Source of the DNA: Paraburkholderia megapolitana
GTDB lineage: Bacteria > Pseudomonadota > Gammaproteobacteria > Burkholderiales > Burkholderiaceae
Direction of reading: 5' to 3'
Assembly (NCBI RefSeq): GCF_007556815.1
Contig: NZ_CP041745.1
Coordinates: 4,421,012 to 4,485,011 of the forward strand
Length of the DNA stretch: 64,000 bases
The translations under genes and the position numbers were made by a program. Below are positions 1-64,000 of this stretch, in pieces; the first letter of the stretch is position 1, and every line of letters starts with the position of its first letter. The notes below the pieces were generated by a model. That model searched no databases. It was not told the DNA's origin and was given only the letters and a program-made list of their open reading frames with translations.

Positions 1-1576
1 CGCAGATGCCGTCGTAGCTCACACCCGGACGACGCAGCAGGTCGGCCAGACTGTATTCGTGATCGATTGCCTTGCCGAGCAACGCGGTCGCTTCCTCGGT
101 AGGCAACGTCTTCGGATTGACCCACGTTGCACGCAGCCGCTCTGTTTCACGTGAAACAGCGTCACGCTTGCGGCTGAATGCGTCCCAACGGGCGTCGTCG
201 ACCACACCAAGTTCGCGGCCCGCTTCCGTCAAGCGCATGTCAGCGTTGTCTTCGCGCAGGCTCAAGCGATACTCCGCCCGGCTCGTGAACATCCGATACG
301 GCTCAGACACGCCGCGCGTGACCAGATCGTCGACGAGCACACCGAGATACGCCTGATCGCGGCGCGGGCACCACGCATCCTTGCCTTGCACCTGCAAACC
401 TGCGTTGATACCAGCCAGCAAACCTTGAGCGGCGGCTTCCTCGTAACCGGTCGTACCGTTGATCTGACCCGCGAAGAACAGGCCGTTGATCACCTTGGTC
501 TCCAGCGATGCCTTCAATCCACGCGGATCGAAGTAGTCGTACTCGATCGCATAGCCCGGTCGCAGGATGTGCGCGTGCTCAAGTCCGTTCATCGAGCGGA
601 CAAGCTCGAGCTGGATATCGAAAGGCAAGCTCGTCGAAATACCGTTCGGGTAGAACTCGTTGGTGGTCAGTCCTTCCGGCTCGAGGAAGATCTGGTGCGA
701 CTCTTTCGATGCAAAGCGGTGGATCTTGTCCTCGATCGACGGGCAGTACCGCGGCCCCACTCCTTCGATCACGCCTGTATACATAGGCGACCGGTCGAGA
801 CCACTGCGGATGATGTCGTGTGTCCGCGCGTTGGTATGCGTCACCCAGCACGGCACCTGCCGCGGATGTTGAGCCGCGTTGCCGAGAAAGGAAAACACTG
901 GCACCGGATCGAGATCGCCGGGTTGTTCTTCGAGCTTCGAGAAGTCGATCGTGCGACCGTCGATACGCGGCGGAGTACCGGTTTTCAGCCGTCCCTGCGG
1001 CAGCTTCAATTCTTTGAGCCGCGCGGACAAAGAAACCGCCGCCGGATCACCCGCCCGACCGCCGGTGTAGTTGTTCAAGCCGACATGAATCTTTCCATCG
1101 AGAAAAGTCCCCGCCGTGAGCACGACTGCACGTGACCGGAAGCGAACTCCCACCTGGGTCACCGCGCCGACTACCCGGTCGCCTTCAACCATCAAATCCT
1201 CGACGGCCTGCTGGAACAGCCAGAGATTCGGCTGATTCTCGAGACGATGCCGGATCGCCTGCTTATAAAGCAGACGGTCCGCCTGCGCCCGCGTTGCACG
1301 GACGGCCGGCCCTTTCGATGAATTGAGGATGCGAAACTGGATGCCACCCTCGTCCGTTGCCGCCGCCATCGCGCCGCCCAACGCATCGACTTCCTTGACC
1401 AGATGACCTTTACCGATCCCGCCAATCGACGGGTTGCAGCTCATCTGACCGAGCGTTTCGATGTTGTGCGTGAGCAGGAGCGTCGTGTTGCCCATGCGCG
1501 CAGAGGCCAAAGCGGCCTCCGTGCCAGCATGGCCACCGCCGACGACGATTACGTCAAATTCTGTGGGATAAAGCAT
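1..1576 (-). CDS. mnmG: tRNA U34 carboxymethylaminomethyl synthesis protein MnmG (GidA), 3' end cut off by window
   Basis: FAD-dependent subunit that works with MnmE to put the carboxymethylaminomethyl group on wobble uridine 34 of several tRNAs. About 525 of the usual ~650 residues are present and the C-terminus lies left of the window. The N-terminus ([18 protein letters not shown]) has the Rossmann FAD motif GGGHAG at residues 13-18, followed by the family motifs [14 protein letters not shown] and [10 protein letters not shown]. The ATG at 1576 gives the canonical start. The partner gene mnmE lies about 57 kb away at 58654-60054. An exact parS sequence lies inside the coding region at 143-158. 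In this group rsmG and parAB usually follow mnmG, but that is outside the window. Confidence 0.97.
143..158. promoter_or_regulatory. parS: parS centromere site, inside mnmG
   Basis: The sequence is the exact 16-bp palindrome TGTTTCACGTGAAACA, the consensus ParB binding site of bacterial chromosomes. It lies in the mnmG coding sequence, where parAB and parS normally cluster near the replication origin. Confidence 0.93.
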
Positions 1577-1683
1577 CGCGGATCTCACGCAAGAAACCCT
1601 GCGTAAGCCTTTCTCAGGAAAATGTATGCGCGAATTATAGCGGGTTCGCTATTGGCCCGAATTTCGTCCGAGCGGCTAGCGAT

Positions 1684-1718
1684 AAAAAAGCGCCGTGTTT
1701 CACGTGAAACACGGCGCC
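1684..1718 (-). terminator. Intrinsic terminator of liv operon 1 whose stem is a parS site
   Basis: A perfect 28-nt palindrome (14 bp per arm, GCGCCGTGTTTCAC and its complement) is followed on the minus strand by TTTTTT. It lies about 35 bp after the livF stop codon, so it should end the liv operon 1 transcript before mnmG. The central 16 bp at 1696-1711 are TGTTTCACGTGAAACA, an exact parS. Confidence 0.85.
1696..1711. promoter_or_regulatory. parS: parS centromere site between livF and mnmG
   Basis: Exact copy of TGTTTCACGTGAAACA in the mnmG-livF intergenic gap. It is the core of the longer terminator palindrome described at 1684-1718. It is the second of only two exact parS sites I found in the window. 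Confidence 0.93.
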
Positions 1719-1751
1719 TGATTTGCCGATCGGCAGTCGCAACCGAATGCG

Positions 1752-2522
1752 TTACGCGACTTTCTTCACCAAACCCAGATAGGTTTCGATAACCCGGGGA
1801 TTCTGCGCAAGCTCGCTCGCCGGCCCTTTCAGCGCCAGCTCTCCGGTTTCGAGAACGTAGCCGTAGTCGGAAATCTGCAGCGCGGCTCGCGCGTTTTGTT
1901 CGATCAGCAGTGTCGCGACATTGCTCGTCCGCAGTGCGCTGATGATGTGGAAGATTTCCTTCACGATAAGCGGCGCCAACCCGAGGCTCGGTTCGTCGAG
2001 CATCAGCAAGTCCGGCTTCCCCATCAGCGCGCGCCCGACTGCGAGCATCTGCCGTTCGCCGCCCGACAGCGTGCCCGCTGCCTGCTTGCGCCGTTCCTTC
2101 AGCCGCGGAAACAGGGCGAAAACTGGCTCCAGCTGATCAAGATAATTTCGCTCGCCGGCCCGCTTGCGCCGATAGGCACCGAGCACCAGGTTGTCTTCGA
2201 CGGTCATCGTCGCGAACAGCTCGCGCTTCTCCGGTACCAGACACATGCCGCGCGCGACACGTTTCTCGACCGGGATCGCGCTGACGTCTTCACCGCGATA
2301 GACGATCGCCCCTTTCGCGTGGCCGATCACGGGCAACGCGCCCATGATCGCATTCAGCAGCGTGGACTTGCCCGCCCCGTTCGGTCCGATCACCGACACG
2401 ATCTGTCCCGCGCGAACTTCGATCGCCGCGCCGTGCAGCGCCTCGACCTTGCCGTAGCGAACCGCGAGGCTGCTCACTTTAAGGATCGGCTCCGCGGTAC
2501 TGTTTGCTTGTGTCGTCATCAT
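1752..2522 (-). CDS. livF: Branched-chain amino-acid-type ABC transporter ATPase LivF (system 1)
   Basis: Cytoplasmic ATPase of a Liv/HAAT-family importer, 256 aa, the normal length for LivF. Walker A GPNGAGKS is at residues 46-53, followed by the signature LSGGERQML and Walker B LLMLDEPSLGLAP. The ATG at 2522 overlaps the stop of the upstream fusion gene (ATGA), indicating translational coupling. A longer open frame upstream is only the antisense-free extension into livMG and is not supported. It is the last gene of the operon and is followed by the parS-containing terminator. The substrate cannot be read from the sequence: HAAT systems also carry amides, urea and aromatic acids. Confidence 0.94.
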   Translation of the reverse strand: MMTTQANSTAEPILKVSSLAVRYGKVEALHGAAIEVRAGQIVSVIGPNGAGKSTLLNAIMGALPVIGHAKGAIVYRGEDVSAIPVEKRVARGMCLVPEKRELFATMTVEDNLVLGAYRRKRAGERNYLDQLEPVFALFPRLKERRKQAAGTLSGGERQMLAVGRALMGKPDLLMLDEPSLGLAPLIVKEIFHIISALRTSNVATLLIEQNARAALQISDYGYVLETGELALKGPASELAQNPRVIETYLGLVKKVA

Positions 2523-4303
2523 TCCACCCCGCCGAGATAGGCTTCCAGCACCGCCGGATCTTTCTGCACGTCTTGCGGCAACCCTTCGGCTATACGTGTT
2601 CCGAATTCCATGACCACGAGGCGATCGGTCAGATTCATCACGAAATCCATATCGTGCTCGACCAGCAGCACGCTCATACCCTCTTCCTTCAACTTGCGCA
2701 GCAGCGTCGCGAGCTGCTGCTTTTCCTGGTAGCGCAGCCCCGCCGCGGGCTCGTCGAGCAGCAGCAGCGTCGGATCGCAACACAGCGCACGCGCAATTTC
2801 GAGAATCCGTTGCTGTCCGAGCGCGAGACCGCCGGCCTCCTCAAACATGTGCTGTTCCAGCCCGACCCGGCGAATCTGCCGCGCCGCCTCCGCCATCAGT
2901 CGACCCTCTTCCGCCTGGTTCAACCGGGCGACGCTGCGCCACACGCCGGCATGTCCACGCAGATGCGCACCGATCGCGACGTTCTCGAGCACCGTCATAC
3001 CCGGCAGCAACTTGACGTGCTGGAAGGTCCGACCGATTCCGCGTTTGACGATTTCACGTGAATTCAGCGAATCGATCCGCTCGCCGCGGAACCTGATTTC
3101 ACCGCTGGTCGCCTGTAGCACGCCGGTCACGAGATTGAAGGTCGTCGACTTGCCGGCACCGTTCGGTCCGATCAACCCGATGATCTGTCCAGCCTGCACC
3201 TCGAAGCTGACGTCGTTGACGGCAACCAGACCGCCGAACTGCTTGCGCGCCTTGTCGACGCTCAACAGCGGTTCGCCGGCGGTAGGCTTGCTGCGCTGCG
3301 GCAATGCTTCGGCATGCTCCGGCACGTGTGCCCGAGGACCGCGCGGGAACAGTCGCGCAACGAAAGGCCACACACCCTGACGCGCATACTGAAGCAGCAG
3401 CACCATCAGAATGCCGAAGACGATCACCTCGAAGTTGCCGTTCTCACCGAGCAGCTTCGGCAGCAAGGTTTGCAGATAGTCCTGCAGGATCGTGAGGATG
3501 GCTGCGCCCAGTACTGCGCCCCACACATGCGCGACTCCGCCCACTACCGCCATGAACAGGAACTCGATCCCGTGATTCAGGCCGAACGGCGTCGGATTCA
3601 CCGAGCGCTGCAAATGCGCGTAAAGGAAGCCCGAGATCGACGCCAGCACAGCGGCGTAGACGAAAATCACCACGCGCATCCATGCCGTATTCACACCCAT
3701 CGCCTCGGCCATCAGACCGCCGCCACGCAGCGCACGAATCGCCCGTCCCGGTCGACTATTAAGCAGGTTCTGAACAGACACCACAGCAACCAGCACAACG
3801 ATCCAGATCAGGTAGTAGATGTGGCGTCCCGATTCGAGCGCGATGCCGAACACGTTGAGCACCGGGATGCCGTTGATGCCGTCGTACTTGCCAAGCATCT
3901 CGAGATTGCCAAACAGGTAGAACAGCGCGAGCCCCCACGCGATCGTCCCGAGCGGCAGAAAGTGGCCGGACAGGCGCATCGTCACCAGGCCAAGCAGCAG
4001 CGCGATCAACGCCGTGAGCAACACACCGACGATCAACGCGAGCCACGGCGATACGCCGAACTGCGTCGTTAGATACGCAGTCGCATACGCACCAACGCCA
4101 ACGAACGCAGCCTGCCCAAAGCTCGTCATCCCACCAATGCCAGTGAGCAGCACGAGCCCGATCGCGACAATCGAATACAGCCCGATGTAGTTGAGCAGCG
4201 TCACCCAGTACTCGGGCACACGAACCGCGCCCGGCAGCACCGGCAACGCGAACATCACCACGAGGAACACCCAGAACAGCCCGTTTCTGAGGAGAGATTT
4301 CAT
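2519..4303 (-). CDS. Fused LivM permease - LivG ATPase (system 1)
   Basis: One 594-aa protein carries both the LivM inner-membrane permease (residues ~1-315, about ten hydrophobic segments) and the LivG ATPase (~346-594), joined by a polar linker at ~318-345. The ATPase half has Walker A GPNGAGKS at 379-386, the LivG-type signature LALGQQR and Walker B LLLLDEPAAGL. The start MKSLLRNGLF at 4303 lies 4 bp past the livH stop, so the 13-codon upstream extension is unlikely. Such fusions are known in the family. The fusion fixes a one-to-one permease/ATPase ratio for this half of the transporter. Confidence 0.93.
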   Translation of the reverse strand: MKSLLRNGLFWVFLVVMFALPVLPGAVRVPEYWVTLLNYIGLYSIVAIGLVLLTGIGGMTSFGQAAFVGVGAYATAYLTTQFGVSPWLALIVGVLLTALIALLLGLVTMRLSGHFLPLGTIAWGLALFYLFGNLEMLGKYDGINGIPVLNVFGIALESGRHIYYLIWIVVLVAVVSVQNLLNSRPGRAIRALRGGGLMAEAMGVNTAWMRVVIFVYAAVLASISGFLYAHLQRSVNPTPFGLNHGIEFLFMAVVGGVAHVWGAVLGAAILTILQDYLQTLLPKLLGENGNFEVIVFGILMVLLLQYARQGVWPFVARLFPRGPRAHVPEHAEALPQRSKPTAGEPLLSVDKARKQFGGLVAVNDVSFEVQAGQIIGLIGPNGAGKSTTFNLVTGVLQATSGEIRFRGERIDSLNSREIVKRGIGRTFQHVKLLPGMTVLENVAIGAHLRGHAGVWRSVARLNQAEEGRLMAEAARQIRRVGLEQHMFEEAGGLALGQQRILEIARALCCDPTLLLLDEPAAGLRYQEKQQLATLLRKLKEEGMSVLLVEHDMDFVMNLTDRLVVMEFGTRIAEGLPQDVQKDPAVLEAYLGGVE

Positions 4304-4307
4304 CGTG

Positions 4308-5363
4308 TCAGTCCTCGTCCTCTTCGGCGTGCGGGCTCGCAAGACTGCGCCACAGCAGCACCGGGATGATCAACGTGAACACGATCACTTCCTTGTAGGC
4401 ACTCGCCCAGAACGACGAATAGGATTCGAGCACACCGACCAGCACCGAGCCGGCTGCCGCAAGCGGATAGCTGACCAGGCCGCCGATGATCGCCCCGACA
4501 AAGCCCTTCAACCCGATCAGGAAGCCGGAGTCGTAGTAGATCGTCGTGAGCGGCGCGACGAGGATGCCGCACAGTACGCCGAGCCCTGCGGCGAGCGTAA
4601 AGGCGAGCCGTCCGGCCTGGGTCGTACCGATACCGACGAGCCGCGCGCCGAGCCGGTTCACCGACGTTGCGCGCAGTGCCTTGCCGGAGATCGTGCGGTC
4701 GAAATACAGATACAGCGCCACGATCAGCACGACGGCAGTGCCGACCACCCACAGGCTTTGCCCCGAGATCGACAGACTGCCGAGGTTGAACGTCGCATCG
4801 GAAAACGCATTGGTCCGCGAACCTTCCGCGCCGAACATCACGAGCCCGAGACCGACCAGCGCAAAGTGCACCGCCACCGCGACGATCAGCAGCAGCAAGG
4901 TGGTCGCTTCGGCGATCGGCTCATAGGCGAGCCGGTACAGGAATGGTCCCATCGGAATCACGATCAGCAGCGTCAGCGCGATCTGCACGATCATCGGCAG
5001 CGGATGCATGAAAGCGCCGCGCGTCACCGCATAGACCGCCACCGGAAACAGCAGATACTTGCCGGCCAGCACAGCGAGCGTGCGTGCTGCGTTCCTGCGG
5101 CGCTCCGCATGCCGCGCGAGCCCTGCCGTCTCGACGACGAAACACGCGACACCCATCGCGATCAGCAGCCAGCAGGTCGCTGGAAATTTCTGCGTCTGCA
5201 GCGCGGCAAGCGTCAACGCGCCATACGAAACGAATTCGCCCTGCGGGATAAAGATCACACGCGTGACCGAGAACACGAGCACCAGTGCCAGCGCGAGCAG
5301 CGCATAGATCGCACCGGTGGTGATCCCGTCTTGCGCGAGGATCGCCGCAATTGATAGATCCAT
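4308..5363 (-). CDS. livH: Branched-chain amino-acid-type ABC transporter permease LivH (system 1)
   Basis: Inner-membrane permease subunit of the HAAT family, 351 aa, somewhat longer than the usual ~300. The N-terminus IAAILAQDGITTGAIYALLA and the motif FIPQGEFVSYGA are typical of LivH. A polar insert at about residues 75-100 (arginine-rich) accounts for much of the extra length. Several strongly hydrophobic helices and a C-terminal motif GLKGFVGAIIGG follow. It lies between the binding-protein gene and the LivM-LivG fusion on the minus strand and should pair with the fused LivM. Confidence 0.93.
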   Translation of the reverse strand: MDLSIAAILAQDGITTGAIYALLALALVLVFSVTRVIFIPQGEFVSYGALTLAALQTQKFPATCWLLIAMGVACFVVETAGLARHAERRRNAARTLAVLAGKYLLFPVAVYAVTRGAFMHPLPMIVQIALTLLIVIPMGPFLYRLAYEPIAEATTLLLLIVAVAVHFALVGLGLVMFGAEGSRTNAFSDATFNLGSLSISGQSLWVVGTAVVLIVALYLYFDRTISGKALRATSVNRLGARLVGIGTTQAGRLAFTLAAGLGVLCGILVAPLTTIYYDSGFLIGLKGFVGAIIGGLVSYPLAAAGSVLVGVLESYSSFWASAYKEVIVFTLIIPVLLWRSLASPHAEEDED

Positions 5364-5454
5364 ACTTCCTCTTCGTGTGTTGCCTGAACCTCGAAACCGG
5401 CCACCGCGGACCCACGCCGCAGCGACGCGCTAACAGCGGCGCACGCGTGACTCA

Positions 5455-5478
5455 CCCACCGCACCGCAATGCGGTGGG
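5455..5478 (-). other. Intercistronic hairpin after livK (system 1)
   Basis: A perfect 9-bp inverted repeat (CCCACCGCA ... TGCGGTGGG, 6-nt loop) lies between the binding-protein stop and the livH start. There is no T run, so it is not a strong terminator. It could stabilise the 3' end of the livK message or partly stop transcription. Confidence 0.6.
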
Positions 5479-5550
5479 CGGGTGCCATTGTCGTCGATCA
5501 GAAAAACGGGCGGCGTCAGCGCCGCCCATGCGCGAGAGGCGCGTACCGCT

Positions 5551-6714
5551 TTAGTCGTTCTGCAGCTTCCACTTGCCGTCGACGACTTCGACGATCACGC
5601 GGGCGCGTTTGTCGAGGCCGTTATGGTCGGTCGGTGTGGTGTTCATGATGCCGTGCGAAACCGGCAGTTCCTTGATGTTTTCGAGCGCGCTGCGCAGCGC
5701 CTCGCGGAACTCAGGCGTACCCGGCTGGGCCTTCTTTAGCGCCTCTGGAATCGCCCGCTGCAGCATCTGGCCTGCATCCCATGCATGACCGCCGAACGTC
5801 GCCACTGAGCCCGTTCCATAGGCCGCTTCATACGCTGCCTTGTACGCGAGCGACGACTTCTTCACCGGGTTCGAATCGGGTAGTTGATCGGCAACCAGAA
5901 TCGGGCCGGCTGGCAGCAGTTCGCCTTCGCAATCCTTGCCGCACACGCGCAGGAAGTCGTTATTCGCGACGCCGTGGGTCTGATAGACCTTGCCCTTGTA
6001 GCCGCGCTCCTTCAGCGTCTTCGCGGGCAGCGCCGCCGGCGTACCCGAACCGGCGATCAGGATCGCATCCGGATTGGTGCCCATGATCTTCAACACCTGC
6101 CCGGTCACCGACGCATCGGTGCGGTTAAAGCGTTCGTTCGACACCAGTTTCAGGTGATGGGCATTCGCGGCCGTACTGAACACGTTGTACCAGCTGTCGC
6201 CGTACGCATCCGCAAAGCCGATGAAGCCGACCGTCTTCACGCCGTGCCGCTCCATGTAGTCGGCGATTGCGTCGGCCATCAGGCTGTCGTTCTGCGGCGG
6301 CTTGAAGGCCCATGCGCGCTTCGCATCCATCGGCGAGATGATCGCCGCCGACGCCGCCAGCGAGATCACCGGCGTCTTGCCCTGCGACGCCACGTCGAGC
6401 ATCGCGAGCGCGTTCGGCGTGACCGTCGAGCCGACGATCGCGTCGACGTGATCCTCGTCGATCAGCTTGTGCGTGTTCTGCACCGCGTGGCTCGTATCGG
6501 ATGCATCGTCGAGCACGATGTACTCGACGCTCTTGCCGCCGATTTCCTTCGGCAACAACGCGATCGTGTTCTTCTCCGGAATGCCGAGCGATGCTGCCGG
6601 TCCCGTCGTCGACAGCGTCACGCCGATCTTCACCTGCGCGTTCGCCACACCTGCCCCGCACACCAGCGCCGCGGCAATGCCGGCGCGCACCCACTGTTGT
6701 CTTGTCGTTTTCAT
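5551..6714 (-). CDS. Periplasmic substrate-binding protein of Liv ABC system 1
   Basis: Periplasmic binding protein of the LivJ/HAAT type, 387 aa. A signal peptide is visible (MKTTRQQWVRAGIAAALVCG, cleavage after ANA-Q around residue 26). The mature protein opens with VKIGVTLSTTGPAASLG, the usual first strand and ligand-binding loop. A GGAGACGG ribosome site precedes the ATG. It is the promoter-proximal gene of the operon livK-livH-livMG-livF. The C-terminal ~50 residues closely match the remnant at 6916-7137. The ligand is not evident. Confidence 0.93.
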   Translation of the reverse strand: MKTTRQQWVRAGIAAALVCGAGVANAQVKIGVTLSTTGPAASLGIPEKNTIALLPKEIGGKSVEYIVLDDASDTSHAVQNTHKLIDEDHVDAIVGSTVTPNALAMLDVASQGKTPVISLAASAAIISPMDAKRAWAFKPPQNDSLMADAIADYMERHGVKTVGFIGFADAYGDSWYNVFSTAANAHHLKLVSNERFNRTDASVTGQVLKIMGTNPDAILIAGSGTPAALPAKTLKERGYKGKVYQTHGVANNDFLRVCGKDCEGELLPAGPILVADQLPDSNPVKKSSLAYKAAYEAAYGTGSVATFGGHAWDAGQMLQRAIPEALKKAQPGTPEFREALRSALENIKELPVSHGIMNTTPTDHNGLDKRARVIVEVVDGKWKLQND

Positions 6715-6853
6715 GGTCCGTCTCCAAACGCCTTGTCTACCTACCGTGTGATCCGGCCGCGAGCCGGGCTCTTGAATCTAGTGATCGGGTCCGGGCATGC
6801 CAAGCATGGTTTTCCCTGCTCAGCACATACGCAACATGCACAACACGCGCAAC

Positions 6854-6884
6854 AAAAAAGGCACGTCGATTGCACGTGCCTTTT
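6854..6884. terminator. Bidirectional intrinsic terminator
   Basis: AAAAAA, then a 7-bp stem GGCACGT/ACGTGCC with a 7-nt loop, then TTTT. It has T runs on both strands. It lies just after the stop of the livK remnant (minus strand) and upstream of the intact livK. Confidence 0.8.
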
Positions 6885-6915
6885 GAGTGTCCGGTCCAGT
6901 TCGCCAGTTCTCCGT

Positions 6916-7137
6916 TCAGTCGACAGCAAGTTGCGACTTGCTGCCGACAATCTGCACCATCACGTGCGCCCGCTGATCGAGATCAGTGTGATCGCTCGCG
7001 CTCATATTGAAGATGCCGTGTGACGCGAGCAGATGCTTAGTGCGCTCGAGTGCCGTGCGCAATGCGGGGTTGCTCGCTACCCCGACTCTCGCCGTCACGA
7101 TCGATGCCGCACTGGTCCAATGCCAAGCTCGCTTCAT
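6916..7137 (-). pseudogene. Remnant of a second periplasmic substrate-binding protein gene
   Basis: A 73-codon open frame joins a short signal-peptide-like start (MKRAWHWTSAASIVTARVG) directly to a C-terminal segment. That segment runs NPALRTALERTKHLL, ASHGIFNMSASDHTDLD, QRAHVMVQIVG. It is clearly related to the C-terminus of the intact binding protein at 5551-6714 (FREALRSALENIKEL, SHGIMNTTPTDHNGLD, KRARVIVEVVDG). About 300 internal codons are missing, so the product cannot bind ligand. It still has its own downstream terminator at 6854-6884 and a palindromic operator-like site upstream. It is best read as a decayed tandem duplicate. Confidence 0.8.
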
Positions 7138-7205
7138 TGCGCTCCTCACACCCGTTGTTCGCTGCGTCGCCGTGTTTGTTCGATTTAGATCTGGCGATTT
7201 CAAAT

Positions 7206-7223
7206 ACCGACCAACCGGTCGGT
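7206..7223. promoter_or_regulatory. TetR-type operator-like palindrome
   Basis: ACCGACC and GGTCGGT are separated by 4 bp, about 70 bp upstream of the livK remnant start. Palindromes of this sequence are typical targets of TetR-family repressors in beta-proteobacteria. The regulator is not in the window. Confidence 0.45.
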
Positions 7224-7377
7224 GAATGGCGAGTTTAACGGACGCTAACTGCGCGCGGCAAGCGTTTTGCAAGCATCAGACAAATGGAAAATGCCGTGCG
7301 CACCGGCATGGGGACAAACGCGCGCGATAACGAAAATGCGGGTGTGCGAGCGAATAAAAATTAGCGAACGCACAAAA

Positions 7378-7412
7378 TAAAAAGCGCTGTTGGAATCATC
7401 CAACAGCGCTTT
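7378..7412 (-). terminator. Intrinsic terminator of liv operon 2
   Basis: A long stem AAAGCGCTGTTGG/CCAACAGCGCTTT with a 6-nt loop. On the minus strand it is followed by TTTTTATTTT. It lies about 255 bp past the livM stop of system 2. Confidence 0.85.
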
Positions 7413-7667
7413 CGTGTGGGCACTGAGTGCCTCATGTCTCCTCGTTCTCCACCTGCAAATTTTCGCGGTGCATCAGAACTGCGTGAAGATTAAACGGCGG
7501 CCCCTGGACGGGCAACTAGCATTTACCCTAGTGGTGCACTGCGGCACTGATTTGGGGCGTCTCAGTACGCATAAATAGCGCGATTATTTGCGCCGTTCAC
7601 ACGCAGCTTCGTGCGATTAACTTTGCGATTTATCTTGGAGACCGAAGCATTTTTTCAATCGCGTGTT

Positions 7668-8639
7668 TCATGCGCGCAAGGGTCTCACACGCGCGACAAT
7701 TTCACCGACAATGCCACGCCGGAATGCCAGCACGCAGGCGATAAAAATCAGCCCGGTCACGATGGTCGCCGATTCACCGAGCGAGCGAAACCAGTCGACC
7801 CCGGTCCACGATGCGAGCGCCGTGCCGATGTCGCCGAGACGGTCTTCGAGTGCGACGATCAGCGCCGCGCCGAGCAGCGGCCCAAACAGCGTGCCCATGC
7901 CTCCGACCAGCGTCATCAGGATGACAAGCCCCGACATCGTCCAGTACGCATCGCCCAGGGTTTCGAAGCCGAGCACCAGCACCTTCAGCGAGCCGGCAAG
8001 CCCCGCGATACCCGCGGAGAGAATAAAGGCGAGCAGCTTGAAGCGGTCGGTGTCGTAACCCAGCGATATCGCACGCGGTTCGTTCTCCTTGATCGCGGTC
8101 AGCACCTGGCCGAACGGCGAATGCACGATGCGTACGATCAGCAGGAACACGAGCACCATCGCCGCGAGTACCACGTAGTAGAGCGTCAGGTCCGAACCGA
8201 GATCGAGCAGACCGAACAGCTTGCCGCGCGGCACGCCTTGCAGTCCGTCTTCGCCATGCGTGAACGGCGCCTGCAGATACACGAAGTACACCATCTGCGC
8301 GAGCGCGAGCGTCACCATCGCGAAGTAAATACCCTGCCGACGGATCGCAAAGAGCCCGACCACAAGCCCTAGCAGCGTCGCTGCGACGACGCCCGCGAGC
8401 ACACCGAGTTCCGGCGTGAGTCCGAGCGTCTGGATCGCGTAGCCGGTCGTATAGCCGGCCGTGGCCAGAAACATCGCGTGACCGAACGACAGCAGACCGG
8501 TGTAACCGATCAGCAGGTTGAACGCCGCTGCGAACAGCGCGAAGCACAGCACCTTCATCACGAACAGCGGATATACGCCGACAAACGGCACGACGAGGAG
8601 CACGAGCAGCAACAGACCATAGAGCGCTTTCTTCTGCAT
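7668..8639 (-). CDS. livM: Branched-chain amino-acid-type ABC permease LivM (system 2)
   Basis: Inner-membrane permease, 323 aa, with the LivM landmarks GYTGLLSFGHAMF and IRRQGIYFAMVTLALAQ and about nine or ten hydrophobic segments. The ATG at 8639 overlaps the livH stop (TGATG), so the two are translationally coupled. The longer open frame running to 9074 is only an extension over livH in another frame. This is the last gene of the operon livG-livF-livK-livH-livM, followed by the terminator at 7378-7412. Unlike system 1, permease and ATPase are separate proteins here. Confidence 0.94.
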   Translation of the reverse strand: MQKKALYGLLLLVLLVVPFVGVYPLFVMKVLCFALFAAAFNLLIGYTGLLSFGHAMFLATAGYTTGYAIQTLGLTPELGVLAGVVAATLLGLVVGLFAIRRQGIYFAMVTLALAQMVYFVYLQAPFTHGEDGLQGVPRGKLFGLLDLGSDLTLYYVVLAAMVLVFLLIVRIVHSPFGQVLTAIKENEPRAISLGYDTDRFKLLAFILSAGIAGLAGSLKVLVLGFETLGDAYWTMSGLVILMTLVGGMGTLFGPLLGAALIVALEDRLGDIGTALASWTGVDWFRSLGESATIVTGLIFIACVLAFRRGIVGEIVARVRPLRA

Positions 8640-9523
8640 CACTTTTCCTTGCCGAAGAGCCCAGCCGGCCGGATCAGCAGCACGAGCGCCATGATGACGA
8701 ACACCACGGTCGCCGAGGCTTCCGGATAGAACACGCGCGTGAGCCCTTCGATCACACCGAGCATCAACCCCGTGACGATCGATCCCATGATTGAGCCCAT
8801 CCCGCCGATCACGACGACGGCGAAGACAGTGATGATCATCGGTTGGCCCATGAGCGGCGAGACCTGGATGACCGGTGCGGCGAGCACACCGGCAAACGCC
8901 GCGAGCGCGACACCGAAGCCATAGGTGAGCGTCACCATGCGCGGCACATTGATGCCGAACGCTTCGACGAGTTTGGGATTCTCGGTGCCCGCGCGCAGAT
9001 ACGCGCCAAGACGCGTGCGCTCGATCACGAACCAGGTCGCGAAGCAGACCACCAGCGACGCCACCACGACCCACGCACGATAGTTCGGCAGGAACATGAA
9101 GCCGAGGTTGGTCGCGCCCGAGAGCGCCTCAGGAACATCGTACGGCTGCCCCGAAGACCCGTAGATCGAGCGGAACACTCCTTCGACAACCAGCGTGATA
9201 CCGAAGGTCAGCAACAGCCCATACAGATGATCGAGCTTGTACAACCAGCGCAGCATCGAGCGTTCGATGGCCATGCCGAGTACACCGACGATCAGCGGCG
9301 CCAGCACCAGCATGACCCAGTACGGCAGATTGAAATACGACAGCCCCATCCATGCGAGCATGGCGCCCAGCATGAACAACGCGCCGTGGGCGAAGTTGAT
9401 CACGTTGAGCAGGCCGAAGATCACCGCGAGACCCAGGCTCAGAATTGCATAGAACGAGCCGTTTACGAGCCCGAGCAGCAACTGGCTCAGCATCGCCGGC
9501 AGCGGAATGCCAAAGATATCCAT
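8639..9523 (-). CDS. livH: Branched-chain amino-acid-type ABC permease LivH (system 2)
   Basis: Inner-membrane permease of 294 aa, the standard LivH length. It begins MDIFGIPLPAMLSQLLLGL and carries the family motifs GLVNGSFYAILSLGLAV, NFAHGALFMLGA and VVIGGMGSIMGS. The gene follows livK by 91 bp, a gap that contains a stable hairpin, and overlaps livM by one base. It should form the channel heterodimer with LivM. Confidence 0.95.
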   Translation of the reverse strand: MDIFGIPLPAMLSQLLLGLVNGSFYAILSLGLAVIFGLLNVINFAHGALFMLGAMLAWMGLSYFNLPYWVMLVLAPLIVGVLGMAIERSMLRWLYKLDHLYGLLLTFGITLVVEGVFRSIYGSSGQPYDVPEALSGATNLGFMFLPNYRAWVVVASLVVCFATWFVIERTRLGAYLRAGTENPKLVEAFGINVPRMVTLTYGFGVALAAFAGVLAAPVIQVSPLMGQPMIITVFAVVVIGGMGSIMGSIVTGLMLGVIEGLTRVFYPEASATVVFVIMALVLLIRPAGLFGKEK

Positions 9524-9561
9524 TGAACGCGTATTCCGTCGTCAAGGTGAAACCAATTACG

Positions 9562-9600
9562 GCCAGCCGCCCGCCGGCGGCGCGTCACATCTGGCGGGCG
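9562..9600 (-). other. Intercistronic hairpin after livK (system 2)
   Basis: Two nested inverted repeats, CGCCCGCC/GGCGGGCG (9568-9575 with 9593-9600) and the alternative GCCAG/CTGGC, lie right after the binding-protein stop. There is no T run. The position matches the hairpin in liv operon 1 at 5455-5478. Confidence 0.55.
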
Positions 9601-9614
9601 ACCTCAGTCCTCGC

Positions 9615-10829
9615 CTACTTCCACAACGCGCAGCGCGTTTCCTGCTTCGTCGTAAAGGCCTGTTCGCCAGGAATCGTCGCGGTGATCTTGTAGTAGTCCC
9701 ACGGCTCTTTCGATTCGGCCGGCGTCTTCACCTGCATCAGGTACATGTCATGGATCATGCTGCCGTCCTGACGGATGTAGCCCTTCGCGTAAAAGTCGTC
9801 GATCTTCTGCTTCTTGAGTTGCGCCATCACCTTGTCGGAATCGGTCGAGCCGACCGCTTGCACCGCCTTCAGGTAATTCGTCGCCGCTGAGTAGTCGGCG
9901 GCCTGCAGGCTCGACGGCATCTTCTTCATCTTGTCGAAGTAGCGCTGTGCCCACTTGCGTGTCGTCTCGTCCTTGTTCCAGTACCAGCTGTCGGTCAGCA
10001 CGAGGCCCTGAGTGGTTTCGAGCCCGAGACTGTGGATGTCATCGATAAACACCAGCAGTGCAGCCAGCTTCATCGTCTTCGTGATGCCGAACTCCTTCGC
10101 CGCCTTGATCGAGTTAACCGTGTCGCCGCCGGCGTTCGCGAGGCCGAGAATCTGCGCCTTCGACGCCTGCGCCTGCAACAGGAACGACGAGAAGTCCGAC
10201 GCCGACAGCGGCGCCCGCACCGCGCCGAGTACCTGGCCGCCGTTCGCTTTCACGACATCCGAGGTCGCTTTTTCCAGCGCCTTGCCGAACGCGTAGTCGG
10301 CGGTCAGGAAGTACCACGTCTTGCCGCCCTGCTTCGTCACTGCGGAGCCGGTGCCCTTGGCGAGCGCGACCGTGTCGTACGCATAGTGAATCGTGTACGG
10401 CGTGCACTGTTCGTTCGTCATCGTATCGGCGCCCGCGCCGACGTTGATGTACACCTTGTGCTTCTCGCCCGCGACCTGGTTCATCGCGAGGCCGGTCGCC
10501 GAATTCGTGCCGCCGATCAGCAGATCGACGCCGTCGCGGTCGAACCATTCGCGCGCGCGCGATGCTGCAATGTCAGCCTTGTTCTGGTGATCCGCGTAGA
10601 CGAGCTGGATCGGCTTGCCGTTAACCTTGCCGCCGAAATCCGCGATTGCCATGCGGATCGACTCGAGTCCGCCTTGACCGTCGATGTCGGCGTAGAGCCC
10701 CGACAGGTCGGTGATGAAACCGATCTTTACCGCATCGTCGGCTGCCCGCGCCGTGCCGATCGTCAGCGCAGCGCCTGTGGCGAGCGCAAAACAGAATGAC
10801 GATAGTCGCGCGAGTGTGGTCCTTTTCAT
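9615..10829 (-). CDS. Periplasmic substrate-binding protein of Liv ABC system 2
   Basis: 404-aa periplasmic binding protein of the HAAT class. A signal peptide is present (MKRTTLARLSSFCFALATGA, cleavage near ARA-ADD). The mature start AVKIGFITDLSGLYADIDGQ is typical of the subgroup assigned to short-chain amide, urea or aromatic ligands as well as amino acids. The start at 10829 is chosen because AAGGAGAC lies just upstream; the frame continues 27 codons further without support. It sits inside the operon between livF and livH. It shares little with the system 1 binding protein beyond the fold. Confidence 0.93.
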   Translation of the reverse strand: MKRTTLARLSSFCFALATGAALTIGTARAADDAVKIGFITDLSGLYADIDGQGGLESIRMAIADFGGKVNGKPIQLVYADHQNKADIAASRAREWFDRDGVDLLIGGTNSATGLAMNQVAGEKHKVYINVGAGADTMTNEQCTPYTIHYAYDTVALAKGTGSAVTKQGGKTWYFLTADYAFGKALEKATSDVVKANGGQVLGAVRAPLSASDFSSFLLQAQASKAQILGLANAGGDTVNSIKAAKEFGITKTMKLAALLVFIDDIHSLGLETTQGLVLTDSWYWNKDETTRKWAQRYFDKMKKMPSSLQAADYSAATNYLKAVQAVGSTDSDKVMAQLKKQKIDDFYAKGYIRQDGSMIHDMYLMQVKTPAESKEPWDYYKITATIPGEQAFTTKQETRCALWK

Positions 10830-10870
10830 GCGTGTCTCCTTCGTTTCATGCGTTGTTGTTAGATCTGGTT

Positions 10871-11632
10871 TCAAACCCCGAGCAGGTCGTGCAGCACCGG
10901 CATCTTGCATTCGAGTTCCCCAGCCCCGAAGTGTTCGACGATACGTCCATGCTCCATCACATAGAAGCGATCGGCGAGCGGCGCGGCAAAGCGGAAGTTC
11001 TGTTCGACCATCACGATCGTGTAGCCGCGCGCCTTCAGCGTCATGATCATGCGTGCAAGCGTCTGCACGATGACCGGTGCAAGTCCTTCCGAAATTTCAT
11101 CGAGCAGCAGCAGGTTCGCACCGGTGCGCAGAATGCGCGCGACCGCAAGCATCTGTTGCTCGCCACCGGAGAGGCGCGTGCCCTGGCTCATGCGGCGCTC
11201 CGCGAGATTCGGAAACATCGCGTAGATTTCGTCGAGCGACATCGCGTTCGTAGTCGCACCGACCAGCGGCGGCAACAGCAGGTTCTCTTCGCACGACAGG
11301 CTCGAGAAAATGCCGCGCTCTTCGGGGCAATAACCGATCCCGCAATGCGCGATGCGATGCGTTGCCAGCGCGATCGTCTCGCGCCCCCCGATGCGAATCG
11401 AACCGGTACGCCGACCGGTCAGCCCCATGATCGCGCGCAACGTCGTGGTGCGCCCTGCACCATTGCGGCCGAGCAGCGTAACGACCTCGCCGCGGTGCAC
11501 AGTCAGATCGACGCCGTGCAATATGTGGGATTCGCCGTACCACGCCTGTAGTCCGGCAATTTCCAGTGCGGGCTCCGCGCTGCTTGCCGCGTCGCTGACC
11601 TCGATGTTCTCGCGTTCGGTCACTGTGTTCAT
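10871..11632 (-). CDS. livF: Branched-chain amino-acid-type ABC ATPase LivF (system 2), Walker A Lys replaced by Arg
   Basis: Cytoplasmic ATPase, 253 aa, with LivF layout: P-loop region, Q-loop, signature LSGGEQQML and Walker B LLLLDEISEGLAP. The Walker A reads GRNGAGRTTT: the normally invariant Lys is Arg61 (codon CGC at 11452-11450). The D-loop neighbour is Ile where Pro is usual (DEIS). The ATG at 11632 overlaps the livG stop as ATGA. The partner LivG at 11629-12408 has a normal Walker A, so one of the two nucleotide sites in the dimer may be altered. Confidence 0.93.
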   Translation of the reverse strand: MNTVTERENIEVSDAASSAEPALEIAGLQAWYGESHILHGVDLTVHRGEVVTLLGRNGAGRTTTLRAIMGLTGRRTGSIRIGGRETIALATHRIAHCGIGYCPEERGIFSSLSCEENLLLPPLVGATTNAMSLDEIYAMFPNLAERRMSQGTRLSGGEQQMLAVARILRTGANLLLLDEISEGLAPVIVQTLARMIMTLKARGYTIVMVEQNFRFAAPLADRFYVMEHGRIVEHFGAGELECKMPVLHDLLGV

Positions 11633-12408
11633 GCGTGGGCTCCTGCCAGCGCTGCCTCGGCACTGCCCATATAGGCCTGCATCACGAGCGCGTTCTTCGA
11701 GACTTCGGCGTAGCTGCCTTCGGCGAGCACTTCGCCCCGTTGCAAGACCGTGATCGTGTCGGAGATGCCGGCAATCACGTTCATGTTGTGCTCGACCATG
11801 AGGATGGTGCGACCGCTCGATACTTTTTTGATCAGCGCAGTCACGCGGTCCACGTCTTCGTGTCCCATGCCTTGTGTCGGTTCGTCGAGCAGCATCAGTT
11901 CGGGTTCCATCGCGAGCGTCGTGGCAATTTCGAGTGCGCGCTTGCGGCCGTATGAAAGCTCGACAGTCGGCACATCGGCGAAATCGGTGAGCCCAACCTG
12001 CGTGAGCAGATCCATCGCGCGATCGTCGAGTTCGCGCAGCGTGCGTTCGCTTTTCCAGAAGTGAAATGCGGTGCCGAGCGAACGCTGCAAACCGACGCGA
12101 ACGTTCTGCAACACCGTCAGATGTGGAAACACCGCGGAGATCTGAAACGAGCGGATGATGCCGCGCCGCGCGATCTGCGCCGGCCGTTCGCCCGTGATGT
12201 CGACACCGTTGAACACGATCTGCCCGGCAGTGGGCACGAGAAACTTCGTGAGTAGATTGAAGCAGGTGGTCTTGCCGGCGCCGTTCGGGCCGATCAGCGC
12301 ATGGATGGAGCCTCGGCGCACGCGCAGGTTCACCCCGTTGACGGCGATGAAGCCTTTGAACTCCCGTGTCAGTCCCCGCGTCTCGAGAATCGTATCGCCG
12401 AGAATCAT
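11629..12408 (-). CDS. livG: Branched-chain amino-acid-type ABC ATPase LivG (system 2)
   Basis: Cytoplasmic ATPase, 259 aa. It has Walker A GPNGAGKTT, the LivG-type signature region VELSYGRKRALEIA and Walker B LMLLDEPTQGMGHED. The start MILGDTILET at 12408 is preferred because GGAAGGG lies 4 bp upstream; an ATG four codons earlier (12420) is the alternative. It is the first gene of liv operon 2 and overlaps livF by 4 bp. Confidence 0.93.
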   Translation of the reverse strand: MILGDTILETRGLTREFKGFIAVNGVNLRVRRGSIHALIGPNGAGKTTCFNLLTKFLVPTAGQIVFNGVDITGERPAQIARRGIIRSFQISAVFPHLTVLQNVRVGLQRSLGTAFHFWKSERTLRELDDRAMDLLTQVGLTDFADVPTVELSYGRKRALEIATTLAMEPELMLLDEPTQGMGHEDVDRVTALIKKVSSGRTILMVEHNMNVIAGISDTITVLQRGEVLAEGSYAEVSKNALVMQAYMGSAEAALAGAHA

Positions 12409-12685
12409 GTTCCCTTCCATGCGAAGTAAGGCGAAGCGCGACGATCTTCCGCGCGACGCCCCCGCGACATGAAGATAACGACACCTCTTGTGTCGTTCAT
12501 GACGTGGTGCGTCAATGCGGACGGTAGTCCATGCCGCACCCCGCAGCATGGAGGCCATTGTCGCCCCAATGATGCAGCGCAATCATTGGGATTTGCACTT
12601 AGTGGCCCTTAGCGACGCGTCGACGCCTGGCGGCGTTTTGGTGCAACCAGGCGTTTGCGTCTACGGGAAAGCACTGACGCACATG

Positions 12686-14407
12686 TTATGCAATCGACAT
12701 GGCAGGCGAAGAGGCAGGGTGGGTTGACGAAGCCGAAGCGGCGATGCGTGCGCGGCGGTCGGCGCGAATGATTTCACTCGCACGCTCGGCGATCATCAAC
12801 GTCGGCGAATTTGTGTTGCCCGAGGTGATGTTCGGCATCACCGATGCATCGACGACGCGTAGTCCTTCGACACCGAGCACACGCAAGCGGTTGTCGACGA
12901 CCGCGCTCGCATCGTCGGCGGTGCCCATGCGGCAGGTGCCAACCGGATGGAAGATCGTCGTGCCGACCTGACCCGCTGCGGCCCGCAGTTCTTCTTCCGT
13001 CTGGAACTGGAGACCGGGCAGGATCTCCTGCGGCTGATAGCGCGCAAGTGCGCTCGCACTCACGATACGGCGCGTGAGACGCAACGCGTTGGCGGCAACG
13101 CGAAGGTCGTAGTCTGTTGAGAGATAGTTCGGTGCGATCGCCGGTGCCGCATGCGGATCGCGCGATGCGATGTGTACGCTGCCGCGCGACGTCGGACGCA
13201 GGTGGCACACCGACGCCGTGAACGCATTGAAACGATGCAGCGGCTCGCCGAAGCGATCGAGCGACAACGGCTGCACGTGATACTGCAGATCGGGGCGCGT
13301 GAGCGATGGATCGTCGGGATCGGACTTCGCGAACGCGCCGAGTTGCGACGGTGACATCGACATCGGGCCGCTCTGGAACAACGCGTACTGCAAACCGATC
13401 TGCAGCTTGCCCCACCAGTGCGCGGACAACGTGTTGAGCGTGCGCACACCGTCCACCTTGAATGCCATGCGCAGTTGCAGATGGTCCTGCAGGTTCTCGC
13501 CGACGCCGCGCAGATCGTGCACGACGTCGATACCGAGGCCCTGCAGACGCGTACCGTCGCCGACACCGGACAGTTCCAGCAGATGCGGCGAGTTGACCGA
13601 TCCCGAACTCAGCACCACTTCGCAGCGCGCCTTCGCGAGATAGTCGACACCGTTGCCGCGATACTCGACGCCGACGCAGCGCTTGCCTTCGAATACGACA
13701 CGCTGCGTGACGGCGCCGGTGATGATGGTCAGGTTCGGACGCGCAGACGCCGCACGTAGATAGGCCTTCGATGCGTTCCAGCGAATGCCGCGCTTCTGGT
13801 TGACGTCGAAGTAGCCGACGCCAGTGTTGTCGCCGCGGTTGAAATCGTCGGTGGCGGGAATGCCGGTTTGCTGTGCGGCCTGTGCGAAGGTCTCGAGAAT
13901 CTTCCATTGCAGGCGTTGCTTCTCGACCCGCCACGGACCACCGCTGCCGTGCCATTCATTCGCGCCGCCGTGATGATCCTCGCTACGCTTGAAGACCGGC
14001 AGCACCGCGTTCCACGACCATGCGGAGTCGCCGGTCACGCGCGCCCACTCGTCGTAGTCTTCGCGCTGTCCGCGCATGTAGATCATGCCGTTGATCGACG
14101 AGCTGCCGCCGAGCACACGGCCGCGTGGATACGACAGCGAACGGCCGTTAAGGCCTGCTTCCGGTTGCGTCTTGTAGAGCCAGTCGGTGCGCGGATTGCC
14201 GATGCAGTACAGGTACCCGACCGGCACGTGGATCCAGTGGTAATCGTCCTTGCCGCCCGCTTCGAGCAGCAGCACCGACACATCCGGGTCTTCGGTCAGG
14301 CGGTTGGCGAGCACACAGCCCGCCGTCCCCGCGCCGATCACGATGTAGTCGAACTCGCCTTCCAGCGTTCGACTGGACGCACGTGCGTCACCTTCAGTCT
14401 TGCTCAC
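12686..14407 (-). CDS. GMC-family FAD alcohol dehydrogenase (choline dehydrogenase-like)
   Basis: Flavoprotein of the glucose-methanol-choline oxidoreductase family, 573 aa. The N-terminal dinucleotide motif IGAGTAGCVLANRL, the GMC signature region YPRGRVLGGSSSINGMIY and a C-terminal active-site region (FHPVGTCRMG, then SGNTNSPTLMIAERAS) are all present. The GTG at 14407 is chosen because AAGGAGAC lies 7 bp upstream; the ATG at 14422 has no ribosome site and is the alternative. The aldehyde dehydrogenase gene ends 61 bp upstream of this start, so the pair probably oxidises an alcohol to an aldehyde and then to an acid or CoA ester. The substrate is unknown; true BetA specificity is not implied. 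Confidence 0.92.
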   Translation of the reverse strand: MSKTEGDARASSRTLEGEFDYIVIGAGTAGCVLANRLTEDPDVSVLLLEAGGKDDYHWIHVPVGYLYCIGNPRTDWLYKTQPEAGLNGRSLSYPRGRVLGGSSSINGMIYMRGQREDYDEWARVTGDSAWSWNAVLPVFKRSEDHHGGANEWHGSGGPWRVEKQRLQWKILETFAQAAQQTGIPATDDFNRGDNTGVGYFDVNQKRGIRWNASKAYLRAASARPNLTIITGAVTQRVVFEGKRCVGVEYRGNGVDYLAKARCEVVLSSGSVNSPHLLELSGVGDGTRLQGLGIDVVHDLRGVGENLQDHLQLRMAFKVDGVRTLNTLSAHWWGKLQIGLQYALFQSGPMSMSPSQLGAFAKSDPDDPSLTRPDLQYHVQPLSLDRFGEPLHRFNAFTASVCHLRPTSRGSVHIASRDPHAAPAIAPNYLSTDYDLRVAANALRLTRRIVSASALARYQPQEILPGLQFQTEEELRAAAGQVGTTIFHPVGTCRMGTADDASAVVDNRLRVLGVEGLRVVDASVMPNITSGNTNSPTLMIAERASEIIRADRRARIAASASSTHPASSPAMSIA

Positions 14408-14467
14408 CGTCGTCTCCTTCATGAGCCGCCGTCCGCGGCATGCATGCTGACAGTTACAGCGTGTGTG

Positions 14468-15991
14468 TTACTTCGCCACCGGCATCGTGAACTCGGCGCC
14501 CTTCGCGATGCTGTCGGGCCAGCGCTGCATGATGCTCTTGTAGCGCGTATAGAACCGCACGCCTTCTTCGCCGTACGCATGGTGATCGCCAAACAGCGAA
14601 CGCTTCCAGCCGCCGAACGAATGCCATGCCATCGGTACCGGAATCGGCACGTTGATGCCGACCATGCCGATCTGGATCTGCCGAGAGAACGCGCGCGCGA
14701 CGCCACCATCGGAGGTGAAGAGCGATACACCGTTCGCGAATTCGTTGGCGTTGATTAGCTCGACTGCGGAAGCGAAGTCCGGCACGCGCACGATGCACAG
14801 CACCGGCCCGAAAATCTCTTCGCGATAAATGGTCATGTCGGTCTTCACGCCGTCAAACAACGTGCCGCCGAGGAAGAACCCCTGCTCATGACCGGCCACT
14901 TCATGCCCACGCCCATCGACCACCAGCTTCGCACCTGCTGCGACGCCGGCATCGATATAACCCTTCACCTTCTCGCGATGCACCGCTGTGACGAGCGGAC
15001 CCATCTCAGCTTCGCCATCCATACCGTTGAGAATCTTCAGCGCCTTCACGCGCGGCGTCAGTCGTTCGATCAGTTCGTCTGCAATGTGGCCGACCGCCAC
15101 CGCTACCGAAATCGCCATGCAACGCTCGCCGGCCGAACCGTAGGCCGCGCCGATCAGCGCGTCGACGGCCTGGTCGAGATCGGCATCGGGCATCACCACC
15201 AGATGATTCTTCGCGCCGCCCAGCGCCTGCACGCGCTTGCCGTGCTTCGTGCCTTCCGTATAGATGTATTCGGCAATCGGCGTCGAGCCGACAAACGACA
15301 GCGCGCTCACGTCCGGATGCACGAGCAGCGCATCGACGGCGACCTTGTCGCCGTGCACGACGTTGAATACGCCGTCGGGCAGACCGGCTTCCTTCAGCAG
15401 TTCGGCAAGTCGCACCGCAGCCGAAGGATCACGTTCCGAAGGTTTCAGCACGAACGTATTGCCGCACGCGATCGCAACCGGAAACATCCACGCCGGCACC
15501 ATCATCGGGAAGTTGAACGGCGTGATGCCGGCAACCACGCCGAGCGGCTGGCGCAGATTCCAGTTGTCGATGCCACCGCCGATTTGATCGGTGAAATCGG
15601 TCTTCAGCAGATTCGGAATGCCGCACGCGAACTCGACGATCTCGATGCCGCGCATTACCTCGCCTTTCGCATCGGAAAACACCTTGCCGTGTTCCCGCGT
15701 GATCAGCTCGGCCAGCTCGTCGTGGTGCCGGTCGAGCAGTTCCTTGAACTTGAACATCACGCGCGCGCGCTTGATGGGCGCGGTTTCGCTCCATGCCGGA
15801 AACGCGGCTTTCGCGGCGGCCACTGCGGCGTCGACTTCAGCGACGCTCGCGAGCGGCACGCGGGCGCTCACCTTGCCGAGCGCCGGGTTGAAGACGTCGC
15901 CGAAACGGTCGCTCGTGCCTTCGACCGCGCGGCCGTTGATCATGTGGGTCAGTGCGCGCACGCGCGTGTCGTTTTGATGTGTCTCGCTCAT
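14468..15991 (-). CDS. mmsA: CoA-acylating methylmalonate-semialdehyde dehydrogenase (MmsA type)
   Basis: NAD-dependent aldehyde dehydrogenase of 507 aa. The region around catalytic Cys291, [11 protein letters not shown], matches the MmsA subgroup, which makes acetyl- or propionyl-CoA from malonate or methylmalonate semialdehyde. [13 protein letters not shown] and the NAD-binding GSTPIAEYI also fit. The start at 15991 has GAGGAAC at the right distance; the longer frame to 16306 has no support. It is transcribed away from the LysR gene at 16140, a common arrangement for regulator and target. Members can serve valine, beta-alanine or inositol breakdown, so the exact role is open. Confidence 0.93.
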
Positions 15992-16139
15992 GAGTTCCTC
16001 GTTCGGTGGGTGTCGGGCGTAGCCGCAGCTTCGCGAATTCACTGATGCACAGCGTAATCGCCAGGCCCGCAGCAAATCCAATGAGTTATGCTCAATTGCG
16101 TTATAAGTCGCGCTAATATCAGCGGATGGACCCGACGCT

Positions 16140-17039
16140 ATGGACTTGACCCTTCTACGGGCGTTCGTGACCGTCGCGCGCGAGGGCAACCTCACGCGCG
16201 CGGCCGTGCACCTGCACCTGACCCAACCTGCCGTGAGCCTGCAGATCAAGAACCTGCAGGAAACGCTCGGCGTGACGCTTTTCACGCGTACATCGCACGG
16301 TCTCACGCTGACGCGCGACGGCCAGTCGCTGCTGCCGCACGCCGAACGCGCACTGGTCGCGGCCGGCGACGTTCAGCGGGCCGCAGCGACACTGCGCCAT
16401 GAAATCCGCGGACGGCTGCGTATCGGCACGATCCTCGACCCGGAATTCCTGCGCCTCGGCGGCTTTCTGAAGCAGCTCGTCGAAACCTGGCCGCACATCG
16501 AAACCGCGCTGCGGCACGGTATGTCCGGCTGGGTGCTCGACCAGGTGCGGGCGCGCGAACTCGACGTGGGCTACTACATCGGTCGACCCGCCGAAGACGA
16601 AGGACGCGACGGCAGCGTTTTTCATACGGTGACGCTGACGCATTTTCAGTACCGGGTGCTCGCTCCCGCGGGGTGGAAAGACCGGGTCAAGGGCGCGCGC
16701 GACTGGCGCGCGCTCGCCGCGCTGCCGTGGATCTGGACACCGCCGGCGTCGGCGCATCACCGGTTGTTGTCGCGCCGGTTCGCGGAGGCCGGCGTCACGC
16801 CGGTCAAGGTCGCGGAAGTCGACCAGGAGCCGTCGATGCTCGATCTCGTCAAATCGGGCGTTGGCCTCACACTCGCCCGCGATGCCACCGCGCTGGCCCA
16901 GGCGCATGCCCATGCGCTAACGATCGTTGACGGCATCACGGTGCCGACCGAACTCGCGTTCGTCACACTGGCTGCGCGCAAGGAGGAACCCGCGATCGCC
17001 GCGGCGCTAAAGCTGATCGAGCAGCAATGGTCGGCCTGA
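16140..17039 (+). CDS. LysR-family transcriptional regulator
   Basis: DNA-binding regulator of 299 aa. The N-terminal winged helix-turn-helix covers residues ~1-60 ([20 protein letters not shown], then [17 protein letters not shown]), followed by the linker helix and an effector domain of about 210 residues. It is divergent from mmsA with a 148-bp gap, so it probably controls mmsA and the GMC dehydrogenase behind it. The ligand is unknown. Confidence 0.95.
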
Positions 17040-17276
17040 CGCCGCATGACTGACGGCGCTCGAGGTACCGCGGTATCGTTTGCAATATGAGCAACGCTGA
17101 TAAAGGCCGGCGTAACAACACCGTCACGCGCTTTTTGCTAGATTCGGAGTTTGTGCACGGCGCCTCCCCGCCGTACAGCCGTTTTTACTCCCGGTTCCGG
17201 TCCGCATACGTCGCCAGGTTGTTGCGAGCGCTGCGGTTCAGCCATCCATCGTCCGTCGTTTCACCAGGAGCTTCAT

Positions 17277-17813
17277 ATGGCACGCAACATCGAAATCAAG
17301 GCCCGCGCGCGGCAATTCGACCAGCTGCTCGCCCGCGCCGCCGAACTCTCGCCTGAAGCGCCGCTGATCTTTCGCCAGCAGGATTTCTTCTACGACGTGC
17401 CGCGTGGGCGCCTGAAACTGCGCCAGTTCGACGACGGCACACCCGCCGAACTGATCTTCTACCAGCGCGACGACCGCGATGGTCCGAAAGCCTCGTACTA
17501 CACGCGCAGCCCCGTGACGAACCCGGAAGCGATGCATTCGCTGCTCGCCACCGCGCTCACGACGCGCGGCATCGTGACCAAGGAAAGGCATGTGTACGTG
17601 GTGGGGCGTACGCGGATTCATCTCGATCGCGTCGACGGCCTTGGCGATTTCATCGAACTCGAAGTGCTGCTGGCGCAGGACGATGACGAAGAAGGCGGCG
17701 AAGTCGAAGCTCACGCGATGTTCGCGAAGCTCGGCGTGCCGGAGTCGGATCTCGTGGCCGTGGCCTATGTGGACTTGCTAAACGCGGATTCGGAGCCGTT
17801 GCAGGCTGCGTGA
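17277..17813 (+). CDS. CYTH-domain protein (class IV adenylate cyclase / triphosphatase superfamily)
   Basis: 178-aa CYTH-fold protein that should bind triphosphate ligands in a beta-tunnel with metal ions. The N-terminus MARNIEIKARARQF contains the EIK core of the family signature. Basic and acidic residues alternate through the strands (GRLKLRQFDDG, RIHLDRVDGLGDFIELEVLL). The start at 17277 follows AGGAG at a normal distance; the frame is open 42 codons further upstream without a ribosome site. Whether the enzyme is a cyclase, an inorganic triphosphatase or a thiamine triphosphatase cannot be told from sequence. Confidence 0.88.
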   Translation: MARNIEIKARARQFDQLLARAAELSPEAPLIFRQQDFFYDVPRGRLKLRQFDDGTPAELIFYQRDDRDGPKASYYTRSPVTNPEAMHSLLATALTTRGIVTKERHVYVVGRTRIHLDRVDGLGDFIELEVLLAQDDDEEGGEVEAHAMFAKLGVPESDLVAVAYVDLLNADSEPLQAA

Positions 17814-17960
17814 TTCTTCTGCGAGAACTGCTCGATGGTCGAATCGGGGCAGCTGGAACGCCCCGACGATCGAATCGGAGGTCGCTGCAAGCTGCCGGAT
17901 GAAGCCTGGTTACGAGGCCCGCGCACCCACAGGCGTGCGTGGCCCCGCAGGCCGGGGATA

Positions 17961-18452
17961 TCAGGTCGGCGCCGCCCCAGCCGCCAGATGACCAAGCGGC
18001 AGCGGCCCGTTGCGCTTGAACGTAGTCAGCACGATATTCGAGCGCACGCTGTCGACACCCGTCACCCGCATCAATTTCTTCATCACGAACGACGACAGCG
18101 AGCCGAGGTCCGGCGCGACGATGCGTAGCAGATAATCGGCGTCGCCGACCACGGCATGACATTCGAGCACTTCCGGTAGCGCGTCGATCTGCTGCTGAAA
18201 CTGCTCGATGATCGAATCGCCGTGATGCGCGAGCTTCAGACTGGTGAAGGCCGTGACACCGAGACCGAGTTTCTCCGGCCGCAGCACGACGCGATAACCA
18301 TCCACGATGCCGGTCGCTTCGAGCCGCTGGAGCCGGCGGCCGATCTGCGACGGCGACAGCGGCACCTGCTCGCCGAGCTGCTGATGGGTAGCCCGGCCGA
18401 AGCGCTGCAACACCTCCAGCAGCGCGAGATCGAAGTGATCCAGTTCAAGCAT
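17961..18452 (-). CDS. Lrp/AsnC-family transcriptional regulator
   Basis: 163-aa regulator with an N-terminal helix-turn-helix (LDHFDLALLEVLQRFGRATHQ; SPSQIGRRLQRLEATGI) and a C-terminal RAM ligand-binding domain (ECHAVVGDADYLLRIV). It is divergent from phhB. In related genomes an AsnC/Lrp gene next to phhA/phhB controls phenylalanine hydroxylation, so that role is a reasonable inference here even though phhA is not adjacent. Confidence 0.93.
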   Translation of the reverse strand: MLELDHFDLALLEVLQRFGRATHQQLGEQVPLSPSQIGRRLQRLEATGIVDGYRVVLRPEKLGLGVTAFTSLKLAHHGDSIIEQFQQQIDALPEVLECHAVVGDADYLLRIVAPDLGSLSSFVMKKLMRVTGVDSVRSNIVLTTFKRNGPLPLGHLAAGAAPT

Positions 18453-18729
18453 GAAGCCTCTCCGCGTATTTCTCGACTAATATGCGAACTAATCGCATTG
18501 ATCGAATTTAAACTGACGAATATGCGCTCATTAAGCGCGATGCCCGCTCTAAGCCTGCAAATCTACCTGAATCGGCCCGTGCCTGCAGCGCCGCGCGCAT
18601 CCCCGCATCCCCAGTACCCACCGCGCGGAAAAGCGTGAGAATGGATGGCTCGGGGCATGCGCCCAAGTCAACCGGAGCGGCGCTCTACCGCCCCCGGCGC
18701 GCCCGATCCATCTACAGGCAGGTGACACC

Positions 18730-19035
18730 ATGATCCACAAACTGACTTCCGAAGAACGCGCGACCCAACTCGCGAGCCTTGCCGGCTGGAACGCCGCGAC
18801 GGGCCGCGACGCGATCCAGCGCCAGTTCAGCTTCGCCGATTTCAACGAGGCCTTCGGCTTCATGACCCGCGTAGCCATCAAGGCACAGGAGATGGACCAC
18901 CATCCCGAGTGGTTCAACGTCTATAACAAGGTGGAAATCACGCTGTCGACGCACGAGGCGAATGGTCTGACCGAGCGGGATATCAAGCTCGCGCAGTTTA
19001 TTGACGGGATTGCGAAAACGGCGTCGCGGGACTGA
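18730..19035 (+). CDS. phhB: Pterin-4-alpha-carbinolamine dehydratase
   Basis: 101-aa enzyme that dehydrates 4a-hydroxytetrahydropterin to recycle the cofactor of phenylalanine hydroxylase. The conserved motif [17 protein letters not shown] is intact, including the catalytic His pair. Length and C-terminal helix ([17 protein letters not shown]) are typical. An acceptable ribosome site GCAGGTGACACC precedes the ATG. The usual partner phhA is not found between the Lrp gene and phhB, nor elsewhere in the window. Confidence 0.94.
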
Positions 19036-19143
19036 TGCAGGGCTGGCGCCGGGTTGATTTAGACCCGCAATTAGCGGCCGGAACAGGCCGCGCGCAGAGG
19101 ATGAAAGGGGTTTGGAGGTTGGCAGGCGTGCAAACCTTCAGTT

Positions 19144-19368
19144 CTACAGGCCATTCTTAAGGCGGGTGTAAGAATCCCAGGCATCGCCGGCGATGGGGTC
19201 TAAACGTTCCCGCGCCAGCGCGTTCTGACGCTGTACAATCATCAGCGCATAGGGCTTGGAGAGCGCGCTAGCCTCCTTGCACAGAACAAGTTCGTCGCCG
19301 CTTGCAGGTGAGCGGGCGCGCCAGAAGTTGATCGCGGCTTCCAGTTCGTGGATCGTAATATCGGACAT
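19144..19368 (-). CDS. DUF3717-type small protein
   Basis: 74-aa cytoplasmic protein beginning MSDITIHELEAAINFWR. This start and the helical pattern (NFWRARSPASGDELVLC; LSKPYALMIVQR) resemble the small DUF3717 proteins found widely in Burkholderiales. No function is known. The start at 19368 is preferred over an upstream extension of 15 codons. It is divergent from the response regulator at 19486. Confidence 0.75.
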   Translation of the reverse strand: MSDITIHELEAAINFWRARSPASGDELVLCKEASALSKPYALMIVQRQNALARERLDPIAGDAWDSYTRLKNGL

Positions 19369-19485
19369 GATTCTCGTGGTTGCACCCTGGCGTATCGTAC
19401 GGCAACGCTGCACGGTTCCCGCGCAGCAGACACCGCGGCGAACCGTGACCTGATATGCCTAACCCATTGTACTTGAGCGAAATCC

Positions 19486-20172
19486 ATGCGACTCCTTCTG
19501 ATCGAAGATGACCGCCCCATCGCACGCGGCATCCAAAGCAGCCTCGAACAAGCCGGCTTCACGGTCGACATGGTCCACGACGGCATCTTCGCCGAACAGG
19601 CTCTCACCCAAAACCGCCACGAACTCGTGATCCTCGATCTGGGTCTGCCCGGCATCGACGGAATGACGCTGCTGTCGCGCTTTCGCCAGAGCAACCGGCA
19701 CACGCCGGTCATTGTGCTGACCGCGCGCGACGAGCTGAACGACCGTGTGCAGGGCCTGAATTCCGGCGCCGACGACTACATGCTGAAGCCGTTCGAACCC
19801 GCCGAACTCGAAGCACGCATCCGCGCCGTGATGCGCCGCAGCGGTCCGCACGGCGATATGCCGCGTCCGGAAGTGTCGCTGGGCGGTGTGCGCCTGTCGG
19901 GTGTCGACCGCCGCATCTTCAACGACGACAAGCCGCTCGAACTGTCGCCGCGCGAATTCGCCGTACTCGAAATGCTATTGCTGCGCCACGGCCGCGTGGT
20001 CAGCAAGGCGCAGTTGCAGGATCACCTGACGCACTTCGGCGGCGATCTCGGCGATACCGCGATCGAAGTCTATGTGCACCGCGTGCGCAAGAAACTCGAG
20101 AGCTGCCGCGTCGAAATCGTCACGGTGCGCGGCTTCGGCTACCTGCTGCAGGAAATCCGCCAGGCGGCATAA
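19486..20172 (+). CDS. OmpR-family response regulator (TctD/QseB-like)
   Basis: 228-aa two-component regulator. The receiver domain has the acidic pair ED at 7-8, the phospho-acceptor Asp51 (LVILDLGLPG) and the conserved Lys in YMLKPF. It is followed by a winged-helix DNA-binding domain (LELSPREFAVLEMLL, then VYVHRVRKKLE and VRGFGYLL). The sensor kinase gene follows after two intercistronic hairpins. The pair most resembles tricarboxylate or QseBC-type systems; the signal is not known. Confidence 0.95.
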   Translation: MRLLLIEDDRPIARGIQSSLEQAGFTVDMVHDGIFAEQALTQNRHELVILDLGLPGIDGMTLLSRFRQSNRHTPVIVLTARDELNDRVQGLNSGADDYMLKPFEPAELEARIRAVMRRSGPHGDMPRPEVSLGGVRLSGVDRRIFNDDKPLELSPREFAVLEMLLLRHGRVVSKAQLQDHLTHFGGDLGDTAIEVYVHRVRKKLESCRVEIVTVRGFGYLLQEIRQAA

Positions 20173-20188
20173 GCGCGGCGCGATATCG

Positions 20189-20226
20189 GAGCCCCTCGGG
20201 GCTCCTCCCTGCCCGCCCTGGGCGGG
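20189..20226 (+). other. Tandem hairpins between response regulator and kinase genes
   Basis: Two adjacent GC-rich inverted repeats, GAGCCC-ctcg-GGGCTC and CCCGCC-ctg-GGCGGG, lie in the gap after the regulator stop. Neither has a T run. They could reduce read-through or protect the upstream message. Confidence 0.5.
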
Positions 20227-20346
20227 GACAGCGGCGCGCGCCCGGCAATGCACGCTATGATGCAGGCTTGCTGCGCGCTGCGCCGGCTCAGGCCGACGCA
20301 GCGCGGTTCCTTCGCCCACGATCCGCTGTCGAGCTTGTCCACGACC

Positions 20347-21858
20347 ATGCCCTACCCAGCCGCAAACAGTTTGCGGCGCTCGTTGCTGCGCCGCCTCGCC
20401 GCCCCGCTTTCGCTGCTCGCGCTAATGAGCGGCCTGATTGCGTACTGGCTTGCGTGGCAATACACACAGCATGTCGTCGACCGGTCGCTCGCCGATCTCG
20501 CTACCGCCATCTCCAAGCAGATCCAGATCGCCGGTCCCGATGCGTCGATCACCGTGCCGCCGCTCGCGCAGGCGATGTTCTCCGATCCCGTCGAACAGCT
20601 CGTGTACCGGATCAGCGACGGCGAAACTGAAATTGCCGGCGACCCGAAGCTGCCGCTACAAGGTGTCAGCGTGCGCCGCATGCATTACGCGTACGTGTTC
20701 GAGGCCGAACATGAGGGCACCACGGTGCGCGTCGCTCAGGTCCGCGTCGATCAGCCGGCCGGCAATCCGATCGTCGTCGAAGTAGGCCAGCCGGTCCGTC
20801 ACCGCTTTCAGATCGCTGCGGAATTCCTCGTCGCCATCATGATGCCGCTGTTGCTGTTGCTGCTGGCCGGCTGGGTGATCGTGTGGCGCGTCGTGAACCA
20901 GCAGCTCAACCCGTTGACCGATCTTGCCGATTCGCTGAACCGGCAAACCCACACCTCGCTCGAGCCTGTCGACGAAACCTATGTGCCAGTCGAAATCCGG
21001 CCGCTGACAGGCGCGCTGAACGCGTTGCTCGGGCGCCTGAAAACCGCCCTCGACGCCCAGCGCAAGTTCATCGCCGACGCCGCTCACCAGCTGCGTACGC
21101 CGCTTACCGCGGTCAAGCTGCATGCCGAGCAGGCCGCCGTCGCGCGCGACCCGCAACTGGCGCTGGCCGCCGTGCACGAGCTGCGCGCCGCAGCCGATCG
21201 CGCGGTGCGGCTGTCCAACCAGTTGCTGTCGCTGGCGCGTGCGGAACCGGGCGAACAGGCCGCGCGTTTCGTGAGCGTCGACATGGCTGCACTCGCGTTC
21301 GAAACCGGTGCGGAATGGGTGCCGCGCGCGCTCGGCGTGCACGTCGACCTCGGCTTCCAGCGTCTCGACGATCCGGAAAACGGCCATCCGCTGATTGCCC
21401 GCGGCAACCCGGTGCTGCTGCATGAGGTGATCGCGAACCTGCTCGACAACGCGCTGAAGTACGTACCGCCGTCGCGTTTCGACGGCGGCCGCATCACGGT
21501 GACGGTATCGCAGGTATTGATCGAAGATGTGGCCACGGCGGAGATCATCGTCGAGGACAACGGGCCGGGTGTGCCGAAGAACCAGCAGGCCGATCTGTTC
21601 AAACGGTTCTTCCGCGGCGACGGTCAGAGCGATGGCGGCGTGGACAGCGGCGCGGGTCTCGGCCTTGCGATCGTGCACGACATCATGGCGCTGCATCACG
21701 GCAGCGTGCATTACGAGGACGCGCCGGAGGGCGGTGCGCGCTTCATCGTGCGGATCCCGCTGGTTGCAGCAGGTAGCGCGGCCGATACCGGTGCCGGTGC
21801 CCGCGACGAACGGCGCAGCGAAAAGAAATCGGCGCACCAGGCGCCGATCGATTTCTAG
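20347..21858 (+). CDS. Sensor histidine kinase (TctE/QseC-like)
   Basis: About 503-aa membrane kinase paired with the regulator at 19486. A first transmembrane helix (~residues 15-40) and a second near 170-190 flank a periplasmic sensor region of ~130 residues. A HAMP linker follows, then the H box ADAAHQLRTPLTAVKLHAEQ, N box EVIANLLDNALKY, G1 VEDNGPGVP and G2 GAGLGLAIVHDI. The exact start is uncertain: the ATG at 20347 lacks a clear ribosome site, and an in-frame ATG at 20248 would add 33 residues. Confidence 0.92.
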   Translation: MPYPAANSLRRSLLRRLAAPLSLLALMSGLIAYWLAWQYTQHVVDRSLADLATAISKQIQIAGPDASITVPPLAQAMFSDPVEQLVYRISDGETEIAGDPKLPLQGVSVRRMHYAYVFEAEHEGTTVRVAQVRVDQPAGNPIVVEVGQPVRHRFQIAAEFLVAIMMPLLLLLLAGWVIVWRVVNQQLNPLTDLADSLNRQTHTSLEPVDETYVPVEIRPLTGALNALLGRLKTALDAQRKFIADAAHQLRTPLTAVKLHAEQAAVARDPQLALAAVHELRAAADRAVRLSNQLLSLARAEPGEQAARFVSVDMAALAFETGAEWVPRALGVHVDLGFQRLDDPENGHPLIARGNPVLLHEVIANLLDNALKYVPPSRFDGGRITVTVSQVLIEDVATAEIIVEDNGPGVPKNQQADLFKRFFRGDGQSDGGVDSGAGLGLAIVHDIMALHHGSVHYEDAPEGGARFIVRIPLVAAGSAADTGAGARDERRSEKKSAHQAPIDF

Positions 21859-21889
21859 CAACGGGCTGCGCGCATCGCGCAGCGTTGCC

Positions 21890-22405
21890 TCATTTCTTCT
21901 TCTTGCCTTTCTTCGCGTCCTTTTTCGACGCGTCTTTCTTCGACGATTTCCCGGGCTTGTCCGGCGGCGCGAGCATCGTGCCGCGGCACTTGCGCGATCC
22001 GCAACGGCACTCGTATTCGCGCTTGAGCTTCTTCGTCTGGCGCGAATCGATCACGAGGCCATAGTCGTAGAACAGTTCTTCGTCGACCTCGATATCGCGC
22101 AGCGCGTGAATGAATACCTGCCCGTCGATCTCTTCGGCTTCGCAGTTCGGCCCGCACGAATGGTTGATCCAGCGCGCGTTATTGCCGTCCACCTTGCCGT
22201 CGATCACGTCGCCGTTATCGAGTGCGAAGTAGAACGTGTGATTCGGTTCAGCCGGATTGTGCGGATGACGGCGCAAGGCTTCCTTCCACGAGATCCGCTC
22301 GCCCTTGTACTCGATCACGCGCTCACCCGTCGCGATCGCTCCGGTGGCAAATACACCCTTACCGTGTACGCCCGAACTGCGCACGGCGATCCTGCGTGAA
22401 CCCAT
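21890..22405 (-). CDS. SET-domain protein lysine methyltransferase with post-SET zinc motif
   Basis: 171-aa SET-domain protein, predicted to transfer methyl from S-adenosylmethionine to lysine. Visible features are the N-terminal strand GVHGKGVFA, the pseudoknot motif NHSCGPNC at 81-88, the catalytic-site stretch ELFYDYG at 110-116, and a post-SET CxCx4C at Cys133, Cys135 and Cys140 that would hold zinc together with Cys88. The last ~25 residues are a lysine-rich tail. The start at 22405 is the only sensible one. The target is unknown. Such compact SET proteins are eukaryote-like but occur in various bacteria. Confidence 0.9.
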   Translation of the reverse strand: MGSRRIAVRSSGVHGKGVFATGAIATGERVIEYKGERISWKEALRRHPHNPAEPNHTFYFALDNGDVIDGKVDGNNARWINHSCGPNCEAEEIDGQVFIHALRDIEVDEELFYDYGLVIDSRQTKKLKREYECRCGSRKCRGTMLAPPDKPGKSSKKDASKKDAKKGKKKK

Positions 22406-22516
22406 TGAATGAATCCTTGTGAAAAACGGGAGGTGAAAAGTCCAGTCACGGCGACGATGCGCCGGCCTTCGCGACGCTCATAGCAAACGCGGCGCCTTGC
22501 GGGCGCCGCGTCGACC

Positions 22517-22536
22517 TGTGCCGCATGTGCGGCACA
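22517..22536. promoter_or_regulatory. Palindrome upstream of SET gene
   Basis: A perfect 9-bp inverted repeat TGTGCCGCA-tg-TGCGGCACA lies between the reductase stop and the SET-domain start. A second GC-rich stem (GCGGCGCC/GGCGCCGC) is next to it at 22491-22510. It may be an operator for the SET gene or a factor-dependent termination structure for the reductase gene. Confidence 0.4.
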
Positions 22537-22588
22537 ATCGGCATCCTACACGCTTGGACTGGCTTCGTTCAACAGTCAATAAGCCTGC

Positions 22589-23701
22589 TCAGCGTTGCCC
22601 AAACGAAATCTCGCCGAACAACGCCTTCTGATCGCGTGGCTGCGAGCGCCAGTATTGCGGCGGCGCCTCGACGCTGGCGCCCAGTTGCGCCGCTGCATGC
22701 CACGGCCAGCGCGGATCGTAGAGCATCGCGCGGGCCATCGCGACGAGGTCGGCAGCGCCTTCACTGATGATCTGCTCCGCATGGGAGGCCTCGGTGATCA
22801 GACCCACGGCGATGGTCGGCAGACCTGTCGCGTGCTTGATGGCGCGTGCAAACGGCACCTGATAACCCGGCTCGAGCGGAATCTTCTGCAGCGGTGAGAC
22901 ACCGCCCGACGATGCGTCGATCCAGTCGCAACCGCGTTTTTTCAGCTCGGCGGCAAAGGCGAGCGTGTCGTCGAGCGTCCAGCCGCCCTCTACCCAGTCG
23001 CTCGCCGAAACGCGCACGCCGACCGGTTTATCGGCGGGGAACACCGCGCGCACGATGTCGAAAATCTCCAGCGGAAAGCGCATCCGGTTTTCACGCGAGC
23101 CGCCGTATTCGTCGGTACGTTGATTCGCGAGCGGCGACAGGAACTGGTGCAGCAGGTAGCCGTGCGCGGCATGCACCTCGAGTGCGTCGATGCCCAGCCG
23201 GACTGCGCGTCGGGCCGTTGCGGCAAACGCTTCGCGAATGCGGTTGAGGCCGGCCGCGTCGAGCGCGAGCGGCGGTTCTTCGCCATCCTTGTGCGGCACC
23301 GCCGACGGCGCATGCGGCAACCAGCCGCCGTCCGCCACCGGAATCAACTGGCCGCCGTCCCACGGCGCGGCGCTCGATGCCTTGCGTCCCGCGTGAGCAA
23401 GCTGCATCGCGACGCGAATATGGGAGTGCTTGCGAATCGCGGCAAGCACCGGCTTGAGCGCCGCTTCGGTGGCGTCGTCCCACAATCCGAGATCGCCGGG
23501 AGTGATGCGACCGTCCGGTTCGACGGCCGTCGCTTCGATGCACAACAGACCTGCGCCCGACAGCGCGAGATGGCCGAGGTGGATCATGTGCCACGCGGTG
23601 GCTTCGCCGCGCTCGGCGGAATACTGGCACATCGGGGAGACGACGATACGGTTCGGAAGCGTCACGCTGCGCAGCGCGAGCGAAGAAAACAGAGCGCTCA
23701 T
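22589..23701 (-). CDS. NADH:flavin oxidoreductase, old yellow enzyme family (YqjM/NamA-like)
   Basis: 370-aa FMN-dependent ene-reductase. The N-terminus reads LPNRIVVSPMCQYSA with Cys25, the redox-tuning cysteine of the YqjM (thermophilic-like) subclass. Also present are the ligand-contacting HAGRK, the HGYLLHQFLSP segment (active-site residues around it) and the FMN phosphate loop near VGLITEASHAEQI. It is a single gene on the minus strand and reduces activated C=C bonds of enals, enones or similar electrophiles. The physiological substrate is not evident. Confidence 0.94.
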   Translation of the reverse strand: MSALFSSLALRSVTLPNRIVVSPMCQYSAERGEATAWHMIHLGHLALSGAGLLCIEATAVEPDGRITPGDLGLWDDATEAALKPVLAAIRKHSHIRVAMQLAHAGRKASSAAPWDGGQLIPVADGGWLPHAPSAVPHKDGEEPPLALDAAGLNRIREAFAATARRAVRLGIDALEVHAAHGYLLHQFLSPLANQRTDEYGGSRENRMRFPLEIFDIVRAVFPADKPVGVRVSASDWVEGGWTLDDTLAFAAELKKRGCDWIDASSGGVSPLQKIPLEPGYQVPFARAIKHATGLPTIAVGLITEASHAEQIISEGAADLVAMARAMLYDPRWPWHAAAQLGASVEAPPQYWRSQPRDQKALFGEISFGQR

Positions 23702-23835
23702 GGATTGGGATCCGGGAAGGCGAATGAGCGATCGAGGATAGCACCGCGGTTAATTTGCTGCAGGGTGCCGGACCGGGTCTACGGGCAGCGCGCAAGCACG
23801 CGGACAGACGCGCTAAACCGATACTCGAGCAAGCG

Positions 23836-24549
23836 TTACGGCTTCGCGTCGACCTGATCGAGCCACTCGCCGAACATGCGACGCGCGGCGGCTTCAAGAG
23901 CCGGTCCGAGACGCGCCGTGTCGTCGCGCAGTTGCAGAACGTCCGCGCCTTCGGCGGCGATTTCGGCAGCGTGACCGATCAGCCAGGGCTCGAAGCGGTC
24001 CGCCCGAATCTCCGGATGACACTGCAAACCGAGCACATGATCCCCCCACGCGAACGCCTGGTTCTCGCACACTGCTGTCGACGCGAGACGCGTGGCACCG
24101 TCCGGCAGATCGAAGGTGTCGCCGTGCCAGTGCAGCATCGAGGTCTGCGTAGCATCCAGATGCCGCACCGGCGACGCGCGACCCGCGTCGGTCAGCGTCA
24201 GCGGCGACCAGCCGAGTTCGGTCTGCGCACCCTTGTAGACACGCGCCCCGAGCACACGTGCGATGAGCTGCGCACCGAGACAGATGCCGAGCGTCGGCAG
24301 GCCCGCCGCAATACGCTTCTCGATCTTCTCGACGAGCGGCACCAGCGCGGGATAACGCAGATCGTCGCAGGCATTGATCGGGCCGCCCAGTACGACCATC
24401 AGGGACGGCGCAACAGGGTCCGGCGCCTCGATGCGCGCAAACCCCACGTCGAGATAGCGCACCGGACGGCTACGCTCGCCGAGGACCAGTTCGAGACTGC
24501 CCAGATCCTCGAAGTGCACATGGCGGATGGCCAGAACTTCTGGATTCAT
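23836..24549 (-). CDS. Class I glutamine amidotransferase
   Basis: 237-aa protein with the class I amidotransferase triad: nucleophile Cys90 in GICLGAQ, then His178 and Glu180 in LQCHPE. It resembles stand-alone amidotransferases annotated as GMP synthase-like or gamma-glutamyl peptidases. No synthetase domain is attached. The 26-bp gap to the MarR regulator stop upstream suggests co-transcription. The ammonia acceptor or peptide substrate is unknown. Confidence 0.92.
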   Translation of the reverse strand: MNPEVLAIRHVHFEDLGSLELVLGERSRPVRYLDVGFARIEAPDPVAPSLMVVLGGPINACDDLRYPALVPLVEKIEKRIAAGLPTLGICLGAQLIARVLGARVYKGAQTELGWSPLTLTDAGRASPVRHLDATQTSMLHWHGDTFDLPDGATRLASTAVCENQAFAWGDHVLGLQCHPEIRADRFEPWLIGHAAEIAAEGADVLQLRDDTARLGPALEAAARRMFGEWLDQVDAKP

Positions 24550-24575
24550 CGGCGGCTTCCGTCGTCAGGTTGAGC

Positions 24576-25220
24576 TCAGACGTGCTGGACAAACACCTTC
24601 CAGGTCTTTTTCTGTGTCGCGACATCAGCCGTCTCGTGAACCGAGCAGTCGAGACGCAAGTCGGTATCCGCCAGCGATAGATCGAGCAACGCACAATGAT
24701 GCGGCGTCTTCTTCGGATTCTTGCTCGGCTCGAAATACGTGCAGGTCACACACATGCGGTGTAGCGGAATGTGGCCCTGTGCTTCGAGCTGGCGAATCGT
24801 CTTCAGCAGCGTGCGATAGAAAGCCGATTGCTCGTCGGCGCGCAACGTGCCGACCGCTTTCGACAGGAAGTCCGGCCATTGCGCCGCGCGTTTCGCCGCC
24901 GTACGTCCACGTGTGGTCAGACGCACCGCCAGTGCACGGCCGTCGTCGAGTGCGCGACGTTTCTCGACGAGCCCCTTGCCTTCCAGCGTGCTTACCGCGT
25001 CGCTCGTCGTGGCAGCGGTCAGTGCGGTTTCACGGGCGATCTCGCCCAGTCGCATCGGCCCCTTGCGCTGCATCAGCAGCACGAGGATTTCTCCCTGGGT
25101 CGGTGTGAGACCCGCACCTTCCGCCCATTCCCATGCCTGGCTCCGCATGGCCGTGCTCAGTCGTAACAGGCTGTGGGTGACACGTCCCATCGCCTGCTCT
25201 CCGTAAACGCCTTCGCTCAT
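24576..25220 (-). CDS. MarR-family regulator with C-terminal cysteine cluster
   Basis: 214-aa winged-helix regulator. The MarR core covers ~residues 10-150 (GAGLTPTQGEILVLLMQRKG; MRLGEIARETALTAATTSDAV). The last ~60 residues hold MCVTCTYFEPSKNP, HHCALLDLSLAD and LDCSVHETA, with four cysteines and two histidines spaced like a metal or redox site. The start MSEGVYGEQ at 25220 is chosen; a Met 12 codons upstream is possible. The amidotransferase gene follows at 23836-24549. The tail is unusual for MarR proteins and suggests that oxidation or metal binding tunes DNA binding. Confidence 0.9.
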   Translation of the reverse strand: MSEGVYGEQAMGRVTHSLLRLSTAMRSQAWEWAEGAGLTPTQGEILVLLMQRKGPMRLGEIARETALTAATTSDAVSTLEGKGLVEKRRALDDGRALAVRLTTRGRTAAKRAAQWPDFLSKAVGTLRADEQSAFYRTLLKTIRQLEAQGHIPLHRMCVTCTYFEPSKNPKKTPHHCALLDLSLADTDLRLDCSVHETADVATQKKTWKVFVQHV

Positions 25221-25485
25221 GATCTTTGTTTGGTTGTTGACAGCTTTTCGCTGCATGGTCGGTCGCCATGCGTCAAAACGCCGGCAGCCTGGTGGGGGCA
25301 CTTCCGCCTGAATCCCGGGCGGGTCGACTTCTTACATCTACTAATTTATAAAGTATCTCAAAAAAGTACCGTACTGTTTTCGCGCGCTTCTTTCATTTCA
25401 TTACTCGTGGGACACATCCACTCGAACGACGACGCGGAGTACGGAAACAACATTCTATTCGAGAGCGGCGAATCGTACAGCTAAG

Positions 25486-25735
25486 TTATCCGACAGAATC
25501 TGTGGATAACTACGGTACAAGCGCTTAACAACCGGTGCACGGTTTCTTGACAACTTGCAGGGCGATCGGCCGGCATCTCGGGTTATCCGCGTTTCGCGTG
25601 CTCTGCACACAGACGAATCGCGCGGTTGTGCTGCGTGCAGCGCGATGACTCTGCAGGGAATTATCGGGTTGTCCACAGAAGCCGTCGACCCTTGTTAACT
25701 ACTACTACAGACGTATACATCAGTTCTATAAAAAC
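25486..25735 (+). other. DnaA-box-containing element A (inverted copy at 28751-29012)
   Basis: Contains a perfect DnaA box TTATCCACA on the minus strand (25509-25501), TTGTCCACA at 25669-25677, and two partial boxes TTATCC at 25486 and 25583. Then come GTTAAC at 25694-25699 and GTATAC at 25713-25718, leading into an A/T-rich run. The same elements in the same order occur in inverted orientation at 28751-29012. The arrangement of boxes and a melting-prone region resembles a replication origin, but no experiment is implied. Confidence 0.6.
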
Positions 25736-25756
25736 CTTGGGAAGGTCCTGTCGGAA

Positions 25757-25782
25757 ATAAAAAAACCCGCACAGAGCGGGTT
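25757..25782 (-). terminator. Intrinsic terminator of ybdK
   Basis: Stem AACCCGC-acaga-GCGGGTT; on the minus strand it is followed by a run of seven T residues. It lies 50 bp after the ybdK stop. Confidence 0.88.
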
Positions 25783-25831
25783 CATGAGGGTTCAAGACCT
25801 GGGGTTGACACGATTTCCGCGTACCCGTTTG

Positions 25832-26947
25832 CTACGCCCGCCATTGCAGGCACTGCTGCCGCACTGCTTCGTGCAACGATTTTTCTTCGGTAACGACGCC
25901 GCGCAGCCAGGTCGCATCGTTGATCTGGCTACGTGCAATCGCGCCGACTTCGTCGAGCGCCCGGCCGGAACCGAGTGCTTCGGCATGCGGTGCGATGCGC
26001 TCGAGCGTCTCGATGATGTCTTCGGAAATCGTCTTGCGTTCGCCGGTCTGCGGATCGATGCAGGTGCCCGCCAGACCGAAGCGGCAGGCCTCGAAACGGT
26101 TGAATGTGTAGACGAGGTAGTCGTCCTCTTTCGGCATCAGCGGTTTATCGAGCAACAGGTGGCGTGCCAGCGTCTGGATGTAGCAGGCGATCGCCGCAGC
26201 GCGGTCGACGGAAAACGGCGTGTCCATCACGCGGACTTCGATCGTGCCGAAGCCCGGTTTGGGACGGATGTCCCAGTAGAAATCTTTCATGCTGTTGACG
26301 ACGCCCGTGTTCACCATCTTCGAGAAGTACTCCTCGAAGCTGTCCCACGTGAGTACGAACGGTGCGCGGCCCGACAACGGAAACGCGAACACCGAGTTCA
26401 GGCGTGCCGAATGAAAGCCGGTGTCGACACCCTGTACGAACGGCGACGATGCCGACAGCGCAATGAAATGTGGAATAAAGCGCGACATCGAATGCAATAG
26501 ATACAGCGCGCTATCCGAATCCGGACAGCCGATATGCACGTGCTGGCCGAACACCGTGAACTGTTTCGCGAGGTAGCCGTAAAGCTCGGACAGGTACTGG
26601 AAACGCGGCGTATCGACGATCTGCCGTTCGCTCCATTGCTGGAATGCGTGCGTACCGCCACCGCATAAACCGACGTTCAGCCGGTCGGCGGCTGCAACGA
26701 GCGTGTCGCGGATCGTGCGCAGATCGGTGACGGCCTGCTCGTGCGAAGTACAGATGCCGGTGGACAGCTCGATCATGCTCTCGGTGATTTCCGGCGTGAT
26801 GTTGCCCGGAATTTTTTCATCCTTGATGAGCCGCAGCAGATCGGTGCCGGCTTTGGTCAGATCGTAATCGTGTGTGTTGACGATCTGCATTTCGAGTTCG
26901 ATACCGAATGTGAACGGTTTCGAATCGACGAAGGGTTCGAGTGACAT
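25832..26947 (-). CDS. ybdK: YbdK-family carboxylate-amine ligase (glutamate-cysteine ligase type 2)
   Basis: 371-aa enzyme of the ATP-grasp-like GCS2 family; E. coli YbdK has weak gamma-glutamylcysteine synthetase activity. Recognisable segments are [47 protein letters not shown] and FGQHVHIGC. The start [10 protein letters not shown] at 26947 has AGGGAACGCC upstream; the longer frame to 27052 overlaps the antiporter and is rejected. It lies 76 bp downstream of the antiporter stop, likely in one transcript. The true glutathione gene gshA is separate at 51563-53212. Confidence 0.93.
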
Positions 26948-27023
26948 GGCGTTCCCTGGGTCAAATCGGCCGGATGTTTCGAAGACATCCGGCCATGGCA
27001 AAGCGGTATATGAAGGTGTTCGT

Positions 27024-28226
27024 CTACTCGCGGCGCTCGCCAACGAGCGCAAGACTGCGATAGACCAGCCACGGGCTGACGATCTGCAACACGACGATCG
27101 AGCACATCACCACCGCGCGCAGCATCGGATCGAAATTCGGGTACAGCGTGTAGGTGTCGTCGACGAGCAGATACGCAAGCGCCGACATCGGCGATAACGA
27201 CAAACCGAGCGCGACGCCCTGCTTCCAGTTCAGCCCGCTCGGTTTCGCGAAGGCTAGCACGCCGAGCAGTTTGGCGACGAGCCGCGCGATGATCAATCCC
27301 ACTGCGGCGACGCCACCGAGCGCGATATCTTTCCACTCGAACGTGGTGAGCGTCAGCACGAACAGGATCACGGTCAGCAGCCATCCCGCTGTGCCGAAAT
27401 GCTGCGGCCAGAGTTGCGGACGCGCTTCGAGATTCTTCACGATGATGCCGGCGGCGAGCAGACTCAGGATCGTCGACAGCTTGAACAGATGCGCGACTGC
27501 AATGGCCAGCAGCACGAGACCGAACAATGCGACGAACGAATGCTCGTCCTGCATGTTCATGCGTCGATAGAAGAAATTACAGGCGCGCGCGAGCCCATAT
27601 GCCAGGATCAACGAACCGATCAGCAGATACAGCGGCTGCAGGATCGTTGCGAATACGTTGCCGTACACCTCCTGATGCAGCCAGCTCGATGCGAGCTTTT
27701 CGATCACGACCGCATACATGCTGTTCAGCGCAGTGAGCGCCATCAGACGTTGCGTGACCTGACCTTCTGCGCGCAACTCGGTCTTCAGCTGGATCACCAT
27801 CGCGGGCGACGTTGCCATGGCGATCGATGCGAGCACCATCGCGACCATCGTCGGCACTTTGAGGAACAGCAACACGACGAGTACGAAGATGAAGGTCAGC
27901 GTCGACTCGGCGAAGCTCGAGAGAATCAGCCAGTAATTGCGGCGCATCCAGCGTAGATCGAGCCGGCTGCCAAGTTCGAACAGCAGCAGCCCGAGCGCGA
28001 CGTCGAGCAGCGGTCGCGCAGCCGATGCCGCACTCGCATCGATCACACCCGAGCCCGCCGCCCCGGCGATCAGACCGATCACCGCATAGCCGGAGATACG
28101 TGGCAGATGCCACGCGCGATAACAGAGTTCGCCGCACAGCCCTGCTGCAAGCAACGCCAGACCGGCCCAGAAAATTGCGTCGGGCGTGAGTGGCCACGCG
28201 GGAAAGAATGAAAACGCCGACTTCAT
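27024..28226 (-). CDS. Monovalent cation:proton antiporter (CPA2 type)
   Basis: 400-aa inner-membrane antiporter with about twelve hydrophobic helices, typical of the NhaP/KefB-like CPA2 membrane domain without a C-terminal TrkA-N domain. Conserved segments include [35 protein letters not shown] and [13 protein letters not shown]. Exchange of Na+ or K+ for H+ is the expected activity. It is co-oriented with ybdK. Both genes sit between the two inverted DnaA-box elements. Confidence 0.92.
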
Positions 28227-29049
28227 CGTGGTGGCTTCTCCTTTGGCAGCGACAGCTGTACCCGCCTCGTGCGGGGAGCGTTGTGGAGGACTGAGCGTAC
28301 ACCGCGTTCATGGCGAAATACGCTGCGGCCGATCCACATCGCGAGCTGTCAACGATCGGATGAAAACAGAACGAACCGGTACTGCATCACTGCCTGTCGC
28401 AACGGATGTCGCGCAGCGGGAGCAGTCGGCCCGTATGAAAAGAACGCCGTCGACTTTCGAATCAGATTCTGATTGACCGGCAACCGTTCCGTTGATGCGT
28501 CCGTCGCTCGAAGCAACGGCAACGCGGGAAGAACGGCGATTGTGCCACAGCTTTTTCGTACTCGACTGAAAGTGTCTCGAACATGCTTGCAAAACGGTAA
28601 AACCAACCGCGATCGTGCGGGATTGAAGGAAAAAGCGACCGGGTATGGAACGTGGCCTCGTGCAGGTTTGCTGCGCTGTTAGAGATAGATAGATCGTACC
28701 TGCGGTGCCTTTTTCGGCTGTGATCGTCGGACAGCCCGTGCGGCCCTTTGGTTTAAATGGTTTACCTGTATGTATACGTAGTAGCAGTTAACAAAGGGGT
28801 CGCATTTCTGTGGACAACCCCGGTTTACCGAAATGAATCATCTGCTTGGCGAACGCATAACCGGATGCAAAGCGTATGCGACAGCGGCTGGCTTCTTTGC
28901 ATAACTTTGCCGCGGCGCGCGCCGAAACGAAGTTACCCCGTTTACGTCCACATCGAGTCCACATGAGTTGCGCGCGCATTCCCGATAGTTATCCACAGCC
29001 TGGCGTGGACAAGTCTGGTGCGCGTCGAAGGAGATGAAGGGGGATTGGT
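28227..29049. other. Gene-free stretch of ~820 bp with DnaA-box element B
   Basis: No credible gene on either strand. The left part (28227-28750) carries the antiporter promoter region; the right part is element B. Local composition is AT-richer than the flanking genes. Confidence 0.7.
28751..29012 (-). other. DnaA-box-containing element B (inverted copy of element A)
   Basis: Read on the minus strand it has TTGTCCACG (29012-29004), a perfect DnaA box on the plus strand (TTATCCACA 28989-28997), TTGTCCACA (28817-28809), GTTAAC (28792-28787) and GTATAC (28777-28772). TTGTCCACA and GTTAAC are 16 bp apart, exactly as in element A. The words CTGTGGATAACTA and CTACTAC are also shared. Two further GTCCACA motifs lie at 28946 and 28957. 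Confidence 0.6.
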
Positions 29050-31017
29050 TCAGCGGATCGTGCTTTGTCGCAGCGCGCGTAGCAGGAAGCGCGCTGGGTC
29101 GATGGCTTCGGCGAGGTCGCGCTCGATCGGCCACGGCTCGCCTTCGATCTGCGAGGCGATCAGTTCGGCACCGAGCGCCGCCCACACCAGTCCGCGCGAG
29201 CCATAAGCGAACGCGCCATATAGACCGTCCGCGCGAGGTAGATCCAGCGGCCATGCGCCGCGCAGACGTTCGGCGTCGAGTGTAGCGGCGGTTTCGTCGG
29301 CGAGCTGACCGATCATCGGCAGGCGGTCGAGTGCGACGCAGCGAAACGCGACGCGTCCGGCGAAGGTCGACGGGTTCTGTGTTCGCAATGCGGGATCCAG
29401 CGACGGCATCATTTCCGCGAGGCGTTCGAGATTCTCGAGGTGATCAGCGGAGCGCACGGATGCGTCCATGTCGTCGACGTGGTAGGTCGCGCCGCTCAGC
29501 GTAGTGCCGTCGACGAGCGGTACAGCGTAGCCCGCGCCGATGACCGGCACGTGCGGCGCCACGATGCTGCCGCGCGGCAGTAGCGTGAGCTGGCCGCGTA
29601 CACGCTGTGTCGCGGCATGCTGGAGGCCAGCGATCCGCGCGGCCTCATGTGCGTTCGCGACAATCACCACGGGCGCCGAAATGATTGCGCGACCCGATGT
29701 ATCGATCACGGTCCATTGATCGCCGCTGCGTTCGATCCGTGCAACTTCAACACCGAAACGCCGTTCGAGCTGCGTGCCGGCCGCGGCGCATTGCGCTGCA
29801 CATAGCGCAGCGGGATCGAGCCAGCCGCCGTGCGGATAAAACCATCCACCGTGTGCGAGCGGCACCTTCGCGATACGTTGTGCTTCGTCGCGCGACAGCG
29901 GTGCGACAAAATCACGCGGCCACGCGAACGCGGTGAACGCGTCGGTCATGGCTTGCAGTTCGGCGTCGTCAGCGGCGAGTTGCAGCAGGCCCTGGGTGCT
30001 GCGCGCGAAATCATGACCTGCGTGTTCGAGTGCAATCCAGCGCTGTAATGCGTACGCAAAACCGGCGCGCGTAATGCGCGACGTGCCGCTATCATCGCGC
30101 GAAAGCTGCGGATGAAAAACGCCCGCAGGATTGCCCGATGTTTCGCGTGCAATGTCGGCATGTCGCTCGAGCGACGTGATTTGCCAGCCGCGCGCAGCGA
30201 GTCGTTCGATTGCTGCACATCCCGCGAGCCCTGTACCGATCACGACGGCATGTCGTGCGTTGACGGCGAGTGGTACCGGCGGCTCGTGTCGGCGTACGCG
30301 CCAACGCGGCGCGAAACGACCGACCAGCATCGCGCGTTTCCAGCCGAAGCCATCCACCTTGCGATACTCGAAGCCGGTTTGCGTGAGCGCGCGTTTCACA
30401 TCGCCGGCGCTTGTATATGTGGCGAAGGTTGCGTCGTCGCCGGCGAGGCGCGCGAGCATCTTGAAGATTGGCGGCGTCCACAATTCGGGATTTTTCGCCG
30501 GCGAGAAACCGTCGAGATAGAACGCATCGGCACGCAACCACAGCGACGGCAGTGTCTCGAGCGCATCGCCGAAGGCGAGCGTCAGCGTGACACGACCGCC
30601 CTCGAATTCGAGTCGATGCACACCGGGCACGAGTGTCGGCCACGCCTCGGCGAGTGTCTGTGCCAGCTCTACGATCGATGTTTCCGCAACCGTCGCCGCG
30701 TACGCCGCGCGCAAATCGGCCTCAGTAAACGGGTACTTTTCCGTCGAAACGAAATGCAACCGCTCGCAGCGCGCAGGGTCCGCGCGCCACGCGGCCCACG
30801 TCGCGAGGAAGTTGATTCCCATGCCGAAGCCGGTTTCCAGCACGGTGAAAATCCGCCGACCTTGCCATCGTTCCGGCAGACCATTGCCGTGCAAGAACAC
30901 GTATTCGGCCTGAGCCAAACCGCCGACCGCGCTGTGATAAATGTCGTCGTGACGCGGCGAAAACGGTGTGCCGTTATCGCGAAATGCGAGCGTCGCAGGG
31001 ATGAGCGGGTGGGTCAT
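29050..31017 (-). CDS. mnmC: Bifunctional tRNA mnm5s2U biosynthesis enzyme MnmC
   Basis: 655-aa cytoplasmic enzyme that completes the wobble-uridine modification begun by MnmE-MnmG. The N-terminal methyltransferase domain (~1-240) has FSPRHDDIYHS, ETGFGMGINFLATW and YLDGFSPAKNPELW. The C-terminal FAD oxidase domain starts at ~260 with VIGTGLAGCAAIERLAARGW and includes NPAGVFHPQLSRDDS. The start MTHPLIPATLAF at 31017 fits the family; the longer frame to 31125 does not. Both activities look intact. Confidence 0.96.
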   Translation of the reverse strand: MTHPLIPATLAFRDNGTPFSPRHDDIYHSAVGGLAQAEYVFLHGNGLPERWQGRRIFTVLETGFGMGINFLATWAAWRADPARCERLHFVSTEKYPFTEADLRAAYAATVAETSIVELAQTLAEAWPTLVPGVHRLEFEGGRVTLTLAFGDALETLPSLWLRADAFYLDGFSPAKNPELWTPPIFKMLARLAGDDATFATYTSAGDVKRALTQTGFEYRKVDGFGWKRAMLVGRFAPRWRVRRHEPPVPLAVNARHAVVIGTGLAGCAAIERLAARGWQITSLERHADIARETSGNPAGVFHPQLSRDDSGTSRITRAGFAYALQRWIALEHAGHDFARSTQGLLQLAADDAELQAMTDAFTAFAWPRDFVAPLSRDEAQRIAKVPLAHGGWFYPHGGWLDPAALCAAQCAAAGTQLERRFGVEVARIERSGDQWTVIDTSGRAIISAPVVIVANAHEAARIAGLQHAATQRVRGQLTLLPRGSIVAPHVPVIGAGYAVPLVDGTTLSGATYHVDDMDASVRSADHLENLERLAEMMPSLDPALRTQNPSTFAGRVAFRCVALDRLPMIGQLADETAATLDAERLRGAWPLDLPRADGLYGAFAYGSRGLVWAALGAELIASQIEGEPWPIERDLAEAIDPARFLLRALRQSTIR

Positions 31018-31445
31018 GCGTGGTGAAAAAACACTCGAACAGACATCGGAAGACTGCCGGGAAAGGCTCGCCCAGTGCGGGTTTCGCGGACTGCGGGCGC
31101 GATTCTGGGCGCGCCGCGTTGGCAAAAACCAACGCTCGACGGCGACAAAAACTGGTGTCGCGCGGTAAGCAGGGTTCCGTCGAGGTCAAAAACGGCACTT
31201 TCCATAGGAGAAACGCGTAAAGAACGCTGTAATTCTTCGAAACCCTTATCCTGCATGGGTTTGCGCTGCGCTATCATAGCAAGCGCCGCGGAGGGAAGCG
31301 GCAGCACGGCCGTCATGCAGTACCTTGCGCGACGCATTTGTCCGGACCGCTTCCGGAGCCGTCGCTGCTCAATGGCGCGGCTCGCGCACGTATAATCGGC
31401 GCGTTCGCGCTGTTCGTGTCAACCTAAACTCAGAAAGGAACCTTA
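31018..31445. other. Intergenic region upstream of the HU gene
   Basis: About 430 bp with no gene I can support. It carries a perfect TATAAT at 31391-31396, about 50 bp before the HU start, and a weak -35 region near 31367-31373. Confidence 0.6.
31391..31396 (+). promoter_or_regulatory. -10 box of the HU promoter
   Basis: Consensus TATAAT, 50 bp upstream of the HU ATG. The -35 hexamer is poorly conserved (GCTCAA/CTCAAT at 17-18 bp spacing). AAGGAACC serves as the ribosome site before the gene. Confidence 0.6.
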
Positions 31446-31724
31446 ATGAACAAACAGGAACTGATCGACGCCGTCGCAGGACAGACGGGCGCCAGCAAGG
31501 CTCAAACCGGTGAAACGCTGGACACGTTGCTTGAAGTGGTCAAGAAGGCTGTGTCAAAAGGTGACTCGGTCCAGTTGATCGGCTTTGGCAGCTTCGGTTC
31601 GGGCAAGCGCGCAGCACGTACGGGCCGCAACCCGAAGACCGGCGAAACTATCAAGATCCCGGCCGCCAAGACTGTCAAGTTCACGGCTGGTAAAGCGTTC
31701 AAGGACGCAGTCAACAAGCGCTAA
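31446..31724 (+). CDS. hup: Nucleoid-associated DNA-binding protein HU
   Basis: 92-aa histone-like protein that bends DNA as a dimer. [20 protein letters not shown], the beta-arm signature [20 protein letters not shown] and the C-terminal FKDAVNKR are canonical. AAGGAACC lies just before the ATG, and a strong terminator follows at 31750-31772, so it is a single-gene transcript. Confidence 0.97.
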
Positions 31725-31749
31725 GCACCCGGTTGCTTTTTTGTTGACG

Positions 31750-31772
31750 CCCGCCTCAGGCGGGTTTTTTTT
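31750..31772 (+). terminator. Intrinsic terminator of the HU gene
   Basis: 7-bp stem CCCGCCT-c-AGGCGGG followed by eight T residues, 25 bp past the HU stop. The COG0523 gene ends on the opposite strand 17 bp further on. Confidence 0.9.
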
Positions 31773-31788
31773 CGTCCGCGTTTTTTGT

Positions 31789-33078
31789 TTAGTCGTGCCG
31801 GTGCACGATCTCTCCATCGCCGTGATCGTGGTCATGATCATGGTCGTCTTCGGCATCGAGATTCCACGCGGGGAACGGATCGGCGAAATGCGACCAGGCT
31901 TCGGCTCCCTGCGCGTACTCGTCGTCGTTCAACAGACACGCATCAAACTTTCCGCGCCATAACGTCGGATCGATATCGACACCGATCATCACCAGTTCCT
32001 GACGACGGTCGCCGATACTCGTATCGTGCAGATCGCCGTGCCAGTCGGCGGTGATTTCCGCGAGCAGTTCGTCATCGCCCTCGGGCCACTCGCTGCGATC
32101 CTGCGCGGCCCACCACATTCCCGCTGGCCCATGGCGACATGCGCCGCCTGCCTGCGATAGCGAACCTGCAATGTCATTGCGCGTCGCGAGCCAGAAAAAG
32201 CCTTTGCTACGCAGTACACCTTTCCACTCTTCATGCAGCAGCGCCCACAGACGTTCCGGATGAAACGGCCTGCGCGCGCGATAAACGAAGTTGCCGATAC
32301 CGAATTCATCAGCCTCGCCGTGATGCGCGTGGTCGTGATCGTGTTGCAGCGAGGCGAGCCAGCCCGGTGCATTCGACGCTTCGTCGAAATCGAAGCGTTT
32401 CGTATCGAGCACTTCAGCGAGCGGAACTACGCCAAAGCGGCTCAATACCTGCACCGCGCGCGGATTGATGTGAGCAAGAATGTGCTGCAAACGTGTGAGA
32501 TCGTCGGCACTGACGAGATCGGTCTTGTTCATGACGAGTACATCGCAGAACTCAATCTGTTCGATCAACAATTCGACGAGCGTGCGATCGTCTTCGTCGG
32601 TGGCGGCGAGGCCGCGTTCGGCGAGCGCATCGGCGCAGGCATAGTCGCGCAGGAAGTTGAACGCGTCGACGACAGTCACCATCGTATCGAGCCGTGCAAC
32701 GTCGGACAGCGACACGCCGTCGTCGTCGACGAACGTGAAGGTTTCGGCGATCGGCATCGGCTCGGCAATACCGGTCGATTCAATCAGGATTGCATCGAAA
32801 CGCTGTTCGCCGGCAAGCCGCCGGATCTCGGTCAGCAGATCGTCGCGCAGCGTGCAGCAGATGCAACCGTTTGACATCTCGACGAGCTGCTCCTCGACGT
32901 GCGATAGCGCAGCGGCATCGCGCACGAGCGCAGCATCGATGTTGACGGCGGCGAGATCGTTGACGATCACGGCCACGCGCAGGCCCGCGCGGTTCGCGAG
33001 GATGTGATTGAGGAGCGTGGTCTTGCCCGCGCCCAGAAAACCCGAGAGCACGGTGACGGGCAGTGGCGGCTGGTTCAT
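31789..33078 (-). CDS. COG0523 (CobW/ZNG1-type) GTP-dependent metal chaperone
   Basis: 429-aa G3E-family GTPase. Walker A GFLGAGKT is at 13-20, the metal-binding CxCC motif GCICC at 71-75 (Cys72, 74, 75), and the guanine motif NKTD follows. A histidine/aspartate-rich stretch near 270 (HDHDHAHH) and a His-Asp tail ending DHDHDHDH... point to zinc handling. The start [10 protein letters not shown] at 33078 is chosen over a longer frame. It is convergent with the HU gene. No Zur-box-like sequence was recognised upstream. Confidence 0.92.
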
Positions 33079-33281
33079 CGCAGTACGGAAAGCAGGAGGA
33101 AATGGGAGGCGGCCGGCCCCGGCGTAATGAGACCCTGGACGCCCGGCGGCAGCACGAAGCCGCATTGTGCATCAAACGCCGCGCGGCCGCCTGGCGCACC
33201 CGAGGTTCGCGGTAGCCTGGGGCACAACGAAAAGCGTGAGGTGGAAGGCTTCGGGTTGACCGGCAACGTCACGCGCGCTAC

Positions 33282-33734
33282 TCAGCGCGACGCCTGCAAC
33301 AGGTTCCATTTCTGCAGAATGGCGACGATCTGCTTCGCGTACTGATCGCGCAGCGACGGCGTTTCCGAGTGGTACGCGCCGACCGCCTGCCAGGTGTTGC
33401 CGTATTTGTTCATCTTCTGGCGCAGATGCCAGGCGGCAATGTAGACGTTCTTGCACGGCTGCATCAGCGTATCGGATGAAATGCCGTAGTGAGCGAGCGT
33501 AGGCAGATGGATCGAATTGATCTGCATCACGCCGTAGTCGGTCGAGCCGTTCGCATTCTTATGCAGCGCTTCCGGCCGGTTATGCGATTCCTGCCACGCG
33601 ATGGCGCGCAGGATGAGCGGGTTCACCTTCTGATAGTTTGCCGCCTCGTCGAAGCAATCCGCGCGCGCGGGCCCGGCGGCACACAGTGCACCTAGCGCAA
33701 CGGCAGCGGCAACGGTGAAGGCAGCCAGTTTCAT
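33282..33734 (-). CDS. Secreted lytic transglycosylase (IagB/VirB1-like)
   Basis: 150-aa protein with a signal peptide (cleavage near ARA-DCF, residue ~26). The SLT fold follows, with catalytic Glu49 in AIAWQESHN and the motif STDYGVMQINSIH. Cys27 and Cys104 may form a disulfide. It should cut peptidoglycan and fits the small enzymes that open the wall for secretion machines. It lies about 550 bp from the start of the divergent gsp cluster, which makes a link to type II secretion plausible but unproven. Confidence 0.93.
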   Translation of the reverse strand: MKLAAFTVAAAVALGALCAAGPARADCFDEAANYQKVNPLILRAIAWQESHNRPEALHKNANGSTDYGVMQINSIHLPTLAHYGISSDTLMQPCKNVYIAAWHLRQKMNKYGNTWQAVGAYHSETPSLRDQYAKQIVAILQKWNLLQASR

Positions 33735-34282
33735 CGATCAGATAAGACATCCCAGTGGAACGTTCAGGATTGCCAGGCCGGATGCATGGAAAACATGCGA
33801 CGCGTTCGAAAATCCCAAATTTTTGGAGCAGCGCACTAACTGGAATACGGGAAAACCCCGGTTCAAGCGACGCCTTTCGATGCCGAACCGCCCGTATCAT
33901 ACCGGCAGGCTGGCATGCGTCAAGTTGGCTGACCGACATAGGCATCGAAAAAGCGAAATCTTCCGGACGTCTGTCTCTGTTATAACGACGGCGAGCCCGA
34001 AATCGGCAATCGCGATGTCGAAAACTTTCGATAACTTTCGAAAACTTAACGGCACAGACCGACGATTAGAGGAAATTCACTGCGTCAATTCTTTTGTGAC
34101 AAATTCGACATGAAAAGCTGCTACTGTGCAAACTTTTAGGATATTGGGTAGCACGCACCTGGACTGGGCCACACCGCTGTTCCAGAGCGTGAAAGCAAGC
34201 GAGGAGGTTGCCGCTGCCCGGATATCCGCCGCGCATGACCGTCGGTGACTGAAGATAGTCGCCGGTATCGACATCACATTCC
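33735..34282. other. Divergent intergenic region between transglycosylase and gspD
   Basis: About 550 bp with no credible gene, AT-richer than the flanks. It should hold promoters for both directions. Three 10-bp direct repeats lie at 34018-34047. Confidence 0.65.
34018..34047 (+). repeat. Three tandem 10-bp repeats upstream of gspD
   Basis: TCGAAAACTT, TCGATAACTT and TCGAAAACTT follow one another without gaps. The 10-bp period puts each copy on the same face of the helix. It lies ~235 bp before the gspD start. Confidence 0.6.
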
Positions 34283-36568
34283 ATGAGAATAAATCGTATG
34301 GCATTGCGGCGCGTTACCACTGCGCTGCTGGTTGCTGGACTGATCACCGCGCAGATTGCACACGCACAGGTGACACTCAATTTCGTCAACGCTGACATTG
34401 ATCAGGTGGCGAAAGCAATTGGCGCAGCGACTGGCAAAACGATCATTGTCGACCCGCGCGTAAAGGGTCAACTCAATCTCGTTTCGGAAAACCCGGTGCC
34501 TGAAGATCAGGCGCTCAAGACATTGCAATCCGCGTTGCGGATGCAAGGGTTCTCTCTGGTCCAGGATCACGGCGTATTGAAGGTCGTGCCGGAAGCCGAT
34601 GCGAAGCTGCAGGGGGTACCGACTTATGTCGGCAATACACCTGCTGCGCGCGGCGACCAGGTGATCACGCAGGTGTTCCAGCTGAAGAACGAATCGGCTA
34701 ACAATCTGTTGCCGGTGCTGCGGCCGTTGATCTCGCCGAACAATACGGTGGCTGCCTACCCTGCGAACAACACGCTTGTCGTGACCGACTACGCGGATAA
34801 CGTGCGGCGGATCGCGCAGATCATCGCGGGTGTCGATACGGCGGCGGGTCAGCAGGTGGCCGTTATACCGCTGCGTAACGCGAATGCACTCGACACCGCA
34901 CAGTCGCTGTCGAAGATGCTCGATCCGGGCGCGATCGGTAGTACGGATACTACGTTGAAGGTTTCCGTCACAGCAGATGCCCGCACTAACTCGCTGTTGC
35001 TGCGTGCGTCGAATACTGCACGGCTTAACGCAGCGAAAGAGCTCGCGAAAGAACTCGATGCACCGACCTCGAAGATGGGCAACATGCATGTGGTGCCATT
35101 GCGCAACGCGGATGCAGTGAAGCTCGCGAAGACGTTGCGCGGCATGATGGGCAAGGGCGGTGATAGCGGTTCGTCGGCCAGCTCCAACGATGCGAACTCG
35201 TTCAACCAGAACGGTAACTCGTCGTCGTCGAGCGGCGGGAGTTTCTCGACAGGTTCCTCGGGCACGCCGCCGCTGCCGTCTGGGCTTGGCAGTTCATCGT
35301 CGTCGTTCGGTGGTTCGTCCGGCTCGTCGGGTTCGCAAGGCGGTGGCACCGCCGCCGCGGGCCTGCTCGGCGGTGACAAGGACAAGGGTGATGATAACCA
35401 GGCGGGCGGCATGATCCAGGCCGACCCGGCCACCAACTCGCTGATCATCACTGCGCCGGACGCGATATACCGCAACCTGCGGGCGGTGATCGATCAGTTG
35501 GACGCGCGGCGTGCACAGGTCTACATCGAAGCGCTGATTGTTGAGTTGTCGGCGAATAACAATGCTGACCTCGGGATCCAATGGCAGATCGGCAACAATG
35601 CGCTCCTCGCCGGTACTAATTTTTCAAACAGCGGCAACACGATCACCAGCCTGACCGCAGGCCTGGCCGGAGGCGCTGCCGGCACGGCGGGGGTGCTGAA
35701 CGGCATCTCGCAGGGGCTCAACGTAGGCTGGCTTCACAACGTCTTCGGCGTCAAGGGGTTGGGCGCGTTGCTGCAGGCATTGTCCCAGTCCGGTGATGTG
35801 AACGTGCTGTCGACGCCTAACCTCATCACGCTCGACAACGAAGAAGCCAAGATCGTGGTCGGCCAGAACGTGCCGATCACGACCGGGTCGTATGCGAACC
35901 TCACCAGTACCAGCGGCAGCAACCCCAGTACGTTCAACACGGTCGATCGGGTCGACGTCGGCCTGACGCTGGATATCAAGCCGCAGATCACCGAAGGCGG
36001 CCTTCTCAAACTGCAACTCGCTACTGAAGACTCGAACATCGTCAACGGTTCGCAGAACGTGGCGCTCAACCCGAACGGTCCGACGTTTAACAAGCGTTCG
36101 ATTCAGTCGACGGTACTCGCCGACGACGGTGAGATCATCGTGCTGGGTGGTTTGATGCAGGACAACTATCAGGTCAACAACAGCAAGGTTCCGCTGCTCG
36201 GCGACATCCCGTGGATCGGCCAGTTGTTCCGCTCGGAATCGAAGAGCCGCACGAAGACCAACCTGCTGGTGTTTCTACGTCCTGTGATCATCAACGACCG
36301 TGCTACCGCTCAGGCGATCACGCAGAATCGCTATGACTACATACAGGGCGTACAGGGTGCATACAAGTCGGACAACAACCTGATCCTGGACAAGGACGAT
36401 CCGGTGACTCCGCCGATGCCGATCGGTCCTGCGGAAGGTGGATCGAAACTGAACCTGTTCGATATCGACAAGATGCGGCGTGAGCAGGCGACCCGGCAGC
36501 CGCCTGCCGCCGCCGCCCCCGCGAGCACCCCCGCAGCCCCCCTCGAATCCCCAGGAGCCCATCCGTGA
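34283..36568 (+). CDS. gspD: Type II secretion outer-membrane secretin GspD
   Basis: 761-aa secretin that forms the outer-membrane pore. A signal peptide is present (ALLVAGLITAQIAHA, cleavage near residue 28). Periplasmic N0-N3 domains follow (FVNADIDQVAKAIGAATG; QVFQLKNESANNLLPVL). A long Ser/Gly-rich insert lies at ~290-365, and the C-terminal secretin core has VPITTGSYANLTS, VDRVDVGLTLDIKPQI and VPLLGDIPWIGQLF. A Met at 34298 is an alternative start. The last ~30 residues are Pro/Ala-rich. The stop overlaps the gspE GTG start. Confidence 0.96.
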   Translation: MRINRMALRRVTTALLVAGLITAQIAHAQVTLNFVNADIDQVAKAIGAATGKTIIVDPRVKGQLNLVSENPVPEDQALKTLQSALRMQGFSLVQDHGVLKVVPEADAKLQGVPTYVGNTPAARGDQVITQVFQLKNESANNLLPVLRPLISPNNTVAAYPANNTLVVTDYADNVRRIAQIIAGVDTAAGQQVAVIPLRNANALDTAQSLSKMLDPGAIGSTDTTLKVSVTADARTNSLLLRASNTARLNAAKELAKELDAPTSKMGNMHVVPLRNADAVKLAKTLRGMMGKGGDSGSSASSNDANSFNQNGNSSSSSGGSFSTGSSGTPPLPSGLGSSSSSFGGSSGSSGSQGGGTAAAGLLGGDKDKGDDNQAGGMIQADPATNSLIITAPDAIYRNLRAVIDQLDARRAQVYIEALIVELSANNNADLGIQWQIGNNALLAGTNFSNSGNTITSLTAGLAGGAAGTAGVLNGISQGLNVGWLHNVFGVKGLGALLQALSQSGDVNVLSTPNLITLDNEEAKIVVGQNVPITTGSYANLTSTSGSNPSTFNTVDRVDVGLTLDIKPQITEGGLLKLQLATEDSNIVNGSQNVALNPNGPTFNKRSIQSTVLADDGEIIVLGGLMQDNYQVNNSKVPLLGDIPWIGQLFRSESKSRTKTNLLVFLRPVIINDRATAQAITQNRYDYIQGVQGAYKSDNNLILDKDDPVTPPMPIGPAEGGSKLNLFDIDKMRREQATRQPPAAAAPASTPAAPLESPGAHP

Positions 36569-38075
36569 GCACGCTGGCACCGGCACCGGCTGCAACAGCT
36601 TCCGGCGAGCGCGAGCCGCCCTCGCCGCTTGCCGCTCGCCTGTTGCCCTACGGTTTCGCCAAGGCCGGTCAGATCCTGATCGCGCATCAGCACGCCGATG
36701 GTCTCGAAGTGTGGATCAGCGAACGCACGACCGATGCCGCGCTCGCCGAAGTGGGACGCAATTTCGGCGCGCTGTCGGTGCTGCGCATACCCCCGACGAC
36801 CTCGTACAGGCAATCAACCAGGCGTACGCACGCCAGGACGGTAGCGCGGCGCAGGTGGTCGGCGAAGTGGAAGGCGAAGTCGATCTGTCGCGACTGATGC
36901 AGGAGATTCCCGAAGTCGAGGATCTGCTCGAGTCGGAAGACGATGCGCCGATCATCCGTATGATCAACGCGCTGCTCACGCAGGCCGCGCGCGAACAGGC
37001 ATCGGATATCCACATCGAACCGTTCGAGAATGCATCCGTGGTGCGTTTTCGCGTCGACGGCACGCTACGCGATGTCGTGCGACCGAAGAAAGCACTGCAC
37101 GGCGCACTGATCTCGCGGATCAAGATCATGGCGCAGCTCGATATCGCCGAGAAGCGTCTGCCGCAAGATGGTCGCATCACGTTGCGCGTGGGCGGCCGTC
37201 CGGTCGACGTGCGCGTATCGACACTGCCCACAGGCCACGGCGAACGCGCGGTGCTGCGTCTGCTGGAAAAAGACGCGGGCCGGCTGAACCTCGAAGCACT
37301 CGGCATGGCCGCCGACACGCTCGTGAAGTTCGACAAGCTGATCTCGCGGCCGCACGGCATTGTGCTCGTCACGGGGCCGACCGGCTCGGGCAAGACGACG
37401 ACGCTGTATGCGTCGATGTCGCGGCTCGAAACCACGACGACGAACATCATGACCGTCGAGGACCCGATCGAATACGATCTGTCCGGCATCGGCCAGACGC
37501 AGGTGAACGAACGTATCGGCATGTCGTTCGCGCGCGCACTGCGCTCGATTCTGCGGCAAGACCCGGACGTGATCATGATCGGCGAAATCCGCGACCTCGA
37601 AACCGCGCAGATCGCGGTGCAGGCCTCGCTAACGGGTCACCTTGTGCTTGCTACGCTGCACACGAACGATGCGGCGTCGGCGGTGACGCGGTTGACCGAC
37701 ATGGGCGTCGAACCCTACCTGCTCGCGTCGTCGCTGCTCGGCGTGCTCGCGCAGCGGCTGGTACGACGGTTGTGCCCGGTCTGCAAGGAAGAGCGCATCG
37801 AGGAAGGCGAAGACGGCCAACGGCATACACAGTGGCATCCGGTGGGCTGCGACAAGTGCGGTCACTCCGGCTATGCGGGACGTCGCGGTGTCTATGAATT
37901 GCTGCTGATCGACGACCACATCCGCACGCTGGTTCACCGCAACGCACCCGATGCCGAAATTCTCCAGGCGGGTCGTGAGCAGGGCATGCGCACGCTGCGC
38001 GAAGACGGCGACCGCTGGCTCGCGTCGGGACTCACCTCGCTTGAAGAAGTGATTCGCGTGACAGGCGGAGTGTAA
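36565..38075 (+). pseudogene. gspE: Type II secretion ATPase GspE, frameshifted by one base
   Basis: Cytoplasmic ATPase of the secretion machine. It starts with GTG at 36565, overlapping the gspD stop, after AGGAG. Residues ~1-76 (MSTLAPAPAATASGER... ALSVLRIPP) read in one frame; from PDDLVQAINQAYARQ onward the protein continues in the frame one base earlier. The switch falls in CCCCC at 36790-36794, where a sixth C would restore 503 codons plus stop. The rest is intact: GPTGSGKTTTLY Walker A, Asp and His boxes, and a CPVC...CDKC zinc motif. Without repair, a start at ATG 36898 would lack the N-terminal domain that docks on GspL. A sequencing indel is quite possible. Confidence 0.9.
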
Positions 38076-38079
38076 AAGC

Positions 38080-39297
38080 ATGCCGGCATTTCGTTTCGAA
38101 GCAATCGATGCGGCCGGCAAGGCGCAGAAAGGCGTACTCGATGCCGACAGCGCGCGCGGTGCGCGCACGCAGTTGCGTACCCAGGGACTGACGCCGCTCG
38201 TGGTCGAACCGGCCGCGACCCGCACGCGCGGCGAGCGGCAGCAGCGGCTCTCGCTTGGGCGTCGGCTGTCGCAACGCGAGCAGGCCATCGTCACGCGCCA
38301 GCTCGCCAGTCTGCTGATTGCAGGCCTGCCGCTCGACGAAGCGCTCGCGGTTCTCACCGATCAGTCGGAGCGCGATTACATCCGCGAGCTGATGGCGTCG
38401 ATTCGCGCAGAAGTGCTCGGTGGCCATTCGCTTGCGAATGCGCTGTCCCAGCATCCGCGCGATTTCCCCGAGATCTATCGCGCGCTGGTGGCAGCGGGCG
38501 AACATACCGGCAAGCTCGGTCTCGTGCTGTCGCGCCTCGCCGACTACATCGAACAGAGCAACCAGCTGAAGCAGAAGATCGTGCTCGCGTTCACGTACCC
38601 GGGCATCGTCACACTGATCGCCTTCGGCATCGTGACGTTCCTGCTGAGCTACGTGGTGCCGCAGGTGGTTAGCGTGTTCGCGAGTACCAAGCAGCAGCTG
38701 CCGTTTCTCACCATCATGATGATGGCGCTGTCCGGCTTTGTGCGGCACTGGTGGTGGGCGACGTTGATCGCGATCGCGGTGGTCGCCTACATCGTGCGCG
38801 CGACGTTGCGACAGGCCGGACCACGCCTCGCGTTCGACCGCTGGGTGCTCACGGCGCCGCTCGCCGGCAAACTCGTGCGCGGCTACAACACGGTGCGCTT
38901 CGCGAGTACGCTCGGCATCCTGACGGCAGCCGGTGTGCCAATCCTGCGCGCGTTGCAGGCGGCAAGCGAAACACTGAGCAACAAGGCGATGCGCAACAAC
39001 ATCGACGATGCGATCGTGCGTGTGCGTGAAGGCACGTCGCTGTCGCGCGCGCTCGGCAATACGAAGACATTTCCGCCGGTGCTCGTGCACCTGATCCGCT
39101 CAGGCGAAGCGACCGGCGACGTGACGACGATGCTCGATCGCGCATCGGAAGGCGAATCGCGCGAGCTCGAACGGCGCACGATGTTTCTCACCAGTCTGCT
39201 GGAGCCGCTGCTGATTCTCGCGATGGGTGGTGTGGTGCTGGTGATCGTGCTGGCGGTGATGCTGCCGATCATCGAGTTGAACAATCTGGTGCAGTGA
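38080..39297 (+). CDS. gspF: Type II secretion inner-membrane platform protein GspF
   Basis: 405-aa polytopic protein with two related cytoplasmic domains. Motifs include MPAFRFEAIDAAGKAQKGV, GLPLDEALAVL, HPRDFPEIYRALVAAGEHTGKL and the repeat VLVHLIRSGEATGDV. Three transmembrane helices are seen near 170-195, 220-245 and 375-400. The start lies 4 bp after the gspE stop, with GGCGGAG as ribosome site inside gspE. Codons look normal, so the gspE frameshift has not led to visible decay here. Confidence 0.96.
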   Translation: MPAFRFEAIDAAGKAQKGVLDADSARGARTQLRTQGLTPLVVEPAATRTRGERQQRLSLGRRLSQREQAIVTRQLASLLIAGLPLDEALAVLTDQSERDYIRELMASIRAEVLGGHSLANALSQHPRDFPEIYRALVAAGEHTGKLGLVLSRLADYIEQSNQLKQKIVLAFTYPGIVTLIAFGIVTFLLSYVVPQVVSVFASTKQQLPFLTIMMMALSGFVRHWWWATLIAIAVVAYIVRATLRQAGPRLAFDRWVLTAPLAGKLVRGYNTVRFASTLGILTAAGVPILRALQAASETLSNKAMRNNIDDAIVRVREGTSLSRALGNTKTFPPVLVHLIRSGEATGDVTTMLDRASEGESRELERRTMFLTSLLEPLLILAMGGVVLVIVLAVMLPIIELNNLVQ

Positions 39298-39344
39298 TGT
39301 GATGCGAAAGCGCGGCACTCGGTGCCGCGCAGTATCGACGAACG

Positions 39345-39755
39345 TTAGCGAACGTAGATGGTAGGGCCAGGTGCGTTGGCGGGCAGGAACACTTCGGAAT
39401 GCGCACCGTTGCGATCGATGATGATCGAGCGGGGACGTACTTCGGCAAGCGTTGCTCCTTGCATAAGCTTACCGCCGAGCGACACGGCCCGCGGCGGTTC
39501 GTCACCGGTGCTGACAATCGCGGACGAACCGCCGTTTAGCACAAGGATGCCGAACAGCCGCACGTTCTGATTGACGCTGCGTGTGAGCTGTCCGCCGAAT
39601 ATCGTGGCGGCCTGGTCGGTGGACACCGGAACGCGGGCTGCCGCAGCCGGCACAGGCGCCGGATGCGACGTGAGCGTGACGATCCAGTACGTAAGCGTCG
39701 CGCAGAATACGGCGAACAGCGCGAGCGACAGGAGGCGGGTTTGGATAGCGTTCAT
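39345..39755 (-). CDS. gspC: Type II secretion inner-membrane protein GspC, short form, inverted
   Basis: 136-aa protein with one N-terminal transmembrane helix (LLSLALFAVFCATLTYWIV) and a single periplasmic homology region (VRLFGILVLNGGSSAIVS; LGGKLMQGATLAEVRPRSIII). The PDZ or coiled-coil domain found in longer GspC proteins (~270-300 aa) is absent. It is on the opposite strand to the rest of the cluster, between gspF and gspG, as known in Burkholderia. The start MNAIQTRLLS at 39755 is chosen over a longer frame. It should link the secretin to the inner-membrane platform. Confidence 0.88.
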   Translation of the reverse strand: MNAIQTRLLSLALFAVFCATLTYWIVTLTSHPAPVPAAAARVPVSTDQAATIFGGQLTRSVNQNVRLFGILVLNGGSSAIVSTGDEPPRAVSLGGKLMQGATLAEVRPRSIIIDRNGAHSEVFLPANAPGPTIYVR

Positions 39756-39925
39756 GCGCCATATTGTACGGACTATTGTGAATTTTGCGTTGAGTTGAAA
39801 CCCTGCAACCACATGACATTAAAATGACCGGTCGGGCGTGTTCAATAGCGTCCCACGCGACGTAGCGAAGTGCGCCCTGACCCGGCAAAATCGAGAGCCC
39901 AATTTTTTGAACGAGGTAGCAAGCT

Positions 39926-40390
39926 ATGCAGATGTGGACCAATCGCCGCGCTGAAATCGCGGGTGTGCGCGCTGGCCGTCAACGGGGGTTCACGTTGATC
40001 GAAGTCATGGTGGTGATCGCGATTCTCGGCATTCTGGCCGCGCTGATCGTGCCGAAGATCATGAGCCGCCCGGACGAAGCGCGTCGTGTCGCCGCCAAGC
40101 AGGACATCGGCACCGTCATGCAGGCGATGAAACTGTATCGCCTCGATAACGGCCGTTATCCGAGCCAGGACCAGGGCCTGCGCGCACTGATCGAAAAGCC
40201 GACCACCGACCCGGTACCGAACAACTGGAAGGACGGCGGTTATCTCGAGCGCCTGCCGAACGATCCGTGGGGCAATGCGTATCAGTATCTGAATCCGGGC
40301 GTGCACGGCGACATCGATGTGTTCAGCTATGGAGCAGACGGTAAGCCCGGCGGCGAAGGCAACGACGCCGACGTGGGTTCGTGGCAATAA
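39926..40390 (+). CDS. gspG: Major pseudopilin GspG
   Basis: 154-aa major pseudopilin. The prepilin peptidase site lies between Gly21 and Phe22 (RQRG-FTLIEVMVV), with the conserved Glu at +5. The C-terminal part, DNGRYPSQDQGLRALIEKP and DPWGNAYQYLNPG, is the calcium-binding fold of GspG. AACGAGGTAG precedes the ATG. A separate promoter in the gap to gspC probably drives gspG and what follows. Confidence 0.97.
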   Translation: MQMWTNRRAEIAGVRAGRQRGFTLIEVMVVIAILGILAALIVPKIMSRPDEARRVAAKQDIGTVMQAMKLYRLDNGRYPSQDQGLRALIEKPTTDPVPNNWKDGGYLERLPNDPWGNAYQYLNPGVHGDIDVFSYGADGKPGGEGNDADVGSWQ

Positions 40391-40447
40391 CGCGCCGATA
40401 GTTTTCTGATCCGCGTCCACTCGCCCTTTCGCACGACCGCTCGCACC

Positions 40448-40987
40448 ATGCGTATGCCCTGCCCGTTTCATGCCGACGTTTCGTGCGAGGCGTCGGTGCC
40501 ATGCGCGCCGCATGCGGCGTCGCGGGGCGCGCTGCGGCAGCGCGGCTTTACGCTGCTGGAAATGATGGTGGTGCTGGTGATCGCGGGGTTGCTGCTATCG
40601 CTGGCGTCGATGTCGCTGAACCGCAATCCGCGTACCGATCTGAACGAAGAGGCGCAGCGTCTTGCGTTGCTGTTCGAATCGGCGGGCGACGAGGCGCAGG
40701 TGCGAGCCCGGCCGATCGCATGGCAACCGCTCGATGGCGGCTTTCGCTTCGAGGTGCATTCCGAAGACGGCTGGCGTCCGCTGCGCGACGATCTGCTCGG
40801 CCAGCGTCAATGGCAAGGTGGCGTGACCGGTGTAGCGATCGACTATCCCGGCTCGGACACGCATCCGGATCGCATCGTGTTCGGCACCGAGAGTATCGAC
40901 GAACCGGTGCAGGTCACGTTGTATTCGGCGACGGGCAACCGCGCGACGATCATCGGTACGGGCAATGGCCGCTATGAGGTGCGTTGA
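40448..40987 (+). CDS. gspH: Minor pseudopilin GspH
   Basis: 179-aa minor pseudopilin. After a long leader (~34 residues, Cys/Arg-rich) comes the cleavage site RQRG-FTLLEMMVVLVIAG with Glu at +5. The start is uncertain because a second ATG lies two codons later. The soluble domain is typical: RLALLFESAGDEAQVRARPI and WQPLDGGFRFEV. The gspI start follows the stop by one base. Confidence 0.92.
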   Translation: MRMPCPFHADVSCEASVPCAPHAASRGALRQRGFTLLEMMVVLVIAGLLLSLASMSLNRNPRTDLNEEAQRLALLFESAGDEAQVRARPIAWQPLDGGFRFEVHSEDGWRPLRDDLLGQRQWQGGVTGVAIDYPGSDTHPDRIVFGTESIDEPVQVTLYSATGNRATIIGTGNGRYEVR

Positions 40988-40988
40988 G

Positions 40989-41402
40989 ATGCGGCGAACG
41001 GAATGTGGGAGCCGCGTCGTGGGCCGTGCGGCCGCGCGTGGCTTCACGATGATCGAGGTGCTCGTCGCACTCGCGATCATCGCGGTGGCGTTGTCGGCGT
41101 CGCTGCGCGCGGTGGGTAGTCTCGCCACCGGCGAAGCGGACCTGCACCGGCGCTTGCTGGCCGGCTGGAGCGCCGACAATGCGCTCGCGCAGTTGCGCTT
41201 GACACATACATGGCCCGATATCGGGTCGCAGACTTTCGACTGTTCGCAAGGTAATTTGCAGCTGACGTGCACGGAGAATGTGGCGGGAACGCCGAACCCA
41301 TTATTCCGCCGCGTGGAAGTAACGGTGACGTTGTCCGGACGTCCGGGCAATCTCGCGGAGATGGTGACGGTGGTGGCGAATGAAACCAATCGTTCGCTCT
41401 GA
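40989..41402 (+). CDS. gspI: Minor pseudopilin GspI
   Basis: 137-aa minor pseudopilin. The cleavage site is ARG-FTMIEVLVALAIIAV, with Glu at +5. The soluble part holds a Cys pair (FDCSQGNLQLTC) likely to form a disulfide. The start at 40989 (MRRTECGSRV) is chosen over an upstream extension because it lies directly after the gspH stop. It overlaps gspJ by 23 bp. Confidence 0.93.
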   Translation: MRRTECGSRVVGRAAARGFTMIEVLVALAIIAVALSASLRAVGSLATGEADLHRRLLAGWSADNALAQLRLTHTWPDIGSQTFDCSQGNLQLTCTENVAGTPNPLFRRVEVTVTLSGRPGNLAEMVTVVANETNRSL

Positions 41403-42069
41403 GCGCCGCGTGTCGCGAACCGGTCGCAGGACGGTGGCCGGCTTCACGCTGATCGAGTTGCTGGTGGCGATCGCGATCATGGCGGTCATTGCGGTGTTGT
41501 CGTGGCGCGGGCTCGACCAGATCATGCGCGGCCGGCAGACGATTACCAACGCGATGGAAGACGAGCGCGTGTTCGCGCAGATGTTCGATCAGATGCGCAT
41601 CGACGCACGCCAGGCCGCCACCGACGATGAAGCGGGTCAGCCGGCCGTATCGGTGCGCGGCAATGTGCTGCAGATCGTCCGCGAGCTCAATGCACCGGGT
41701 GTCGCGCCGCGTCTGGAGGTGGTGCGTTACCGCATCGGCAATGGGCGAGTGGTCCGCTACGTGTCGCCGCCGCTCGGCAACCTGAACGACTTGCAGCGTG
41801 CGTTGCAGGCGGGCAGCGAGAATGACTGGAGTTCGGTGGCGCTGATGAGCGGCGTTGGAGCGATCAACGCACGGCTCTACGTGCCGAAAGTCGGCTGGAC
41901 CACACAGATGACCGACGTGCAGTCGGCGATCACCGAGAACGCCAATAACCTGAAGGTGCCGCAGCTGGGCAATGCGCCGTTGCCGCGTGCCGTGAGCGGA
42001 CTCGAGGTCAGTATCGGAGCGACGTCGCTGGCGAAACCGGTGACGCGCGTGTTTCTGGTCGGCGAGTGA
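41380..42069 (+). CDS. gspJ: Minor pseudopilin GspJ
   Basis: 229-aa minor pseudopilin with the cleavage site VAG-FTLIELLVAIAIMAV. The GspJ-type soluble domain follows (RVFAQMFDQMRIDARQAATD; LEVVRYRIGNGRVVRYVSPP). It forms the pilus tip with GspI and GspK. The start lies inside the end of gspI. Confidence 0.94.
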   Translation: MKPIVRSERRVSRTGRRTVAGFTLIELLVAIAIMAVIAVLSWRGLDQIMRGRQTITNAMEDERVFAQMFDQMRIDARQAATDDEAGQPAVSVRGNVLQIVRELNAPGVAPRLEVVRYRIGNGRVVRYVSPPLGNLNDLQRALQAGSENDWSSVALMSGVGAINARLYVPKVGWTTQMTDVQSAITENANNLKVPQLGNAPLPRAVSGLEVSIGATSLAKPVTRVFLVGE

Positions 42070-42104
42070 TCAAGTGCTGGAGCGACGGAGCGATGGAGTG
42101 AGAC

Positions 42105-43283
42105 ATGAGGGGCGTTGAGGTGATGCGAGCATGGCTGCCGGTCCGGCGGGGCACTGCCCCCAGCCGCGCCTGCGCTCGCCGTCGCGGCCCGCATGTGCAT
42201 GGTCCTCGTCACACAGGGCGCGAACGGGGCGCGGCCATCATCAGCGCGCTGCTGGTCGTCGCGCTGTCGGCCATCCTCGTGTCGGGCATGTTGTATCGCC
42301 AGCAGGTGCAGATCCGTCGCATCGAGAACCAGCGTCTGCTCGCGCAGGCGCAATGGGTGTCGCGCGGCGCGCTCGACTGGACCCGTCTGATCCTGCGCTC
42401 GGAAGCCGATAGCTCGGGCGGTATCACGTACCTCGGTGGCGTATGGGGCGTGCCCATCGCCAAGACGCGGCTCTCGGATTTTCTCGGGCAGATCGGCGAA
42501 AAACGTGCACAGGAAGGTTCGGACACGTATCTGTCGGGTTCGATCGAAGACGCCGAAGCGAAATTCAATCTGCGTAATCTCGTGTCGAGCCCCGCGCCCG
42601 GCACGCTGCAACTCGACATCGCGCAGATCCAGGCATTCCAGCGTTTGCTCACGATGCTCGGCATCAACGGCCAGCTCGCCAAGACGACGGCGATCCAGGT
42701 GCGCCTCGCGCTGTTGCACTCGGCAACCCGTTTTCAGGCGCCGCCGCTTACGGGCGGACCGGGTTCGACGCAGACGATCGGCGGTGGGGGCGGTGGTGAT
42801 GGCAGCAACTTCACCGACAAGCCTGGCATCGACGACGACAGCAGCGACACGGGTGTCCCGCCGCTGCAGATGACCAGCGTCGATTCGCTGCTCGACGTGC
42901 CCGGTTTCACATCGGAACAGGTCGCCCGCCTGCGCCCGTTCGTGACCGTGCTGCCGACGGCCACCCCGATCAACATGAACACCGCCACCGCCGAGGTGAT
43001 CGCCGCTGTCGTGCCCGGCATGAATCTGTCGAACGCGCAGGCACTGGTCGCACGCCGCGAGACAGTGTTTTTCCGCAACGTCGGCGATGTGACGCTCGCG
43101 CTGCAGGCCGCCGGCGTGCAGAACGTATTGATCGATCCGAACCAGCTCGATGTGAACACCAGTTATTTCCTGGTCCACGGCCGCGTGCAGCACGAGCGCG
43201 CGGAAGTGGACCGCACGACGCTCGTCTATCGCGACTCGTTGACGCATACCACCCGTATCGTGCGGGTGCGAGACCAACTATGA
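42105..43283 (+). CDS. gspK: Minor pseudopilin GspK
   Basis: 392-aa tip pseudopilin. After a basic leader of ~41 residues comes RERG-AAIISALLVVALSAIL; the usual Glu at +5 is absent, as expected for GspK. The large alpha domain includes IEDAEAKFNLRNLV, a Gly-rich insert near 225 and the helix-hairpin-helix-like LDVPGFTSEQVARLRPFV and PINMNTATAEVIAAVVP. The precise start among upstream Met codons is uncertain. Confidence 0.93.
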   Translation: MRGVEVMRAWLPVRRGTAPSRACARRRGPHVHGPRHTGRERGAAIISALLVVALSAILVSGMLYRQQVQIRRIENQRLLAQAQWVSRGALDWTRLILRSEADSSGGITYLGGVWGVPIAKTRLSDFLGQIGEKRAQEGSDTYLSGSIEDAEAKFNLRNLVSSPAPGTLQLDIAQIQAFQRLLTMLGINGQLAKTTAIQVRLALLHSATRFQAPPLTGGPGSTQTIGGGGGGDGSNFTDKPGIDDDSSDTGVPPLQMTSVDSLLDVPGFTSEQVARLRPFVTVLPTATPINMNTATAEVIAAVVPGMNLSNAQALVARRETVFFRNVGDVTLALQAAGVQNVLIDPNQLDVNTSYFLVHGRVQHERAEVDRTTLVYRDSLTHTTRIVRVRDQL

Positions 43284-43311
43284 ACAACGCCTTTTCCGCA
43301 GAGAGTGGCCT

Positions 43312-44694
43312 TTGAGCACACTGATCGTTCTACTGCCGCCGCGCGACCCGGCGGTTCCATCGCAGGAATGGCAACTGCCGGAGCTGCCGTTTCTGCTGCT
43401 CGACAAGTCCGGGCGCACGCAACGCGCGGGCCGTTCGGCGCTCGCGCTGCTGCCGCGCGCATCGTCGACCGTGCTGATGGTCGCTGCGCGCGATGTGCTG
43501 ATGCTTGCCACCGCGTTGCCGCCGTTGAAGGGCCCGCGGTTGCGTCAGGCGTTGCCGAACATCGTCGAGGATCAACTGATCCAGGACCCGCAAACCTGTC
43601 ACATCGCCGTCGACCCCAAGCCGCTCGACGAGCGTCGGCATGTGGTTGCGATCATCGATCGCGGCTGGTTCAGGTTCATCACCGAGTCCTTTACCGCAGC
43701 CGGGCATCGCAGTTTGCGTGCGGTACCGGTGACGCGCTGTCTGCCGTCCGCGGCGCCGCTAGGAGCACCCGGGAAGGCAACCGAACCCGGCGACGCCGAG
43801 GCCGCGCAACCGAGCGTCGAAGAACTGGCCGCCGCTGCGGCTGAACTGACGACGGTGGTCGCCGCGGTGCTTGGCACGGTGGTGTCGACCGCGCCGGCGC
43901 TGCTTGGCGAGGCCGCGCTCGACACCGGCGCGCCGCGTGTCGAACTGGCTGTGCTGCGTGGTGTGCTCGGCGAAGGGCTCGCCGTGCCCGCGAGCACGGT
44001 GCAAACGACCCTTACCGCGCTATCGGGCGCCGCTCCCGTCAAGCTGCACGTACTGACCGACATGCCGGGCAGCGAGCCGCGTCTTGCCGGAAATGCGCGC
44101 GGCAGTCTCGCGTCGTACGTAACCGGTGCGCAGCCGCTGCCGTTCGAAACCCTGGCGCGGCGTGCGCTGGAGAGCCGCTTCGACCTGTGCCAGTTCGAAT
44201 TCGCGTCGCAGCCGTGGCGGCTCGATCGCGCGACGCTGCGGCGTTTGCGTGTCCCCGTGTTGCTGGGGGTGGCGGCGCTGGTGGTGGCGATCATCTGTAC
44301 GAATGTGCAATGGCTGATGCTCGCGCGGCAACGCGACGCGTTGAGCGCGCAGATGACCGAGCTGCTGCTGAATGCGTTCCCGAAGACGACCGTCGTGCTC
44401 GATGCGCCCGATCAGATGACGCGCCAGTTGCAACAACTGCGCGTAGCTGCGGGCGAACTGTCGCCGGACGATTTCCTGTCGCTGGCCGACGGTCTGGCAC
44501 GTTCGCTCGGGCCGATTCCGGTGAACGCGGTCGCTGCGCTCGATTATCACGAGAGGCGCCTCGACGTGACGTTCAAGCCCGAGGTCAAGGTCGATCCGGA
44601 TCTGGCCAAGCGGCTTGCTGGTAACGGGCTGTCCGGCACGGTCGATAGCGACACCGTCGGCAAGTGGACGATCAAGCACGGGAACGCACAATGA
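43312..44694 (+). CDS. gspL: Type II secretion protein GspL (TTG start)
   Basis: 460-aa inner-membrane protein. Its actin-like cytoplasmic domain (~1-300) begins STLIVLLPPRDPAVPSQEW and recruits GspE. One transmembrane helix follows (VPVLLGVAALVVAIIC, ~310-330), then a ferredoxin-like periplasmic domain. The start codon is TTG at 43312 after GAGAGTGG; the ATG at 43281 is out of frame. It overlaps gspM as ATGA. Alanine-rich low-complexity occurs near 160-200. Confidence 0.93.
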   Translation: MSTLIVLLPPRDPAVPSQEWQLPELPFLLLDKSGRTQRAGRSALALLPRASSTVLMVAARDVLMLATALPPLKGPRLRQALPNIVEDQLIQDPQTCHIAVDPKPLDERRHVVAIIDRGWFRFITESFTAAGHRSLRAVPVTRCLPSAAPLGAPGKATEPGDAEAAQPSVEELAAAAAELTTVVAAVLGTVVSTAPALLGEAALDTGAPRVELAVLRGVLGEGLAVPASTVQTTLTALSGAAPVKLHVLTDMPGSEPRLAGNARGSLASYVTGAQPLPFETLARRALESRFDLCQFEFASQPWRLDRATLRRLRVPVLLGVAALVVAIICTNVQWLMLARQRDALSAQMTELLLNAFPKTTVVLDAPDQMTRQLQQLRVAAGELSPDDFLSLADGLARSLGPIPVNAVAALDYHERRLDVTFKPEVKVDPDLAKRLAGNGLSGTVDSDTVGKWTIKHGNAQ

Positions 44695-45194
44695 AAGCGC
44701 AATTACTCGAAGCCTGGGCGACATTCTGGGACGCGCGCAATGCGCGTGAAAAGGCGCTGCTTACGTGGGGCGGCGTGGCGCTGGCCATCGTGATCGGCTG
44801 GTCGGTGCTGTGGGCGCCGGCGCAGCAGGGCCGTGCGCATCTGCGCGACGACCTGCCCGCGATGCAGCGGCATCTCGCGGAGATGACCGCGCAGGCCAAC
44901 GAAGCGCAGGCGCTGTCGGGCGCCGCGCAAGGCGTGGCGCCGACCGGCGGTGCGCTCAAGGATGCGCTCACCACCTCGCTCACCGAACACGGTCTCGCGC
45001 CCACCCAGGTGCAGGTGCTCGGCGATGTCGTTCAGGTGCAGTTGAAGAACGCGTCGTTTCCGGCGTGGATCCAGTGGCTCGACGACGTGCGCAAGCAGTT
45101 GAAAGTGCAGGTGGCCGAGGCGCACGTGACGGCGCTGAAGGCCGACGGCCAGGTCGACCTGACGGCGTCGCTGCAACCGTCGACCGCGAAGTGA
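44691..45194 (+). CDS. gspM: Type II secretion protein GspM
   Basis: 167-aa inner-membrane protein with a short cytoplasmic start (AWATFWDARNAREKALLTWG), one transmembrane helix (GVALAIVIGWSVLWA) and a periplasmic ferredoxin-like domain (LKNASFPAWIQWLDDVRKQL). The start at 44691 overlaps the gspL stop (ATGA). It partners with GspL. Confidence 0.94.
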   Translation: MKAQLLEAWATFWDARNAREKALLTWGGVALAIVIGWSVLWAPAQQGRAHLRDDLPAMQRHLAEMTAQANEAQALSGAAQGVAPTGGALKDALTTSLTEHGLAPTQVQVLGDVVQVQLKNASFPAWIQWLDDVRKQLKVQVAEAHVTALKADGQVDLTASLQPSTAK

Positions 45195-45225
45195 CCGCAA
45201 TGACTGCACAAGCACAAGGTTTGGC

Positions 45226-46005
45226 ATGAGTCTCTGGATACGACGCGCTCGCGTCGTGCTGCCGTGGGTGCTGGTGGGGACGGTATCGTGCGCGGTCGTG
45301 CTGCTGGCGATGTTGCCGGCTGCCTGGATCACGCCGCAGTTCGCGAAGAAGACGCAAGGACATATCAACCTCGTCGATCCGGCGGGCTCGCTGTGGCACG
45401 GCTCGGCGACGCTGATGCTCGCTGCGGGACCGGATGCGAGCGCGGCGACGCTGCTGCCTGGGCGGATCGAATGGCGCACGGCGTTCTGGCCGCTCTTTAT
45501 CGGCCGGGTGCGGATGGAGATGCGGCAGAGCGAGGCGATGCCCGATCCGGTGAACGTCGATGCCGCGGCGAGTAGCGCGACGCTGTCGGCGGGCAGCATT
45601 GCCGTCCCGGCTTCGCTGCTGACGGGGCTCGGCGCACCGTTCAATACGCTCGATCTGCAAGGCGACGTGCGGCTGTCGTGGACCGACTGGCGCGCGTTTC
45701 GCGGCCAGTCGTTCGGTCAGTTGACTGTCACGCTCAACGATATGAGTTCGCGTGTTTCGCGGGTCAAGCCGTTGGGATCGTACCGGGTGGTGTTTCAGGC
45801 AGAAGGCGCGGCGTCGACGCTCGATCTGTCGACGTTAAAGGGGCCGTTGCTGCTCGATGGGCATGGCACGCTGGGTAACGGCGGATCGTCGTTTCAGGGC
45901 ACGGCGAGCGCGTCGCCTGATCAGAAGGACAACCTCGCGGGGCTGTTGAACCTGCTCGGGCGTCCGAATGGGCCGGGTACGGTTGCGCTGACGTTTACGC
46001 GGTGA
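45226..46005 (+). CDS. gspN: Type II secretion protein GspN
   Basis: 259-aa inner-membrane-anchored periplasmic protein. An N-terminal hydrophobic segment lies at ~10-32 (VLVGTVSCAVVLLAMLPAAW), followed by GspN-type repeats such as GHINLVDPAGSLWHGSA and LQGDVRLSWTDWRAF. It closes the gsp operon, 31 bp after gspM, and is convergent with the efflux channel gene. A GC-rich hairpin at 46016-46032 lies between the two genes. Confidence 0.93.
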   Translation: MSLWIRRARVVLPWVLVGTVSCAVVLLAMLPAAWITPQFAKKTQGHINLVDPAGSLWHGSATLMLAAGPDASAATLLPGRIEWRTAFWPLFIGRVRMEMRQSEAMPDPVNVDAAASSATLSAGSIAVPASLLTGLGAPFNTLDLQGDVRLSWTDWRAFRGQSFGQLTVTLNDMSSRVSRVKPLGSYRVVFQAEGAASTLDLSTLKGPLLLDGHGTLGNGGSSFQGTASASPDQKDNLAGLLNLLGRPNGPGTVALTFTR

Positions 46006-46035
46006 TGGGCTGACACGGCGGGGACTCCGCCGCGA

Positions 46036-47628
46036 TCAATTGCTGGTAACCGCCCCACTTTGCGCGACCGGCGTGGCCGATACAGCCGACGTGCCCGAAG
46101 CACCCGCCGCCGGAGCCGCCGCAGCCCCCGTCTCGCGAGCCATCTGCGACACATCCCAGCCGCCGCCCAGCGCCTTCACCAGTCCCACCGACGACACCAT
46201 CCGCTGGCCCGCAAGGTTCGCGAGCTTCTGTTCTGCCGTGAACGCGGTGGTCTGCGCGGTCAGTACGCTCAGGTAAGCGACGGTGCCCGACTTGTACTGG
46301 TTCGTGATGATGTCGAGTGCCTGGCGGGCCGAATCGACGGCTTGCTGCTGGACGACGATTTCCCGCGCGAGGATGCGCTGCGACGCGAGGTTGTCCTCGA
46401 CGTCCTGGAACGCGGCCAGCACGGTTTGCCGGTAGGTTGCGACCTGCTGGTCGTAGGCGGCGCGTGCGGCATCGGTCTGCGCGCTACGCAAACCGGCATC
46501 GAAGAGCGTCGCCGCGAGTTGCGGGCCGACGGTCCAGAAACGCGACGGCGCCGTCAGTAGTTGCGAAAACACCGAGTTCTGGAAGCCGCCGCTCGCGGAC
46601 AGCGTCAACGTTGGGAAGAACGCGGCAATCGCGATACCGATCTGCTCGTTGGCTGCCGCCGCCTTGCGTTCCGCCGAAGCGATATCGGGCCGCCGTTCGA
46701 GCAGCGCCGATGGCATCTGTTCGGGGACGGGCGGTGGTGTGGCATCGAGCGGCACCTGCGCCAGCGAGAAGGTCGACGCCGGTTCGCCGACGAGTACCGC
46801 TATCGCATGTTCGTCCTGCGCGCGTGCGACGCCGTTATCAATTGCCGCGGCCTGGGCGGACTGCAACTGCGTCTGCGCCTGGATCACATCCGAACGCGCG
46901 GCGACACCCTGGGCGTACTGGTTCTGCGTGAGTTGCAGCGAACGCTCGTAGGCGGCGACGGTGTCGTCGAGCAGCTTTTGCTGGGCGTCGAGCGAGCGCA
47001 GCGAGAAATAGGTCTGGGCGAGCGTGCCTTGCGCGGACAGCCGGGCGTTGGCGAGATCGGCGGCTGCGCCTTGCTGGCCGGCCTCCTGCGCGCTCACCGT
47101 GCGGCTCACCTTGCCCCACAGATCGGGCTCCCAGGTGGCGTCGAGCGATGCGCTGAAGTTGTTGCCAATGACGCTCGAATTCGGTCGCGTGGAACCGCTG
47201 TTGTTCGTTCCCGTCGCCGCGCGGCTCCGCGAGCCGGACCCCGATGCACTAATGACCGGGAAATACGATGCGCGCGCCTCGGCGACGAGCGCGCGCGCCT
47301 GCCGGTACGCCGCCGCGAATTGCGCAACGGTCTGATTCGCGGTGTTCAACTTGTCTTCGAGCGCGTTGAGCTGCGCGTCGTTGTAGATGGTCCACCATGC
47401 GCCACGATCGTGCTGATCGGCGGGCTGGGCGGTTTTCCAGCCGTCCGCGGCTTGCTGCGTTGCTTCCGGCGCGGCTTCCTTGTAGGCCGCCGGAACCGAG
47501 ACATCGGGCCGCTTGTAGTTGGGCCCGACCGCACAACCGGCGAGCACGGCCGCGACCGTTGCCGCCACGGCGAGCGTCAGGATGCGTGGCGCAACTGCCA
47601 GCGGGCGCGGGGTACGGTCAAACGGCAT
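46036..47628 (-). CDS. NodT/OprM-family outer-membrane efflux lipoprotein
   Basis: 530-aa outer-membrane factor. The lipobox LAGC places the lipidated Cys near residue 32, followed by AVGPNYKRPDVSVP, the hallmark of the NodT family. Two long coiled-coil repeats form the periplasmic tunnel (LSAQGTLAQTYFSLRSLDAQ; TYRQTVLAAFQDVEDNLASQ). The C-terminus is Ala-rich and low in complexity. The start MPFDRTPRPL at 47628 is chosen. It would serve as the exit channel for a tripartite pump such as the EmrB-type pump at 49183. Confidence 0.94.
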   Translation of the reverse strand: MPFDRTPRPLAVAPRILTLAVAATVAAVLAGCAVGPNYKRPDVSVPAAYKEAAPEATQQAADGWKTAQPADQHDRGAWWTIYNDAQLNALEDKLNTANQTVAQFAAAYRQARALVAEARASYFPVISASGSGSRSRAATGTNNSGSTRPNSSVIGNNFSASLDATWEPDLWGKVSRTVSAQEAGQQGAAADLANARLSAQGTLAQTYFSLRSLDAQQKLLDDTVAAYERSLQLTQNQYAQGVAARSDVIQAQTQLQSAQAAAIDNGVARAQDEHAIAVLVGEPASTFSLAQVPLDATPPPVPEQMPSALLERRPDIASAERKAAAANEQIGIAIAAFFPTLTLSASGGFQNSVFSQLLTAPSRFWTVGPQLAATLFDAGLRSAQTDAARAAYDQQVATYRQTVLAAFQDVEDNLASQRILAREIVVQQQAVDSARQALDIITNQYKSGTVAYLSVLTAQTTAFTAEQKLANLAGQRMVSSVGLVKALGGGWDVSQMARETGAAAAPAAGASGTSAVSATPVAQSGAVTSN

Positions 47629-47903
47629 GCGAAGGGTTCCTGTCGATTCGGCCGGCCGGCGCTCTGGCGGCCGGGCGGTCATCCGCGAGGCGAGAAGACG
47701 GGTGTGTCGCGACGGCTCCGGAATGGTAGCTTACGCGACGCCTCCGGCGCGGAAAACAGGAAGAGTAATGTGGGGCGAGGCTTGGGTGTGTTACCGGGAG
47801 TTCCGGCCGGTTACGCGGCATTACCTGGCCCAGGAGGCAACCGCAATGGATACCGGCAAATGGCGATGCAACGGCGAACCGACCTTGGCCCGCCTGTTGA
47901 GGT

Positions 47904-48277
47904 TCAGACGCGTTCGCTGAGGCTTTGTCGCGCGAGCTTGCCCGCGGCGGCACGGCACACCGACGCGTTGCCGCGCGACTGGCAAACCGATGCGCCCGGC
48001 ACCAGCGATGCGGCTGCGGCTCCCGATCCTTTGCCCGCGACGGCAGGCTGAAGCGCCCCAGCCGTTCCACCGCCGCTGCCCCGGCCGGCCCGTTGCGACG
48101 CGCTCGACGACTTTCGATCCACGCGAGCAGCAGCACACCCAGCGATCCCCCAGGCAACACGAACATCGCCGCATACAGCGCCAGCTTCCACCAGCGATGC
48201 GAGCCCTGGAACGTGTGCAGTGCGGTGTCGGTGATGGAGCGGCCCAGGCCGCCGAGGGTGTTTTTCAGGTACAGCAT
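47904..48277 (-). pseudogene. Small membrane protein gene with apparent one-base deletion
   Basis: The first ~65 codons (MLYLKNTLGGLGRSITD, HRWWKLALYAAMFVLPGG, VLLLAWIESRR) show strong G/C third positions and one transmembrane helix. After the GC-rich stretch at about 48060-48110, the third-position pattern moves to the frame one base earlier. That frame ends after GASVCQSRGNASVCRAAAG, KLARQSLSERV at 47904. One added base would give a 124-residue protein. As read, the first frame runs on to 47618 with non-coding-like sequence. No family is recognised. Confidence 0.6.
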
Positions 48278-48519
48278 CGCGGGAATCCTTATGCGTGGCA
48301 GCGGGACGCTGTACGCGGCAAAGCGGTCAGAACATGGTCTCGGGTGGCGCGAAAACGCGCGTAACTCGTTGCCTGCAATAATATTGACTATGCAATCAAA
48401 TTTCAAGATACTTCCGCTTAACCTGACGGTCCTTGTTGTTTTTGGCTCAGGCGTCGACCGATGAATCGGTCCAGGTAAATAAAATCCGCTGCAATTTTTC
48501 GGCTCCACGTACGACTCCC

Positions 48520-49044
48520 ATGAACGACAGTCCCCATCGCACAGGTGAGACACCTATCGAATCGAGCCTCGGCTATTACCTGGCGAAGGCACGCGAGGTA
48601 TTTCTCGAGCGGATGGATCGGGCCGTGAAGCCGCTGGGATTGACCGCGCCGCAGGTCGGCGTAGTCATGCTGTTGTGGTGTGGTCGGGCGACGACGCCGT
48701 TCGAGCTGTCGCGGGTGATGTCGTACGACAGCGGATCGATGACGCGGATGCTCGACAGGCTGGAAAAGAAGGGGTTTATCGAACGTACGCGTAGCGAAAC
48801 CGACCGGCGTATCGTCAAGCTCGAACTGACGCCGGCCGGGCGCGAAGCCGCGAGTCAACTGCCGGCACTCGGCAAAGCGGTGCTGAACGAACAGTTGCAC
48901 GGATTCTCCGCCGACGAAGTCGCCACCCTGGTGAATCTGCTCGGCCGTTTCATCGCGAACGGCACCGGCGCGCAGGCTCCTGGCAATGTGCTCGCCGGGG
49001 TGTGTGGGGTGCGGGAAAAGTCGTCGGAGGAAGGCGACGAGTAA
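48520..49044 (+). CDS. MarR-family transcriptional regulator (EmrR-like)
   Basis: 174-aa regulator with the MarR winged helix (GLTAPQVGVVMLLWCGRATT; SRVMSYDSGSMTRMLDRLEK; KGFIERTRSETDRRIVKLEL). The start MNDSPHRTGE at 48520 is chosen over a frame 29 codons longer. The multidrug pump gene follows after 138 bp. It probably represses the pump and may also act on the outer-membrane channel gene. Confidence 0.92.
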   Translation: MNDSPHRTGETPIESSLGYYLAKAREVFLERMDRAVKPLGLTAPQVGVVMLLWCGRATTPFELSRVMSYDSGSMTRMLDRLEKKGFIERTRSETDRRIVKLELTPAGREAASQLPALGKAVLNEQLHGFSADEVATLVNLLGRFIANGTGAQAPGNVLAGVCGVREKSSEEGDE

Positions 49045-49182
49045 GTCAGTCGGGGGCGCTTTCGGGCGCCATTGCTTTAATCGAATGTCTGTCTGGGCAG
49101 AGAGTGCTAGTGCATGAAATATCTGCTTAATAGCAACAGCATATGGGTGCCACGACAAGTGTTGGCCCGATGAGGAGAAATT

Positions 49183-50748
49183 ATGGCCGCCACGGCTTCC
49201 GCCGCCGCGCCTGCCGCGCCCGCTGAACCTGCCCCGCTCGCCGGCGGCAGGCTCGCATTGCTGACCGTCGGCCTCGCGCTCGGCACCTTCATGGAGGTGC
49301 TCGATACATCGATCGCGAACGTTGCCGTGCCGACCATCTCCGGCAGCCTTGGCGTGTCGACGAGCGAAGGCACGTGGGTGATCTCGTCGTATTCGGTGGC
49401 GTCGGCGATCGCCGTACCGCTCACCGGGTGGCTCGCGCGGCGGGTCGGCGAGGTGCGGCTGTTCACGCTGTCGGTCGTGCTGTTCACGATCGCGTCGGCG
49501 GCGTGCGGGTTCGCGCAGAACTTCGAATCGTTGATCGCGTTCCGGCTGCTTCAAGGGCTCGTGTCCGGTCCGATGGTGCCGCTGTCGCAAACCATCCTGA
49601 TGCGCTCGTATCCGCCCGAGAAGCGCGGGCTCGCACTCGGTTTATGGGCGATGACGGTGATCGTCGCGCCTATCTTCGGGCCAGTGATGGGCGGCTGGAT
49701 CACCGACAACTACACATGGCCCTGGATCTTCTACATCAATCTGCCGATCGGTCTGTTCTCGGGCGCCTGCGCATACTTCCTGCTGCGAGGCCGCGAAACG
49801 AAGACGACGAAGCAGCGTATCGACGCGATCGGGCTAGCGTTGCTCGTGATCGGTGTGTCGTGTCTGCAGATGGTGCTCGACCTCGGCAAGGATCGAGACT
49901 GGTTCAATTCCAGTTTCATCGTCGGGCTTGCCATCACCGCGGTCGTATCGATTGCGTTTTTGCTCGTCTGGGAGTTGACGGAAAAGGAGCCGATCGTCGA
50001 CCTGACGCTGTTCAAGGATCGCAACTTCGCGCTCGGCGTGTTGATCATCGCCGGCGGTTTCATGGCGTTCTTCGGCTCGGTGGTGATCTTTCCGCTGTGG
50101 CTACAGACGGTGATGGGCTATACCCCAGGGCTCGCCGGGCTCGCTACCGCGCCGGTCGGTTTTCTCGCGCTGATCCTCTCGCCGCTGATCGGCCGCAACA
50201 TACACCGGCTCAATGTGCGACTGGTTGCGAGTTTCGCCTTCGTCGTGTTCGCATTCGTATCGTTCTGGAACTCGACCTTCACGCTCGACGTCCCGTTCAA
50301 CCATGTGATCTGGCCAAGGCTCGTGCAAGGCATCGGCGTGGCGTGTTTCTTCGTGCCGATGACGACGATCACGTTATCGAGCATGTCCGACGAACGGCTC
50401 GCGAGCGCATCCGGCCTGTCGAATTTTTTCCGCACGTTGTCGGGCGCAATCGGTACTGCGATCAGCACGACGTATTGGGAGAACGACGCGATCTATCACC
50501 ACGCGGTGTTGTCGGAATCGGTCAACGTGTATTCGCAGAACACGAACGCCTATCGCGACGCGTTGTCTTCGCTCGGCGTTGCCGGACAAAGCGTGACTGC
50601 ACAGTTGAACGAGATCGTGACGCAGCAGGGCTTCATGATGGCGACCAACGATTTCTTCCGCATCTCGTGCGTCGGTTTTATTTTTCTGGCGGCGCTGGTC
50701 TGGATCACGAAGCCGAAGAAAGGCGCGGCGGCGTCGATGGGACATTGA
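49183..50748 (+). CDS. emrB: EmrB/QacA-type drug:proton antiporter (DHA2, MFS)
   Basis: 521-aa MFS transporter with 14 predicted helices. Motif C-type and family segments are clear: GTFMEVLDTSIANVAVPTIS, FRLLQGLVSGPMVPLSQTIL, GLWAMTVIVAPIFGPVMGGW, WIFYINLPIGLFSG. GAGGAGAAATT precedes the ATG. EmrB proteins normally work with a periplasmic EmrA adaptor, but no emrA gene is found between marR and emrB or elsewhere in the window. The NodT channel at 46036 is a possible outer-membrane partner. Confidence 0.93.
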   Translation: MAATASAAAPAAPAEPAPLAGGRLALLTVGLALGTFMEVLDTSIANVAVPTISGSLGVSTSEGTWVISSYSVASAIAVPLTGWLARRVGEVRLFTLSVVLFTIASAACGFAQNFESLIAFRLLQGLVSGPMVPLSQTILMRSYPPEKRGLALGLWAMTVIVAPIFGPVMGGWITDNYTWPWIFYINLPIGLFSGACAYFLLRGRETKTTKQRIDAIGLALLVIGVSCLQMVLDLGKDRDWFNSSFIVGLAITAVVSIAFLLVWELTEKEPIVDLTLFKDRNFALGVLIIAGGFMAFFGSVVIFPLWLQTVMGYTPGLAGLATAPVGFLALILSPLIGRNIHRLNVRLVASFAFVVFAFVSFWNSTFTLDVPFNHVIWPRLVQGIGVACFFVPMTTITLSSMSDERLASASGLSNFFRTLSGAIGTAISTTYWENDAIYHHAVLSESVNVYSQNTNAYRDALSSLGVAGQSVTAQLNEIVTQQGFMMATNDFFRISCVGFIFLAALVWITKPKKGAAASMGH

Positions 50749-50779
50749 CGCCGCGCGACGAACAGTGTGCGGTTGCCGA

Positions 50780-51289
50780 TCACTGAGAAGCCGGTTCTCC
50801 GGTTGGCGAGGCAATCGACTGTGCGGGCATCGCTTCAGGTGCCAGCGCTGCGGCGGGCGCCGGCGTGCTGCCCGGTGCGGGCACGTTCGCTGTGCCGTTG
50901 CGCACGAACAGCTTGAAGTCCGCACCGGCTTGCCACGGGTCGGGTTTGCAGCCGAGCGCGCTATCGCAATGCGCCGCGAAGCCGATCGTCGAGGTGCCGT
51001 CGTTGTTCGGCGTCTTCGTGATCTCGTACGCGAGGGCGCGTTTGCCGCCGTCGGGACCGGTGGTCTGGATCAACGTATCGCTGCTCGATTCAAGTGGATA
51101 ACGCGAGTGACCCGTTACCCATGTTTGCGCGCGCTGCCACCAGAGATCGCACTCCGCCTTGCTTGAGCACGTTAGCGGCGCGGTGGCGATCTGCATGACA
51201 TCGGGTTGAACCTGGCCGCGGGTAGAACAACCGGCGACGAGCGTGCCGAAAGTACAGAGCGCGGCGATCGACAGGTATTGCTTGATCAA
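50780..51289 (-). CDS. Hypothetical lipoprotein
   Basis: 169-aa predicted lipoprotein: signal peptide with lipobox LVAGC (Cys21). The mature part contains two Cys pairs (LTCSSKAECDLWW and HCDSALGCKP) that could form disulfides, and a Pro/Ala-rich C-terminus. I do not recognise a named domain; it resembles conserved lipoproteins of Burkholderiales. It is convergent with emrB. Confidence 0.8.
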   Translation of the reverse strand: MIKQYLSIAALCTFGTLVAGCSTRGQVQPDVMQIATAPLTCSSKAECDLWWQRAQTWVTGHSRYPLESSSDTLIQTTGPDGGKRALAYEITKTPNNDGTSTIGFAAHCDSALGCKPDPWQAGADFKLFVRNGTANVPAPGSTPAPAAALAPEAMPAQSIASPTGEPASQ

Positions 51290-51477
51290 GGTATTCCTCC
51301 GTTGGCGAAGCGGGTCGCTGGAAAGAGCATAGTCGTTGGACTCCCGTAAGGCACGCGTGTTTCAACGGGTTCGCGATTCCGGGAAATCCTGCCAGTACTT
51401 TTTTTGCAGCAATCGCCGTGCCGTGGTGCTTATCGGTCGCAGTGCGATGTTGCGGTGTCGGATAGCGAGGCGTAAAC

Positions 51478-51509
51478 AAAGAGGGCAGTCCGTCTGGACT
51501 GCCCTCTTT
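51478..51509 (-). terminator. Intrinsic terminator after gshA
   Basis: A 14-bp stem AAAGAGGGCAGTCC/GGACTGCCCTCTTT with a 4-nt loop, about 55 bp beyond the gshA stop. The T tract on the minus strand is short (TTTGTTT). Confidence 0.75.
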
Positions 51510-51562
51510 CCTCTGAAACGTGCCGGCGTTCGCTGCGATACAACCGTTCTACGACCGGTTGC

Positions 51563-53212
51563 CTACACGCTAAAGCGGTTCAACGTATACGCGCGATACG
51601 CGGCGATAAACGCATCGAACGAACCAACCTCTTCCCGCTCGAGCGTGGCCTGCTCGGCGAGCGATTGCGCGGCGAGTTCGGTCATCTCTTTCTCTTTTGC
51701 AGCATCGAGCGGACGACTGCGGAACCATGCCGCATGCGCTTCGCTTTGCGCAAGACCGAACGCGAGGAAGCTTTGTTCGCGCTCACGCATTGTTTGCAAT
51801 ACACGCGCGGAGGGCGTCAGCGACACATCGGCGAGTTTGGCGCGCTGCGTTGTGACTGCACGGGCGTGACGATCGTCGCCGTGCAAGGCATCGAGCCTTG
51901 CCGCTGCAAGATCGATCTTTGCGAGCAACTCATTCGCCCAGTCGATCATCGACACGGTCTTGCCGTCGCGCGTCAACTCGAGCCCCGGCTTGCGCCCTTC
52001 CGACGTCACGGCGCTGAAATTCTGGTTTGCTTCGCAGTACGCATCGGGCGGCAACGGTGCACTGTCGTCGAGCGCGCAGACGAGCAGATACGCATCGAGA
52101 AAGCGCGACGTTTCAAGCGAAATGCCGACTGGCTCGAACGGATCGATGTCCATGCAGCGCACTTCGACGTATTGCACACCGCGCGTCGCAAGCGCATGCA
52201 GCGGGCGCTCGCCGGGATACGTGACGCGCTTCGGCCGGATGGTCGAATAGAACTCGTTTTCGATCTGCAGCACGTTGGTGTTGATCTGCACCCACTTGCC
52301 GTCGCGATGCGTGCCGATTGCTTCGTACTGCGGATACGGCTGGCTCACGGCCTGCGTGAGCGCGTCGAGATAGCCCGGCAATGTGTTGTAGTCGGCGCGC
52401 AGCGCGGATTGAGCGGTCGTATTCGAATAACCGAGATCGCTCATCCGCAGGCTCGTCGCATACGGACGATAGAGCGTGTCGGCATCGAAGGTTTCGAGCG
52501 TGTGCGGACGATCACGCAGAAAGCGCCGGTCGAGCGCGGGCGACGCGCCGAACAGATACATCAGCAGCCAGCTGGTGCGGCGGAAATTGCGAATCAGCGC
52601 GAGATAGCGCTCCGACTGGAAATCGACAGGGCTCGCTGTAGATTGCTGGTCCGCGTGCAGCAGACGCCACACTTCTTCGCTCAGCGAGTAGTTGTAATGG
52701 ATCCCCGCGATACATTGCATCGTGCGGCCATAACGCAACGAGAGGCCGACGCGATACACATACTTCAGCTCGCCGATGTTCGACGTGCCGTAACGCGCGA
52801 TCGGGATCTCGTCGTCCGCGGGCAGCAGCGCGGGCATCGAGTTGTTCCACAAGATTTCGCTGTCCAGCTTTGTATAGACGAATCGATGCAGCGTATCGAG
52901 CTGCTCCAGCGTCATCGAGACGTCTTGTTCCGCCGGCGTGATCAGTTCGACCAGTGCTTCCGAATAGTCGGTAGTCAGCGACGGATGCGTGAGCGCCGAG
53001 CCGAACGAGCGCGGATGCGCCGTCATTGCGAGGCGACCGGCGGGCGTGACGCGCAAGCTTTCCTTTTCGATGCCGCGCAGGCCGGCAGTCAGCGCATCGG
53101 CCTGCGGGCCCGCGCTCAGCACGGACAGGCGATGGGACAGCACATCGGTCGTATGGGGAGAAGATGTATTTGGCATCGATGCAGTTGCAGGTCGGGCGTT
53201 GTCTGCCGCCAT
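51563..53212 (-). CDS. gshA: Glutamate-cysteine ligase (class 1)
   Basis: 549-aa enzyme for the first step of glutathione synthesis, of the gamma-proteobacterial E. coli-like class rather than the class common in plants. Visible motifs are LRGIEKESLRVTPAGRLAMT, TTDYSEALVELITP, AGIHYNYS and QYVEVRCMDIDPFEPVGI. The ATG at 53212 is followed by a polar leader of ~25 residues; MPNTSSPHTT 12 codons on is an alternative start. It is transcribed alone and followed by the terminator at 51478. Confidence 0.95.
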   Translation of the reverse strand: MAADNARPATASMPNTSSPHTTDVLSHRLSVLSAGPQADALTAGLRGIEKESLRVTPAGRLAMTAHPRSFGSALTHPSLTTDYSEALVELITPAEQDVSMTLEQLDTLHRFVYTKLDSEILWNNSMPALLPADDEIPIARYGTSNIGELKYVYRVGLSLRYGRTMQCIAGIHYNYSLSEEVWRLLHADQQSTASPVDFQSERYLALIRNFRRTSWLLMYLFGASPALDRRFLRDRPHTLETFDADTLYRPYATSLRMSDLGYSNTTAQSALRADYNTLPGYLDALTQAVSQPYPQYEAIGTHRDGKWVQINTNVLQIENEFYSTIRPKRVTYPGERPLHALATRGVQYVEVRCMDIDPFEPVGISLETSRFLDAYLLVCALDDSAPLPPDAYCEANQNFSAVTSEGRKPGLELTRDGKTVSMIDWANELLAKIDLAAARLDALHGDDRHARAVTTQRAKLADVSLTPSARVLQTMREREQSFLAFGLAQSEAHAAWFRSRPLDAAKEKEMTELAAQSLAEQATLEREEVGSFDAFIAAYRAYTLNRFSV

Positions 53213-53390
53213 GACCGCCGGCGGCGGCCGACAACGTTCGGCGGATTCTTGGTAGCGGGCACTTTAACATCTCGCCACGAGACCTGCTTGAGGTGCCCTC
53301 GGCGCTGCTTTTACGTGCCATGACAGGGTTTTTGCGCGGTACTGCCGATGCGTTTCGGGTTGTGGTCGTCGTTCGATGCGTGCCTTGTCG

Positions 53391-53421
53391 CGCCCTGTCC
53401 TGCCCTGCCCTGCCCTGCTTT
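53391..53421 (+). repeat. Short CCCTG/CCTGC tandem repeat
   Basis: About five near-perfect copies of a 5-bp unit lie just outside the alkA stop codon. It is a simple-sequence tract. Slippage there would not change a recognised protein. Confidence 0.6.
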
Positions 53422-53426
53422 GCCTG

Positions 53427-54347
53427 CTAGCCGCCGCGTGCCGCGCCTGCGCGATCCGCGATTTCGTTCCACAGATGCATCGCCGCATACGCGCGCCACG
53501 GTCGCCATGCATCGGTACGCGCGCGTTGCTGCGTCGGACGTACCAGCGACGGATGACGTGCCGCGATCGATTGCATCAGGACGAGATCCGATGCGGGCCA
53601 CGCGTCCATGTCGCGCCACGCGCGCATCGCGACGTATTCGACCGTCCAGGGGCCGATGCCCGGCAATGCGAGCAACGCGGCGCGCAACGCAGTTGCGTCT
53701 ACGGTGTCGTTGTCGAGCGGCACGTCGCCGCTCGCGACCGCCTGCGCAAAACCCTGCAGCGCGGCAACCCGCTTGCCGGGCATGCCGATCTTTGCGAGGT
53801 CGACGGCGGCGAGCGCGGCGGGCGTTGGAAAACGCCACGCGGTGTGTTCGTGCGGATGATCGTCGATACGTTCGCCGGCGCGTTGCACGAGACGACCGAT
53901 GATCGTCGTCGCGGCTTTCACGCTGACCTGTTGACCAACGATCGCGCGCACCACGAGTTCGAAGCCGGACCACGCGCCCGGCACGCGCAATCCAGGGGCT
54001 GCGTCGAAGAGCTGTGCGAGCCATGGATCTTCGGCGAAATGCGCGCCGATTGCCTTCGGGTTCGCGTGCAGATCGAACATGCGCGCGATCGGCGCGGCGA
54101 GCGCGTCTGCGTGCCGGCTCGCGGCGCCGTCGATGGTGGCGACGATGCAGCGCTTGCGTGGATGCAGTCGTACGGTCAGCGTGCCGGCGTCGCCGGCCCA
54201 GTCGATCGCGCGGCGATAGGCGCCGTCCTCGACCGCTTCGACGCCTGGCGTCGCGCGCCCTTTGAAGAAACGCAGCAAGCGCGGCCAGTCGAAAGGCGCC
54301 TTGAACGGCAACTCGAGCGAGGCGCTATGAGCAATATCGGTCGTCAA
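53427..54347 (-). CDS. alkA: DNA-3-methyladenine glycosylase II (AlkA-type)
   Basis: 306-aa base-excision repair enzyme. It has the AlkA N-domain (LELPFKAPFDWPRLLRFFKG), the helix-hairpin-helix LPGIGPWTVEYVAMRAWRD and, right after it, the catalytic Asp in AWPASDLVLM. The start is a TTG at 54347 that overlaps the ada stop (TTGA), giving TTDIAHSASLELPF. No ATG further in would keep the first domain. Coupling to ada gives one adaptive-response operon. The C-terminus RPWRAYAAMHLW is typical. Confidence 0.92.
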   Translation of the reverse strand: MTTDIAHSASLELPFKAPFDWPRLLRFFKGRATPGVEAVEDGAYRRAIDWAGDAGTLTVRLHPRKRCIVATIDGAASRHADALAAPIARMFDLHANPKAIGAHFAEDPWLAQLFDAAPGLRVPGAWSGFELVVRAIVGQQVSVKAATTIIGRLVQRAGERIDDHPHEHTAWRFPTPAALAAVDLAKIGMPGKRVAALQGFAQAVASGDVPLDNDTVDATALRAALLALPGIGPWTVEYVAMRAWRDMDAWPASDLVLMQSIAARHPSLVRPTQQRARTDAWRPWRAYAAMHLWNEIADRAGAARGG

Positions 54348-55453
54348 GCGGCGTGATCCAGGTCGGCGGCGATTGCCATCGTAACGGGGGCGGACGTCGC
54401 GCCGGTGTGGTGCGCTTCCGCATCGAGCAGCGCGGCTTTGCGCGGCAAACCCCAGCGATAGCCGGCCAGTGCGCCACCCTTTTGTATCACTCGATGGCAT
54501 GGAATCGCGAGTGCGACCGGGTTCGATGCGCACGCGCTTGCCACCGCACGCACCGCGCGCGGCGAGCCGACCTCCGTGGCGATGTCCGAGTAGCTGCGCG
54601 TCTCGCCGTACGGAATGCGCTGCAAGGCTTCCCACACACGCTGCCGGAACGCGGTGGCGGCGATGTCGAGCGGCAGGTCGATGCGCTCACGCGTGCCGTG
54701 CAGATACGCGTCGATCTGTTCGATGAACGGTGCGAGCCGCGCGGGATCGTCGATGAATTCGGCGTTGGCGAATTCGCTGCGCAGTTCGTCGACGAGCGTC
54801 GTAGCGTCATCGCCGAATGCGATCTTGCAGATACCTTTGCCAGTCGCGGCAACGAGCACGAGGCCGAGCGGCGTCGAGGCGCTCGCGTAGTGCACGACGA
54901 GGCCCGCGCCCTTGCGGCGATACGCGGACGGCGCCATGCCGAGTTCGGCGGCGGCGCTGTCGTACATCCGCGACGGTGAGCCGAAGCCGGCATCGACGCT
55001 TGCACGCGTCACTGCTGTGCCACGCGCAAGCGCGTCGCGCAACGCGGCGCCGCGCTGGGCGGCCTGGTACTGCCGCGGCGACACACCGACGACACGCTTA
55101 AAAAGACGCTGCAGATGAAACGGACTCACGTGCACGAGATCGCTCAACTGCTGCAATGTCAGACGTTCCTGCGGATCGGCGTCGAGCGCCGCGCATGCGC
55201 GGTTCACGATCTCGATCTCACGCGGCAGGCGACCTGGCTGGCAACGCTTGCAGTCGCGGTAGCCGGCGGCGCGCGCTTCATCGGTGGACGGGAAAAAATC
55301 GACGTTCTCGCGACGCGGCTGGCGCGACGCGCACGACGGGCGGCAGAACACGCCGGTCGTTTTGACGCCGTAGAAGAAAGTACCGTCGGCGTCAGTGTCG
55401 CGGCCTGTGACGGCGGCCCAGCGTTCGGCAGAGGTGGTGTAGGCGGTTTTCAT
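54344..55453 (-). CDS. ada: Ada: bifunctional methyl-DNA acceptor and transcriptional activator
   Basis: 369-aa adaptive-response protein. The N-terminal zinc domain has Cys37, Cys41 (GVFCRPSC), Cys68 and Cys71 (DCKRC); Cys37 is the likely phosphotriester methyl acceptor. An AraC-type helix-turn-helix lies at ~95-180 (LTLQQLSDLVHVSPFHLQRL). The C-terminal O6-methylguanine transferase domain has the acceptor site IPCHRVI near 330. Two tracts in the middle are alanine-rich. It activates itself and alkA when methylated. Confidence 0.96.
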   Translation of the reverse strand: MKTAYTTSAERWAAVTGRDTDADGTFFYGVKTTGVFCRPSCASRQPRRENVDFFPSTDEARAAGYRDCKRCQPGRLPREIEIVNRACAALDADPQERLTLQQLSDLVHVSPFHLQRLFKRVVGVSPRQYQAAQRGAALRDALARGTAVTRASVDAGFGSPSRMYDSAAAELGMAPSAYRRKGAGLVVHYASASTPLGLVLVAATGKGICKIAFGDDATTLVDELRSEFANAEFIDDPARLAPFIEQIDAYLHGTRERIDLPLDIAATAFRQRVWEALQRIPYGETRSYSDIATEVGSPRAVRAVASACASNPVALAIPCHRVIQKGGALAGYRWGLPRKAALLDAEAHHTGATSAPVTMAIAADLDHAA

Positions 55454-55666
55454 CGTGGATTCCGGGAGACAGTTTCGATGTTCACCAATTTAGTCCGCAG
55501 GTCGACACAGTACGCTCCGGATCTTGCTCTGTCATTGGAGCCCGTCGTGAAGCCCTTCAGGCCCGTGGGGTGGCCATCCGCAGCTGTTCCGAAGCGGGCT
55601 CCGACCCCGCTTGCAGCGGGGGGGTGTCAGAGAATGTTAATTTCCGGGTTTTCCCTTAAAAAGTTA

Positions 55667-55695
55667 TTGCGTCGCACCAACCCCGTGTGTATAGT
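55667..55695 (+). promoter_or_regulatory. Sigma-70-like promoter of the predicted small RNA
   Basis: TTGCGT at 55667-55672 and TATAGT at 55690-55695 are separated by 17 bp. The expected transcription start is at about 55702-55703. Confidence 0.6.
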
Positions 55696-55701
55696 CACTC
55701 T

Positions 55702-55764
55702 TGTCTCCTCCATGTCTCCTCCTGATATGGATTAAGCCCGCTCCCAGTGAGCGGGCTTTTTTTC
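55702..55764 (+). ncRNA. Predicted ~60-nt small RNA with two UCUCCUCC motifs
   Basis: A sigma-70-like promoter ends just before this stretch and a strong intrinsic terminator (GCCCGCTC-ccagt-GAGCGGGC, then TTTTTTT) ends it. Between them lies TGTCTCCTCC repeated twice with one base between. CUCCUCC is complementary to the Shine-Dalgarno core. A seven-codon reading frame (MSPPDMD) overlaps the second copy and ends just before the stem, so a leader peptide is the alternative. The size, unpaired C/U-rich motifs and terminator fit a trans-acting sRNA. Expression is not known. Confidence 0.5.
55734..55764 (+). terminator. Intrinsic terminator of the predicted small RNA
   Basis: 10-bp stem AAGCCCGCTC-ccagt-GAGCGGGCTT followed by a T run. 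Confidence 0.9.
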
Positions 55765-55944
55765 GCCTGCATTCCGGGCAATCGTCCGCCGGGGCAGCGC
55801 CCGGGTCAGCTCCATGAAACCGTACACGAGCGCGCCATTTGCCGCTTCGCCGTGCCGGCAGATACCTGGTCTTTCTTTTAAACTTCCACTAGCCAGCCGC
55901 AGCCGGAATAACCCGCGGACTGAACCGGTAAGGGAGTGCGCTCC

Positions 55945-56370
55945 ATGCAGATTCACATTCGAGAGATCGACCACGTCGTGCTTCGTTCCGCCGATCTCGA
56001 GGCCATGACCCGCTTCTATTGCGACGTACTTGGATGCAGCGTCGAGAAGGAGCAGCGCGAAATCGGACTCGTGCAGTTGCGTGCGGGACGGTCGCTGATC
56101 GATCTGCTGGCGGTGGGCAGCAAAATTGATCGTGCCGAGAGCGGCGTGCCCGGCGCGGGACGCAACATGGACCACCTGTGTCTGCGCGTCGAACCGTTCG
56201 ATGCCGCTGCGCTGGAAAAACACCTCGCTGAATGCGGGGCGCGGATCGGCGAGTTGGGGACGCGCTATGGCGCGGATGGCTTTGGCACGTCGCTGTATCT
56301 GTTCGATCCGGAGGGCAACATGGTCGAACTCAAAGGTCCGCCGGACGCTGCGCGGGCCACTTCGCTTTAA
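55945..56370 (+). CDS. VOC (glyoxalase/bleomycin-resistance fold) protein
   Basis: 141-aa single VOC module: IDHVVLRSADLEAMTRFYCDVLG, MDHLCLRVEPFDAAALEKHL and the C-terminal LYLFDPEGNMVELKG. Metal-ligand-like residues are His near 9, His near 76 and Glu near 127. The start at 55945 is taken because AGGGAG lies upstream. It may be a dioxygenase, a glyoxalase or a resistance protein; the substrate is not evident. Confidence 0.88.
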   Translation: MQIHIREIDHVVLRSADLEAMTRFYCDVLGCSVEKEQREIGLVQLRAGRSLIDLLAVGSKIDRAESGVPGAGRNMDHLCLRVEPFDAAALEKHLAECGARIGELGTRYGADGFGTSLYLFDPEGNMVELKGPPDAARATSL

Positions 56371-56394
56371 GCGCTGCGCCGAACGCGTGACACG

Positions 56395-56949
56395 TCACGC
56401 GTTGGCCGGCTCCTTCAGCACCGTCCATTCGATCGGCACCGGGTCCGCTTCCGACGAGCCCAGCCATGCCTGCCCGTCCTGTACCGTGCACTGCAGACGC
56501 ATCGTGCGCTCCGCCAGTTTGCCGAGTGCCGCCGCGACGTCGTCGCCGAGCGACCACACCGTCACGTTGCGCAGACGCTCTACCTTGCTGCGCACGCCTT
56601 GCCACCAGATCTCCGACGTACGGCCGCCGTATGCGATCACGACGACCTCGTTCGAGCGCCCGCTCGCTTTCGCGATGCGGCGCTCGTCCGGTTGCCCGAC
56701 TTCGATCCACATTTCGATTGCACCGGTGAGGTCTTTTTGCCAGAGATCCGGCTCGTCGATATCGGACAGCCCCTTCGAGAATTCCAGACGCTCCTGCGCG
56801 AACAGCGCGAATGCGGCGACGCGAACCATCATCCGCTCGTCGGTTTCGGACGGATGGCGGGCGATCGTGAGCGTATGGTCGGCGTAGTAGTGCCGGTCCA
56901 TGTCGGCGATCTGTAGATCGGCTTTGTAGATGGTCGATTTGAGAGCCAT
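56395..56949 (-). CDS. yaeQ: YaeQ family protein
   Basis: 184-aa protein of the PD-(D/E)XK nuclease-like YaeQ family, named for a reported suppressor of RfaH loss. Markers are MALKSTIYKADLQIADMDRH, EFSKGLSDIDEPDLW and MWIEVGQPDERRIAKAS. The start at 56949 is canonical; the frame is open further upstream without support. Convergent with the VOC gene. The cellular role remains unclear. Confidence 0.93.
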   Translation of the reverse strand: MALKSTIYKADLQIADMDRHYYADHTLTIARHPSETDERMMVRVAAFALFAQERLEFSKGLSDIDEPDLWQKDLTGAIEMWIEVGQPDERRIAKASGRSNEVVVIAYGGRTSEIWWQGVRSKVERLRNVTVWSLGDDVAAALGKLAERTMRLQCTVQDGQAWLGSSEADPVPIEWTVLKEPANA

Positions 56950-57100
56950 GCAGCACCAGGGGCCCAATGTGACGGGCCTGAGAGAAATCGAAGAGTGGCG
57001 GGTCCGCCAAGTCTGGGTAGTCAGCGCGTGATGATACCGAATGTGCGCGGCATCTGTGCTGCAAGGTGGGCGGCGGCGCGGGAAAACGAGCCACAATGAA

Positions 57101-57134
57101 AAAGGCGGCTGGGATAATTCCCAGCCGCCTTTTA
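57101..57134 (-). terminator. Intrinsic terminator of the secreted-protein gene
   Basis: Stem AAGGCGGCTGGGA-taat-TCCCAGCCGCCTT with T runs on both sides. It lies about 95 bp after the stop of the minus-strand gene at 57225. Confidence 0.88.
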
Positions 57135-57224
57135 TATACGCGAATCAACGCTGGCCCGTAAAAGGCCGGATAATCTCTGCACGTTCGGCCTATCGGCTAT
57201 TCGCCAATAGCGCTAGATGCAGCG

Positions 57225-57566
57225 TTATTGCTTGATGAATCTATCGTTGGCCCAGAGCCCCTCCGTGTCGCTGTTGCCGGAATTCACGAATTCAATATCG
57301 TGTCCGACCACGCGTACCACGCGGAAGCTCGCATTTTCAGGAGTCGACAAGCACTGATAGCCGGAGAAAAATTCCTGCATTTTCTGCTGCTCGCCGGCCT
57401 GGGCGTGCTGATCGGCTGCATCGAGTTTGTCCTTCGACAGACAGCCATACGCATTAGGCTTGAACTGGATCGTCTGCTGCGGTTTGATCACGTTATCTTG
57501 CGCCTGAACCGCCGACGCGACAGCCAGTCCCGCAACTGCAAAAAGAAGAGCGACACGCTTGATCAT
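57225..57566 (-). CDS. Small secreted/periplasmic hypothetical protein
   Basis: 113-aa protein with a clear signal peptide (MIKRVALLFAVAGLAVASAV, cleavage at VQA-QDN). The mature ~90 residues contain two Cys (GCLSKDKLD and YQCLSTPEN), likely paired, and a strand-rich end (FRVVRVVGHDIEFVNSG). No family is recognised. It is a single gene with its own terminator. Confidence 0.82.
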   Translation of the reverse strand: MIKRVALLFAVAGLAVASAVQAQDNVIKPQQTIQFKPNAYGCLSKDKLDAADQHAQAGEQQKMQEFFSGYQCLSTPENASFRVVRVVGHDIEFVNSGNSDTEGLWANDRFIKQ

Positions 57567-58259
57567 GTTACTGCCTCCGTGCGGGTGATATTACTCAGGT
57601 TAGCTATGTATTTAACTTCAATGGGGTACCCGCACCTTGCACTGTATAAAATGCAGCGGCGAGCACAAGCACATCTTGTGTGCGCTTGCAACAGTGGCGA
57701 ATTGTCGCACCCTGCGCAGTCCGCCGATTTGCCTCTGAAAGTGGGGTGAAAGGGCAGTAGCAACGATGCGTTTTCAATAATGGCTTTTAGTGTCACCCTT
57801 TAATTACAACGGTTTGCCGCGATGATTCGCGTAAACGCGGAGACTCAATTAAGCGACTTAATACAAATGCCGTAACCGCTTGATGCGGCGCACACAAAGT
57901 CGTTTAGTGAATTAAGCGTAAAACCACTAGAAAGTCGCGCGCGCAGAATAAAAATGATGCCAGGTTCATTTTTGCGGACCTGCGAATGAGCGGCTTGACG
58001 GTTGGGGAGACGCTGGCGCCGCGCAAAAGTTCGTCGATAAATCGGGCGGCCTTCGGGGATAACGGTATGACACTCCCTCACGGGCTTCCGTTCGCGATGA
58101 CTTCGGGGGTGGGATCGGTCACGATCTTCAGTGACCCCGAGACGTTGGTGGTAACCGGTGCCGGACTTGCCAGTTGACTGCGTATGAGCGGCAGCTCACC
58201 TACTCGCCGCGCAGTGCGCCTACAATGAAAGAACAGCGTGACGAAGATCGGAGGCCATC
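57567..58259. other. Intergenic stretch of ~690 bp
   Basis: No credible gene. The AT-rich centre (57740-57960) may hold promoters, including that of the secreted-protein gene at the left end. TACAAT at 58221-58226 could be the -10 box of the small gene at 58260. Confidence 0.55.
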
Positions 58260-58427
58260 GTGATCGAGCACCTGATATTGGGCGCATTTCTGGTCGTGCC
58301 GCTATTGATCGTCGCGTTTCTATTCTCCGACGAGCTATGGCAGGAACATCGCGACCGCGAGCAGCAATCGCCGCCACGACGCATCGACTGGCGCCATCCG
58401 ATTCGCAGCCTGCGGCATCCTCACTGA
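58260..58427 (+). CDS. 55-aa small single-pass membrane protein
   Basis: A GTG at 58260 follows GGAGG at 58250-58254. The product has one hydrophobic helix (HLILGAFLVVPLLIVAFLF) and a basic/polar tail (ELWQEHRDREQQ; PRRIDWRHPIRS). Third positions are only moderately G/C-biased, but the ribosome site, the helix and the clean stop make it credible. No family is recognised. A predicted -10 TACAAT lies 34 bp upstream. Confidence 0.6.
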   Translation: MIEHLILGAFLVVPLLIVAFLFSDELWQEHRDREQQSPPRRIDWRHPIRSLRHPH

Positions 58428-58467
58428 ACGCGACGGCGCATTGGTGTCGAGCACAAAACGTGCGGGC

Positions 58468-58500
58468 AAAAAAAAGCCGCAGCGTTCGTGGAACTGCGGC
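58468..58500 (-). terminator. Intrinsic terminator downstream of mnmE
   Basis: Stem GCCGCAG/CTGCGGC with an 11-nt loop; on the minus strand it is followed by eight T residues. It lies ~155 bp after the mnmE stop. Confidence 0.85.
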
Positions 58501-58653
58501 CTAACCACACACATAACGCCATACATGCACGTCACTGCCAGAGTCTGGGTGTGTGTGCGGTCGCAGGCAAGTTCTTAAGCGTGGAATTGACCATCTTTGA
58601 CGTTGCTGCACATTTTGCAATTGGGACGCGCGAGGCAAGCGCCTCGATACGCG

Positions 58654-60054
58654 TTATTTCCCAATGCAAAACCGGCTAAAGATCACCCCAAGCAGATCGT
58701 CGGACGTGAACTCACCCGTAATCGAATTGAGCTGTTCCTGGCCGAGACGCAACTCTTCTGCAAACAGATCCAGCGCCTGCGCGTTTTGATCCGCATGTTG
58801 AGCCGCCAGCATCAGATGTTCCTGCGCCGCGCGCAACGCAATCAGATGCCGTTCGCGCGCGAGGTACACGCTCTCCGCGCCAGCCTGCCAGCCCGCGATC
58901 CGCAACAGTTCTTCACGCAACAACCCGATACCGTCGCCTTGCTTGGCCGAGAGCCGCACTTCGCGCAGATCCGAACCGGCGGCACCGTCTCCGGGCAACG
59001 TCACCGCAGCCGGAAGCCCCGTCAAATCGGTCTTGTTGAGCACCCGCACGACCGGCACGCCGGCGGGAAAACGCGCGGCGATCGTAACGTCGTCGTCGGT
59101 CATGCCGCTGCGCGCGTCGAGCAGATGCAGTACGACGTCCGCCCGCTCGATCTCGTTCCACGTGCGCGCGATGCCGATCTTTTCCACCTCGTCGTCGGTT
59201 TCGCGCAGACCCGCGGTGTCGATCACGTGCAGCGGAATGCCTTCGATCTGGATGGTCTGCGCGACCTTGTCGCGCGTCGTGCCGGCAATCGGCGTGACGA
59301 TGGCCAGCTCCGCGCCCGCGAGCGCGTTCAGTAGCGACGATTTGCCGACGTTCGGTTGCCCGGCGAGCACTACCGACAGTCCTTCACGCAGCAACGCACC
59401 CTGCTTCGCTTCGGCGAGCACGTTCGCGAGTTGTTGGCGGATCCGGGCGAGCTTGCCGCGCGCATCGGCGGCTTCGAGAAAGTCGATCTCTTCTTCCGGA
59501 AAATCGAGCGTCGCTTCGACCAGCATCCGCAGCGTGATCGTTTCTTCGACGAGCGCATGGATGTCGCGCGAAAACGCGCCGTCGAGCGAGCGGCCTGCAG
59601 AACGCGCAGCAGCTTCGGTACTCGCCTCGATCAGATCGGCGACGGCTTCCGCCTGGGCGAGATCGAGCTTGTCGTTGAGGAACGCGCGTCGCGTGAATTC
59701 ACCGGGCTCCGCGAGGCGCAGGCCCAATGCGCGGCCGGCGTCGATGCAACGCTGCAGGACCAGTTGCAGCACGATCGGGCCGCCGTGCCCCTGCAGTTCA
59801 AACACGTGCTCGCCGGTGTACGAGTGAGGCGCCGGAAAATACAGCGCGATGCCGCGATCGAGCGCTTCGCCCTTGCCATCGAGAAACGGCACGTAGCTCG
59901 CATGCCGCGGCGCGAGCGCCTGGCCCGTCAGCGCCTCGATTAATGCGCCGGCCGCTTCGCCAGCCCGTCCGAACGAGATTCGCACTACGCCGATTCCACC
60001 CCGACCCGGAGCGGTGGCGATGGCGACGATGGGATCGGAATCGGTGGCGAGCAT
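58654..60054 (-). CDS. mnmE: tRNA modification GTPase MnmE (TrmE)
   Basis: 466-aa GTPase that works with MnmG on U34 of tRNAs. The N-terminal tetrahydrofolate domain starts [20 protein letters not shown]. The central G domain has Walker [15 protein letters not shown], the switch [16 protein letters not shown] and NKTD. The C-terminus ends FCIGK, carrying the conserved Cys. The start at 60054 is chosen over the upstream in-frame Met. Typical neighbour of yidC in this group, with one regulator gene between. Confidence 0.97.
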
Positions 60055-60401
60055 GGTGGACGAACGAAGGGAGGTGGTCGACGGCGGGCTGTATGAAGTG
60101 CGACGCATTGTAACGCGCGCGCTTTCGGCGCTTTGGACGGGCGCCGGAGCGCGTCTGCACGCGGTCTTCGGTCAGAATGGCTAGGAAGTATCTTAATTGA
60201 GATAATGGCGATTGATCGCGAGCCGGGCAATCTGTCGCGACAATTACGCTCGCACGCTTCCAGAATGAGCTTCGTGCGTGGCCGAATTGTTCCGGGTATC
60301 GTTCCAGGTCGGTCAGCTGTCGAGCTATTTATAACTAAATGGAGATAAATATAGCGCAACTGGTTGTCGGCGTCGCACCACTCGAATTGCACAATCCGGC
60401 C
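60055..60401. other. Divergent promoter region between mnmE and the HTH regulator
   Basis: About 350 bp without a credible gene. It is AT-richer toward the right end, where TATAAC (60332-60337) and similar words may be the regulator's -10. No palindrome was recognised. Confidence 0.5.
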
Positions 60402-60824
60402 ATGCCTACCGCCGAAGAAAAAGCCGCCTTCACCGAACGTCTGCAGTTCGCGATGCGCCGTGCCCCCGAGACGCCTCAAGGTCCAACCGAACTCGCGCTG
60501 CATTTCAATCTGCGGTATCGCGGCGCGCATCCGATTTCGCCGCAAACCGCGCACAAGTGGCTGAGCGGCCGCACGATCCCCACCGCCGACAAACTGCAGA
60601 CGCTAGCCGAATGGCTCGACGTCGATCTGCACTGGCTGCACTACGGGCCGCCACCTGGCGACGCGAAGCGTACGGTGCCGAAGCCGAGAGCGCGCGGCGA
60701 GAAGTATCCGCTGTCTCCCGAGGCGCTGGAACTCGCATCGAAGATCGAAGCGTTGACGCCGCATCACCGGTATCTCGTGCAGGAACTGATTTCACAGTTC
60801 TACGGCGACGCCGACAAGGATTGA
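60402..60824 (+). CDS. HTH DNA-binding regulator
   Basis: 140-aa protein with an N-terminal helix-turn-helix of the lambda-repressor-like type (AFTERLQFAMRRAPETPQGP; SPQTAHKWLSGRTIPTADKL). A short C-terminal region follows (LASKIEALTPHHRYLVQELI). MPTAEEKAAF at 60402 is taken as the start, though an ATG at 60339 in frame would add 21 residues. Its targets are unknown. It is divergent from mnmE and followed by a bidirectional terminator. Confidence 0.82.
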   Translation: MPTAEEKAAFTERLQFAMRRAPETPQGPTELALHFNLRYRGAHPISPQTAHKWLSGRTIPTADKLQTLAEWLDVDLHWLHYGPPPGDAKRTVPKPRARGEKYPLSPEALELASKIEALTPHHRYLVQELISQFYGDADKD

Positions 60825-60853
60825 GCGCAGCAAGCGGAAGCCGTACCCGCATA

Positions 60854-60896
60854 AAAAAACCGCCCGGTGCATGAACTGCACCGGGCGGTTTTTTAC
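60854..60896. terminator. Bidirectional terminator between HTH gene and yidC
   Basis: 12-bp stem CCGCCCGGTGCA/TGCACCGGGCGG with a 5-nt loop and A/T runs on both sides, so it can end both converging transcripts. Confidence 0.92.
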
Positions 60897-60898
60897 TG

Positions 60899-60930
60899 GG
60901 GCGAAACGGGCAACGTCTCCCGTTTCGCCC
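60899..60930 (-). other. Extra 12-bp hairpin after yidC
   Basis: Perfect inverted repeat GGGCGAAACGGG/CCCGTTTCGCCC, 8-nt loop, lying between the yidC stop and the terminator at 60854. It should form in the yidC 3' end and might protect that message. Confidence 0.6.
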
Positions 60931-60943
60931 GACAAACTCAGAC

Positions 60944-62614
60944 TCAGGCAGCCTTCTTCTTCGAGCCCATCATCCGCGTGATGTAGTACTGCTGTGCGAT
61001 CGACAGCACGTTGTTCACCACGTAATACAGCACCAGACCGGCCGGGAAGAAGAAGAACATCACCGAGAACGCGATCGGCATGAACATCATCATCTTGGCT
61101 TGCACAGGGTCCGGCGGCGTCGGGTTGAGACGCGTCTGCAGGAACATCGAGACAGCCATCAGCACCGGCAGGATGAAGAACGGGTCTTGCTGCGACAGAT
61201 CGTGAATCCAGAGCATCCACGGCGCGCCGCGCATTTCCACCGACGACAGCAGCACCCAGTACAGCGAGATAAACACCGGGATCTGGATCACCACCGGCAG
61301 ACAGCCACCGAACGGATTGACCTTCTCGGTCTTGTACAGCTCCATCAACGCCGAGTTCATCTTCTGCGGATCGCCCTTGAAGCGTTCGCGCAGCGCCTGC
61401 ATGCGCGGCGTGATCGCCTTCATGCGGGCCATCGACTTGTAGCTCGCCGCCGACAACGGGAAGAACACGGCCTTGATCAGCAGCGTGAGCAGCACGATCG
61501 ACCAGCCCCAGTTGCCGACATAGCTATGGATCTTCTCGAGCAGCCAGAACAGCGGCTTCGCGATGATCGTCACCCAGCCATAGTCCTTCACGAGTTCGAG
61601 ACCCGGCGCGATGCCTTCGAGCATGCGCTCTTCTTCCGGACCGGCGAAAAGTTCCGCGGATACATTAGCGGACTGTCCCGGTGCAATCGTCGCGACCGGT
61701 TCCTTCACACCCACGCGATACAGCGACGGGTCGATCTTTTCGACATAGATGTCGCGCTTCGCGCCCTGCTGCGGAATCCACGCCGTCGCAAAGTAATGCT
61801 GGACCATCGCGATCCAGCCGTTATCGGCGGAGGTCGCGTAGTCCTGCTTGTTCTTGTCGACGTCGCTGAACGTCATCTTCTGGAAGTGATGCTCAGCCGT
61901 GTAGACCGCCGGTCCGATGAACGTGTGCGAGAAGCGCGGCGTTTCGACCGGCTGGCTGTCGCGCACCAGTTCCATATAGACGGTCGGCGTGACCGGCACG
62001 GTGCCCACGTTGAGGATCTTCGTATCGACGCCGATCACGTAGCTGCCGCGCGTGAACGTGTACGTCTTGACGACCTTCACACCGCCCTTCACCGGCGATT
62101 CGAAGCTGAGCTGGAACGTCTTCGCGTCGCCGGTCAGGTCGTGCGGCTGGTTGGGCACCGGCGTGAAGATGTCAGTATGGTTCGGGAAATCGCCACCGAG
62201 CAGGCCCGTGCGTGCGAGATACGTATGGTCGGCGGTGTGATCGAACAGCGTGATGACGAGGTCGGGCTGCGAACCGTCGCCATGCTTGATCAGCGACAGC
62301 TTCGATAGCGTGCCGCCGCGGGTGTCGATCTGACCGCTATAGACGTCGGTGCTGAACGGAACCAGCTGCGCTTGGGCGGCGGCCGGCGTCGTGCTACCGG
62401 GCGCCGCTGTACCCGCAGCCGTATTGGCCGTGGGCAGATCGGCGGACTGGGTTCCTGGTGTCGTTGTTCCCGGCGCGGCGCCTGCCGCGGTATGCGTCTG
62501 CGTGGCGCCCGGGAAGAACATCGACGGACGTCCGTGGTCGCGCTGCCAGTTGTCGAACAGCAAGACAGCTGACATGAAGAAGATGACCCATAGGACGGTG
62601 CGTTTGATATCCAT
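60944..62614 (-). CDS. yidC: Membrane protein insertase YidC
   Basis: 556-aa inner-membrane insertase (Oxa1/Alb3 family). After an N-terminal signal-anchor helix ([17 protein letters not shown]) comes a low-complexity Thr/Ala region, a large periplasmic beta domain (~65-350) and the conserved five-helix core ([38 protein letters not shown]). The C-terminus is MGSKKKAA. It lies downstream of yidD with a 30-bp gap in one operon rpmH-rnpA-yidD-yidC. Confidence 0.97.
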
Positions 62615-62644
62615 GCGTTGTCTCAGTGTCGAGGGAACGGCGCG

Positions 62645-62959
62645 TCAGCGCTTTTCAGAAGTGGGAGGCGGGACGAGATCGATGCCGCCCGCCGAAAACG
62701 GGTGGCAGCGGCACAGGCGCCTGGCGGCGAGGTAAGTTCCGCGCGCGGCGCCATGATACTGGATTGCTTCGCGCGCGTAATCGGAACAGGAAGGATAAAA
62801 ACGGCACCGGTCGCCGAGCAGCGGACTGACGGCAACCTTGTAAAAACGCAGCAACGCGATGAGTACCGTTTGCATGGCTTGAGCGACCGGATTGCGCCGC
62901 ACAGGGGGAAGATCGGGCACCGTGTTCACCGGAGCGGGCCGACGCCGGTTGCGCGTCAT
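62645..62959 (-). CDS. yidD: Membrane protein insertion efficiency factor YidD
   Basis: 104-aa protein with the YidD signature [20 protein letters not shown] and [18 protein letters not shown]. The start at 62959 overlaps the rnpA stop as ATGA. Many homologues start at [20 protein letters not shown] (62875), giving 76 residues; which is used is not settled. Confidence 0.93.
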
Positions 62960-63462
62960 GGCGTCGCAGCCGGCGGTGTAAGCGGTGCAGGTGCAGCAGG
63001 CTGCGCCTCACGCCTGGCGATTTCACGCGCGGCCTTGTCGAGCAGCATCTTGATCTCTTCAGTACACAGCGCGTTCAGCGGCGGCGACGAGGCGCTGGGC
63101 AACGCCTTCCTGTCGATCTTCGTATGCAGGCGCAGCAGCACGTCCCAGCCGGCGAAGTCGGCGCGCCGCAACCGGAACGCCTCGCGTGCGAGGCGCTTCA
63201 CGAGGTTGCGGGTTGCGGCCCGCGGTGCATGCTTCTTGCCGACCACGAGCCCTAAGCGCGCTTCGTTGCCTGTCGGACTAGCGTACACGACGAAATGCGC
63301 AGAGCGGCGCCACGGGCGCAAACGAAAAACGGATGAGAATTCATCCGTTTTCAGCAGCCTTGCGGCTTTGGGGAAGGCGGCCTGCGCGCGCAACGGAATC
63401 GATCCCTGCTGCGGCGTGTGAGCCGTTCCCGCTGAAGCGCGGGTGCCGGACACGGCGCGCAA
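62956..63462 (-). CDS. rnpA: Ribonuclease P protein component
   Basis: 168-aa basic protein that supports the RNase P RNA in tRNA 5' maturation. [21 protein letters not shown] and the RNR motif region [13 protein letters not shown] are present. The first ~30 residues and the Pro/Ala-rich C-terminus extend beyond the common core. It starts 17 bp after the rpmH stop. Confidence 0.94.
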
Positions 63463-63479
63463 TCCGCTTGAAGCAGCCC

Positions 63480-63614
63480 TTAGATCGCGAGGCGCTTGCG
63501 GCCCTTCGCGCGGCGTGCGTTGATGACCTTGCGGCCACCCGCAGTCTTCATGCGAACGCGGAAGCCATGGGTGCGCTTGCGGCGCGTCACGGAAGGTTGG
63601 TAAGTACGTTTCAT
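63480..63614 (-). CDS. rpmH: Ribosomal protein L34
   Basis: 44-aa L34 in full: [20 protein letters not shown] followed by [20 protein letters not shown]. It is the first gene of rpmH-rnpA-yidD-yidC, oriented away from the expected dnaA gene beyond the right edge. Confidence 0.98.
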
Positions 63615-64000
63615 GTTGCTCTCACTTGTTGAGAAATGACCGCGCGAGCATCGCAGGGAACGCAATGAACGGTGGTGCTGGAAATTGGTTTACGCCGAAC
63701 CCGCTATTTAAGCCGGTTTTCTCTTGGTCGTCAATAGCTTAGAGGCTTGTTCCGACACCCCCGTACGTCCCGATCGACTGGTCCGGCCCTGTGGATAACT
63801 CCCCTTACGGCGTCGTTTTGGCGTTAGAATCTCGCCTTAATCCCAAGAATCCTGCACGACGCCCCGCTGCGCCTGCTTGCCGCAAACCCTTGTGGTGCAA
63901 GCGCCTGGGGCAGTTCCGTCTGTGCTGCTCCGGGCCTCGTCGCGGGTTTTGCGACCAGGAAGCGCCAGCGGACCGCCGTGCACATAACGACAGCAACTCG
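63615..64000. other. rpmH-dnaA intergenic region (right edge)
   Basis: About 385 bp up to the window edge with no gene seen; dnaA is expected to start beyond it. It should hold the rpmH promoter and part of the dnaA promoter. One perfect DnaA box (TGTGGATAA) lies at 63790-63798. I saw no cluster of boxes here. Confidence 0.7.
63790..63798 (-). promoter_or_regulatory. DnaA box upstream of dnaA
   Basis: Perfect TTATCCACA on the minus strand (TGTGGATAA on the plus strand). A single box near dnaA is often involved in autoregulation. Confidence 0.65.

Follow-up and report, generated by a model that had tools for sequence, protein, structure and literature searches.

An inverted pair of oriC-like units as the probable replication origin of the primary chromosome of Paraburkholderia megapolitana

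In Paraburkholderia megapolitana, replication of the primary chromosome in all likelihood (a probability of roughly 0.85) starts at a pair of inverted, complete oriC-like units, A and B, which lie about 3.1 kb apart and face each other across ybdK and an antiporter gene. Judged by its sequence, the pair is best read as two convergent copies of an oriC whose modules resemble those of the basal unwinding system (BUS). This reading is drawn from the observed anatomy, conservation, synteny, position and skew of the pair: GC-skew minima beside it here and in relatives, core matches throughout the genus, a gene order recurring in eight genera, rigid box geometry, old and separate lineages of A and B, matches confined to the contig carrying dnaA, and parS within 26 kb. 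Two full copies of a start signal, facing each other and kept in many relatives of this soil bacterium, contrast with the textbook single origin.

Anatomy and setting of the two units

The two inverted copies share, in a common order, an outer TTATCCACA box, an inner TTGTCCACA box and, after 16 bp, GTTAAC, followed by CTACTAC and GTATAC (Table 1). All these words lie where the first-pass annotation of the window (the whole 64,000-nucleotide stretch analysed here) had placed them. On the top strand the trios read CTA CTA CTA in A and CTG CTA CTA in B. Unit A occupies the intergenic stretch between the MarR-type gene and ybdK, upstream of the former, and B that between the antiporter gene and mnmC, again upstream of the former. 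Both elements had been described as AT-rich and gene-free. They are indeed gene-free; the unwinding side of A (25694-25775) is clearly AT-rich, with 39% GC versus 62% in the window, while that of B (28702-28792, 51% GC) is so only modestly. The cluster of DnaA boxes with an adjoining AT-rich stretch, by which an oriC is recognised, is present, the AT-richness being clear in A and modest in B. An IHF site in the conserved word TTCTTGATAA was considered and rejected, as judged by eye against the IHF consensus.

Table 1. Positions in the window of the paired units, their parts and the neighbouring features
Feature	Position	Strand	Remarks
parS site	143..158	+	perfect match to the parS consensus
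parS site	1696..1711	+	perfect match to the parS consensus
MarR-family regulator gene	24576..25301	-	left neighbour of A
Candidate origin unit A	25486..25735	+	boxes left, unwinding side right, faces B; model match E 8.1e-18 (own training row)
A outer DnaA box TTATCCACA	25501..25509	-	inverted; 168 bp from A inner box
A inner DnaA box TTGTCCACA	25669..25677	+	
A word TTGTTAACT	25692..25700	+	GTTAAC part at 25694-25699, exactly 16 bp past inner box
A DnaA-trio-like run CTACTACTAC, then GTATAC	25699..25718	+	CTACTACTAC 25699-25708; GTATAC 25713-25718
ybdK, carboxylate-amine ligase family	25832..27052	-	between A and B; 75-93% identity in the relatives' pieces compared
Na+/H+ exchanger-family antiporter gene	27024..28226	-	between A and B; PF00999
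Candidate origin unit B	28751..29012	-	unwinding side faces A; model match E 3.5e-15 (own training row)
B TTGTTAACT, CTACTAC trio-like run and GTATAC	28772..28794	-	GTTAAC 28787-28792; CTACTAC 28778-28784 (-); GTATAC 28772-28777
B inner DnaA box TTGTCCACA	28809..28817	-	GTTAAC 16 bp on
B outer DnaA box TTATCCACA	28989..28997	+	180 bp from B inner box
B weak outer box TTGTCCACG	29004..29012	-	two mismatches
mnmC	29050..31125	-	right neighbour of B

In local alignment, A scores 56 against reverse-complemented B, compared with a top score of 30 among 1000 dinucleotide shuffles and of 34 for any stretch of the window outside A and B. Less weight attaches to the DnaA boxes by themselves: the window holds 4 matches to TTWTNCACA where 1.27 are expected, and a count of 4 is attained in 4 of 100 shuffles. 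A search of the 7.6-Mb genome with a sequence model of the core found only A and B, and no third copy at E<=0.1. The model was built from 30 training rows, A and B among them, and their E-values are flattered because of this. When a short core pattern allowed 8-24 bp between box and GTTAAC, the spacing was 16 bp in 41 of 41 places.

The region had been placed between parS at the left edge and dnaA at the right, and this was borne out for dnaA on the condition that the contig is circular: the last base of the window is the last base of the contig, dnaA occupies contig positions 13-1584, and it would then lie just beyond the window, 38 kb from the pair. An oriC next to dnaA is a common habit and no strict rule; here the two do not adjoin.

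GC skew, conservation and position in relatives

Two of the checks proposed with the earlier origin suggestion, the skew minimum and conservation, came out in its favour. The cumulative GC-skew minimum falls at window position 25962, 293 bp from the inner box of A on the interior side of the pair and 38 kb from dnaA. The skew switch by which an oriC is recognised is thus seen beside A in 244 kb of contiguously read DNA (the last 224 kb of the contig and its first 20 kb), the remaining contig being sampled as 20 pieces of 20 kb. In 400-kb stretches from two relatives the minimum likewise lies beside A, at 387 bp in G249 and, in G083 from another genus, 328 bp from the start of the match. In stretches of 36-64 kb read from 13 genomes, the minimum was within 430 bp of the A inner box in nine, and inside the pair or at most 254 bp from it in 12. 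For 62 pairs in 11-kb pieces, minima lay 2.8-3.0 kb from the B box in 26, about 0.7 kb from it in 18 and elsewhere in 18. GC skew does not separate A from B as the start site, since minima cluster near both. At 16 loci with a decayed A, the minimum was at the left edge of the piece in eight, near A in four and elsewhere in four.

The core model matches all 117 genomes of the genus, 12 of which contributed a training row, with two to five matches each. Eight genera show the order MarR-[A]-YbdK-antiporter-[B]-MnmC. Among 80 named loci, B is intact in every one and A in 63 of the 79 testable. The outer box of A stands at -168 to -170 in all 63 intact A units and that of B at -180 or -181 in 62 of 63 pairs. 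The inner box of A reads TTGTCCACA in 55 of 63, that of B in other full pairs is mostly TTATCCACA (56/63), and TTGTTAACT is nearly invariant among units. Nine of the 16 A units failing the intactness rule are without GTTAAC and have both DnaA boxes; three of these nine still carry an exact CTACTAC run.

Among 34 near-complete genomes, the dnaA contig holds all matches below E 1e-4, and in none does the core model place a unit closer than 4.8 kb to dnaA. In 32 of them, the pair, or the one member that remains, is found 38-68 kb from dnaA. Two g12 genomes have the pair 85 kb from dnaA. In the order, 14 of 200 genomes matched: four belong to the family, and the other ten have E-values from 4.6e-8 to 9.9e-4. 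In the class, a strict core pattern is present in 3 of 274 genomes, this one included. The signature is thus largely bound to the family at the sensitivity used.

A and B form separate sequence lineages, one clade holding 70 of 72 A and none of 91 B sequences, and the pair is therefore old. Further units, 55-377 kb away, are present in 21 of 28 near-complete genomes with a mapped full pair (G287, G296, G297 and weak matches being left out); this genome, counted among the 28, has none beyond A and B by the core model. These extra units adjoin unrelated genes, which speaks against a MarR operator or promoter repeat.

Several observations count against the origin reading. The skew minimum of G263 is 2.6 kb outside A; skew is positive in two 10-kb bins near 4.35-4.37 Mb; one of the three 20-kb pieces that sample 3.86-4.26 Mb is also skew-positive; a unit lies 4.9 kb from dnaA in G296 and about 6 kb from it in G297 and G095; and 16 of 79 loci have an A that does not satisfy the intactness rule.

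Possible working of the pair and other explanations

Each unit consists of an array of DnaA boxes (outer TTATCCACA, weaker boxes, inner TTGTCCACA), a fixed 16 bp, and then GTTAAC, a run of CTA repeats and DNA of lower GC content. From this arrangement we infer how DnaA binding, opening, looping and a division of labour might proceed. DnaA would assemble on the boxes and from there spread along the trio strand, unwinding that side of the unit. A and B may act as a single bipartite origin, with the DnaA complexes on both meeting through looping and one unit opened per round; B would be the unit kept in every named locus, and A a second opening site or a DnaA-loading partner. Given an origin at this locus, such sharing of work is tentatively preferred to the next two readings, at slightly less than even odds. 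In eukaryotes and archaea, paired inverted initiator sites each load one helicase. A broader and unlikely extension is that primary chromosomes in a large group of Burkholderiaceae carry several complete, anciently separate units (mostly 2-5 matches). The central inverted pair would then be a split origin, with each convergent unit opening a strand of its own and loading one of two helicases, and the outer units would be dormant or conditional. The conserved double set, with more copies in most relatives examined, would challenge the one-origin picture of the bacterial chromosome, and offers a natural system for asking if different units load different helicases and what keeps surplus copies of the origin silent.

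At the same locus, only one unit might open. This could be B, kept in every named locus, or A, to which most skew minima lie closest; its partner, descended from a second origin copy, would serve as a helper that binds DnaA or as a site of titration or reactivation. Control sites of this type, such as datA and DARS, change the DnaA-ATP level or titrate DnaA without initiating. The nine decayed A units that have lost GTTAAC and kept both boxes are consistent with this, and the distant extra units in relatives would suit titration. However, titration needs boxes only, and both units are complete with unwinding words here and in 63 of 79 loci; moreover, CTACTAC persists in three of those nine, so that the decay does not draw a clean line between boxes and unwinding part. 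A datA- or DARS-type role is hinted at by a single pointer, the decayed A in 16 loci, and the titration idea of the first-pass annotation survives for one of the two units, while its paired origin-like unit is supported by the skew minimum and by conservation with gene order. One opening unit is possible, at odds well short of even. That both units are independent origins, either starting a full round alone and redundantly, would fit their complete sets of parts, their long separate histories under conservation and the decay of A where B stays intact. It is nevertheless improbable: inner forks from two firing units would collide at once, and since B is intact in 80 of 80 loci and A non-intact in 16 of 79, the two are not equivalent.

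The locus itself could be disputed by placing the origin beside dnaA, where a perfect DnaA box (63790) stands upstream of the gene, and regarding A and B as DnaA-regulated promoters of the marR and antiporter genes, to which their upstream positions and the unit 5-6 kb from dnaA in 3 of 34 relatives would correspond. The skew minimum 38 kb away, the distances to dnaA in the 34 genomes and the unrelated neighbours of the extra units make this very improbable. A chance or mobile repeat with no replication role is close to negligible. Relatives do have copies at other loci, and the short core pattern, when reversed as a control, also gave hits at 17 places in 16 of 249 genomes; but synteny and box spacing are fixed, and the units cluster within 377 kb of the pair and are confined to the dnaA contig.

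Comparison with known origins

A literature search that covered open-licence full texts in part found no description of paired inverted origin units in Burkholderiales. The BUS was described in Bacillus subtilis; 1755 of 2070 origins are predicted to have one, by rules that require a DnaA box with at most two mismatches, at least three DnaA-trios and a trio no more than 16 nt from the box (PMC8287927). The inverted units have the same succession on the same strand, that is, DnaA box, spacer and CTA repeats (3'-GAT-5' trios on the other strand); the box TTGTCCACA has one mismatch in both, and both have at least three trios. They differ in a spacer of 21 nt from inner box to first trio, which we also count against the origin reading, in the TTGTTAACT word that fills it, and in being two whole inverted copies. 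From its sequence, TTGTTAACT could be a weak second DnaA box, with four mismatches.

In B. subtilis and Helicobacter pylori, the bipartite oriC consists of two DnaA-box clusters split by one or more genes, the B. subtilis unwinding half lying between dnaA and dnaN (PMC6669920, PMC4403523); both halves are reported as essential in vivo and one as sufficient for unwinding in vitro (PMC6669920). Here too, genes split two DnaA-box subregions. In contrast to those accounts, each half has an unwinding module, ybdK and the antiporter gene lie between the halves, and the distance to dnaA is 38 kb. Loci without an intact A hint that A may not always be needed.

Ralstonia pickettii, of the same order as this bacterium, also has two predicted oriCs on one chromosome. 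In strain 12D these are described at hemE and dnaA, 291 kb apart (Gao 2015, PMC4403523), unlike an inverted 3-kb pair. In Cupriavidus metallidurans chromosome 1, the skew switches about 90 kb from dnaA, at three perfect DnaA boxes in 213 nt (PMC2864759), which supports the origin reading here: the three boxes span a similar length, and the distance resembles the 85 kb of g12 (g12 not being equated with Cupriavidus). A single cluster is reported there, and the accessible text describes no pairing, inversion or family-wide conservation.

In origin work on chromosome 1 of Burkholderia cenocepacia (PMC4948915) and chromosome I of Burkholderia pseudomallei (PMC12914326), DnaA-box clusters lie near the skew minimum. 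For B. cenocepacia the precise start was called uncertain; in the B. pseudomallei work, the amplicon to which DnaA bound best carried two identical boxes in opposed orientation. Box clusters near the skew minimum are a likeness to the present pair; the B. pseudomallei work concerns binding only, and neither study, in its accessible text, describes a duplicated unit. Beside these clusters, the short, rigidly spaced signature with its fixed gene address provides an origin hypothesis at base-pair level for more than 100 genomes.

Shared anatomy of A and B and the skew of the chromosome

The two origin-like units, A between the MarR gene and ybdK and B, inverted, between the antiporter gene and mnmC, share in the same orientation GGGTTGTCCACAGAA, a variable stretch, TTGTTAACT, a CTACTAC run and GTATACAT; the words that the first-pass annotation had listed as common to both are all exact and lie at the positions it gave. 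Local alignment of A with B scores 56, against 30 for the best of 1000 dinucleotide shuffles. The pattern TTWTNCACA has 4 matches in the window, where 1.27 are expected. Judged from sequence, DnaA boxes alone would be weak evidence, and the ordered set of words strong evidence. R1, a sequence-only covariance model of 82 positions trained on 28 family members together with A and B, gives exactly two matches in the P. megapolitana genome at E<=0.1, namely A (8.1e-18) and B (3.5e-15), both training rows, and no extra unit beyond them. The same search finds no unit in the DNA upstream of dnaA, which holds one perfect DnaA box. Upstream of A, a stretch reading CGACATTCTATGCGAGAGCGGC-AATCGTACAGCTAAG in the relatives' consensus shows much the same degree of conservation as the unit itself; it may belong to the origin or be the MarR promoter.

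Features in the window and in relatives
Feature	Sequence	Position	Strand
Unit A	window	25486-25735	+
Unit B	window	28751-29012	-
Conserved stretch upstream of A	window	25440-25500	
Cumulative skew minimum	window	25962	
Perfect DnaA box upstream of dnaA	window	63790	
Two parS sites, perfect matches to the consensus	window	143 and 1696	
Reverse-transcriptase-domain gene (PF00078) adjoining an extra unit	L163 (G263)	6144-7517	
Unit nearest dnaA (4.9 kb) among 34 near-complete genomes	G296:C1	6349375	
Extra unit about 6 kb from dnaA	G297:C1	6624	
Extra unit about 6 kb from dnaA	G095:C1	63585	

The window is the final 64 kb of the 4,485,011-base contig, and dnaA starts at base 13 of that contig. 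Of the sampled 20-kb pieces, all 10 between base 1 and 2.18 Mb have positive skew and all 7 between 2.4 and 3.86 Mb have negative skew; in the pieces at 4.0, 4.1 and 4.2 Mb it is close to zero, then negative, then positive. Once the first 20 kb are appended to the contiguous last 224 kb, the minimum of the cumulative skew falls in the A/B region, as expected of the proposed origin, 38 kb from dnaA. Two 10-kb bins near 4.35-4.37 Mb within the 224-kb stretch have positive skew.

Conservation of the pair and its surroundings

The pair and its gene order recur across genera, so that the expected conservation of both elements is borne out. The order MarR-A-YbdK-antiporter-B-MnmC was found, in 10-kb pieces, in eight genera of the family (g1, g8, g10, g12, g14, g17, g18 and g25). 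Among 34 near-complete genomes of the genus, 31 carry a +/- pair 3.1-3.5 kb apart (4.9 kb in G307), a count that includes four (G287, G296, G297 and G317) in which the weaker unit is matched at only 3.6e-8 to 2.5e-6; G095, G120 and G281 have a single member. The distance from dnaA to the pair, or to the single member left, is 38-68 kb in 32 of the 34, G297 giving no value. In the small-genome relative G150 (C1) the distance is 252 kb, which suggests a rearrangement around the origin. The G315 contig C1 is cut between the units, one lying at base 917 and the other some 2.3 kb short of the contig end.

The core pattern TTGTCCACA-N(8-24)-GTTAAC occurs 41 times, in 38 of 249 genomes of the family, always with a gap of exactly 16, and read backwards as a control at 17 places in 16 of the 249. 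One of the 41, in G057, is without the trio run and probably a chance match. At E<=0.01, R1 matches all 117 genus genomes (12 of which supplied training rows), with two matches in 19, three in 32, four in 61 and five in 5; these tallies are of matches rather than proven units, since two of the five in G323 are short pieces and the fifth in G331 is weak and on another contig. Beyond the genus, R1 matches 31 of 39 family genomes, spanning 15 of 21 genera, and 14 of 200 genomes of the order.

Of 220 loci in named genomes the 80 best were used, with titles naming Paraburkholderia, Burkholderia sp., Trinickia or Caballeronia; among these the closest named match of the antiporter is P. acidicola (99%). 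Scored with a relaxed mismatch rule, B units are intact in 80/80 loci and A units in 63/79 (L293 being cut short). In the full pairs, spaced by 2992-3398, the outer box lies at -168 to -170 from the inner box in 63/63 A units and at -180 or -181 in 62/63 B units. The same rule applied to 820 kb of other DNA gave one match (L188), a known extra unit of G249. Nine of the 16 loci without intact A retain both TTATCCACA and TTGTCCACA and have lost GTTAAC (L250, L271, L288, L291, L305, L308, L311, L314 and L325), three of them (L305, L308 and L311) still with an exact CTACTAC; five have a worn inner box and two nothing recognisable. In the 10-kb pieces, G160 and G011 have B, and only boxes at the A position.

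Separate lineages and extra units

A tree built from 179 units places 70 of 72 A and none of 91 B on one side (support 0.935). The best split takes all 72 A plus two B, from g17 and g18, and scores 0.98 against at most 0.24 for shuffled labels. A and B have thus remained distinct lineages in six genera; the MnmC-side unit of g17 and g18 does not fall among the B units.

Among the 28 near-complete genomes that combine a full pair with a contig of known length, 21 have extra units, 40 in total. Twenty lie on the side away from dnaA, 196-370 kb from the pair; the other 20, on the dnaA side, are 55-148 kb from it, except for one at 377 kb. Of the 40, 35 are in A's orientation. Many complete extra units (L160-L172, from G249, G263, G308, G317, G331 and G265) have an outer TTATCCACA on the same strand at -184, replacing the inverted one. 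In the 34 near-complete genomes, all R1 matches below E 1e-4 are on the dnaA contig. Extra units adjoin unrelated genes, namely those for an AraC/GyrI-type regulator and a reverse-transcriptase-domain protein, for a DbpA-type helicase and for an EamA transporter. In G308 (L165), a protein whose start resembles that of the G263 reverse-transcriptase-domain gene lies beside the corresponding unit.

Candidate opening unit and known unwinding systems

The local skew minimum lies within 430 bp of the A inner box in 9 of 13 genomes; in the others it is 765 bp inside A (G308), closer to B (G332 and G046) or 2.6 kb outside A (G263). In the two genomes with 400 kb read, the lowest point of the entire stretch lies next to A. 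In 11-kb pieces around 62 intact pairs, 26 minima are just inside A, at 2.8-3.0 kb from B's box, another 18 lie inside B by about 0.7 kb, and 18 are elsewhere; at decayed-A loci, the minimum is still near A in 4 of 16. The minima therefore place the origin in the pair without choosing between its members; conservation is in favour of B, and skew leans to A. The unwinding sides point toward each other. Because the inner forks of two firing units would collide at once, A and B most likely form a single bipartite origin, of which one unit would be opened each round. A bolder, less probable reading is that each unit loads one helicase.

The units resemble the basal unwinding system (BUS) of Bacillus, where a DnaA box, a spacer and CTA repeats follow each other in the same order and on the same strand (PMC8287927). 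In contrast to the search rule published there, with trios at most 16 nt from the box, their box-to-trio spacer is 21 nt and contains TTGTTAACT, which may be a weak second DnaA box; we therefore call them BUS-like rather than BUS. Among related bacteria, C. metallidurans is reported to have its skew switch, with three perfect boxes in 213 nt, at about 90 kb from dnaA (PMC2864759). In B. pseudomallei, the amplicon that DnaA bound best carries two identical boxes in opposed orientation and lies at or close to the switch (PMC12914326), and R. pickettii 12D has two predicted origins 291 kb apart (PMC4403523). These published places may correspond to A/B-type units.
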